A DNA stretch of 40,963 bases from an uncultured Treponema sp. (GTDB taxonomy: Bacteria > Spirochaetota > Spirochaetia > Treponematales > Treponemataceae): NCBI GenBank assembly GCA_946410085.1, contig CAMJZA010000029.1, positions 1 to 40,963 on the forward strand, read 5' to 3'. Positions 1 to 40,963 of the stretch are shown piece by piece. The translations under genes were made by a program, and so were the position numbers. The notes below the pieces were generated by a model. The model had not been told where the DNA came from, made no database searches, and saw only the letters and a program-made list of their open reading frames with translations. The first letter of the stretch is position 1, and every line of letters starts with the position of its first letter.

Positions 1-70
<70 letters not shown>

Positions 71-84
71 GTAAAAGATGATTT

Positions 85-113
85 ATCATAGCAGAATCAG
101 GCAGCCTCGTCAA
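85..113 (-). promoter_or_regulatory. Sigma-70-type promoter of tRNA-Ala
   Basis: On the minus strand a TTGACG -35 box (108-113) and a TATGAT -10 box (85-90) are separated by exactly 17 bp. The expected start, near 78, is about 8 nt before the mature tRNA 5' end at 70. Confidence 0.75.
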
Positions 114-186
114 GTAGCAGGGGCCGGAATTCACGAAAAAAGCGTTTTTGGTGCCGCAGAAGCTGCAGCCTTCTGGTCCGAGCCCC

Positions 187-840
187 TTACTGAATCATCA
201 TGATGAAGGCGTCGATAAAGGCGTCTACCTTGTCCAGCCCCTTGCCTTCGGCAGGGAGGGAAAAGAGCTCTCCTTCCCCGGACGCAGGGCTGTTTACGAC
301 GAGCTGCTTGCGGTCCTGCAGGTAGTTTTCCAGCATGTTCTTGATGCCGGCGCAGAACCAGCGGCTTGCCGTCTGGATGTTCTCTTCCGGGAGCTTGAGC
401 TTGCCGAAAGCAATGAGGGACTTCATGACGGTCTGCGTGTCGGCGAGGATCTTCGCATCCTGCCTTTCGATAATCCGGACTGCATCGCTGGAAAAGTATT
501 TCTGGCTTTCGACAAAGGTGTAAATCTGGAAAAGGGGAGCCTTTTCGTGCATCTTGAAATAACGGTTGACGATGCCCTTAAAGACGACCTGCGCGGGGTA
601 CTTCTTGGTGACGGCATCGATATCCCGGGGAGTAAAGGTAATGGCATCGATGTATTCGGCACAGGAGGCAAAGGTCTGCTTTACGATGTCTTCCCGGCTT
701 TCAAAGTGGTTGTAGAGTGAGGCCTTCTTAATGCCTATCTTGTCGGCGATATCCTTGAGGCTCGTTTCCCCTGCGGACCGCATGAACGCTTCGTCCAGCA
801 GTGCCTTGATAATAGCGTCCTTTGAAACCTTCACTCCCAT
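187..840 (-). CDS. TetR/AcrR-family transcriptional regulator
   Basis: A 217-residue protein with the TetR layout. The N-terminal helix-turn-helix (about residues 15-50) reads SLKDIADKIGIKKASLYNHF, very close to the family consensus including the closing Y-x-H-F. The helical C-terminal ligand-binding/dimer domain is not recognisable as a specific subfamily. The ATG at 840 is preferred over the in-frame ATG at 864 because GGGAG lies about 7 nt before it, while the upstream codon has no Shine-Dalgarno sequence. The gene stands alone between the tRNA and the glycosylation genes, so its target is unknown. A regulator of an efflux pump or of lipid genes would be usual for the family. That role is inference only. 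Confidence 0.9.
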   Translation of the reverse strand: MGVKVSKDAIIKALLDEAFMRSAGETSLKDIADKIGIKKASLYNHFESREDIVKQTFASCAEYIDAITFTPRDIDAVTKKYPAQVVFKGIVNRYFKMHEKAPLFQIYTFVESQKYFSSDAVRIIERQDAKILADTQTVMKSLIAFGKLKLPEENIQTASRWFCAGIKNMLENYLQDRKQLVVNSPASGEGELFSLPAEGKGLDKVDAFIDAFIMMIQ

Positions 841-885
841 CTGGCAGCTCCCGTGAGTCTTCACTGAAATTTGTCAATCTCTTCC

Positions 886-914
886 ATTCTATCCCAAGAA
901 AGCTTTGTTGTAAA
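886..914 (-). promoter_or_regulatory. Candidate promoter of the TetR-type gene
   Basis: On the minus strand TTTACA (909-914) and TAGAAT (886-891) are 17 bp apart. They lie 46-74 bp before the chosen start codon at 840. Two mismatches from consensus. Confidence 0.5.
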
Positions 915-1002
915 GGACTGTGGAAGGGGTGATTTTCAGCAGGAAAGCTGCTGTTCTACGGCAGTCGGCGCAGGACGGCCGGGAGCGCATTCTTTGCCAG
1001 CG

Positions 1003-2862
1003 TCATTTTGCGGCCTTGGCCTTGAGTTCATCGTAGGAATCGAACATGAAGGCCGTGTAGCGGTCGGACTGGTACAGGACCTTCGCCCCCGCCTTGAGCA
1101 GGCGGCTCGGCAGCGGCCGCCCCATCTCTCCCGCTTCGAAGGCGCAGAATACCTTGCCCGCGGGCCGTTCGGTCATGTGCCGCACTTCCTGCAGCCAGGG
1201 GTAGATGGCGTCCACGTCGTCAAGGTCCTGCCCCGGCTTGGTAAAGAAGGTGTCCGTCCAGCTGTACATGTCTATTTTCCCGTCGGACAGTTCTATCATG
1301 ACGTCTGCGTTCCAGTAGGAGGCGTAACCGGCGTGGATATCCTGTTCCAGCGCTGCCTTGACGATGAGGCGGCGGTCTGCGTTCATGTCGGTCTTGTAAA
1401 AGTTGTAGCTCGCCTGTCCGCAGGCGGTAAAGATGATGAAGAATGCGGCAAGCAGGAACTTGACGGCCTTGCTCTTGTGCAGCGCCTGCACTGCCTGCAG
1501 GATGACGATGAAGAGGAAGGGCATGATCGGCAGGATGTAGCCGCCTGAGACACCCATCGAGGCAAAGCTCGTGACCAGGGCAAAGAAGATGAGGGCGGTC
1601 GAAAGGAAGAGTGCCGGTGCCTTCTGTGCAAAGCTGAAGCTGCCGCTCTTTACGATGAATCGGATTGAAAGCAGCATGCCGCCGGTCAGGGTAAAGCAGA
1701 CCCCGTTCCTGAACAGGGCTTCGGAAATAAGGGGCCGTTCCGTCGTGAGGCCTATGTTGTCCAGAAAGCCGTTCACCATGACCAGCAGTTTTTCCAGGTT
1801 GAACTTCGTGTATTCTTCACTCGACCAGGTGCGGAAGCTGTAGATTCTGCTCAAAAGTCCCGCATTGACCACGTAGCCCAGCCCGGCGGCTGCCAGCAGC
1901 AGGAGGGAAGCGGCCAGCAGGTCATTTTCACCGCCCGTACCGCAGTAGTGCACCAGCCTGTCCTGCCTCCGTCCGTTATAGAAGAAGGCGAGCGCAGTGA
2001 TGAAGAAGGGCACGTAGAGGAGGAAGAGCATTCTGATGCCTTCAAAGCCGTTGAGCAGGGCAAGGAGGCAGAGCAGGGCATAATATATGTAGACTTTGAG
2101 CCTGCTTTGTTCTTTGAGGCAGTACAGGACACCGCCGACGGTCAGCAGGATCGTCGTTGCATAGCAGGAGTACCAGAGCCCGTACATGGACATGTACAGG
2201 TACATCTTGGACATGGGCAGCATGAGGCAGGAGCAGAGCAGCGAACAGTATTGCCAGCTCAGGCCCACGGCACGGCCGACCAGAACGGCGGACAGGCAGA
2301 GGACAACGAGGTGCAGGGCAATGCCGACGATCTTGACTGCGTACCAGGAGGAGAAGATCTTGAACAGGGGGACAAAGATGATCTGCTGGTTTACGACGCG
2401 GAGGGCGGTCGAATAGTAGATGTCTTTCGTAAAAAGCTTGCCCTGCTGTGCAAGGATTTTAGCGATGAGCAGTTCGGATGCCGTATCGGAGTCGGTCAGG
2501 TAGCTGCCGTAGGGAATGAGCCAGCAGAGGAAGCAGATGAAAAGCCCCGCCGGAACAAGGATGCTCAGGATCTTGAGCTGAAAGCGGAAGCTCTTTTCGT
2601 CAGCATGGAGGAAGTCGATGACAAGGAGGCCGAGCGCAAGGGCGCAGAAGCCCGCCGCACTGAAAAGCTCCCGGTAGCGGCCGGGATGTCTGGGGGCCTT
2701 GCCCTTGAGGGAACTGAGCAGGAACAGCAGGGCTTCCTGAACGGGCGGCAGAAGCAGGATGAGTCCGCAGGCGGCGGCACAGGCACAGATGACCGTCGCA
2801 AGGGGCTTCCAGTGCCTGAAGAGGAACCTGGCGGCAGGGCTGTCGGTAAGTGTTGTTTCCAT
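1003..2862 (-). CDS. Multi-pass membrane protein, probable surface-glycosylation enzyme
   Basis: 619 residues with about 12 hydrophobic membrane-spanning segments spread over residues 15-500, followed by a soluble C-terminal part of about 110 residues. It starts one base after the stop of the glycosyltransferase at 2864-3820, so the two are co-transcribed and probably coupled. In bacteria a GtrB/ArnC-like polyprenyl-phosphate sugar transferase is commonly paired with a polytopic GtrII- or PMT-like enzyme that moves the sugar from the lipid carrier to the surface acceptor. The size and topology fit that role, but no signature motif of a named family is evident. The start at 2862 (METTLTDS) is preferred to a start further upstream that would lie inside the preceding gene. 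Hypothetical membrane protein is the safe call. Confidence 0.8.
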   Translation of the reverse strand: METTLTDSPAARFLFRHWKPLATVICACAAACGLILLLPPVQEALLFLLSSLKGKAPRHPGRYRELFSAAGFCALALGLLVIDFLHADEKSFRFQLKILSILVPAGLFICFLCWLIPYGSYLTDSDTASELLIAKILAQQGKLFTKDIYYSTALRVVNQQIIFVPLFKIFSSWYAVKIVGIALHLVVLCLSAVLVGRAVGLSWQYCSLLCSCLMLPMSKMYLYMSMYGLWYSCYATTILLTVGGVLYCLKEQSRLKVYIYYALLCLLALLNGFEGIRMLFLLYVPFFITALAFFYNGRRQDRLVHYCGTGGENDLLAASLLLLAAAGLGYVVNAGLLSRIYSFRTWSSEEYTKFNLEKLLVMVNGFLDNIGLTTERPLISEALFRNGVCFTLTGGMLLSIRFIVKSGSFSFAQKAPALFLSTALIFFALVTSFASMGVSGGYILPIMPFLFIVILQAVQALHKSKAVKFLLAAFFIIFTACGQASYNFYKTDMNADRRLIVKAALEQDIHAGYASYWNADVMIELSDGKIDMYSWTDTFFTKPGQDLDDVDAIYPWLQEVRHMTERPAGKVFCAFEAGEMGRPLPSRLLKAGAKVLYQSDRYTAFMFDSYDELKAKAAK

Positions 2863-2863
2863 G

Positions 2864-3820
2864 TCAGTATGTCCTTTCACTGATGATGTAGCGGGGACGC
2901 TTTTTGGTCTCCATATAGATTTTTCCGATGTATTCTCCGATGATTCCCAGGCTGATGAGCTGGACGCCCGAAACAAAGCAGATGATGCAGGTCGTCGACG
3001 CCCATCCGGCGACGGTCTTGCCCCGGATGACCTGGATGACCGACCAGACGACGCCGATGAAGCTCACGAAGGCGATGAAGAGGCCGAACAGGGAGATGAA
3101 GTGCAGGGGCTTGACGGACAGGCTCGTAATGCCGTCAAGGGCAAGGCTGATCATTTTGGTCAGCGGATAGTGGCTTTCCCCGGCAAGGCGTTCGTTCCGC
3201 TCATAGAGGACGGTCCCGCTCTTAAAGCCGACGAGGGGAAAGAGGCCCCGCAGAAAGAGGTTGACTTCTTCAAAACCGGAAAAAGCTTCGAGGACTTCGC
3301 TGGAGACGAGCCGGTAGTCGGCATGGTTGAATACGACTTCCGCCCCCATGCTGCCGAGCAGCCTGTAAAAGCCTTCCGCCGTACAGCGCTTGAAGAAGCT
3401 GTCCTTCTTCCGGCTGGAACGGACGCCGTAGACTATCCTGCAGCCTTCGTCCCGGTATTTGCGGACCATCTCGTCCATCGCGTTGATGTCGTCCTGTCCG
3501 TCGCAGTCAATCGAAATTGTGATGTCGCACTTACCCCGGGCTTCCATGAGACCGGACAGGAGGGAACTCTGGTGGCCCCGGTTGCGGCTCTGGGAAATGC
3601 CGATGAAATGCCCGTCCTGCCGGGCAAGTCCCCGTATGATGTCCCAGGTGGAATCCCTTGAACCGTCGTTGACGAAGAGAATGCGGCTGGAATCGCTGAT
3701 GAGGCCGTCCGAAACGAGCTGGCGCAGTTTTTCGAGAAAGCGGGGAGCCGTGAGGGGCAGGACTTTTTCTTCATTATAACAGGGAACCACTATCCAAAGC
3801 TGGGGAAGGGCCGTCGACAC
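2864..3820 (-). CDS. Family 2 glycosyltransferase, GtrB/ArnC-like (polyprenyl-phosphate sugar transferase)
   Basis: 318 residues. The N-terminal GT-A domain has WIVVPCYNEEKVL near residue 9, FVNDGSRDSTWD near 48 and ISIDCDGQDD near 100, the nucleotide-sugar and metal-binding signature of GT2. The C-terminal third holds two membrane helices (FISLFGLFIAFVSFIGVVW and a second around LISLGIIGEYIGKIY), which is the GtrB/DPM1-bacterial layout. The family loads a hexose or modified sugar onto undecaprenyl phosphate at the inner face of the membrane. The start is GTG at 3820, supported by AGGAG 6 nt upstream; the ATG-lacking N-terminus begins directly before the GT motif. It is first in a two-gene operon with the membrane protein at 1003-2862. 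Confidence 0.93.
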   Translation of the reverse strand: MSTALPQLWIVVPCYNEEKVLPLTAPRFLEKLRQLVSDGLISDSSRILFVNDGSRDSTWDIIRGLARQDGHFIGISQSRNRGHQSSLLSGLMEARGKCDITISIDCDGQDDINAMDEMVRKYRDEGCRIVYGVRSSRKKDSFFKRCTAEGFYRLLGSMGAEVVFNHADYRLVSSEVLEAFSGFEEVNLFLRGLFPLVGFKSGTVLYERNERLAGESHYPLTKMISLALDGITSLSVKPLHFISLFGLFIAFVSFIGVVWSVIQVIRGKTVAGWASTTCIICFVSGVQLISLGIIGEYIGKIYMETKKRPRYIISERTY

Positions 3821-4059
3821 TGTATGCTCCTGGAACCTGGGGATTTATGATGTATATAAGGCATGCTAGTGCACATTATATGGAAAAGAAGTATATAGCT
3901 TTTTGCCCGGAATGACAAGGCTCGCTGGTTCGCACGGTCGCCGCAGCCGGCTCTCCGGTTCGCAAGGCTCGCCGGGCTGATGTCCGTGTCCGCCGGGCAG
4001 CCTGCAGGACTGCGGTCAGCTTGCAAAACTGCGGCACACGCGCTATGCTCTATCCTGTC
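3821..4059. other. Divergent intergenic region between two glycosyltransferase units
   Basis: This 239-bp gap separates the minus-strand GT operon from the plus-strand GT2 gene. The left half is AT-rich and contains, on the minus strand, TATAAT near 3873, a candidate -10 without a good -35. The right half (3915-3985) carries imperfect direct copies of a GGCTCGC-type sequence. No ORF with a ribosome site was found here. Confidence 0.35.
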
Positions 4060-5103
4060 ATGCTGAGCATAATCATACCCGTCTATAACAGCGAAAAATA
4101 CCTGGCTTCCTGCATCGAATCGGTACTGGCGCAGACCTATACCGGCTTTGAACTGCTGCTTGTCGATGACTGTTCGACCGACACGAGCCCCGCCATCTGC
4201 GAGTCCTTTGCCGCACGGGACTCCCGCGTCCGCGTCATCCGTCATGCGGAAAACCGGGGCATTTCCGGCACCCGTTACGACGGCTTTCGTGCGTCTGCGG
4301 GGGAATTCATCAGTTTCATCGACAATGACGACCTGCTCCCCCGGCGGGCCTACGAGATTATGATGGCAGACATCGGGGACTGCGATATGTCCGTCGTCAG
4401 TTCGGAGGGGGCTGACGGGGATGCGGTCAAAAAGCGGCTTGCCGAGATTGACGCCGCCGCTGCCGGGCCGGTGAAGTCCGAGCGCATGAGCGGGCTTTCG
4501 GCATACGAGCTTTTAAAGTCCGGCCGCTGCGCGTACGGGGACATCGGCGGTCCCTGGGGCAAGGTCTATGCGAGACAGCTGGTTGAACGGACCCTGGAGC
4601 TGACCCTGCCGTATAAAGACAGTCTTCCCTGGTCGTATTTTGAAGACTGCCTCTTCATTCCCCTCTGCTATCCCCTTGCGCCGAACGTCGTCCTGCACGA
4701 TTTTCCCGGCTACCTGCACCGGGGCGGGGGCCTTTCCTTCCGGACAAAGCCGACCCCCTACCTCTACGGCTGCATCGGGGCGGGGAACGTCGTGCTGGAG
4801 TTCTATCGGGAGCGGGGCTTCCGCCGCCTCTACGAGCTCTACATCGGCCAGCATCTGGTCTACCTGCAGAGCATATGGTGGCGGATAGACCGCTTTGAAG
4901 ACGATGCGGAAAAGCGGCAGGCCTACCTGCCCATGATAGACGAAGCCTTTGCCAGATACTGCCCCGACTGCCTGGCGTCCCCGGAATCCTCTTTGTCCGA
5001 AAAGCTTACGGCCTTTCTCTTTGCCGGAGCCCGCCCCCTGTGGAAGCTGCTGATCGGAAATCTGCTGCTTGCCCGGAAATACCGGCGGGCCGTGCGTGAC
5101 TGA
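4060..5103 (+). CDS. Family 2 glycosyltransferase
   Basis: 347 residues from ATG 4060. The protein opens with MLSIIIPVYNSEKYL and has LLVDDCSTDTS near residue 40 and SFIDNDDLLP near 85 (the DxD metal site), all typical of GT2 enzymes that build capsule, LPS-like or exopolysaccharide chains. The C-terminal part is a variable acceptor domain without predicted membrane helices. In-frame upstream starts exist at 4045 (ATG) and 4021 (TTG), none with a convincing Shine-Dalgarno sequence. 4060 is chosen because GT2 proteins normally begin at this motif. It is transcribed away from the GtrB-like unit and may serve the same surface glycan, which is inference from position. Confidence 0.9.
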   Translation: MLSIIIPVYNSEKYLASCIESVLAQTYTGFELLLVDDCSTDTSPAICESFAARDSRVRVIRHAENRGISGTRYDGFRASAGEFISFIDNDDLLPRRAYEIMMADIGDCDMSVVSSEGADGDAVKKRLAEIDAAAAGPVKSERMSGLSAYELLKSGRCAYGDIGGPWGKVYARQLVERTLELTLPYKDSLPWSYFEDCLFIPLCYPLAPNVVLHDFPGYLHRGGGLSFRTKPTPYLYGCIGAGNVVLEFYRERGFRRLYELYIGQHLVYLQSIWWRIDRFEDDAEKRQAYLPMIDEAFARYCPDCLASPESSLSEKLTAFLFAGARPLWKLLIGNLLLARKYRRAVRD

Positions 5104-5126
5104 TTTTCAGCGTAACTGATTTTCTG

Positions 5127-5155
5127 TTGCTTTCCCGCCTGTTTCCGTATATAAT
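5127..5155 (+). promoter_or_regulatory. Promoter of the phosphorelay operon
   Basis: TTGCTT (5127-5132) and a perfect TATAAT (5150-5155) are 17 bp apart. They sit about 55-80 bp before the GTG start at 5209, inside the gap after the glycosyltransferase. Confidence 0.75.
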
Positions 5156-5208
5156 AGCAGAAAGGCTGTGCTTTCCGAAGCGCCTTTAAAAAAGTCAGGA
5201 GAGAGAAC

Positions 5209-5976
5209 GTGCAGGGATGGGTTTTACTCATCGATTCAGACAGGGACCGCCTCAAATCCGTGAGCAGGATGCTCCTGTCCTCGGGCATGCGGGTCAGCTG
5301 TGCCGTTTCATCACAGGCTGCCGCTTCTTTTCTTGCCCAGCATCTTCCTGACCTCATCATGGTGTCCGACGGCCTGCCCGGCGGACGGGAACTGGCGGAG
5401 GCCCTGAAGGCCGATTCCCGTCTGCGGAACCTGCCCCTCCTCTTTCTGGCGCCGGGTGCCGGGTCCGGGGCTGCGCTCACTGCGGAACAGCCGGCGCTGC
5501 CGTTTCCCGGGCCTGCACGGGAGTCTCCTTCTGTTCCGCCCCTTTCCCGGCCGCAGCAGGCAGCATCTGCCGGAACACCGCCCGCCGGGGCTTTCCCCCC
5601 GCTCGAAGGCATTTCCTATACGGATGCCGTTACGAACTGCGGCGGCGAGGAAATCCTCAGGACCGTGTTCAGGAAGTTCTATGAGTCCATCGAGGAGCGG
5701 GCAGCGGCAATAGAAGGCTTTGTCGCCGCCGCCAACTGGCAGGACTACCGCATTGCCGTCCATTCCCTCAAGTCTTCTGCCCGCCTTATCGGGGCAATCG
5801 AGCTTTCCGACGATGCGAAGGATCTGGAAGCCGCCGCGAATGAGCGGAGGACGGACGCGATCGTTGCCGGAACACCGGCCCTCCTGGATCTGTACCGGAG
5901 CTATCGGCAGAAGCTCAGCCCCCTGTTCCCGCAGGCCGGCGGCGCAGGCGGCATCCCTGCGGAGGGGAAGGTATAG
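5209..5976 (+). CDS. Degenerate receiver domain fused to an HPt phosphotransfer domain
   Basis: 255 residues. Residues 1-85 follow a receiver fold (WVLLIDSDRDRL, then PDLIMVSDGLPGG), but the position of the phosphoacceptor Asp appears to be Ser, with an Asp one residue later. The Thr and Lys of the active site are also absent. A Pro/Ala-rich linker (about 90-130) leads to an HPt domain with VHSLKSSARLIGA, where His185 is the expected phosphorylation site. GTG 5209 is supported by AGGAGAG about 7 nt upstream. It is the first gene of an operon with two hybrid kinases, 5 bp before the next gene, so it probably accepts phosphate from their receivers. No DNA-binding output partner is encoded here. 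Confidence 0.85.
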   Translation: MQGWVLLIDSDRDRLKSVSRMLLSSGMRVSCAVSSQAAASFLAQHLPDLIMVSDGLPGGRELAEALKADSRLRNLPLLFLAPGAGSGAALTAEQPALPFPGPARESPSVPPLSRPQQAASAGTPPAGAFPPLEGISYTDAVTNCGGEEILRTVFRKFYESIEERAAAIEGFVAAANWQDYRIAVHSLKSSARLIGAIELSDDAKDLEAAANERRTDAIVAGTPALLDLYRSYRQKLSPLFPQAGGAGGIPAEGKV

Positions 5977-5981
5977 CCTCT

Positions 5982-8381
5982 ATGGACACGAAGCTTGAGC
6001 GGAAGGAGGAGATCCTCGAAGCCCACCGGTCGGCACTGACCGTTGCAAGCCTGCTCTTTATTGCCCTCATCGTCGAAACGCTGGTCATGCAGTGGGAGAC
6101 CTGGGCGGTTGCATACCTGCTCGTCGGCATCCTGCTGATGTGGCTCTGCCATTTTTCCCGCACGATTTCGCTGAAGCACCGGGTCCCCCTGTATGTGGTC
6201 ATCATACTCGGTACCTTTTTCTTTTACGGCATTCACAAGACCAGTCTTTTTGACGTACCGATCATCGGCATCATCATGCTTTCCGTGTTCCTCATGATGG
6301 AATGTGACTGGGCAATCTATCTGGGAGGTGTCTTTTATTTCCTGGTCCTTGTCTGGCAGTTCCTTGTCCTGCGGAATACGGATGCCCTTGTTTCGACGCT
6401 CGAAGTTTCCCGTCTGGTTATGGACATCGTTGCCGTCGTGATTGCGACCGTGTCGACGAAGGACGTGAGCAAACGCAGGAAGAAGTATCAGGACCGCATC
6501 CTGGAAGTCGTTTCCGAGCTGGAGGAAATGAACCGGCAGACGGAAAACTTCATGGCGAACGTTTCGCACGAACTGCGGACGCCGATAAATGCGGTCTCGG
6601 GCATCGGCGAGTCCCTCCTGAAAAAGGAGCAGGATCCGCAGAAGCGGAAGGAACTGCTTGCCATCAGGCGGGCGGGCCAGCGGCTCTTTTACCAGATCAG
6701 CGATGTCCTTGACTATACGGAAATGGGATTAAAGCGGCTCAAGGTCAGCGAGGGCCCCTACAGCATCGCTTCGACCGTCAACGACATCGTTACTGCCCTG
6801 CGGGAGCGGGACGACAAGCCTGCCGTGGAACTCCTGTTCGACGTGGACTCCCGCATTCCCTCCGTCCTGCTCGGCGATGAAGGAAAGATACGCAAGATCC
6901 TCCGCCACCTGATCGAAAACTCGATAAAGTATACGCAGGAAGGTGCCGTCTACGTCAAGGTCACTTCGTTCAGGAAGGATTACGGGGCAAACCTGTTCAT
7001 CTCGATTTCCGATACGGGCGTCGGCATGAGCGAAGAGCAGCTGCATAAAATCTTCGGGCGGCTCTACCAGGCTGAACCGGACCATGCCCGGACGAGTACC
7101 GGCATCGGGCTGGGGCTCACCGTCGTATACGGCCTTGTCCAGAGCATGGGCGGCTTTATCCAGATAGAAAGCGAAGTCGGGAGCGGAACGGAAATCCATA
7201 TCAGCATTCCCCAGAAGGTGCTCGACGACACGCCCTGCATGGTCATCTCCAGCGAACGTTCCTTCTGCGTTGCCTACTGCTTCCGTACCGAAAAGTTCAG
7301 CAATCCGATGGTCCGGGAATACTATGAGCGCCTGATTTCGGTGATACAGGAGTCCCTGCCGGGAACGCTGATCCGGACGACCGACATGACCGGTCTGGAG
7401 CGGATAAACCAGCAGTACAGCCTGACCCACATCTTCACGGGACTTGATGTGTATGAGGCAAACCGGGCGTTCTTTACGGACGTTGCATCCCGTGTCCATG
7501 TGGTCGTCGTTGTTCCGCGGGATTTCCAGGGCCGCAGCCTCGGCCCCATACCGGTCATCAGGAAGCCCCTGTTCAGCCTGCCGCTGATAAACGCCCTCAA
7601 CGGTGCCTACCATGCGGAAGAGCCGGAGACGGGCATAGCCGCCCAGCGCTTTATCTGCCCGGGCCTCAGGACGCTCGTCGTTGACGACGATGAAATGAAC
7701 CTGCTGGTTGCAGAGGGAATCCTGAAGGACTACCAGATGCAGGTAACGCTTGCAAAGAGCGGCCGGGAGGCCATTGAACTGTGCAGGACGCGTTTTTATG
7801 ACCTCCTGCTGCTTGACCACATGATGCCGGAGATGGACGGCGTGGAATGCCTGCATATCCTGCGGCGGCTGAATCCCCATGCGGAAAAGGAGATGGTTGC
7901 CATTGCCTTTACGGCAAATGCCGTCAGCGGTGCGCGCGAGTTCTTCCTCGGGGAAGGCTTTGACGAGTTCATTTCCAAGCCGATAGAACTGCTGAGCTTT
8001 GAGCGGGTGCTCAGCCGAGTATTGCCGGCCTCGATGATCAAGCCCCTGCACCGGCTGTCGTCTCCCGGCATGGCAGAGGCCGTTGCCGCAGGACCGGCAG
8101 GCATGGCGGAACCTGAAGGCGGCAGCCTCCGGCTCTTTCATGCCCTGTACGATGCGCTTGATACGCTGGAAGCCGATAAGGTTGAACGCCTGATGCAGCA
8201 GATTGATGGCCTGCGCTATGGCGGAAGGTCGCTGGACGAACTGCTGCCCGGGGCGCGGGAAGCTGTTGCGCGCTTTGACTTTACGCCGGTGCAGGAGCAG
8301 ATAGGCCTGCTTCTGCGCCAGCTTGAGGCTGCGGGCGCAGCGGCGGGAGAAGGAGGCGAAGGAGGCAAAGATGGAAGGTAA
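5982..8381 (+). CDS. Hybrid sensor histidine kinase with receiver domain
   Basis: 799 residues. Residues 20-165 form about six hydrophobic membrane helices with short loops, so the input is membrane-embedded rather than a periplasmic domain. The HisKA domain has FMANVSHELRTPINAV with His196. The ATPase domain shows HLIENSIKYT (N box), DTGVGMS and GIGLGLTVV. A stretch around residues 410-540 looks like a degenerate receiver. A full receiver follows (TLVVDDDEMNLL, LLLLDHMMPEMDG with Asp612, FTAN, and SKPI with the conserved Lys). A C-terminal tail of about 110 residues has no clear domain and lacks an HPt His motif, consistent with the HPt being supplied by the preceding gene. The ATG at 5982 has purine-rich GGAGGGGAAGG upstream, and the end overlaps the next gene by 11 bp. 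Confidence 0.93.
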   Translation: MDTKLERKEEILEAHRSALTVASLLFIALIVETLVMQWETWAVAYLLVGILLMWLCHFSRTISLKHRVPLYVVIILGTFFFYGIHKTSLFDVPIIGIIMLSVFLMMECDWAIYLGGVFYFLVLVWQFLVLRNTDALVSTLEVSRLVMDIVAVVIATVSTKDVSKRRKKYQDRILEVVSELEEMNRQTENFMANVSHELRTPINAVSGIGESLLKKEQDPQKRKELLAIRRAGQRLFYQISDVLDYTEMGLKRLKVSEGPYSIASTVNDIVTALRERDDKPAVELLFDVDSRIPSVLLGDEGKIRKILRHLIENSIKYTQEGAVYVKVTSFRKDYGANLFISISDTGVGMSEEQLHKIFGRLYQAEPDHARTSTGIGLGLTVVYGLVQSMGGFIQIESEVGSGTEIHISIPQKVLDDTPCMVISSERSFCVAYCFRTEKFSNPMVREYYERLISVIQESLPGTLIRTTDMTGLERINQQYSLTHIFTGLDVYEANRAFFTDVASRVHVVVVVPRDFQGRSLGPIPVIRKPLFSLPLINALNGAYHAEEPETGIAAQRFICPGLRTLVVDDDEMNLLVAEGILKDYQMQVTLAKSGREAIELCRTRFYDLLLLDHMMPEMDGVECLHILRRLNPHAEKEMVAIAFTANAVSGAREFFLGEGFDEFISKPIELLSFERVLSRVLPASMIKPLHRLSSPGMAEAVAAGPAGMAEPEGGSLRLFHALYDALDTLEADKVERLMQQIDGLRYGGRSLDELLPGAREAVARFDFTPVQEQIGLLLRQLEAAGAAAGEGGEGGKDGR

Positions 8382-11300
8382 CCGCAATCGTTTGCTGCAG
8401 CTTCTCCTGCCGGACAGGCGGATCATCGTGCGTGCCGCCATCGGAGGTATCTTAGGCATCGTCGCCGTGCTGGGCAGTTCTCAGCTTCTGTACCGCCATC
8501 TGATTGCACGTGCGCTGCATGGCAAGGCTGAGCTGATTACGCGGCGGCTGGAAGGCGTTGCAAGCAGGCTGCTGCTGAAGCTGCAGGGGCTTGCCTACAG
8601 TTCCGACTTTCAGGACTACTTTTTAAACACGGAAGGTGAGTTCCAGCTCGATACCATAAAGAAGGCAAGCCTCCTGTACGATAACCAGCTGCCGGTCGGA
8701 AAGCTCTTCTGGGTTTCGGACAGCGACCTGCGCTACTATGAGGAAACAAAGTTCCGGCGCGTCCTGTCGCCCGCATCCGGGACTGACCGCTGGTATGACG
8801 GGGTGAATGCCGACAGCTACTATCTGCTGACGCAGGAGCTTGAAGCGGATCTCGACGGCGTGGGCCATAGCTTTTTCCGTGTCAGCGTTCCCGTGTACCG
8901 GTCTGACGGTAAAAAGGCCGGTGTCGTCGGTGCAATGGTGTCGCTGGAAGAACTGGGGGCCGTCCTGAAAACTGCTTCGGACGATAAAAAGGACCTGCTC
9001 TTTCTGCGGAGTTCGGGAGGCCAGCTCCTGAGCCTTGACCCGGCAGCAGCCAGCATCAAGCTGTTTGCCGTGCTGACCGACCTGTACGACAGCCTGCGTT
9101 CCCTGCCCGCCAGGAAGGGGAGCTTCATGCTGGGCAAGTGCGATTACGGCAGCTACGCGCTTGCGGCGGTTACCGCTGACTGGAGCCTGGTGCTCCTTTC
9201 CCCCGTTTCGGGCGGCCTGTATGCCCTCTGCTTTGCCTTCATGTTCTTCATGCTGTGCTTCCTGTCCGCCGTCGTGCTGAATGTCCTGCAGACCCGCCGC
9301 TATATCGCGGAGAACCGGATCATCAGCGCACAGAAACGCGAGATAGAGATTCTGAACGAAAACCAGAGTTCGTTCTTTTCGAGCATGAGCCACGAAATCC
9401 GCACGCCGATAAATACGATCATCGGCCTTGACGAGATGATCCTGCGGGAGGATATTTCCGATGAAGTTGCGGAAGACGCGCAGGACATTGCGGCGGCGGG
9501 CAACATCCTCCTGTCGCTGATCAACGACATACTCGACATGTCCAAGCTGGAAAGCGGCAAGATGGAAGTCGTCAACGCCGCCTATGACAGCGGTGCAATG
9601 CTGTCGGACATCGTCAATATGATATGGGTCAAGGCGAAGGAGAAGGGCCTTGATTTTCAGGTTGACATAACGCCCGACCTGCCTGCGTCCCTGATCGGTG
9701 ACGAAGTGCGCATCAAGCAGGTCCTGCTGAACCTGCTGAACAATGCCGTCAAGTATACGAAGGAAGGCGCCATTGTCTTTTCCGTTCGCTGCGAACGGCG
9801 GGGCGAAGGGGAGGCCGTCATCTCCTATGCCGTTGAAGATACCGGCATCGGCATCAAGAAGGACAGCATTCCCTACCTGTTCGACGCCTTCAAGCGGGTC
9901 GACATGCAGCAGAACCACATGATTGAAGGGACGGGCCTGGGACTGTCCATCGTAAAGCAGCTGGTCGAACTGATGGGCGGCACAATCGACGTGCGGAGCA
10001 TTTACCTGAAGGGTTCGACCTTTACCGTTACGCTCAGGCAGGAGATTGTCAGCGGGGAGGGCGTCGGCGAGCTGAACCTGCGGACCCGGAATTCCAAGCG
10101 CGACCGGGTTGCCTACCAGCAGTCCTTTGAAGCACCGTCGGCCCGCATCCTCATCGTGGATGACAACGAGATGAACCTGACCGTCGAGCAGAAGCTGCTC
10201 CGCGGTACGAAGCTGCAGGTCGACACGGCAACGAGCGGCCGCAAGGCGCTCGCCATGACGCAGAGCGTCCGCTATAATGCAATCCTCCTTGATCACCTGA
10301 TGCCCGAAATGGACGGCATTACCTGCCTGCACGAAATACGGCGGCAGCCGGGAGGCCTGAACCGGACGACGCCCGCCATTGCGCTGACGGCGAATGCGGG
10401 CAGCAAGAATCAGGCCATATATGAGCAGGAGGGCTTTGACGGCTACCTGTCCAAGCCGGTGAGCGGCATTCAGCTGGAGCGGTCGCTGCTTGCCGTCCTG
10501 CCGGAAGAACTGGTTGCCTTTCACGACGACAGCATTGACCTGCGCAATTCCAGCGTCATACGCCTTTCGTCTTCCAAGAAGATTCCGCTTGTCATTACGA
10601 CGGACAACGTGTGCGACCTGCCCCTCCAGCTGCTCCGGAGCTACGGCATTCCCGTCCTGCCGGGGAAGGTGATTACGAACGAGGGCAGCTTCCTCTGCGA
10701 TCTGGAAATTGACACGCAGGCGGTCCTGTCGTACATGCAGGACCCGGATAATACCGTCCGGTCCGACGAACCGGAGGTGAGCGAATACGAGGAGTTCTTT
10801 TCCCGCCAGCTGCAGGGGGCGCAGGCCATCATTCACATTACGATGTCGGATCTCCTCGGAAAGGCCTATGAGCATGCCTCAGAAGCCGCAAAGTCATTTG
10901 ACAATATCACGGTCGTCGATTCCGGGCTCGTGTCGAGCGGCATGGGCCTCATGATTCTGTTTGCCTGCCAGTATGCGAAGGAAAATCCGTCGGTCCAGCT
11001 TGTCCTGGATAAAATCGAAGAATCGCGCAGGCTTTTTTCGACGAGCTTCATCGTGAGTTCGCTGGAATATCTGGAGCGGAACGGCCGCATGCCGCACCTG
11101 GTGAAGAACATCTGCCAGGCGCTGGACGCCCATCCCGTGATGGGATTCTACAAGGGCATGATGCTGATCCGCCGCATCGAATTCGGCAGTACGGGAGAGG
11201 CGCGGGTGAAATACCTGAAGTCCCTGTTCAGGAACCGCGCCGCCATAGACGACAGCATTCTGATCATTACCTATGCGGGGCTGCCCTTTTCCGAGCTTGA

Positions 11301-11427
11301 ATCCCTCAAGAAGCAGGCGCTCGCCCTTGTGCCCTTCAAGCAGGTCTATTTCCAGCAGGCATCACCTGCCATTGCCTGTAACTGCGGGCCGGGCAGCGTC
11401 GGCTTCCTGTTCAGGAAACGGGGCTAA
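8371..11427 (+). CDS. Hybrid sensor histidine kinase with C-terminal DegV (fatty-acid-binding) domain
   Basis: 1018 residues. A first membrane helix (about 22-45), an extracytoplasmic sensor of about 240 residues that resembles a Cache/PAS-type domain, and a second helix (about 288-312). HisKA has FFSSMSHEIRTPINTI with His341; the ATPase domain has NLLNNAVKYT, DTGIGI and GTGLGLSIV; the receiver has ILIVDDNEMNL, LLDHLMPEMDG with Asp641 and YLSKPV. Residues about 738-1018 are a DegV domain: VITTDNVCDLP, then ITMSDLLGKAYEHASEAA, VVDSGLVSSGMG, LEYLERNGRMP and the closing CGPGSVGF, matching the family's TDS-x-CDLP, SS-x-LSGTY, DS, GGR and GPG-x-xG blocks. DegV proteins bind fatty acids and present them to fatty-acid kinase. 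Several usual Ser/Thr contacts differ (TDNV for TDST, MSDL for SSxL), so ligand specificity may be altered. The start at 8371 has GGAGG 5 nt upstream. Confidence 0.92.
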   Translation: MEGNRNRLLQLLLPDRRIIVRAAIGGILGIVAVLGSSQLLYRHLIARALHGKAELITRRLEGVASRLLLKLQGLAYSSDFQDYFLNTEGEFQLDTIKKASLLYDNQLPVGKLFWVSDSDLRYYEETKFRRVLSPASGTDRWYDGVNADSYYLLTQELEADLDGVGHSFFRVSVPVYRSDGKKAGVVGAMVSLEELGAVLKTASDDKKDLLFLRSSGGQLLSLDPAAASIKLFAVLTDLYDSLRSLPARKGSFMLGKCDYGSYALAAVTADWSLVLLSPVSGGLYALCFAFMFFMLCFLSAVVLNVLQTRRYIAENRIISAQKREIEILNENQSSFFSSMSHEIRTPINTIIGLDEMILREDISDEVAEDAQDIAAAGNILLSLINDILDMSKLESGKMEVVNAAYDSGAMLSDIVNMIWVKAKEKGLDFQVDITPDLPASLIGDEVRIKQVLLNLLNNAVKYTKEGAIVFSVRCERRGEGEAVISYAVEDTGIGIKKDSIPYLFDAFKRVDMQQNHMIEGTGLGLSIVKQLVELMGGTIDVRSIYLKGSTFTVTLRQEIVSGEGVGELNLRTRNSKRDRVAYQQSFEAPSARILIVDDNEMNLTVEQKLLRGTKLQVDTATSGRKALAMTQSVRYNAILLDHLMPEMDGITCLHEIRRQPGGLNRTTPAIALTANAGSKNQAIYEQEGFDGYLSKPVSGIQLERSLLAVLPEELVAFHDDSIDLRNSSVIRLSSSKKIPLVITTDNVCDLPLQLLRSYGIPVLPGKVITNEGSFLCDLEIDTQAVLSYMQDPDNTVRSDEPEVSEYEEFFSRQLQGAQAIIHITMSDLLGKAYEHASEAAKSFDNITVVDSGLVSSGMGLMILFACQYAKENPSVQLVLDKIEESRRLFSTSFIVSSLEYLERNGRMPHLVKNICQALDAHPVMGFYKGMMLIRRIEFGSTGEARVKYLKSLFRNRAAIDDSILIITYAGLPFSELESLKKQALALVPFKQVYFQQASPAIACNCGPGSVGFLFRKRG

Positions 11428-11519
11428 GGCCGCCCTGTGCGCATCCGGCGCCTTGGCAGGTGACCGGCTGCGGGCATATCCGACCATCCGACCGCTACTG
11501 GCGCGGCTGACAGCACCTG

Positions 11520-12647
11520 CTACTCCTGCTTGTAGACCTCTCCGTGCGTGTGGAAGCCTGACTTGATGACGACTTCATCGATGTTCTCTTTTGTTGCGAC
11601 CTGCGGTTCCAGCCAGAGGACGGGGATTTCCTTGAGCCCGTTGTTGATTGTCGCATCGTAGCCTGAGATGTAGCCTGCAGTTTCTCCCTTTGCGAGGCGG
11701 ACGGCACATTCCGCCGCCTTTTCGGCAAGCTCGGTAATCGGTTTGTATACGGTAAAATCCTGCCTGCCCCGCACGATGTCCTGACAGGCCGCTATGTCGG
11801 CATCCTGCCCGCAGATGGGAATGTGGCGGCCGGGACAGTAGTCGTCCAGGGCGTTCAGGACGCTGCCCGCAACGGCATCGTTGCCGCAGACGATTGCGTC
11901 CGGCAGCTCGCTTTTGGTCAGCAGGCTGGCGGCAGCCCCGTAGGAAAGGTCATAGTTCCAGCCGTCCGTATAGAAGATGTCCCGGATCGTTATGCCCTTT
12001 CCCTTGATTTCTTCTTCTATCCCCTTGAGCATCAGGGTCATGTTGTAGTCTTCGTCCGGCCCCAGGATCAGGTTCCAGCGCTTGCCGACCTTGTTCCTGA
12101 TGAACTGCTGTGCCATCAGGCGGCCGACGCTTTCCGTGTTGACCGAGATGTAGAGGCTGATGTCGGCATCGCTGATGAGGCGGTCGTAGGAAATGACTTC
12201 GATGTTCTTGTCCCGCATTTTCTTGATGACGGCGGCAAGGCTGTCCCGGTCCTTCGGGACGATGACCGCCGTGTCGACCTGCCGCTGCATGAGGTATTCC
12301 AGCTGGGCATTCTGCGTTTCCACGCTGTTTCCCGCATTCTGCACGATGACCTCGCCGCCCAGTTCCCGGACCTTGTTCATGAATACGTCAAGGTCGCGCT
12401 GCCAGCGTTCCAGGGCAAGCGTGTCTATGGAAAAGCCGATGCGGACTTTCCTTTCCCGGTCCTGCAGTTCCTTTTCTTCTGCTTTTGCCGTCTGAATCCG
12501 GGAACAGGCGGCGAGCAGGAACAGGGGCAGCACGGCGAATGCAAACAGTCTGCTGCGTGCGGAAAAAAGTCCGCTGCGTGCGGTCTGCCGCATCCGTGCG
12601 CCTGCATGCCGGTCTGCCTTTACTGATACGTTTTTACTTTGCAACAT
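11520..12647 (-). CDS. XylF-like sugar-binding lipoprotein
   Basis: 375 residues. A basic N-terminus and a hydrophobic stretch end in the lipobox LFLLAAC, so the mature protein is probably a membrane-anchored periplasmic lipoprotein. The type-I periplasmic-binding fold follows (VRIGFSIDTLALERWQRD, then repeated beta-alpha units). The block ICGQDADIAACQDIVRG followed by FTVYKPI is characteristic of D-xylose-binding proteins of the XylF group. It overlaps the upstream response-regulator gene by 14 bp and is the last gene of the sensor operon. No ABC permease or ATPase genes accompany it. Start 12647 has GGAG 8 nt upstream; ATG 12593 is an alternative that gives a shorter signal peptide. It may deliver sugar to the sensor or to a transporter encoded elsewhere. 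Confidence 0.9.
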   Translation of the reverse strand: MLQSKNVSVKADRHAGARMRQTARSGLFSARSRLFAFAVLPLFLLAACSRIQTAKAEEKELQDRERKVRIGFSIDTLALERWQRDLDVFMNKVRELGGEVIVQNAGNSVETQNAQLEYLMQRQVDTAVIVPKDRDSLAAVIKKMRDKNIEVISYDRLISDADISLYISVNTESVGRLMAQQFIRNKVGKRWNLILGPDEDYNMTLMLKGIEEEIKGKGITIRDIFYTDGWNYDLSYGAAASLLTKSELPDAIVCGNDAVAGSVLNALDDYCPGRHIPICGQDADIAACQDIVRGRQDFTVYKPITELAEKAAECAVRLAKGETAGYISGYDATINNGLKEIPVLWLEPQVATKENIDEVVIKSGFHTHGEVYKQE

Positions 12648-14189
12648 TACGGAACTCCGTCGGCGTCATGCCGAATTTGTTTTTGAATATGCGTGAAAAA
12701 TAGTTCTGGTCGTTGAAGCCGACTTCCGAACTGATTTCCTTGATGGAGCTGCGCGGATTCTTAAGGAGTTCCCGCGCCTTGCGCATCCGCAGGTCGGTCA
12801 GGTAGTTGATGTAGTTTTCGCCCCTGACTTCCTTGAACAGGCGGCTCAGATAGAAGGGACTGACGTTGATTGCCTCCGCAACGTCTTCGAGGGAGAGGTC
12901 CTCGGACATCCGCTTTTCAATGTAGTCCTCCGCCTTCTTGACAATCGGATTGTCCTTGGTCTGCGAGAACTGCATGACGTCCGTTGCACATTCCTCGCAG
13001 CGCTTGCCGGTGAACTCCAGCACCGCACTCATGCTGTCTGCTGCGGAAAGGACCGAAAAGGCGGACAGGAATTCATCGTTCCGGTAGTTGCAGTCTATTT
13101 CCGTCGTGATGTTCCGCACGTTTACGAGCAGTTCGAATATCGCATTCTTTACCTTTCCCATGTCCCCGCCGTAGCTGTCCTGCAGTGCCGCGCCGTAGGA
13201 GTTCAGCAGGTGGCGTATTGAGCTGGCGTCTCCTGCCCGCACCCTGCCGAAGATGCTTTCTGCGATGATGCCCGGATTGAGGTCCCGCTTCTTTCCTGCA
13301 TTCCGCTCCGCAAAGACGATGCCGCCCGACGCGGGCGTTGAGCTCAGGGCTTCCAGCGCTTCATTGTAGGCGGTGCCGGTCATGTCGGCGTCGGTAAAGA
13401 AGGTGCTGATGCCGCCCCGAATGCCGGATGCAACGTGGATGCAGAGGATGTTGTAGAGGGATGCGATGGTTTCCTTTGCTTTTTCCGTAACTGTGTCTTC
13501 GTCGCCGTCGATGGGAAAATAGAAGAAGGACGCAAGCCGGTTTGCCATGAAGGAACCGGTGATGCACTGTACCCTGCTCCTCAGCAGCCTGCGGATTTCC
13601 TCGTAGCTTTCGTTCTGCCGCTTTTCGTCCATGCCGGGGAACTCCAGGCAGCAGAAGCACCAGGCCGAGCCGGTAATGCCGAAGTAGGAGAAGTATTCGG
13701 AAACGTCCTTTGTTCCGCTCAGGGCTGCCGAATAGATGAAGTCGCTTTCGACCATGGGCGAAACGATGTCGAGCTTTTTGTGCAGTTCCTCTTCGCTGTT
13801 TTTCCGGCCCCGCTTCTGGTCTACGATGTTCATCGCATTGCGCAGGGTTTCGACGACGGTATTGCGGTTGACGGGCTTGGTCAGGTAGCGGTAGACGCCG
13901 AGGTTCACGGCTTCCTGCGCATACTGGAAGCGGTCAAATGCGCTCAGTATGACGATGACGCTGTCGGGCTTTGACTGCAGGATGAACTTGACCGTTTCCA
14001 GTCCGTTCAGGCCCGGCATGTTGATGTCCATGAATATGATGTCGATCTGTTCCTTCATGACCGTCTCAAGGGCACTGGAGCCGGAAAGGGCGGTGAACAG
14101 CCTTATATCGGAAGGAAAGTTCTTTTCGATTATGAACTTGAGGGAGTCAACCATTATCTGCTCATCATCAGTTACAAGAATGCCGTACA

Positions 14190-14190
<1 letters not shown>
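12634..14190 (-). CDS. AraC-type response regulator (YesN-like)
   Basis: 518 residues. The N-terminal receiver reads YGILVTDDEQIMVDSL and IDIIFMDINMPGLNG, with Asp55 as phosphoacceptor. Its Thr/Ser and Lys positions are conserved (ILSAFDR, YLTKPV). A central region of about 250 residues is typical of long YesN proteins and has no clear named fold. The C-terminal AraC domain (about 415-515) has two helix-turn-helix units: LSLEDVAEAINVSPFYLSRL and the second ending EISSEVGFNDQNYFSRIF. Its start codon overlaps the stop of the kinase gene (TAATG), indicating coupled translation. It is expected to activate sugar-utilisation genes when phosphorylated. Confidence 0.95.
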
Positions 14191-15793
<1,603 letters not shown>

Positions 15794-15797
<4 letters not shown>

Positions 15798-16798
15798 AGG
15801 CTGCCTGCCTTGCGGATTTTGACGTCCGCCGCGATGTAGCTGTTTGCATGCCCGTAGTGGATGTATTCGAACAGTTCCTTCAGGGCAAGCGAGCCGATTT
15901 TCTGGGAGTCAATGGAAAGCAGTTCTGTAATGACGCCGATTTCAAGATAGCGGTCCAGGACGCTGCCTTCGCCGAAGCCGATGATGCCGACGTAGCCCGA
16001 CTTGCCCAGGTCGTTGACCAGCTGCGCTGCCCGGATGCTGTCTTCCCCTGACAGGCACACGAGGAGGTCTGCTTCCGAGTAGCGGATTTTCCGGGCAAGC
16101 ATGCCGGAGGTTTCCGTAATGGACGCACTGGACTCAAGGTCTGCGACATAGACGGCGATATCCTCGTAGTTGGCGAGGTTGCTGGTGACGCTTGCCATGA
16201 GGGTGCTGTAGTTGGCGCTGTTTGACTTGACTGTGTTTATGACGATGAGCCTGCCCCTGCCGTTCAGGTAATCAGCGCTTTCCTGCGAAATCTTCCTGCC
16301 CAGTTCCGAATAGTTGGTGCCGATGTGTGTAATCTGGGGAATTGACTCGTCATAGTGCGATACGGTTATGAGGGGAATTTCCCTGCCGTCGAATGCCTTG
16401 GGAATCTTGAAGCCGGAGCCCCCTTCGGTAATGTAGGCGATGACGCCGTCGGCATCGACGAAAGAAGCGAAGTTGAGCAGGCTCTGGAGCGACTGGCCTT
16501 CGGCAATCGAAGAAGGGACGTTGAGTTCGACGACGCAGTTGTAGGACTTGCTTTCTGCTTCCGCCCCCTTGTAGATTTCCTTGAGCGTCTCTTCATCCGC
16601 GGATTCTCCCAGGATGAGGACGTGGTGTTTCCGGTCGTCTCCGGGGGGTGCCGGGTCGCTTTCCTGGGCCATCCGGGGCAGCAGGTAGAACAGGTAGAGG
16701 CACAGCAGCAGTGCCGCCAGGATGGACAGGGCCACGGCAAGAATCTGGGGGGCAGCTTCCTTTCCGGGCATCACCTTCTTGAGCTTCATGCCTTCCAT
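15794..16798 (-). CDS. Membrane-anchored periplasmic sugar-binding protein (sensor accessory)
   Basis: 334 residues. One uncleaved-looking membrane helix (about residues 18-41, ILAVALSILAALLLCLYLFY) precedes a type-I periplasmic-binding domain (HHVLILGESADEETLKEIY, IGTNYSELGRKI, IGFGEGSVLDRYLEIG). There is no lipobox, so the domain is probably tethered by its N-terminal helix outside the membrane. First gene of the operon with the YesM-type kinase and the YesN-type regulator, overlapping the kinase by 4 bp. The arrangement matches XylFII-LytS, where a membrane-bound sugar-binding protein signals to its LytS kinase in D-xylose sensing. Sugar identity here is inference. ATG 16798 lacks a Shine-Dalgarno sequence; ATG 16789 (MKLKKVM) is an alternative. 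Confidence 0.85.
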
Positions 16799-16805
16799 TA
16801 TAGCA
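16797..16805 (-). promoter_or_regulatory. Candidate extended -10 promoter of the sugar-sensor operon
   Basis: On the minus strand TGC followed by a perfect TATAAT forms an extended -10 element. It overlaps the first possible start codon (16798), so transcription from it would begin near the second ATG (16789). No good -35 was found. If genuine, translation would start at 16789 or later on an almost leaderless mRNA. Confidence 0.3.
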
Positions 16806-17103
16806 CGTTTTGCCCCTGCGGGCTAGGGTCTTTTGCACAGCGCAGAAAAGAGGACGTCCGCCAGGTTCTGGACGACTGACGCGGGTCGGCTGGCGGTGCA
16901 CACCCGCCCGCCGGTACCGCCGGCGAGCCCCCGGCATCCCCGTAACTGCGGGGACATCCCGCCCTGCTGTACGCTCGTACGCATCCGGCTGTACGGTCGT
17001 ACGCATCCGGCTGTACGGTCGTACGCATCCGGCTGTACGCTCGTACATGCCCGGCTGTTGGCAGCAGGCGTTTACATCAGTCACGGCATTGCCGTGGCCG
17101 GGT
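16799..17103. other. 305-bp intergenic region between sensor operon and Rpn gene
   Basis: Contains a very GC-rich segment (16890-16960) with a small hairpin CCCCG-TAACTG-CGGGG (16938-16953), then the 4 x 22-bp repeat array (16966-17053). Reading frames cross it, but none has a ribosome site or resembles a protein. Both flanking genes are on the minus strand, so it serves as upstream region of the sensor operon and as the end of the Rpn transcript. Confidence 0.5.
16966..17053. repeat. Four tandem 22-bp repeats, each containing a palindrome
   Basis: Units start at 16966, 16988, 17010 and 17032. Each is GCTGTACGSTCGTAC followed by GCATCCG (the last unit ends ATGCCCG), and a fifth partial GCTGT follows. 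The core GTACG-N2-CGTAC is an inverted repeat with 5-bp arms; units differ mainly at the central S base. The period equals about two helical turns, so the palindromes face the same side of the DNA. They lie 168-255 bp upstream of the sugar-sensor operon. Confidence 0.85.
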
Positions 17104-18015
17104 CTACATCCCTTGGACGGCAGGCTCTGCCGCGAGCTTTTCGACTTCCTCCAGCGGAAGTCCTACTGCCTGGGCTATCTGCTCGTTAGTAGCAACATGC
17201 AAGGCAAGGAAATTTCGTGCGGCTGACAGGGCCCTGTTCCGTTCTCCCCGGCGTTCCGCATTGTGCAGGCCGGTAATGCGGTCACACTCATCTCCGAAAA
17301 TCTTTCCCTGCTCAATCCACCGCCAGTCGGTATCGTTTAAAGACCTCAGCATTGCATCTGCACTCATGATTCCTTCCTCGCTCTTCGAGAGCCTGTCTAT
17401 CAAATCCTGTTTGTCAGGATTGTCCGCTTCCTGTATAAATTTACCCCATTTTACCGCGCTTGGCAAGCTTTCAATATCCGTATTGTCGTTAACCGGAGGC
17501 AGCTTGGGAAGCTCAAGGAATATTACGTTGATGACGCCCTCCAGCGTAGCCCCGTCCGTCATGTCTGCCAGCACGTAACGGTGCAGGAAAGACTCGTTGC
17601 CGCTATCGTACTTGAAATTCAGTACGGATATCTGGTAAGCCCTGGGCAGGTTTCCCCAGTCGTCTCCCTTCGTGGACACTGAGCTGACCAGCCGTGAAAC
17701 GTAGTATTCAGCCCGCCTGCCGTAGTCAGTCTCCCGGTCATAGCCCTGCATTTCGATCTGCGCCTTGGTGCCGTCGGTAAATACGCAGTTTATATCGTAG
17801 CGGATACCCCGCTGTTCCTCGTACTGGCCGGCCGGTTCGTTCTCCTTTACGGTGACTTCCGTCACTTCTTCGCCGATCATGGCGGAAAGGAATGACTTGA
17901 GGGCAAGCCGGGATTCCGGCCTGTCCTGCGTAAAGATGCCCTTGAAGTTGAAGTCAAGGCGGGGATTCAATCGCCTGAATTCATTTGGGTTCTGATTATT
18001 CTGCATGTTCTGCAT
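17104..18015 (-). CDS. Rpn-family recombination-promoting nuclease / PD-(D/E)XK transposase-like protein
   Basis: 303 residues from ATG 18015, chosen because GGAGG lies 7 nt upstream (the further in-frame start at 18048 has none). The N-terminus NPRLDFNFKGIFTQ is typical of Rpn proteins, where it is often written as the K-x-IF block. The nuclease core is RYDINCVFTDGTKAQIEMQ, with the Asp and Glu/Gln of the family active site, followed by RAEYYVSRL. The C-terminal third is helical and Ala/Glu-rich, as in the family. Rpn proteins are metal-dependent DNA endonucleases that raise RecA-independent recombination; many genomes carry dispersed copies. A monocistronic gene divergent from the LacI operon. 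Confidence 0.9.
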   Translation of the reverse strand: MQNMQNNQNPNEFRRLNPRLDFNFKGIFTQDRPESRLALKSFLSAMIGEEVTEVTVKENEPAGQYEEQRGIRYDINCVFTDGTKAQIEMQGYDRETDYGRRAEYYVSRLVSSVSTKGDDWGNLPRAYQISVLNFKYDSGNESFLHRYVLADMTDGATLEGVINVIFLELPKLPPVNDNTDIESLPSAVKWGKFIQEADNPDKQDLIDRLSKSEEGIMSADAMLRSLNDTDWRWIEQGKIFGDECDRITGLHNAERRGERNRALSAARNFLALHVATNEQIAQAVGLPLEEVEKLAAEPAVQGM

Positions 18016-18033
18016 ACGTTTTCCTCCACATAA

Positions 18034-18137
18034 TTGTGCGTGAGGCACAAGAGCGGGGCAGGAGCCCCCTGCACCACGCCCGCCGGGTGTTTGACGGGCA
18101 TGGCGAATGCAGGGCTTGTGCTGCTCTCAAGCCTGCA
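18034..18137. other. Two hairpins in the Rpn leader / divergent intergenic region
   Basis: TTGTGC-GTGAG-GCACAA (18034-18050) is a perfect 6-bp-arm hairpin immediately upstream of the Rpn Shine-Dalgarno (18022-18026). TGCAGG-G-CTTG pairs with CAAG-CCTGCA across 18108-18137 (10-bp stem with one bulge). Either could shape the Rpn leader mRNA. No T-tract follows, so they are not convincing terminators. Confidence 0.35.
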
Positions 18138-18208
18138 TGCCTGTAACTGTTTATCTGTGGAGGAATGCTGCTTTTTGTCCATTTTGCGGGGAAAAATGAA
18201 AAAAACAG

Positions 18209-18236
18209 TTGACAGGAAATACTTTGGGTGTATAAT
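18209..18236 (+). promoter_or_regulatory. Consensus promoter of the alpha-glucoside operon
   Basis: A perfect TTGACA (18209-18214) and a perfect TATAAT (18231-18236) are separated by 16 bp. They are followed within 12 bp by the palindromic operator and 68 bp later by the LacI-type gene. Such a strong promoter implies that repression is the main control. Confidence 0.88.
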
Positions 18237-18247
18237 GTAACTAGTTT

Positions 18248-18265
18248 TATGAAAGCAGTTTCATA
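18248..18265. promoter_or_regulatory. LacI-type operator palindrome
   Basis: TATGAAAGCAGTTTCATA: 7-bp perfect inverted arms (TATGAAA/TTTCATA) around GCAG. It overlaps or just follows the expected transcription start of the consensus promoter, the classical place for repressor binding. The inner 14 bp match the cre/LacI-family operator pattern TGWAANCGNTNWCA with one mismatch. The adjacent LacI-family gene is the likely ligand, giving autoregulation of the whole operon. Confidence 0.8.
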
Positions 18266-18303
18266 GAAGAGTCATAACCGCCGGAAAAAGGAGAAGCTGA
18301 CAG

Positions 18304-19305
18304 ATGCAGAAGGCGAGTACGATTTATGATGTAGCCCGGCTGGCCGGTGTCAGTTCCGCCACGGTTTCCCGTGTGCTGAACGAGCCCGACAAGGTCAGCG
18401 GGGACAAGCGTCAGAAAGTCATGGATGCCATTGCCCAGCTGCATTTTGTTCCCAAGGCAGATGCGGTTGCCCTCGCACGGAAGACCTACCGGAAAATCGG
18501 TGTCATTGCTCCCTTCTTTACCCAGCCCTCGTTCATGGAGCGGCTGCGGGGTGTGGCCGAGTTCCTTGCGGAACAGCATTACGAGCTTGTCATCTACTCG
18601 GTGGACTCCGTGGAAGACTTGAACAGCTATGTTGCGACCATCGTTCATACGGTCCGCGTTGACGGCCTGATATTCTTCTGTATGCAGCTGGAAGCGCAGG
18701 TGCTTGAACTCCTGCGCAAGGCTCCTTTCCCCGTGTGCTTTGTGGAAAGCGATCTGGACGGCTTTGACTGCGTGAACATCCACAACCTGCAGGGGGGGCA
18801 GAAGGCGGGCGAGTACCTGTATTCCAGGGGCTGCCGCCGGCCCGGCTTTATCGGGGAGAAGTCCGGCCTGGCCTATGCGGTCGGGGCAACGGAAGAGCGC
18901 TTCCGCGGCTTCAACTTCTTCTTTGCCAATCAGGGAATTACGATTCCCGATGAGCATGTCTGGATCGGTGAGTTTTCGGATCAGCAGCTTGACAGGGGAA
19001 TCAACGGCTTCCTGTCGCAGAAAGAACTGCCGGACTGCGTGTTCTGTTCGAGTGACCTGATTGCCGCCCGCTTCGTGCATCTGGCGCATGAAAAGGGCCT
19101 GTCGGTTCCCGGGGACATAAAGGTGCTCGGTTTTGATAACATCGACATTTCCGGCTACATCGGGCTGAGCACGGTGAGCCAGAACCTGGAACTGTCCGGC
19201 AGTGCCGCTGCGGAACTGGTGCTTGCCAGGATGATGAATCCTGACCGCCCCGTCACGAACCTGAATGTTCCGCTTGAAATCATAGAACGGGAAACTACCA
19301 GATAA
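18304..19305 (+). CDS. LacI-family transcriptional repressor
   Basis: 333 residues. The N-terminal helix-turn-helix and hinge read TIYDVARLAGVSSATVSRVL (residues 6-25), followed by the periplasmic-binding-like sensor domain (KIGVIAPFFTQPSFMERLRG, VDGLIFF, GFDNIDISGYIGLSTVSQ). The family binds a sugar or sugar phosphate in this domain and leaves the operator. First gene of the sugar operon, 46 bp before the binding-protein gene. The palindrome at 18248-18265 is its probable operator. The effector is expected to be the transported glucoside or an intermediate. Confidence 0.95.
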   Translation: MQKASTIYDVARLAGVSSATVSRVLNEPDKVSGDKRQKVMDAIAQLHFVPKADAVALARKTYRKIGVIAPFFTQPSFMERLRGVAEFLAEQHYELVIYSVDSVEDLNSYVATIVHTVRVDGLIFFCMQLEAQVLELLRKAPFPVCFVESDLDGFDCVNIHNLQGGQKAGEYLYSRGCRRPGFIGEKSGLAYAVGATEERFRGFNFFFANQGITIPDEHVWIGEFSDQQLDRGINGFLSQKELPDCVFCSSDLIAARFVHLAHEKGLSVPGDIKVLGFDNIDISGYIGLSTVSQNLELSGSAAAELVLARMMNPDRPVTNLNVPLEIIERETTR

Positions 19306-19351
19306 ACTGGTTTGAAATAAAAACGTCCGCAAATATAACAGGAGGTTTCGG

Positions 19352-20668
19352 ATGAAGAAAAGTTTGATTGCAAATGGTGTTGTGTTTCTGTCAGCATGTG
19401 CGCTGGCCACGATGGTGACGGCCTGCGGAGGCAAGACTGCTTCTGCTCCGTCGGCAGATTCCGGCAAGGCAAAGGCGGAAGATAAGACGATCCGCATTGA
19501 GGGTGCCTTCCGCGGTGAGGAAGAGGCCCGCTTTCAGGAAATCGTAAAGATTTTTAACGAGAAGTCCGGTTACAATGTCGTGTACACGGGAAGCCCGGAT
19601 TTTGAGGTACAGATTCAGGTTGAGACGCAGGCGGGAACTCCGCCGGACATCGCTGCCCTGCCGCAGCCCGGCACGATGAAGCGCTTTGCGGATGCAGGAT
19701 ACCTCAAGCCCCTTCCTGCCGAGGTTGTCAGTGCAATCGATGCAAACTATGCGTCCGTATGGAAAGACCTCGGTTCCCATAAGGGCCAGGTTTACGGCAT
19801 CTTCCACCGCGTCAATGCGAAGAGCTTTGTCTGGTACAACAAGAAGGAATGGGCAAAGCGCGGCTACACGATTCCCAAGACCTGGGACGAGCTCAAGAAG
19901 CTGGAGGACAGGATGGTGTCCGACGGCATTGCGCCCTGGTCCATCGGCTTTGAGTCCGCAGCGGCAACGGGATGGGTCGGAACGGACTGGCTCGAAGACC
20001 TGATGCTCCGCACGGCAGGTCCTGATGTATACGATAAGTGGGTAAACCACGAGATTGCCTTTGACGATCCGGCTGTCAAGAAGGCACTGGGCTACTGCGG
20101 CGAAGTCTTCCTGAACAAGAAGTATGTACTCGGCGGTCCCAACAACATCATTGCCCAGAACTACGGCGACAGCGTGAAGCCCCTGTTCACCAACCCGCCG
20201 ACGGCGATGATGAACCGCCAGGGCAACTTCATTACGGGATTCATGCAGGATGAAATTCAGGCGAACCTTGAGGAGAACGTCGGCGTGTTTGCGCTGCCGA
20301 GCGTTGATCCCAAGTGGGGAACCCCTGTCCTTGGCGGCGGCGATCAGTTTGTTGCCTTCACGGACAAGGCCGGCGTAAAGGAGTTCATGATTTTCCTGAC
20401 GACCTGGGAAGCCTGTGCTCCCTGGGCGAGGATCGGCGGTGCCCTGTTCCCGCACAAGACGCAGAACTTTGACGACTACGGAAACAGCCTTGAGCGCGAT
20501 ATTGCGAAGATTCTGGTCAATGCGACGGTATTCCGCTTTGACGCATCCGACCTGATGCCCACGGAAGTCGGTTCCGGTTCCTTCTGGACCGGCATGGTGA
20601 ACTATGTGAGTGGTGCGGAGAACGCAGATCAGTGCCTCAAGACGATTGAGGAGACCTGGCCACGCTGA
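19352..20668 (+). CDS. ABC transporter sugar-binding lipoprotein (MalE/AglE-like)
   Basis: 438 residues. The signal peptide ends at the spirochaetal-type lipobox MVTAC with Cys25, so the mature protein is a lipoprotein. The type-II binding-protein fold is visible: IRIEGAFRGEEEARFQEIVK, GTPPDIAALPQPGTMKRFAD, AKSFVWYNKKEWAKRGY and PKTWDELKKLEDR. This matches the family-1 extracellular solute-binding proteins of the alpha-glucoside (AglE) and maltose types. AGGAGG is about 7 nt before the ATG. It is followed by its two permeases. The ligand is most likely an alpha-glucoside or sucrose-like disaccharide, inferred from downstream enzymes. Confidence 0.93.
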   Translation: MKKSLIANGVVFLSACALATMVTACGGKTASAPSADSGKAKAEDKTIRIEGAFRGEEEARFQEIVKIFNEKSGYNVVYTGSPDFEVQIQVETQAGTPPDIAALPQPGTMKRFADAGYLKPLPAEVVSAIDANYASVWKDLGSHKGQVYGIFHRVNAKSFVWYNKKEWAKRGYTIPKTWDELKKLEDRMVSDGIAPWSIGFESAAATGWVGTDWLEDLMLRTAGPDVYDKWVNHEIAFDDPAVKKALGYCGEVFLNKKYVLGGPNNIIAQNYGDSVKPLFTNPPTAMMNRQGNFITGFMQDEIQANLEENVGVFALPSVDPKWGTPVLGGGDQFVAFTDKAGVKEFMIFLTTWEACAPWARIGGALFPHKTQNFDDYGNSLERDIAKILVNATVFRFDASDLMPTEVGSGSFWTGMVNYVSGAENADQCLKTIEETWPR

Positions 20669-20774
20669 TTCGATTCGGTTTCGATCGATAGAAAGCAAAA
20701 AAGCAGGAAATACCGGCTGTCACGGGTCCCGCAGGGGGCTTGTGGCAGCATGAATCTTCCTGCAAGGAGTTTGT

Positions 20775-21866
20775 ATGTCTGACGCTAAAAAACTGACACA
20801 GACAGCTTCCGCCCCTGACCTGGTAAAGACGCTTGCGGTCGTTGCCGTGACGGCAGTGATAGCCGCCGGGGGCTTTTTCCTTCTGAGGAATGACACTATT
20901 CCGCAGATTCTTACGACCCTTATTGCCGTTGCGTGGGGTGTCCTGAGCGTGGTCCTCATTTTCTACTCGCTCAACCTGGTGTCCCAGCTGTTCCGTGCGA
21001 AGACATACAACAAAATCGTTCCCTACATTTTCGTCGGACCGGCAATCATCATACTGGCATGGTACCTGCTCATACCGACGGTGCGGTCGCTCGTATTCAG
21101 CTTCATGAACCGGGATTCAACGCAGTTCGTCGGTTTTGAGAATTACAGGTATCTGTTTACCGACCGGTCCATGCTGGTTTCAATCCGCAATACCCTGATA
21201 TGGCTCGTGTGCGGTACGGCATTCAGCGTCGTGCTCGGCCTTATTGCGGCAATACTTGCCGACCGCAGCTATGTCGAGAAAGTCGGCAAGACCTTCATCT
21301 TCCTGCCCATGTCCATCTCGCTGGTCGGCGCAGGCGTGATATTCAAGTTCATGTATTCCGCAAAGTTCGGCGGGGCAGAGCAGACCGGCCTCTTGAATGC
21401 CATGGTCGTTGCCTGCGGGGGCGAGCCGCAGAACTGGCTCCAGAATGCCCCCTGGAACAACCTCTTCCTCATCGCGATATTCGTCTGGCTCCAGACCGGC
21501 TTTGCGCTCGTTGTCCTGTCGGCTGCCCTCAAGGCCGTGCCGGAGGATATGATTGAAGCCGCGAGGATTGACGGCGCAGGTGAGTTCCGCATTCTGATGC
21601 AGGTTATCATTCCCAACATACGCGGTTCGATTATAAGCGTCAGTACGACAATCCTGCTTGCAGCCCTCAAGTGCTTTGACATCGTCTACTCCATGACGAA
21701 CGGCATGTTCGGTACCGAGGTCCTTGCCTCGCAGCAGTACAAGCAGATGTTTACCTTCCAGAACTACGGGCGCGGATCTGCCATCGCCATCTTGATTCTC
21801 ATTGGCGTGAGCCCGGTGGTCTACTATAACCTGAAAGAATTCCGCAACAGGGAGGCCTTTAAATGA
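20775..21866 (+). CDS. ABC transporter permease, AglF/MalF-like
   Basis: 363 residues with about eight membrane helices. Two extra N-terminal helices (about 15-75) precede the six-helix permease core. The cytoplasmic loop motif that contacts the ATPase is EAARIDGAGEFRILMQVIIP (near residue 260). Shine-Dalgarno AAGGAG lies 6 nt before the ATG. It overlaps the partner permease by 4 bp. No ATP-binding subunit is encoded in the operon, so a shared MsmX/UgpC-like ATPase elsewhere is expected. Confidence 0.93.
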   Translation: MSDAKKLTQTASAPDLVKTLAVVAVTAVIAAGGFFLLRNDTIPQILTTLIAVAWGVLSVVLIFYSLNLVSQLFRAKTYNKIVPYIFVGPAIIILAWYLLIPTVRSLVFSFMNRDSTQFVGFENYRYLFTDRSMLVSIRNTLIWLVCGTAFSVVLGLIAAILADRSYVEKVGKTFIFLPMSISLVGAGVIFKFMYSAKFGGAEQTGLLNAMVVACGGEPQNWLQNAPWNNLFLIAIFVWLQTGFALVVLSAALKAVPEDMIEAARIDGAGEFRILMQVIIPNIRGSIISVSTTILLAALKCFDIVYSMTNGMFGTEVLASQQYKQMFTFQNYGRGSAIAILILIGVSPVVYYNLKEFRNREAFK

Positions 21867-22771
21867 AAGAGAGAGACAACCGCAAGAAAACACCCGGCAG
21901 GACGATCATTACCGTCGTCCTCGTGATGCTCTGCATCATCTGGACGATTCCGACCCTCGGTATTTTCATCACCTCATTCCGCAGTGCGGATGCCGTGAAT
22001 GCGACCGGCTGGTGGAAGGCGTTCAGCGACTTCAGGAGCTTTACGCTCGACAACTACAATCAGGTGCTCTTCGGTCAGCGCTACAGCGTCGGGAGTGCGA
22101 GCGGCACGCAGGCAATCCGCGGTGCAACGATGCTCGGTGCCTTCCTGACGTCCATTACCGTGACCCTGCCCGCCGTCATCATTCCGATTTTCATCGCGGC
22201 GGCAGCAGCCTACGGCTTTGCCTGGCTTGACTTTAAGGGACGCAACATCATGTTCGGCATGGTCGTAGCCCTGCTGGTCGTGCCCCTGCAGATTTCCCTC
22301 ATTCCGATTCTGCGTGACTATCAGCGGATTCACCTGAACGGTACCTATCTCGGCATCTGGCTGGCGCATGCGGGCTTCGGACTTCCGCTTGCGACCTACA
22401 TGATGTACAACTATATTTCAACGCTGCCCCGGTCCATTCTGGAGTCCGCGTTCATTGACGGTGCAAGCCACTTTACGACCTTCGTGCGCCTGATACTGCC
22501 GCTGAGTGTTCCGGCAATCGCGTCATTCGCCATCTTCCAGTTCATCTGGGTATGGAACGACATGCTCGTTTCCCTCGTGTTCCTGAGCGGTTCAAAGAAT
22601 ATGGTACAGGTTGTTACCGTCCGCCTGATGAACATGGCGGGAACGCGCGGTACTGACTGGCACCTGCTCACGGCCGGAGCATTTGTTTCGATGATTCTGC
22701 CGCTTGTCGTGTTCCTGAGCCTGCAGAAATTCTTCGTGCGCGGTCTGCTGGCAGGTTCCGTAAAGGGGTAA
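21863..22771 (+). CDS. ABC transporter permease, AglG/MalG-like
   Basis: 302 residues with six membrane helices. The EAA-type loop reads ESAFIDGASHFTTFVRLILP (near residue 194), the ATPase-docking signature. The ATG lies within the stop of the preceding gene (ATGA), so the two subunits are made in equal amounts. A periplasmic loop after the first helix is typical of MalG/AglG proteins. It ends 4 bp before the GH13 gene. Confidence 0.94.
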   Translation: MKERDNRKKTPGRTIITVVLVMLCIIWTIPTLGIFITSFRSADAVNATGWWKAFSDFRSFTLDNYNQVLFGQRYSVGSASGTQAIRGATMLGAFLTSITVTLPAVIIPIFIAAAAAYGFAWLDFKGRNIMFGMVVALLVVPLQISLIPILRDYQRIHLNGTYLGIWLAHAGFGLPLATYMMYNYISTLPRSILESAFIDGASHFTTFVRLILPLSVPAIASFAIFQFIWVWNDMLVSLVFLSGSKNMVQVVTVRLMNMAGTRGTDWHLLTAGAFVSMILPLVVFLSLQKFFVRGLLAGSVKG

Positions 22772-22775
22772 TGCC

Positions 22776-24617
22776 ATGTATGCGGAGCAGCTTGAACGGA
22801 ACATGTCGGAACTGACGGCCCGCCTGTATGCGCTGTATGGAAAGCGCTGGGATTTCTATAAGATTCTTTCCCGGCTTGAGTCCATCATGAAGAAGGCGGC
22901 TGCTGCACGTCCTGCATATCTGCGGCAGCAGGATGCGGATGCTGCGGCGCAGTATGGGGCGGAAGCTTCACCGCGTCCCTGGTACCTGAGTCAGGAAACC
23001 GTCGGCATGATGCTGTATGTGGATCTGTTTGCGGGGAATCTCCGCGGTCTTGCAGACAGGATTCCGTACCTGCGTGAGCTCGGCGTGAATTACGTGCACC
23101 TCATGCCTCTGTTTGACTGCCCCGCCGGTGAAAACGACGGCGGTTATGCGATAAGCTCCTACCGCCGCGTGCAGCCCAGGCTGGGTACGATAGACGACCT
23201 GCGCTTTGTGGCGGAGGAGTTTCACAGGAACGGCATCCGCCTTGTCCTTGACTTCGTGTTCAACCATACGAGCGACGAGCACGAGTGGGCGCAGAAAGCC
23301 CGTGCCGGAAACAGGAAATACAGGAACTCCTACTATATCTACCGGGATAAAGCGGAGGTAGACGGCTGGAACGCTACGCTGCGGGAAATCTTTCCGACGG
23401 TCCGCAGGGGATCCTTTACCTATCTTGCAAAGCAGCGGGAGTGGGTATGGACGACCTTCAACTCATTCCAGTGGGACTTGAACTATTCCAACCCAGAAGT
23501 CTTTCTTGCGATGTGCGAGGAAATGCTGTTCATTGCGAACCTGGGCGTGGACGTGCTGCGCCTGGATGCGCTTGCCTTTGTCTGGAAGGAGAAGGGAACG
23601 GTGTGCGAGAGCCTGCCGAAGGCCCATGTGGTCATACAGGCCTTTCAGTACGTTGCCCGCATTGCCTGTCCTTCCCTTCAGTTCAAGAGTGAAGCAATCG
23701 TGCATCCCGATCAGGTGATTCAGTACATCCAGCGGAACGAGTGCCGCCTGAGCTATAATCCGCTCCAGATGGCCCTGTTCTGGTCAACTGTTGCGACGCG
23801 GGATACCCGCCTGCTGACGCTTTCGCTCAAGAAACGCCAGTCCATCCCGGACGGCTGTGCCTGGGTCAACTACATCCGCTGCCATGACGACATCGGCTGG
23901 ACCTTCAGCGATGAGGATGCTGCGCAGCTGGGTATAGACGGTTACCTGCACCGGCAGTTCCTGAACCGCTTCTTTACGGGTCGCTTTGACGGCAGTTTTG
24001 CGGCGGGCGAGCCTTTCCAGCTGAACCCGACGACCGGGGACTGCCGCATCTGCGGAACGATGGCAAGCCTTGCCGGGCTTGAACAGGCGGAGTCCTGCAA
24101 TAATGAGGAATGGCGTTTCATGGCGCTTGAGCGCATGAAGATGATGTATGCGGTGCTGTTTGCCCTGCCGGGGATTCCCCTCCTGTATGCAGGTGACGAA
24201 AAGGCAGTGTTCAATGACTACAGCTACCGTGATGACCCGGCGAAGCGGGATGACTCGCGCTGGGTCCATAGGGTTGCCGACCGCGGCTCCGGAAGCGGTT
24301 TCTGCTATGCATCGCAGAAAGAACTGGCGGACAGGCTGCGGGAAATCATAGCGGCACGGAAAAAGGAGCCGATGCTCGGCGGGCAGGATGTATTTTTCTA
24401 TGATACGCAGGACAGTCATGTCTTTGCCTTCCGCCGGGGAACGATTCACGTGGTCGCAAACTTTTCGGAAAGCCCTGCCGGATTCAGGATTGATGCATGG
24501 TCAGCCAGCAGTACGGACCTGCTGAGCGGAAGAATGTTTGCGAATCATCTGCCGCAGGAGCTTGCTCCCTACGAAGTGCGCTGGCTGAAAGAGAACCTGA
24601 AGAAAGAGAATCCATGA
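22776..24617 (+). CDS. GH13 amylosucrase-like glucosyl hydrolase/transferase
   Basis: 613 residues, near the usual amylosucrase length (about 630-640). The N-terminal helical domain (RLYALYGKRWDFYKILSRLE) is specific to the GH13_4 group. Catalytic blocks: LVLDFVFNHTSDEH, VDVLRLDALAF (nucleophile Asp264), KSEAIVHPDQV (acid/base Glu306) and YIRCHDDIGWTFS (His370-Asp371 with Asp372). HDDIGW is the amylosucrase/sucrose-hydrolase version of this motif. The group uses sucrose or related glucosyl-fructosides and either hydrolyses them or transfers glucose to make alpha-glucans or isomers. No signal peptide, so it is cytoplasmic. It overlaps the GH65 gene by 4 bp. Sucrose phosphorylase activity is a less likely alternative. 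Confidence 0.92.
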   Translation: MYAEQLERNMSELTARLYALYGKRWDFYKILSRLESIMKKAAAARPAYLRQQDADAAAQYGAEASPRPWYLSQETVGMMLYVDLFAGNLRGLADRIPYLRELGVNYVHLMPLFDCPAGENDGGYAISSYRRVQPRLGTIDDLRFVAEEFHRNGIRLVLDFVFNHTSDEHEWAQKARAGNRKYRNSYYIYRDKAEVDGWNATLREIFPTVRRGSFTYLAKQREWVWTTFNSFQWDLNYSNPEVFLAMCEEMLFIANLGVDVLRLDALAFVWKEKGTVCESLPKAHVVIQAFQYVARIACPSLQFKSEAIVHPDQVIQYIQRNECRLSYNPLQMALFWSTVATRDTRLLTLSLKKRQSIPDGCAWVNYIRCHDDIGWTFSDEDAAQLGIDGYLHRQFLNRFFTGRFDGSFAAGEPFQLNPTTGDCRICGTMASLAGLEQAESCNNEEWRFMALERMKMMYAVLFALPGIPLLYAGDEKAVFNDYSYRDDPAKRDDSRWVHRVADRGSGSGFCYASQKELADRLREIIAARKKEPMLGGQDVFFYDTQDSHVFAFRRGTIHVVANFSESPAGFRIDAWSASSTDLLSGRMFANHLPQELAPYEVRWLKENLKKENP

Positions 24618-27600
24618 GAGGCTGGAATATGAAGTTTTCAACGGACAGATTCGGAAATGACGATACTCCGCGCAACGAAACCCTTTTTACGCTCGGTAAC
24701 GGAAACCTGGGCCTGCGGGGAGATACGGAAGAAAAAAACGGAACGGTTCACAAGGGAACCTATATCAATGGTTTTTACGACAGCGAGACCATTCTGTATG
24801 GCGAGAATGCCTACGGTTATGCGAAGAACCATGAGACTATCCTGAACCTGCCGGATCCCAAGCGGATAGAGCTGTCCGTTGACGGGCATCCGTTCGATAT
24901 GTGCGGAACTGACGGCTCTACGGTAACGGCTTTTCATCTGGAGCTTGATGAAGATGCAGGAGTCCTGACCCGTGACGTTTCCTGGAACTGCGGATCCGGC
25001 GGGGCAGGAGGCGCGGGATCTGCACATGCGGCGGCTGCGATAGCCCTGCACAGCGAGCGGCTTGTTTCCTTCGTACACCCCGACTGTGCGGTCATACGCT
25101 ATTCGCTGCGGAATGTTTCCGCCGGGACGGAACATATACGGATTGCGTCGTACATTGATACCACGGTGGGAAACATCCTTGCGGAAGTTGACCCGCGGAT
25201 CGGCGCAAAGTTCCGCCACAAGCCGCTCGTCATAGACGGGGCTGCCTGCACCGGCGGCCTGCAGTCATTCTGCGCCCACACCGCCCGCAGCGGCCTGTTC
25301 CTGTGCGGGACCGTACGGAACGAACTGTGTGCCGGCGGCAGAATGCTGTCATGGGATGAGTCGTCGGCGGATGACAGTCTGCCCTGCTGTGCCGCAGAAT
25401 TTGAGCTTGCAGCGGGAGCTTCCTGTACCCTGCTCAAGTACATCGCCTATTCCTGGGACAAAACGGCGGAAGGGCTTTCCGATCGGGCACAAAAGGCCTG
25501 TGAAGCCTTTGCCGCTGCGGGCTACGAAAAAGCCCGTGCGGAACAGGCAGCCTTTCTTGCGGACTTCTGGAGCGTGGCGCGGATCAGCATTGATGACGGC
25601 CGGAATGCGGCGGCCGGGAAAGGCGACGGCAGGGGCGGCAGTGCGTCCTGCTGCGGCACCGGCGGTTCCTTCAGGGAAGCGGCGGCAAATTCCACGGCGA
25701 ATTCCACGACGGAAGAAGCCCTGCAGTTCAATCTGTTTCATTTACTGCAGTCGGCGGGCCGGAGCGGGGCGGTCAGCATTGCCGCAAAGGGGCTGACGTC
25801 GGAAGGCTACGAAGGGCATTTCTTCTGGGATACGGAAAGTTACGTCTGCCCCGTGTTCACGTATACCGCCCCTGCCGTTGCCCGGAAGCTGCTCGAGTAC
25901 CGGGCGTCGATACTCGGCAAGGCGAGGGAACGCGCGGCGGAGATGAGCCTGAAAGGTGCGCTGTATCCCTGGCGGACGATAAGCGGAGAAGAGACGAGTG
26001 CGTATTTTCCTGCGGGAACGGCACAGTACCATATAAATGCAGACATCATTTTTGCCCTGAACCGCTACCTGAACGCGCACGGGGATGATACCGGTTTTGA
26101 CGGCGATGCCGTACAGGAGATGACGGCTGAAACCGCCCGGATGTATGCGTCGCTCGGCAGCTTCACGCCCGCTAAGGGCGGAGCCTTCTGCATACACGAC
26201 GTTACCGGACCGGACGAGTATACTGCCATTGTCAACAACAATGCATTTACGAACCTGATGGCACGGGAGAGCTTTGAGATAGCGGTCCGGCGGTCCGGCA
26301 GCAGGGCGACGGCGCAGGAAAAACAGGCCTGGCAGGAAGCCGCTGCGCGCATGTACGTTCCCTTTGATGCGGAAGCCGGCGTCTATCCGCAGGACGACAG
26401 CTTCATGGACAAGCCCGACTGGGATTTTGCGGGCACTCCCCGGGAGAACTACCCCCTGCTCCTGCATTATCATCCCCTGGTCATCTACCGGCACCGGGTC
26501 CTCAAGCAGCCGGATCTGGTGCTTGCCCAGTTCCTCCTGAGCGGCCGCTTTAGCCGTGCGGAAAAGATACGGAACTTCAAGTTTTATGAGCGCTATACGA
26601 CGGGAGACTCTTCCCTGTCCCACTGCATCATGAGCATCATGGCGGCAGAAACCGGTAACAGCGCAAAGGCCCTGGACTACTTTAACAAGACGGTCCGCAT
26701 GGACATAGATGACGTGAACGGCAACAGCAGGGACGGCATCCATACCGCCTGCATGGCCGGCAGCTGGATGAGCGTCGTCTACGGCTTTGCAGGCTTCCGT
26801 GACTATGGCGGAATCTACTCGTTTAATCCCCGCCTGCCCGACGGCTGGAAAAAGCTTTCCTTCTCGCTTGCCATACGGGGCTGCATCGTTGACGTGTGCA
26901 TTACGCAGGATTCGGCGTGCTACCGTCTCCGCGAAGGCTCCAGATCGCTGGAACTGGTGCATCGGAACACGAAGTTTACCCTGTCAGGCGGGCAGGAAAA
27001 GACCTTCAGCCTTAAGCGGAAGCTGGGGGCGGTTCTCTTTGACCTTGACGGTGTCATAACGGATACCGCTCAGCTGCACTACCGGGCATGGAAGGAACTG
27101 GCGGATGCGGAAGGCCTTGCGTTCAACCACGAGATAAACCGGCAGCTGCTCGGTGTTTCCCGTGAAGAATCCCTTGAGCGGATCCTTGCGGCGAACGGTG
27201 TTACCTGGACGGCGGAAAAGAAAGCTGCCTGCTGTACCCGGAAGAATGAGCGCTACAAGGAGCTTCTGGGCGGCCTGACGGAAAAGGATATCCTGCCTGG
27301 AATCGTGGACCTGCTCAGGGAACTCAAGGCTCACGGCGTTCCTGCCGTGCTTGCATCGAGCAGTAAGAATGCCCCGGCCGTACTGGATGCGCTGGGAATA
27401 CGGGATTGCTTTGCTGCAATTGCGGATGCCGCCCATGTACAGAAAGCGAAGCCGGAAGCTGACATATTCCTTGACGCTGCGGAAAAATCCGGTGCCTGGT
27501 ATGATGACTGCGTCGGCATAGAAGACGCACCCGCAGGGGTTGCGGCGATAAAGAATGGCGGCCTTACCGCCGTGGGAATCGGCAGTGACAGGGAGCTTGC

Positions 27601-27673
27601 CGCCGCCGACCTGATTCTCGATTCAACGGCGGAACTGACCTATGCACGGCTCAAGGCGTTGATGGAGAATTGA
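24614..27673 (+). CDS. GH65 disaccharide phosphorylase fused to beta-phosphoglucomutase
   Basis: 1019 residues, about the sum of the two enzymes. Residues 1-790 are a GH65 phosphorylase: ETLFTLGNGNLGLRGD near the N-terminus, EGHFFWDTESYVCPVF, YPWRTISGEE, AQYHINADIIFAL and DVTGPDEYTAIVNNNAFTN with general acid Glu535. Residues 805-1019 are a HAD-family beta-phosphoglucomutase: VLFDLDGVITDTAQLHYRAW with Asp810 and Asp812, LASSSKNAPAVL, and VGIEDAPAGVAAI. GH65 cleaves maltose, trehalose, kojibiose or nigerose-type bonds with phosphate, giving beta-glucose-1-phosphate, which the mutase turns into glucose-6-phosphate. Start 24614 overlaps the GH13 stop as ATGA; the reading frame extends upstream to 24497 but only within GH13. 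Two Gly/Ala/Ser-rich inserts (about 130-145 and 335-365) look like linkers. Exact substrate not readable. Confidence 0.94.
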   Translation: MRGWNMKFSTDRFGNDDTPRNETLFTLGNGNLGLRGDTEEKNGTVHKGTYINGFYDSETILYGENAYGYAKNHETILNLPDPKRIELSVDGHPFDMCGTDGSTVTAFHLELDEDAGVLTRDVSWNCGSGGAGGAGSAHAAAAIALHSERLVSFVHPDCAVIRYSLRNVSAGTEHIRIASYIDTTVGNILAEVDPRIGAKFRHKPLVIDGAACTGGLQSFCAHTARSGLFLCGTVRNELCAGGRMLSWDESSADDSLPCCAAEFELAAGASCTLLKYIAYSWDKTAEGLSDRAQKACEAFAAAGYEKARAEQAAFLADFWSVARISIDDGRNAAAGKGDGRGGSASCCGTGGSFREAAANSTANSTTEEALQFNLFHLLQSAGRSGAVSIAAKGLTSEGYEGHFFWDTESYVCPVFTYTAPAVARKLLEYRASILGKARERAAEMSLKGALYPWRTISGEETSAYFPAGTAQYHINADIIFALNRYLNAHGDDTGFDGDAVQEMTAETARMYASLGSFTPAKGGAFCIHDVTGPDEYTAIVNNNAFTNLMARESFEIAVRRSGSRATAQEKQAWQEAAARMYVPFDAEAGVYPQDDSFMDKPDWDFAGTPRENYPLLLHYHPLVIYRHRVLKQPDLVLAQFLLSGRFSRAEKIRNFKFYERYTTGDSSLSHCIMSIMAAETGNSAKALDYFNKTVRMDIDDVNGNSRDGIHTACMAGSWMSVVYGFAGFRDYGGIYSFNPRLPDGWKKLSFSLAIRGCIVDVCITQDSACYRLREGSRSLELVHRNTKFTLSGGQEKTFSLKRKLGAVLFDLDGVITDTAQLHYRAWKELADAEGLAFNHEINRQLLGVSREESLERILAANGVTWTAEKKAACCTRKNERYKELLGGLTEKDILPGIVDLLRELKAHGVPAVLASSSKNAPAVLDALGIRDCFAAIADAAHVQKAKPEADIFLDAAEKSGAWYDDCVGIEDAPAGVAAIKNGGLTAVGIGSDRELAAADLILDSTAELTYARLKALMEN

Positions 27674-27740
27674 TGGCGAATTGATGCGGAACCGATAGGA
27701 ACCCGATCAAAGAAGCGGTAGAAAACTCGTGAGGACTGTG

Positions 27741-28718
27741 ATGGAGATGAAAAAATACGATGTCGTTGCGCTCGGTGAAATACTCATAGACTTTACCTTT
27801 GCGGGAACGAATGCTGACGGCAAGAAGCTGTATGAGGAAAATCCCGGCGGCGCGCCTGCGAACTGTGTCAGTGCCGTTGCCAAGCTCGGCGGCAGGGGGG
27901 CATTCATCGGCATGACGGGCCGGGATTCCTTCGGCACTGATATCCGCGCCGTACTGGAGGGGCTGGGGGTGGACATAAGCGGAATGCGCTTCTGTGACAG
28001 CCAGCATACGACACTTGCCTTCGTGAGCCTTGCGGAAAACGGCGAGCGGACCTTCAGCTTCTGCCGCAATCCCGGGGCGGACACGCAGCTGCAGCCGTCT
28101 GATTTAGATGCCGCCATGCTTGAGCAGGCGCGGATCCTGCACATCGGTTCCCTCTCCCTGACGGACGAGCCTGCAAAAACGGCGACGCTCAGGGCGGTTG
28201 CCATGGTAAAAAAAGCCGGAGGACTTGTTTCGTATGACCCCAACTACCGTGCCAATCTCTGGCACGGCAGGACTGATGCGGTTCCCCTGATGAAAAGTAT
28301 CTTTCCCCTCGCGGACAGCGTAAAGCTTTCGGAGGAAGAGCTGGAACTGCTTTTCGGTGCGGGGATATCCTACGAGACCGGGGCCGAGCAGATCCTTGCC
28401 CTCGGCCCTTCGCTTGTCCTGATTACCCTCGGTTCCAGGGGCGTGTTCTATGCGGCGAAACAGGGCTTTTCCGCTTTGCTCGGGGTTCCTGAAGTCAGGG
28501 TTGCGGACACGACCGGAGCGGGCGACAGCTTTAACGGCGGCCTGCTCTACCGGCTTACCAGGCGGGAGCTGCCGCTTGCCTTTACGAAGGAAGAACTGGA
28601 GCGGGACATTAGCTTTGCCAATGCAGTTGCCTCCCTCTGCGTCATGAAGCGGGGGGCGATTCCCGCCCTTCCCGATCTTGCGCAGGTGCAGGCATTCATG
28701 CAGGAACACGGGATGTAA
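27741..28718 (+). CDS. PfkB-family carbohydrate kinase, probable fructokinase
   Basis: 325 residues from ATG 27741 (GAGG 7 nt upstream; GTG 27729 and ATG 27747 are alternatives). PfkB signatures: [11 protein letters not shown] at the start, [19 protein letters not shown], and the second signature [20 protein letters not shown] with the catalytic Asp. The first motif and the length are those of bacterial fructokinases (ScrK type). It would convert fructose released from a sucrose-like substrate to fructose-6-phosphate. Last gene of the operon, 67 bp after the GH65 fusion. Ribokinase-like specificity for another sugar cannot be excluded. Confidence 0.92.
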
Positions 28719-28751
28719 TGCGGCAAGGGGACCGGGCTGCCTGCCGATAGC

Positions 28752-28799
28752 TTCGTGCCCCAGTATACGAGGTTCGTGCCCCCTGTTGAAACAACGGGG
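28752..28799 (+). promoter_or_regulatory. thrS leader: repeated anti-Shine-Dalgarno sequence and hairpin
   Basis: TTCGTGCCCC occurs twice, at 28752 and 28773, exactly 21 bp apart. The second copy's CCCC can pair with the GGGG of the thrS ribosome site (CCCC-T-GTT, loop, AAC-GGGG, 28780-28799), hiding it. The first copy could pair with the same GGGG as an alternative. This suggests control of thrS translation. Also present is TTGAAA about 17 bp before TATGCT, a possible weak promoter overlapping the start codon. Confidence 0.4.
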
Positions 28800-28809
28800 A
28801 AAAAGCGTT

Positions 28810-30582
28810 ATGCTGTATGGCATTATGGCTTTAGATGAAAATTTGCAGACTGTCAGGCACAGCCTGTCGCACGTGATGGCGGAGGCTGTCGTCCGCCTGT
28901 TCCCCGGCACGAAGGTCGCCATCGGACCGTCCATTGACAACGGCTTTTACTATGATTTCGACTTTCCTGCCGACCACAAGGCCAGCGAGGCGGATTTCCC
29001 CGCGATTGAGAAGGAAATGCGCAAGATCCTCGCCGGAAACCACGAATTTGTGCGCAAGGAAGTGACCAAGGCCGAGGCTTTGGAACTGTTCAAGGACCAG
29101 CCCTACAAGACCGAGCTTATCAATGATCTTCCTGACGGCGCGACCATAACCACATATACTCAGGACACTTTCACTGACCTCTGCCGCGGCCCCCACGTCG
29201 CCAGCACCAAGGAGATAAATGCCCAGAGCTTCAAGCTGATGAGCCTTGCCGGGGCTTACTGGCGCGGCGACTCTGCCCGCCCCATGCTCTCCCGCATCTA
29301 TGCGGTCGCATTCTACAAGCCGAACGACCTCAAGGACTATCTCGCCATGCTCGCCGAGGCGGAGAAGCGCGACCACCGCAAGCTCGGCGTGCAGATGGAC
29401 CTCTTTCACCTGGATCCTGAGGACCCGGGGCAGGTCTTCTGGCACCCGAACGGCTGGACGATGTACGTTGCCCTGCAGGACTACATGCGGCAGAAGGTCA
29501 TACAGGACGGCTACGTCGAGGTCAACACCCCGGCAATCATGCCCCGCAGTCTCTGGGAGCGGAGCGGCCACTGGGGCCACTACCAGCAGAACATGTTCAT
29601 CACGGAAAGCGAGAAGCGCATCTTTGCCGTCAAGCCCATGAACTGCCCCGGCGCGCTTGAGATCTTCAAGTCCCGCACGAGGAGCTACAAGGACCTGCCC
29701 CTCCGCATGGCGGAATTCGGCCACTGCGTCCGCAACGAGCCGTCCGGCACCCTGCACGGCATCATGCGCGTCCGCGGCTTCGTGCAGGATGACGCGCACA
29801 TCCTCTGTACCGAAGACCAGATCGAGGCCGAGGTCAAGAAGTTCTGCCATCTGCTCGTCGATGTCTACAAGGACTTCGGCTTTGACAGGAACCTTCTGGT
29901 CAAGCTTTCCACCATGCCCGACGACCACGTGGGCGACGAGGCGACCTGGAAGCACGCGGAAGAAGCCCTTGCGAACGCATGCGACTCCGCCGGGCTCACG
30001 TACGAGCTGCAGCCCAAGGAAGGTGCCTTCTACGGGCCCAAGCTTGAGTTCACCCTGATTGACGCGCTGGGCCGCCAGTGGCAGTGCGGTACGATTCAGC
30101 TGGACTACCAGCTGCCTTCCGCAGAACGCCTGGATGCGACCTACATCGGATCGGACAACCAGAAGCACCACCCGGTCATGCTGCACCGCGCGGTCCTCGG
30201 CTCGCTGGAGCGCTTCCTGGGCATTCTCATCGAGAACTACGCAGGAGCCTTCCCGACCTGGCTGCACTTTGAGCAGGTTGCCGTCGTTCCGGTCGGAAAC
30301 GACTTTGACGACTATGCGAACAAGGTTGCCGCATTCCTGCGGGCGGCAGGGCTCCGTGCCAATGCCTACACCGATGACAGCAACATGAAGGCCAAGATAA
30401 AGATGATTTCCGGGGAGCACAAGACCCCCTACATCCTTGTCGTCGGGGCCAAGGAGCGGGACGAGGAAACCGTCACGGTCCGCTTCCGCGCCTCCAGCGG
30501 CCTGGAGCAGAAGACCTTCAAGCTGGAAGACTTCCGTGCTTACGTGCTGGACAAGGTGAACAGCCACTTCAACGGGATATAA
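28810..30582 (+). CDS. thrS: Threonyl-tRNA synthetase (no N-terminal TGS domain)
   Basis: 590 residues. It starts directly with the editing domain ([20 protein letters not shown], with the HxxxH-type motif) and lacks the roughly 60-residue TGS domain of most bacterial ThrRS. The second editing motif LCRGPHVAS is present. The class II core shows [34 protein letters not shown] (zinc Cys), [15 protein letters not shown] (motif 2) and the motif 3 region [19 protein letters not shown]. The C-terminal anticodon-binding domain ends near 30580. ATG 28810 is chosen because GGGGA lies about 10 nt upstream; ATG 28825 (MALDEN) is possible, and the frame's upstream extension to 28678 lies within the fructokinase gene and is not homologous. 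It charges tRNA-Thr. Confidence 0.96.
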
Positions 30583-30664
30583 GACTTTGTAAATCTTTCG
30601 CGTGCGAGCCTGCCTGTTTTTCGGATCTGTCCAGTTTGCGGGCCGGTCCGCACGTGCAGGAAGC

Positions 30665-30695
30665 CGGGCGGGCCGTGTGCCTGCCCGTTTTTTTT
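30665..30695 (+). terminator. Rho-independent terminator of thrS
   Basis: CGGGCGGGC (30665-30673), loop CGTGT, GCCTGCCCG (30679-30687): a 9-bp stem with one G-U pair, followed at once by eight T residues (30688-30695). It separates thrS from the OmpA-domain gene. Confidence 0.9.
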
Positions 30696-30770
30696 GTCCC
30701 TGCCTGCTTCGTCACCTCTTCCGCCTCTCCTTTTATATAACCTTTTCCTTCCTGTTGGGTTTAAAGGGGC

Positions 30771-32108
30771 ATGAAAGGGTATCGGGCTTTCATCTGCATC
30801 GCCATGATTTTCCTCTGTGCCGCCGTCCGTACGGGCAGCCACGCTGAATCCCCCGGAACAGGAGCGCTTTCTGCAAAGACCGCCGGTGGGGGCCGGATGA
30901 GCCTTGCCTACCGCGGCGGACGGAACTATATCCTCGTGGAGCGGACAGACCTGCTCCGCTATGACAACGGGCATTTCACCGGGCTTTTGAGCCGGGAAGT
31001 GCAGTCCTACATTGCCGACAGGGGAGCGGACGCGGACGGGAACCGCCTGTATGAGGGCAGTTTCTATGTCGTGGAGGAGACCAAGCGCGACCGGAAGCGG
31101 GTGCGGGAGGGAATCCACACGGCGATAGACTCCTCCTTCAAGATGACGCCGGAAGGCGAGCTTGTCATGCTGGAGGACAACGGCTACCCGGCGTTCCGCA
31201 GTTTCCCCTCGTATACCAAGGCAAAGATTCAGATCGGCGACAAGTGGGTGGCACGGGCAGAGCGCGCCGTGGACCCGCTGAACAACGGGACGGTCACCCG
31301 CATGCCCATCCTTGTCGAGTACACCTACGTCCGTGACGACGTGTATAACGGCGAGGACGTGCACGTGCTGGAGGCACGGTGGGCAACCCGCTATGGCATC
31401 CCGGGTTCCGCCGCCATTGACCCGGACGGCGATGCGGCCCTGCAGAAGGCTGACGGCAGCCACAATGCGACGATAATCATCAGCAGGAAATTGGGCAATG
31501 CCCTTGTCATCCGCGACACGGTGGACGAGACCTTTGTCTACGAGGGCGGGCAGACCGTCCGCCTGAAGGGGACGATTTCGCTCTTTACCCGCTACCCGCC
31601 CGCATACAGCAGCAGCGAGGTCATTGCGGCCGCAGGTACGGCCGGCAGTGCATCTTCTTCGGCCGGCGCTGCTTCTTCCGGATCCGGCAGTCCGTCTTCT
31701 GCGGCCGGCCGTGCATCCGGCGGCATCGCGCTTGGCAGCGATACGACGGTCATTGAAGGGGCAGACGGCGTTACGTTCGTCATGCGCAACCTCCAGTTCG
31801 AGAGTGACAGTGCCCGGCTGCTTCCCGGACAGGAAGCCCGGCTGGATACGATAGCCCGCATCCTCAAGGCTGCTCCCGACTCGCAGTACCTCGTGGAAGG
31901 GCATACTGCCGACACGGGAAATCCGGCCGGAGAGAAGAGCCTGTCCCTGGAGCGTGCCCGGGCTGTGGCGGAAGCGCTGGCCTTGCGGGGCGTTGACCCC
32001 GGGCAGTTCATCTGCAGGGGCTGGGGAGCAGCGAAGCCCGCTGCCGGCAATGACACTGCGGAAGGCCGGGCTGCCAACCGCCGCGTTGAGATTACGATTC
32101 TGAAGTAA
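30771..32108 (+). CDS. OmpA-family peptidoglycan-binding envelope protein
   Basis: 445 residues. A signal peptide (FICIAMIFLCAAVRTGSHA) precedes an approximately 260-residue N-terminal domain of unknown type, beginning GGRMSLAYRGGRNYILVERT. A Ser/Ala/Gly-rich linker (about 285-318) leads to a C-terminal OmpA domain: LQFESDSARLLPGQEARLDTI, LVEGHTADTG, LSLERARAVAEAL and EGRAANRRVEITI. The conserved Asp and Arg that grip diaminopimelate or ornithine in peptidoglycan are present. It probably anchors the outer envelope to the cell wall in the periplasm. AAAGGGG lies 1-2 turns before the ATG. It is followed 14 bp later by a membrane-protein gene in the same operon. Confidence 0.92.
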   Translation: MKGYRAFICIAMIFLCAAVRTGSHAESPGTGALSAKTAGGGRMSLAYRGGRNYILVERTDLLRYDNGHFTGLLSREVQSYIADRGADADGNRLYEGSFYVVEETKRDRKRVREGIHTAIDSSFKMTPEGELVMLEDNGYPAFRSFPSYTKAKIQIGDKWVARAERAVDPLNNGTVTRMPILVEYTYVRDDVYNGEDVHVLEARWATRYGIPGSAAIDPDGDAALQKADGSHNATIIISRKLGNALVIRDTVDETFVYEGGQTVRLKGTISLFTRYPPAYSSSEVIAAAGTAGSASSSAGAASSGSGSPSSAAGRASGGIALGSDTTVIEGADGVTFVMRNLQFESDSARLLPGQEARLDTIARILKAAPDSQYLVEGHTADTGNPAGEKSLSLERARAVAEALALRGVDPGQFICRGWGAAKPAAGNDTAEGRAANRRVEITILK

Positions 32109-32122
32109 GGAGAACGAAGAAA

Positions 32123-33994
32123 ATGAATATCGTGAAAGATGTGGCCGCTGCGCTTAAAAAATCGGTACGGAGTTTCCCCGCTACCCTCGCCGGGAGTTTC
32201 GCTGCGGCGGTGTTCGCCGTTCTTGCCAGTGCCGTCAACGAACTCTGGGACAAGCGGATTGCCGATGCCCGCGTGACATTCGGCAGCGAGTCCCATCAGG
32301 TTGAGGCGCTGCGGGAAGCTTCCGAAACGCTTGTACGCATGTGCGGCCGCTGGAGCGTTGCCGCCGTGTTTGCAGCCGTATTCGCCTTTCTTGCCGGCAT
32401 GCTCTGCATCTGTGCGGCAAAGTCCTATGAGAGGCGCGGGGAACTGTCTCCCTTCCAGAAGGCGCTTGGCCGGGACAACTGGCAGCGTGCATCCTTTGTC
32501 CTGCAGGCATTGAGCGTTCCCCTCTGCGTCCTTGTGTTCTTCCTGTTCAGGACGTTCGATTCTTCCGTGACATGGATGCGCTATCTGGGCCTTGTCTGTG
32601 CGATGGTTGCAGTCTCCGTATTCCTGCTGCACTGCATCCAGAAGGAAACGCAGGTTGCCCCGAATATCACCGTTGCGCTGGTAATCGCCGGAATTGCTTC
32701 CTCCTGCCTTATGTCCGGCCTGATGCTGGTCGTCCTCGCCTTCCAGCAGCTCATCTATAAGTTCGACTCGCCGACTCCATACCTGGCAGTGATCTGCTTT
32801 ACCTACATGGTGTTCGGCGTAAACGTATTCATTGCGTACACGGCACGGGAAGAAAAGGACATACGCATCCCCAGACCCTTTACGGTCATCATGTCCTACG
32901 TACTGTTCCCCGTTACGCTCGTGCTGCTTGCGGTGCTCTACTTCTACCTGCTCAAGTGCCTCGTGACGCGCAGCATGCCGGTTGGGCAGATAAACCCCTT
33001 CGTGTCCATTGCGACGGCCCTCTTCTTTATCTTTTACGTCTGTCTTGAAGATAAAATACGCTTCTTCAAGAACTGGGGAAGCCTCCTGTTCCTGCCCCTC
33101 ATTCCCCTGCAGATCCTTGCGTTCGCCATCCGCGTGAACGCATACGGCTTTACGGAAAGCCGGGTTGCGAGCCTGTACTACATAATCGTCAGCGTCATCT
33201 TCTGCCTGCTTCCCTTCGTGCAGCGGGGGCGGTACATGAAGTTTTCCTACCTGCTCATTGCGTTCTTCCTGCTGCTTGCAACCTGGGGGCCGCTCAACGT
33301 CATCTCCGTGACCCTGCGCAGCCAGAGCGGAAGGGTTGTCCGCGTGTTCAGGGCGCACGGCCTGTATGCGGACGACAGGAACGGAGGGGGCCGGATTACC
33401 CCCGACAGCGCAGGCCTCCTGTCGATCGACGAGAAGGCTGCCGTTGTCTCTGCGTATGACAAGCTGGAGGATATGGATCTGGAGGGCAGGGCCCCGTCAT
33501 GGTGGGTCAGGCGGGAAAAGAACGAGGACCGCAGCGCGCATTTCCTGCGCCTGTTCGGCTTTGAGTGGTCGCGCAACTACGAGCAGGACGAGGATGCAGA
33601 CATAAGCTATTCCTTCAATTACAACATGGATTCGGGAACTGCGTCCCGTCTGGATGTTTCCGCTTATGCGGAACTGTACAGCTTTGACATAGATGCCTGG
33701 GTGAACAACAGGGACGGACTGACGGAAGGCAGCATGCGGGAGGACCGGCAGAATTCCAACATCGTCCTGTCCGACGGTACGACCATCAGCATCGTGGAAG
33801 AACTGGAAGCCCGCCTGAAGGAGCGGGGACCGAATCATGATGACAACAGTGAGTCCGGCAGTGCGCCGCTACTCCTGTGCCGCAAGCAGGGCTTCGACGT
33901 CTACGTGACGTCCTGCCACATGTTCAGGGAGCGTGACGGGAAGGGCGGGCTCAAGTACTTCTCCTACAATGCCACGGGCTTTGTCTGCCGCTGA
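32123..33994 (+). CDS. DUF4153-like multi-pass membrane protein
   Basis: 623 residues. About ten to twelve membrane helices lie in residues 15-400, followed by a soluble extracytoplasmic region of about 220 residues. The arrangement and motifs such as VNVFIAYTAREEKDI and LLAVLYFYLLKCLVTR resemble the DUF4153 family, a group of integral membrane proteins of unknown function found widely in bacteria. AAGGAGA lies 10 nt before the ATG. Between the OmpA protein and the MutY-like gene, overlapping the latter by one base. A specific role cannot be read from sequence. Confidence 0.85.
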   Translation: MNIVKDVAAALKKSVRSFPATLAGSFAAAVFAVLASAVNELWDKRIADARVTFGSESHQVEALREASETLVRMCGRWSVAAVFAAVFAFLAGMLCICAAKSYERRGELSPFQKALGRDNWQRASFVLQALSVPLCVLVFFLFRTFDSSVTWMRYLGLVCAMVAVSVFLLHCIQKETQVAPNITVALVIAGIASSCLMSGLMLVVLAFQQLIYKFDSPTPYLAVICFTYMVFGVNVFIAYTAREEKDIRIPRPFTVIMSYVLFPVTLVLLAVLYFYLLKCLVTRSMPVGQINPFVSIATALFFIFYVCLEDKIRFFKNWGSLLFLPLIPLQILAFAIRVNAYGFTESRVASLYYIIVSVIFCLLPFVQRGRYMKFSYLLIAFFLLLATWGPLNVISVTLRSQSGRVVRVFRAHGLYADDRNGGGRITPDSAGLLSIDEKAAVVSAYDKLEDMDLEGRAPSWWVRREKNEDRSAHFLRLFGFEWSRNYEQDEDADISYSFNYNMDSGTASRLDVSAYAELYSFDIDAWVNNRDGLTEGSMREDRQNSNIVLSDGTTISIVEELEARLKERGPNHDDNSESGSAPLLLCRKQGFDVYVTSCHMFRERDGKGGLKYFSYNATGFVCR

Positions 33995-34911
33995 TGGCCG
34001 GCCGGAAAATGACTGCAGGCGGCCCGGATATGGCTGTTGGCTGCGGGGGTGCGCCGCTGATGCCTGCCGGTGAACGTGCGGCCCCTCTTCTGAGCGGGCA
34101 GGAAATTGCTGCCTTCCGCAGCGAACTGTGGGCCTTTTACCGCGAGCACGGGAGAAAGCTTCCCTGGCGGCATACGGATGACCCCTATCGGGTCCTGCTT
34201 TCGGAGCTGATGCTGCAGCAGACCCAGGTTGCGCGGGTCCTGCCCAAGTTTGAGGCATGGCTGCAGCGCTTCCCGGATCTCCGCTCGCTTGCCGAAGCTC
34301 CGCTGCCTGACGTCCTTGCCCTGTGGAACGGGCTCGGCTACAACCGCCGGGCCATATACCTGCAAAAGGCATGCCGGGAAGTCCTGTCCCGCTACGGCGG
34401 CGTGTTCCCCCGCACGGAGGCAGACCTGCGGGCCCTGCCGGGGATCGGTCCCTATACGGCGGGGGCGGTCTGCGCATTTGCCTTTAACCTGCCTGCCGTC
34501 TTCGTGGAAACGAACATCCGGGCGGTCTTTATCCAGCGTTTCTTTTCTGATTCTCCTGAAAAGGTTGATGACCGGGAAATCCTCCCGCTCGTGGCGCAGA
34601 CGCTCGACACGGAAAATCCCCGCGAGTGGTACTATGCCCTGATGGACTATGGTGCGGAACTAAAGCGGACGGTCACGAACCCTACCCGGAAGTCCCGCCA
34701 GTATACGAGGCAGTCACGCTTTGAAGGCTCCTTCCGGCAGGCACGGGGGGCAATCCTCCGCCAGCTGACCCGGCAGCCGTCTGCCCGGCTGGAGGAGATT
34801 GCCGCTGCGGAAGGCATTGAACTCGCCCGCATTGAGGCGGCTGCGCGGAAACTCGTGCAGGAAGATATCATCCGGGCGGAAGGCAGCCGCTTCTGCATCC
34901 GGCAGGACTGA
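33994..34911 (+). CDS. MutY-like adenine glycosylase lacking the Fe-S cluster motif
   Basis: 305 residues. HhH-GPD base-excision glycosylase fold: GRKLPWRHTDDPYRVLLSEL and MLQQTQVARVLPKF carry the MutY Glu, and the helix-hairpin-helix LPGIGPYTAGAVCAF is clear. At the usual catalytic Asp position (PVFVD-type in MutY) the sequence reads VFVETNIRAVF, so Glu replaces Asp. The four Cys of the C-terminal 4Fe-4S loop are missing; that stretch is DYGAELKRTVTNPTRKSRQY. There is no NUDIX-like 8-oxoG recognition domain; the last 55 residues look like a small winged helix. The family removes A opposite oxidised G, or mismatched T. Start is uncertain (33994, 34009 and 34060 are in frame); 33994 overlaps the preceding stop. 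Confidence 0.85.
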   Translation: MAGRKMTAGGPDMAVGCGGAPLMPAGERAAPLLSGQEIAAFRSELWAFYREHGRKLPWRHTDDPYRVLLSELMLQQTQVARVLPKFEAWLQRFPDLRSLAEAPLPDVLALWNGLGYNRRAIYLQKACREVLSRYGGVFPRTEADLRALPGIGPYTAGAVCAFAFNLPAVFVETNIRAVFIQRFFSDSPEKVDDREILPLVAQTLDTENPREWYYALMDYGAELKRTVTNPTRKSRQYTRQSRFEGSFRQARGAILRQLTRQPSARLEEIAAAEGIELARIEAAARKLVQEDIIRAEGSRFCIRQD

Positions 34912-35029
34912 ACCGGCGGAATGCAGTCTGGCAAAGGGGGTGCCGGCTGTCAAAGTGGCCTGCAGGGACCGCCCCTGCCGCCCTCTGCTGTTCCTGCCGA
35001 CGAAAGAAAGGCCTTCCGCCGTTGCCTGT

Positions 35030-35794
35030 CTACTCCAGGGTCTTTTTCCAGCCCGTGTAGTCGTCGACGCAGAGGATGCGCTTTGCGTTTGCTACCCGCT
35101 CTGCACTCGGCGAGTCAACGCCCTTGAGGGGGTAGTCTATGCCGAGCTTCTCGTATTTCGGTATTCCGAGCGTGTGGTAGGGGAGGATTTCGACCCGTTC
35201 AACATTATGGAGCGTCTTGATGAACGCCGACGTCCGCTCAAGATACTCGTCCTTATCGGATATGCCGGGAACAAGGACGTGCCGTATCCAGATGGGTTTG
35301 TGGATCTCGTCCAAGTAGCGGAACATCTCAATGATGTTTGCGTTGTGGCGGCCGGTCAGTTCAACGTGTTCGGCGTCGTCAATGTGCTTGATGTCCATCA
35401 GGAGCAGGTCCGTCACGTCCATCAGCTGCCTGAACTTTTCAAACCAGGGCCCCTCTTTCGTGAAGGGGCCGCCCGACGTGTCGATGCAGGTGTTGATGTC
35501 CTGTGCCTTTGCCTTGGTGAGCAGGTCCGTCAGGAAGTCCAGCTGGGCGAGCGGTTCACCGCCGCTCACGGTAATGCCGCCCCATTTGCCCCAGTAGCTG
35601 CGGCAGTCCAGGGCGTCTTCTATGAGGCTGTCTGCCGTCCGCTTCTCGCCCTTTGTCATGTCCCAGGTGTCGGGGTTATGGCAGAACTTGCAGCGCAGGG
35701 GGCAGCCCGAGAAAAAGATGATGAAGCGTACGCCCGGCCCGTCAACCGAGCCGAAGCTTTCTATAGAATGTATGTATCCTTCCAACACAGCCAC
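35030..35794 (-). CDS. pflA: Pyruvate formate-lyase-activating enzyme (radical SAM)
   Basis: 254 residues from GTG 35794, chosen because GGAG ends 8 nt before it (GTG 35803 overlaps that site). The N-terminus GYIHSIESFGSVDGPGVRFI is the strongly conserved PflA opening, followed by the radical-SAM cluster motif FFSGCPLRCKFCHN (CxxxCxxC) and ITVSGGEPLAQLDF, the GGE S-adenosylmethionine motif. The enzyme abstracts a hydrogen from pyruvate formate-lyase to make its glycyl radical, the key step in anaerobic pyruvate use. No pflB is in the window. It lies 32 bp downstream of galE on the same strand and is probably co-transcribed, which is unusual. Confidence 0.95.
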   Translation of the reverse strand: MAVLEGYIHSIESFGSVDGPGVRFIIFFSGCPLRCKFCHNPDTWDMTKGEKRTADSLIEDALDCRSYWGKWGGITVSGGEPLAQLDFLTDLLTKAKAQDINTCIDTSGGPFTKEGPWFEKFRQLMDVTDLLLMDIKHIDDAEHVELTGRHNANIIEMFRYLDEIHKPIWIRHVLVPGISDKDEYLERTSAFIKTLHNVERVEILPYHTLGIPKYEKLGIDYPLKGVDSPSAERVANAKRILCVDDYTGWKKTLE

Positions 35795-35826
35795 CTCATG
35801 CACTCCGTTTTTAGTCGCGTGCCGTT

Positions 35827-36810
35827 TTAGTCGGCAACATTAAAATATTTCTTGTATGCGTTCCAGGTTGACTTGATCAGGGTGTTGACGTCGGAGTATT
35901 GCGGCGCCCAGCCCAGCGTCGTGCGGGCAAGTTCCGAACTTGCGGTGAGCTGTGCCGGATCTCCTGCCCTGCGGCCAACGTATTCCGCCGGGATTTCCCT
36001 GCCGGTAATGCGGCGGGTTGCCTCGAGCATTTCCGTGACGGTAATGCCCGTTCCCGTACCGAGGTTGAGCGTCAGGCTCTTCTTCTTGCCCGTAATGTAC
36101 TCGAGTGCAAGCACGTGGGCAGTTGCAAGGTCCGTCACGTGAATGTAATCGCGGATGCAGGTTCCGTCACGGGTTTTATAGTCGTTTCCAAAGATATCTA
36201 TCTTTTTCCGCTTGCCGACGGCGACTTCCATCATGACGGGCAGCAGGTTTGCGGGATTGCGCTCCAGTCCGTAGAGTATGCCCTCCGGGTCATAGCCGGC
36301 AGCATTGAAGTAGCGGAGCGCCGCAAAATGCAGACCCTTGAGCTTTTCATACCAGCCCATGAACTCTTCTATTTTCAGCTTGGTAAAGCCGTAGTAGTTT
36401 TCGGGATTCTTCGGGTGCTTCTCATCGATCGGGAGGTACTGGGGTTCCCCAAAAACGGCCGCACTGGAAGAAAACACCATGTTCTTGCAGCCGTGCGCAA
36501 TGGCAGAGTTCAGGATGTTTATCGTTCCGTTTATGTTATTGATGGAATACTTTTCAGGTATGACCATGGACTCGCCGGCAGCCTTGAACGCGGCAAGGTG
36601 GATGAAAGCGTCAAATCCCTGGGCAAAGGCTTCATCAAGGTCTTCCGGATGCAGGATGTTTCCCACGATGAAGTCGTTCTTTGGGAAGAGGTTCTGGACA
36701 AGACCGCTTGAGAGATTGTCAAAGACAGTCACCTCGTGACGCTTCATCATGAGCTCTTTTACGACATGGCTTCCGATGTAGCCTGCACCGCCGATTACTA
36801 AAACTTTCAT
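35827..36810 (-). CDS. galE: UDP-glucose 4-epimerase
   Basis: 327 residues from ATG 36810 (AGGAGGGG about 10 nt upstream). It opens MKVLVIGGAGYIGSHV, the Rossmann GxxGxxG NAD-binding motif, and has the catalytic pattern SSSAAVFGEP with YYGFTKLK (YxxxK). YRDGTCIRDYIHVTDLA and the C-terminal LGTGTGITV blocks are those of GalE-type short-chain dehydrogenases. It interconverts UDP-glucose and UDP-galactose for glycan synthesis and galactose use. The reading frame extends to 36984 but that part is leader sequence. Upstream: hairpin 36844-36871 and a strong promoter. Confidence 0.95.
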   Translation of the reverse strand: MKVLVIGGAGYIGSHVVKELMMKRHEVTVFDNLSSGLVQNLFPKNDFIVGNILHPEDLDEAFAQGFDAFIHLAAFKAAGESMVIPEKYSINNINGTINILNSAIAHGCKNMVFSSSAAVFGEPQYLPIDEKHPKNPENYYGFTKLKIEEFMGWYEKLKGLHFAALRYFNAAGYDPEGILYGLERNPANLLPVMMEVAVGKRKKIDIFGNDYKTRDGTCIRDYIHVTDLATAHVLALEYITGKKKSLTLNLGTGTGITVTEMLEATRRITGREIPAEYVGRRAGDPAQLTASSELARTTLGWAPQYSDVNTLIKSTWNAYKKYFNVAD

Positions 36811-36843
36811 ACGCCTGAAGCCCCTCCTGCGGGCTGTTTGCAG

Positions 36844-36871
36844 AGGCAGCCTCCTTACGGGGAGGCTGCCT
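36844..36871 (-). promoter_or_regulatory. Stable hairpin at the 5' end of the galE mRNA
   Basis: An 11-bp perfect stem AGGCAGCCTCC / GGAGGCTGCCT with a 6-nt loop. It lies within the first bases of the transcript predicted from the promoter at 36880-36908 and about 34 nt before the start codon. It may protect the mRNA 5' end or act as a regulatory structure. No T-tract follows on either strand. Confidence 0.6.
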
Positions 36872-36879
36872 GTCCTGCC

Positions 36880-36908
36880 ATCATATAACCTCTGAAAGGT
36901 CCTGTCAA
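36880..36908 (-). promoter_or_regulatory. Promoter of galE-pflA
   Basis: On the minus strand a perfect TTGACA (36903-36908) and TATGAT (36880-36885) are 17 bp apart. They are placed about 70-98 bp before the galE start codon. Confidence 0.8.
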
Positions 36909-36929
36909 CGGACAAAAATACCGGAGAGG

Positions 36930-37070
36930 CAGTTTCAAAAGTCCTTGGCAACTTTGTTGCCGCGGACTCTTTGAAACTGGTCAAAATTCACCTCAAGAAT
37001 CGCAAGTGGTGCGTAGCACCGCTGAGATTCTTGCAAGCCAGTGCAAAAGTAACCGACTTTTGCAACTGGC
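36930..37070. repeat. Array of three consecutive palindromes (REP-like) between galE and the surface lipoprotein
   Basis: Palindrome 1 (36930-36979): CAGTTTCAAA...TTTGAAACTG with inner GGCAAC-TTT-GTTGCC. Palindrome 2 (36994-37033): CAAGAATC...GATTCTTG with inner GTGGTGC-GTA-GCACCGC. Palindrome 3 (37037-37070): GCCAGTGCAAAAGT...ACTTTTGCAACTGGC. Arms of 1 and 3 are related (CAGTTTCAAAAGTCC versus CAGTTGCAAAAGTCGG). Together they fill most of the gap between two divergent promoters. Confidence 0.8.
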
Positions 37071-37132
37071 TCCGGAACTCAGCCTTCCTGTCGAACTGGG
37101 GGGGCGGCAGGGGCGGAGACGGGCGCAGGAGC

Positions 37133-37160
37133 TTGCATAAATAAAAATCTGTGATATACT
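37133..37160 (+). promoter_or_regulatory. Candidate promoter of the surface lipoprotein
   Basis: TTGCAT (37133-37138) and TATACT (37155-37160) are 16 bp apart. The expected start is near 37167, which coincides with an ATG, so that ATG would be leaderless. The next in-frame ATG at 37215 has GGAG 8 nt upstream and is the better start. Confidence 0.6.
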
Positions 37161-37214
37161 GAGGCGATGGAGCAGTGCGGCATGGACAGGAACAGGGGTA
37201 ACGGAGTGAACGGA

Positions 37215-37367
37215 ATGACGGACAGCAGGAGCGGTCAGGGACTCAGCGTGGAAGGACAGGGACGCCGCTCAGGGGAGCGGGCGGCCACCGGCAGGCGCCG
37301 GGGGCTCTTCTCTTCTCTTCTCTTCTCTGATTATCTTTTCGCTGGGCTTTACAGCCTGCACCGGTAA
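37215..37367 (+). CDS. N-terminal fragment of phase-variable surface lipoprotein (OFF frame)
   Basis: 50 residues, starting at ATG 37215 (GGAG at 37203-37206; ATG 37167 is in frame further upstream). The sequence is Arg-rich (GRRSGERAATGRRRG) and then enters the hydrophobic LFSSLLFS coded by the CTCTT tract. As sequenced it then reads DYLFAGLYSLHR and stops at TAA 37365-37367. The +1 downstream frame instead encodes the rest of a signal peptide and lipobox, continuous with the protein at 37378-40782. It is therefore the start of that gene, separated by a frameshift within the repeat, rather than an independent protein. Confidence 0.75.
   Translation: MTDSRSGQGLSVEGQGRRSGERAATGRRRGLFSSLLFSDYLFAGLYSLHR
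37305..37328 (+). repeat. CTCTT pentanucleotide repeat (4 units plus CTCT), putative phase-variation switch
   Basis: Pure (CTCTT)4-CTCT inside the signal-peptide coding region. Because 5 is not a multiple of 3, each unit gained or lost changes the frame. With 4 units, as here, the upstream ATG frame stops at 37367. With 5 or with 2 units it joins the long frame; with 3 units it meets TGA directly after the tract. Confidence 0.85.
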
Positions 37368-37377
37368 CGGCGGTTCG

Positions 37378-40300
37378 GTGGACTCAGGGGGCGAGGTCTA
37401 CAACCCCAACGGCACTCCGGTCAGCAGCAGCTCCGGCCCGGGAACTTCCGGCAGCTCCGCTTCTTCCGGCGGCTCATCGGAAAGCTTTACCGCACAGGAC
37501 CTGATGGATGCCATCACTGCAGGTGATGCAGGTAAAGTCATACAGCTCGTGTCCCAGACGGGCACCGCCAGCCCCGAGACCCAGACGGTCACCATGTCCG
37601 CAGCGGACCTGGGACTCCCTTCAGGCGGCACGGTGACGCTGACCGTCACGGGAAGCGGCGTCAATTTTTCGGAAAGCCGGGTTGCCGACGCGGACGGCTT
37701 CGTCCGCTTTGAAGTCCCCAAGGTCGAGACAAACAGTTGGGTGACGATAGAACTGTCCGTGCAGGACTCAGGCGGGACAATCTTCTGGTACGGCAGGGAC
37801 ACCCAGCAGGTGAAGGACGGGGGCAGCCTGGAAGTCAGGATTGTCCGCCGTTTCTGGACCCTGCCCGAAAGCCTGACCGTCGCCGTATCTCCTTCCGCCA
37901 TCGCTTACAACGACACTGCCCCGGACAGCACGTCCGTCACATTCAGCATTACGAACCTGTCCGGTGCCCCTGACGGGGCCGCCTTGAGCTACAGCTGGAA
38001 GGACGAGACCGGTGCCGAAGTCGGCACGGGGGCAACCCTTACCCGCACTGCAGGCCAGATGCTCGGCGCTTCGTTCGTTCCGATGAACGACTCCGAAACA
38101 CGGACCTACTCCGTGGACGTCTCCTATACCGACGCTTCCGGCAGCACGGTCACAAGCTCCGGCAGTGCCACGGCAACCATTGCGACGGCAGCGACCCTCA
38201 CCGTGAATGCCACCGGCCTCCAGACCGAAGGCGACCGGTATGTCCTCGCCGTGAATAAGGGAACTGCCGTGAGCTTCACCGCAGGCGTCCTCTGCTACGG
38301 CGGAACGGCGGACTACAGCTGGTCTCCCTCCGGTACGGCGATCGGTCCCGTTTCGGGTACGGGTACGCACAATGAGAACGCAGGCATAAGCCCCGCTGCA
38401 GGCGGCCTGTCCACGCTGACCGTGACGGCAACGCTTGCAGACGGCAGGGTACTCACGAAGGACATCGACGTCTACGTGCTCGACCTGACCCTGAGCAAAG
38501 GCGGCACTCCGCTCGGAGCGTCCGACCCCGTCTTCATTACCGATGCAACGGGAGATACACCCTCAGCGACCCTGACTGCCGCGCTCGACGGCCTTGCAGG
38601 CCTTTCCGGCGTGAGCTACAGCTGGCAGGTCGGGAGTACGTCCGTTGCGACGGTAAGCCCTGCAGGCAGTACGCCGTCGGCAACGGCGACCGTCAGCAGC
38701 GCTGCAGCGGGCACGACGATGGTACAGGTGACGGCATCCTATAAGGGCGTGACGACCGTCCCCGTGTCGCGGCCCCTGTGCGTCGTCGGCCTTGCAGTCA
38801 AGGAGTCCGGTACGGTGCTGACCGGTGACCTTGCAATGGCGAAGGACGCTGCGGCTCCCACGAGTCTGACGGCGGAAGTGTCCGGCTACGGCACGGGAGT
38901 CAGCTACGGCTGGACGGTAACCGGCAGCTCGGTCACGGCATCCGGAACATCCGGCACCGGCAACAGCCTGACCCCCGTTGCGGGCGGCAAGTCAACGCTC
39001 ACCGTGACGGCGACCATTACCGCAGGCGGCATGACCCTGTCAAGGACCATAGACGTCTACATCTTTGACATCGCGCTGAGCGCCAGCGCCACGCTCACCC
39101 CCTCCACTGAATTTGTAGACGCGTGGTATCCGGCACCCGACATCACGATGACGACGGAGGACACCGCCGGAGTAGGAATCACTGCGTCGCTCAACGGAAC
39201 GGGCATGCCGGAGGTGGAGTACGAGTGGCAGACCAGCGGAGCGGACCTCCCGATTGAGCTTACCGGCACGGGCGCGAGCTGCACGGTCAAGCCCAGGGCG
39301 ACAGGAATGACAACTGTCAAGGTCCGCGTAAAATACGGCGGAGCGAATGTCGCGTACAGAAACATACACATCACCGTCGCGGGCCTTGCGATCAGCGGCA
39401 GTGCTACGCATGTCTGGAATGCGGCGGCGAGCCACACGATGAGCCTTACGGTGGCACCGGTCGGTATTACAGCTGTGGACAGCTACACCACCAGTGCCTA
39501 CACTTCCAGCGATACGGATGTCGCGACCGTCACCGTAACCGGCGGGGGTACCGGCATCACCGTGACCGCGAAGAAGGGCGGAGCAGCGACCATAACGGCA
39601 AAGGCGACCTACGGCGGCAGGCCCCTGACCGCGACAAAGGAGATAGCCATACTCAAGCTGAATGTCACCGACGGGACGGGCGCCTCCGTGCCCGCGACCG
39701 GCAGCATACTTACGACCGGTGCAACGAAGGCGCTTACCGCCGTGCTGGAAGGCATTCCTGCGGCCGACGTCGAGTATGAGTGGACGAGCAGCGACAGCGC
39801 AAAAATATCGCTCAGCCCGGCAGACGAGGCGGCCACGACGCTCAACAGCGTGGATTTCGGCAGCTCGGACATCACCGTAACGGCGACCTACAAGGAAACA
39901 GCAGTCTGTACTAAAACCATGGCATTTGATGTTGCCCTTGCCGTGGAATCCCTGTCTGAATACCTTGCGTCCCTGAATCCGGCTGACTACGACGCTGACC
40001 ATCCGCTTGTGCTGCCCGCGCTGGCAGTGACCGGTGATAACTGGGACGATATAGATAGCGCCCTGAAGGCAAATACCGGCATATATGTAGATCTTTCGCA
40101 GACGAAGATTCCTGTCCTTAGAAGCCTGTCATATATATTCGAGGACTGCACGAACCTGGTGAAGCCCCCGGTGCTGCCCGGTCAGATAAGTGGTACCTGG
40201 GCTTCCGATGGATTGGATAGCGCCTTTTCCGGGTGTAGGAACCTGACGGAAGCCCCGGTGCTGCCACGCCTTACCAAGAATATGGAGGACTGTTTTAAAG

Positions 40301-40782
40301 ACTGCCGCAAGCTGACGAAAGCTCCGGCGATACCCAGCTCGGTTACCTCAATGAAGGGGTGTTTTTATGGATGCACTAATCTGTCAGATCTCTCGGCGAT
40401 GACAATCCCCGCCTCTTGTACAAACCTGGGCAGTTGTTTTGACAGTTGCCAAAACCTGGTCGATCTATCGACATTTGTGATTCCGGAGGGGGTTCGTTAC
40501 ATGAGGTACTGCTTCTATTACTGCCAGGGTCTGCATGTCCCCCCGGTGATACCTGCCAGTGTAACGGATATGACGTCTTGTTTTGATTCGTGCTACAACC
40601 TGGAGGGACCTGTCATCATCAAGGCAAACATCACGGATCCGGATAAATGGTATGCTGCTTTTAAATATGTCCCAAATGTGACGGTCAAGGTTCGTTCCGA
40701 TGCTGTAAAACAGGCTATTGAAGACTCCCCGGGGTTTGCGAACAACGTTACCATCGTGGTGGATCCGTCGCTGGCAGAGTGA
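37378..40782 (+). CDS. Large surface lipoprotein: Ig-like repeats and C-terminal Cys/Leu-rich repeats (main frame of phase-variable gene)
   Basis: 1134 residues are open from GTG 37378; the frame is actually open back to 37219 but has no ATG, GTG or TTG start there. Upstream in this frame lies a lipoprotein signal end SLIIFSLGFTAC (Cys codon 37357-37359), showing that the true start is in the other frame before the CTCTT tract. The mature part begins with a Ser/Gly-rich tether (to about residue 40). About six Ig-like (Big-type) domains of 95-105 residues follow, with recurring beta motifs such as STLTVTATLADGRVLTKDID and VDVYIFDIALS. Residues about 870-1110 are BspA/DUF285-like repeats of about 22-24 residues (M-x-x-CF-x-x-C-x-x-L pattern). 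Such proteins are exposed adhesins. The ON-state product from ATG 37215 would have about 1190 residues. Confidence 0.85.
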   Translation: MDSGGEVYNPNGTPVSSSSGPGTSGSSASSGGSSESFTAQDLMDAITAGDAGKVIQLVSQTGTASPETQTVTMSAADLGLPSGGTVTLTVTGSGVNFSESRVADADGFVRFEVPKVETNSWVTIELSVQDSGGTIFWYGRDTQQVKDGGSLEVRIVRRFWTLPESLTVAVSPSAIAYNDTAPDSTSVTFSITNLSGAPDGAALSYSWKDETGAEVGTGATLTRTAGQMLGASFVPMNDSETRTYSVDVSYTDASGSTVTSSGSATATIATAATLTVNATGLQTEGDRYVLAVNKGTAVSFTAGVLCYGGTADYSWSPSGTAIGPVSGTGTHNENAGISPAAGGLSTLTVTATLADGRVLTKDIDVYVLDLTLSKGGTPLGASDPVFITDATGDTPSATLTAALDGLAGLSGVSYSWQVGSTSVATVSPAGSTPSATATVSSAAAGTTMVQVTASYKGVTTVPVSRPLCVVGLAVKESGTVLTGDLAMAKDAAAPTSLTAEVSGYGTGVSYGWTVTGSSVTASGTSGTGNSLTPVAGGKSTLTVTATITAGGMTLSRTIDVYIFDIALSASATLTPSTEFVDAWYPAPDITMTTEDTAGVGITASLNGTGMPEVEYEWQTSGADLPIELTGTGASCTVKPRATGMTTVKVRVKYGGANVAYRNIHITVAGLAISGSATHVWNAAASHTMSLTVAPVGITAVDSYTTSAYTSSDTDVATVTVTGGGTGITVTAKKGGAATITAKATYGGRPLTATKEIAILKLNVTDGTGASVPATGSILTTGATKALTAVLEGIPAADVEYEWTSSDSAKISLSPADEAATTLNSVDFGSSDITVTATYKETAVCTKTMAFDVALAVESLSEYLASLNPADYDADHPLVLPALAVTGDNWDDIDSALKANTGIYVDLSQTKIPVLRSLSYIFEDCTNLVKPPVLPGQISGTWASDGLDSAFSGCRNLTEAPVLPRLTKNMEDCFKDCRKLTKAPAIPSSVTSMKGCFYGCTNLSDLSAMTIPASCTNLGSCFDSCQNLVDLSTFVIPEGVRYMRYCFYYCQGLHVPPVIPASVTDMTSCFDSCYNLEGPVIIKANITDPDKWYAAFKYVPNVTVKVRSDAVKQAIEDSPGFANNVTIVVDPSLAE

Positions 40783-40791
40783 TTCCACGGC

Positions 40792-40893
40792 GGCGGGCAG
40801 CCCCGCCATGGCGTTGGCTCCACCCCCGCCGCTGTAGGCCCCGGCGGCCCGGTTCGGGTGTATTGCACAGGGGCGCAAGGGCCCCGCAGTGCA
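40792..40893. other. GC-rich hairpins downstream of the surface lipoprotein
   Basis: GGCGGG-CAGC-CCCGCC (40792-40807) is a perfect hairpin 10 bp after the stop codon. A second, TGCAC-A-GGGGC / GCCCC-GCA-GTGCA, spans 40864-40893. Neither has a T-tract, so they are possible but unproven transcript ends. Confidence 0.4.
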
Positions 40894-40915
40894 GCAGGGG
40901 GCCTGTGGTGGTGGC

Positions 40916-40963
40916 ATGAGACAGGAAACGTATGGGGACACCCTGCGGGAATATGTTTCCGTG
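40916..40963 (+). CDS. Possible start of a next gene, cut by window end
   Basis: ATG 40916 opens a frame reading MRQETYGDTLREYVSV to the window edge. A purine-rich GGGGG stretch is about 15 nt upstream, rather far for a ribosome site. Sixteen residues are too few to name a family. It could be chance. Confidence 0.25.
   Translation, partial: MRQETYGDTLREYVSV

Follow-up and report, generated by a model that had tools for sequence, protein, structure and literature searches.

A DegV domain fused to a hybrid histidine kinase in Treponema and gut Lachnospiraceae: a putative fatty-acid-sensing phosphorelay protein

The window, which is the whole stretch of DNA analysed here, comprises 40,963 nucleotides of one contig of an uncultured Treponema sp. 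At positions 8371 to 11427 of the plus strand lies a single open frame that runs from ATG 8371 to TAA 11427 and encodes 1018 aa, in which a membrane-bound hybrid kinase continues into a DegV domain. The start at ATG 8371 is supported by an AGGAGG sequence and by the overlap with the preceding gene, whose stop falls at 8381. The genes and features of the locus are as follows.

5209 to 5976, plus strand: 255-aa protein with a degenerate receiver lacking the acceptor Asp, then Hpt (HSLKSSA; Hpt Pfam E 3.6e-8)
5982 to 8381, plus strand: partner hybrid kinase HisKA-HATPase-REC of 799 aa, without Hpt (Pfam), overlapping the fusion gene by 11 nt
8360 to 8365, plus strand: AGGAGG, resembling a ribosome-binding site, 5 nt before ATG 8371 (read directly)
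8371 to 11427, plus strand: HK-REC-DegV fusion gene (single open frame; Pfam domains; recurrence in about 80 other genomes)
8419 to 8505, plus strand: predicted first membrane helix, about aa 17-45 (hydrophobic stretch; long helix 16-75 in the full-length model)
8515 to 8976, plus strand: extracytoplasmic, dCache-like region, aa 49-202 (dCache_1 sub-threshold, Pfam E 6e-4, 19.8 bits against a cut-off of 45)
9211 to 9288, plus strand: predicted second membrane helix, about aa 281-306 (hydrophobic stretch)
9364 to 9558, plus strand: HisKA, aa 332-396, with H341 encoded by CAC at 9391-9393 (Pfam E 1.8e-15)
9697 to 10044, plus strand: HATPase_c, aa 443-558 (Pfam E 2.9e-27)
10147 to 10479, plus strand: receiver (Response_reg), aa 593-703, with D641 at 10291-10293 (Pfam E 2.2e-20)
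10591 to 11415, plus strand: DegV domain, aa 741-1015 (Pfam E 3e-37; TIGR00762; AlphaFold; Z 33.2 to 2dt8)

The HisKA, HATPase_c, Response_reg and DegV domains of the fusion all exceed their Pfam gathering cut-offs. An earlier sequence-only reading of this frame had described a complete hybrid kinase with His341 and Asp641, and the family bears this out: the phospho-acceptor H341 is His in all 82 readable members and D641 is Asp in all 84. By its domain content (HisKA with the His, HATPase_c, and a receiver with the Asp) the protein is a hybrid histidine kinase, its kinase activity being predicted. The full-length model has a pTM of 0.39 and the interdomain arrangement was not taken from it; low pLDDT in the linker between receiver and DegV (719-735) suggests that the two are coupled by a tether and not rigidly.

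The C-terminal domain belongs to the DegV family, both by profile and by its two-domain fold. It scores 128.9 bits against the Pfam DegV model (PF02645), far over the cut-off of 27 and covering model positions 3-278 of 280, and 147.6 against TIGR00762 (NCBIfam, DegV), where the cut-off is 99.7; the blocks named in the earlier reading of a full-length domain, CDLP (748-751), DS (850-851), NGR (904-906) and GPGSVG (1006-1011), are all found. An AlphaFold2 model of the domain built from 47 family sequences (pLDDT 95.4, pTM 0.92) superimposes on 2dt8 with Z 33.2 and an rmsd of 2.2 over 275 aligned residues, and by Foldseek with VIA-align the DegV/FakB structures, many of them with bound fatty acid, match it with Z 28-33 across 254-279 residues. 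The same reading would have given way had a confident model lacked an acyl pocket; approached as a fold match and, further below, by comparing residues, the question returned a DegV fold in a confident model, matched by fatty-acid-bound DegV/FakB crystals. A chance similarity to DegV is ruled out by the Pfam score, the AlphaFold model and the structure matches.

An assembly error that joins a separate C-terminal gene to a kinase, which the earlier reading had allowed for, is likewise ruled out, as the architecture recurs across independent assemblies: in seven further Treponemataceae genomes and in the best 80 of 272 scan loci. When 59 relatives were searched with the DegV part, both strong matches were long HK-REC-DegV frames with an upstream hybrid kinase, and among 394 genomes of the order there are eight fusions including that of the window, seven of which belong to the window's genus and the eighth to a different genus of its family. 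A scan of species genomes with the window DegV alone as the query gave no match; with an alignment of eight DegV parts 272 relatives came up, and the best 80 were retained and annotated with domain models made from the family itself. Receiver and DegV share one frame in 80 of these best 80 of 272, and the whole HisKA-HATPase-REC-DegV order, for which an architecture search had been proposed, is found in 77; the loci without the front part are L076, L090 and L094, the first two of them at a contig end.

Most of the best 80 of 272 loci come from Lachnospiraceae, with about ten from Treponema and others from Oscillospiraceae and a few further groups. The family of Acetatifactor muris was sampled with 299 genomes: a strong DegV match occurs in 58 of them and a frame of at least 700 aa with a DegV match in 45, the architecture being checked in fetched loci only; across the window's own phylum the fusion type occurs in only three of 393 sampled genomes. 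In a quick tree of 84 fusions Treponema appears in several places, at least three changes being forced by well-supported branches, and this scatter indicates transfer of the gene between Bacillota and Treponema. Bins labelled Bacteroides (L049) and Thermoflexaceae (L053) nest within Lachnospiraceae clades, and these labels may be wrong. No open-access paper was found on a fusion of DegV with a (hybrid) histidine kinase, and an earlier mention elsewhere is possible; as far as checked in the open-access literature, a hybrid kinase with this accessory domain is new for its class.

The typical locus reads receiver gene, second hybrid kinase, fusion, with kinase and fusion usually overlapping by 4 nt. 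An upstream partner kinase is present in 75 of the 84 fusion entries, the remainder being mostly contig ends, and an Hpt was found by profile in 74 of the 75 loci with such a kinase; in the other, L032, it lies inside the 338-aa first protein. HD-GYP proteins occur at 32 and short stand-alone receivers at 24 of the 84 entries, and in both cases the entries without one include contig ends; outputs recognised by Pfam include REC-HD-GYP and, in L050, REC-GGDEF-REC-HD-GYP. Variants L152 and L153 (1162 and 1157 aa) carry the Hpt behind DegV in the same protein, and DegV is thus more than merely a terminal output. In the window, as in its closest relatives L035 and L032, the first protein begins like the receiver of REC-HD-GYP proteins, with which the first part of the window's 255-aa protein aligns; the acceptor Asp is lost and an Hpt is in place. 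The locus thus retains an Hpt whatever its position, as a phosphorelay requires.

Neither an output regulator nor an HD-GYP gene is present in the window operon; many receivers and HD-GYP proteins are encoded in the window genome away from the fusion locus. Among Pfam-scanned neighbours, which cover a minority of loci, no fatty-acid or phospholipid genes lie beside the fusion. Two further loci hold the same parts in other arrangements: in L155 a free DegV stands directly behind an HK-REC-Hpt gene, and in L154 an HK-REC frame overlaps a separate DegV frame, as a real split or a frameshift.

In FakB1 the residues Thr62, Ser95, Ser171 and His270 form a hydrogen-bond network with the carboxylate, and Arg173 and Arg205 are conserved and essential (PMC8892158). 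FakB with the R173A change exchanges fatty acid normally and is inactive with FakA, while Arg205 binds both FakA and the membrane (PMC9136124); replacement of Arg173 would therefore spare binding and end delivery. The corresponding positions were read from an alignment of 85 fused DegV domains, with the counts for Arg173 and Arg205 taken from the 84-row tree set.

10762 to 10764, plus strand: S798, at the FakB1 Thr62 site of the carboxylate network (alignment; Ser in 84 of 85 fusions)
10858 to 10860, plus strand: G830, at the FakB1 Ser95 site (alignment; Ser in 79 of 85 fusions, Gly in the window copy)
11086 to 11088, plus strand: R906, at the FakB1 Arg173 site, the catalytic Arg, kept in the window copy (alignment)
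11182 to 11184, plus strand: F938, at the FakB1 Arg205 site, the dock for FakA and membrane (alignment)
11380 to 11382, plus strand: N1004, at the FakB1 His270 site of the carboxylate network (alignment)

The His270 site is Asn in 82 of the 85 fused domains (81 of 84 in the tree set), and Gly at the Ser95 site is shared by the window, L035, L036 and two more fusions. At the Arg205 site none of the 84 fusions has Arg, the usual residues being Met, Ile, Phe and Val; in some fusions a basic residue follows a few positions later, where the local alignment is sequence-based and provisional. The Arg173 site holds Arg in 65, Gln in 11, Lys in four and His in four, so that the Arg is lost in 19 of 84, with at least nine changes between Arg and non-Arg on the tree, gains and losses not being told apart. 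The sequence-only reading had singled out other Ser/Thr contacts, TDNV (744-747) and MSDL (825-828). Both indeed differ from the common TDSx and LSSGxSG, but they are largely peculiar to the window copy and its nearest kin, and as informative changes they fall away, since most members have Ser at 746 and 830; the informative sites are 798, 906, 938 and 1004.

Free DegVs from seven fusion genomes serve as a control and keep Arg173 in 13 of 13, Arg205 in all 12 aligned, and Thr62 and His270 each in 12 of 13. In six fusions from the same seven genomes Thr62 is replaced by Ser, His270 by Asn and Arg205 by Ile, Val or Met throughout, and Arg173 by Gln in three. Next to the L110 fusion stands a free DegV of intermediate type, with fusion residues at 748, 822, 921, 989 and 1005 and FakB residues at the sites of Thr62, His270 and Arg205. 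The Dak2/FakA-DegV fusions of the same order (L017 and L018, identified by Pfam) resemble the kinase fusions in having DegV at the C-terminus and no Arg205; they differ in that DegV is joined to the fatty acid kinase itself and Arg173 is kept. Loss of Arg205 was therefore dropped as sole proof of a lost FakA contact, and by itself may reflect tethering only; Arg173, which the FakA-fused domains keep, appears the more telling residue.

Other positions are characteristic of the fusions: His822 (85 of 85), His921 (81 of 85), Cys748 (80 of 85) and Cys1005 (79 of 85), which are absent from S. aureus FakB1 and FakB2, and the FakB1 Ala158 tunnel position, which is Thr or Ser in 83 of 85 and Thr891 in the window. 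Judged by these alignments, the fused domain lacks the residue set of a FakB carrier, at the Arg205 site (F938) and in the carboxylate network (Ser798, Gly830, Asn1004), and likely still works like a fatty-acid binder; the affinity of the window copy for fatty acids is uncertain on account of the changes from Ser95 to Gly830 and from Ala158 to Thr891. The DegV part is under purifying selection, with dN/dS of 0.035-0.123 in close pairs, near the values of the kinase part (0.015-0.089) and mostly below those of the N-terminal region. The window genome (3.64 Mb, 134 contigs) has one other DegV gene, which adjoins a Dak2/FakA gene and gives the genome a canonical Fak pair separate from the fusion.

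A ligand-sensing regulatory domain fits these observations best, since the polar carboxylate site is altered but kept, the FakA functions are relaxed, constraint is strong, and two kinases regularly occur together with an Hpt. The fused domain is probably a FakB-type DegV captured as the putative fatty-acid-sensing module of a multi-kinase phosphorelay. The proposal of a sensor in place of a substrate carrier, and of a candidate fatty-acid-related phosphorelay protein, has accordingly gained from the family-wide residue changes (Arg205 gone, Arg173 often gone, the carboxylate network changed yet polar) and from the separate FakA-DegV pair. In the mechanism that we propose, a FakB-like DegV, originally a fatty-acid carrier for FakA, would have been attached C-terminal to the receiver in a membrane hybrid kinase, to serve from then on as its ligand-binding regulatory domain. 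With the kinase in the inner membrane, the tethered DegV would take a fatty acid or a close relative from the inner leaflet or the cytosol, and its occupancy would alter phosphate transfer by the kinase or the receiver. Phosphate may then pass from His to Asp, to the operon's Hpt and to a response regulator, an order that follows domain knowledge; the Hpt would be that of the partner kinase, one behind DegV or, as in the window, one in a small separate protein, and the final regulator in many relatives would be the adjacent REC-HD-GYP c-di-GMP phosphodiesterase.

The family-specific His822, His921, Cys748 and Cys1005, near-invariant in the fusions, count against fatty-acid sensing in that they could mean another ligand: DegV might sense a different lipid, an acyl-phosphate, a small carboxylate, or a metal or redox cue through these residues, and the Thr or Ser at the tunnel position would agree with this. 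We consider it unlikely, if the least so of the alternatives, as the top-scoring structures are annotated as binders of fatty acids or lipids and the carboxylate-site positions stay polar, with Ser/Ser/Asn in most members. The arrangement of the protein raises a second alternative. Sensor domains usually precede HisKA and outputs are more common behind a receiver, which also counts against a sensor. As an output, DegV would have its fatty-acid loading, or delivery to FakA or the membrane, controlled by receiver phosphorylation, so that signalling steers lipid supply; its C-terminal place, the catalytic Arg906 kept in the window copy and the FakA encoded in the window genome would agree with this, and the FakA-fused DegVs without Arg205 imply that tethering could replace docking. 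The loss of Arg173 in 19 of 84 fusions, with at least nine Arg/non-Arg changes on the tree, makes such an output rather improbable, given that R173A kills Fak activity in FakB1 (PMC9136124) and that FakA-fused and free DegVs keep this residue, and so does the Hpt behind DegV in part of the family. Retention of Arg906 in the window copy is also an observation against the sensor reading. That DegV is a ligand-free structural or dimerisation module of the kinase pair, as might be suggested by the kinase-like protein of L157, which is fused to DegV without a recognisable HisKA or receiver, and by the two kinase genes going together, is very improbable when conservation covers the ligand-site motif positions and selection on DegV is stronger than a spacer would need.

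A sensor derived from a carrier can be set beside several known systems. The fused domain shares with S. aureus FakB1 and FakB2 the whole-length fold (Z 30-33), the same blocks and, in most members, a polar carboxylate site; unlike FakB, it is held covalently on a hybrid kinase, with Arg173 replaced in about a fifth of members. A distant fold relative, DhaQ (Z 16), the co-activator of the Lactococcus dha operon, is a kinase-substrate subunit turned regulator; it differs from the fused DegV in its ligand and in acting as a separate protein and transcriptional co-activator. To our knowledge, few domains directly sense free fatty acids for bacterial two-component signalling. RpfC of the Xanthomonas DSF system answers a fatty-acid signal (PMC5391125), and the partner genes of many relatives, HK-REC-Hpt and REC-HD-GYP, resemble RpfC/RpfG in domain layout, the only feature compared and a common one; RpfC, however, binds DSF through a short N-terminal sensor without DegV, and the window has a degenerate REC-Hpt protein and no HD-GYP gene. 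SaeS of S. aureus, which fatty acids inhibit when they build up in the absence of fatty acid kinase (PMC5539427), likewise links Fak-pathway fatty acids to a histidine kinase, but acts through its membrane anchor by an unknown route and has no fatty-acid-binding domain. RpfC/RpfG and SaeS are offered as analogies only.

Taken as a whole, the proposal is that gut Lachnospiraceae and Treponema have a widespread and apparently undescribed family of phosphorelays that sense fatty acids inside the cell by means of a FakB carrier domain turned kinase-bound sensor, many members controlling c-di-GMP through the adjacent HD-GYP protein; we hold it tentatively, as a possibility not quite at even chance. 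A name taken only from the DegV model would conceal the kinase, and vice versa. If the proposal is true, the link from lipid state to phosphorelay, and in many species on to c-di-GMP, would be testable in strains available in culture, among them Acetatifactor muris DSM 23669 and Schaedlerella arabinosiphila DSM 106076, and gut bacteria would possess a dedicated receptor for fatty acids mounted on a kinase, the origin of which from the carrier of an enzyme could be traced residue by residue.

The DegV domain of the fusion protein, which follows the histidine kinase and receiver domains, carries several residues that are specific to the family. In the alignment of 85 fused DegV domains, His822 is invariant (85/85; numbering of the window protein) and His921 is present in 81 of the 85, while Cys748 and Cys1005 occur together in 76/85.

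Two loci, L062 (3460–8849) and L064 (3461–8852), each contain a tandem pair of fusion genes, and in several loci a family-3 solute-binding protein gene lies downstream of the fusion gene, as in the first two features listed here.

L033, 7539–8342: family-3 solute-binding protein gene, after the fusion gene
L041, 8882–9685: family-3 solute-binding protein gene, after the fusion gene
L157, 3281–5875: kinase-like protein fused to DegV

Neither HisKA nor a receiver domain is recognisable in the L157 protein, which is possibly a pseudokinase sensor.

Long open frames also run antisense to the kinase genes of the window, for example 8623–10875 (−), and are probably by-products of codon use. Other window features are as follows.

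11520–16798 (−): convergent cluster of four genes, read from sequence
17104–18048 (−): PD-(D/E)XK family transposase gene
24497–27673 (+): GH65 phosphorylase–HAD-family hydrolase fusion, a single 1058-aa frame

Upstream of the GH65–HAD gene lie genes for sugar ABC transporter components and one for a member of the alpha-amylase family. The convergent cluster, in which two binding-protein-like genes, an AraC-type response regulator and a histidine kinase were read, is probably a sugar-sensing two-component system.
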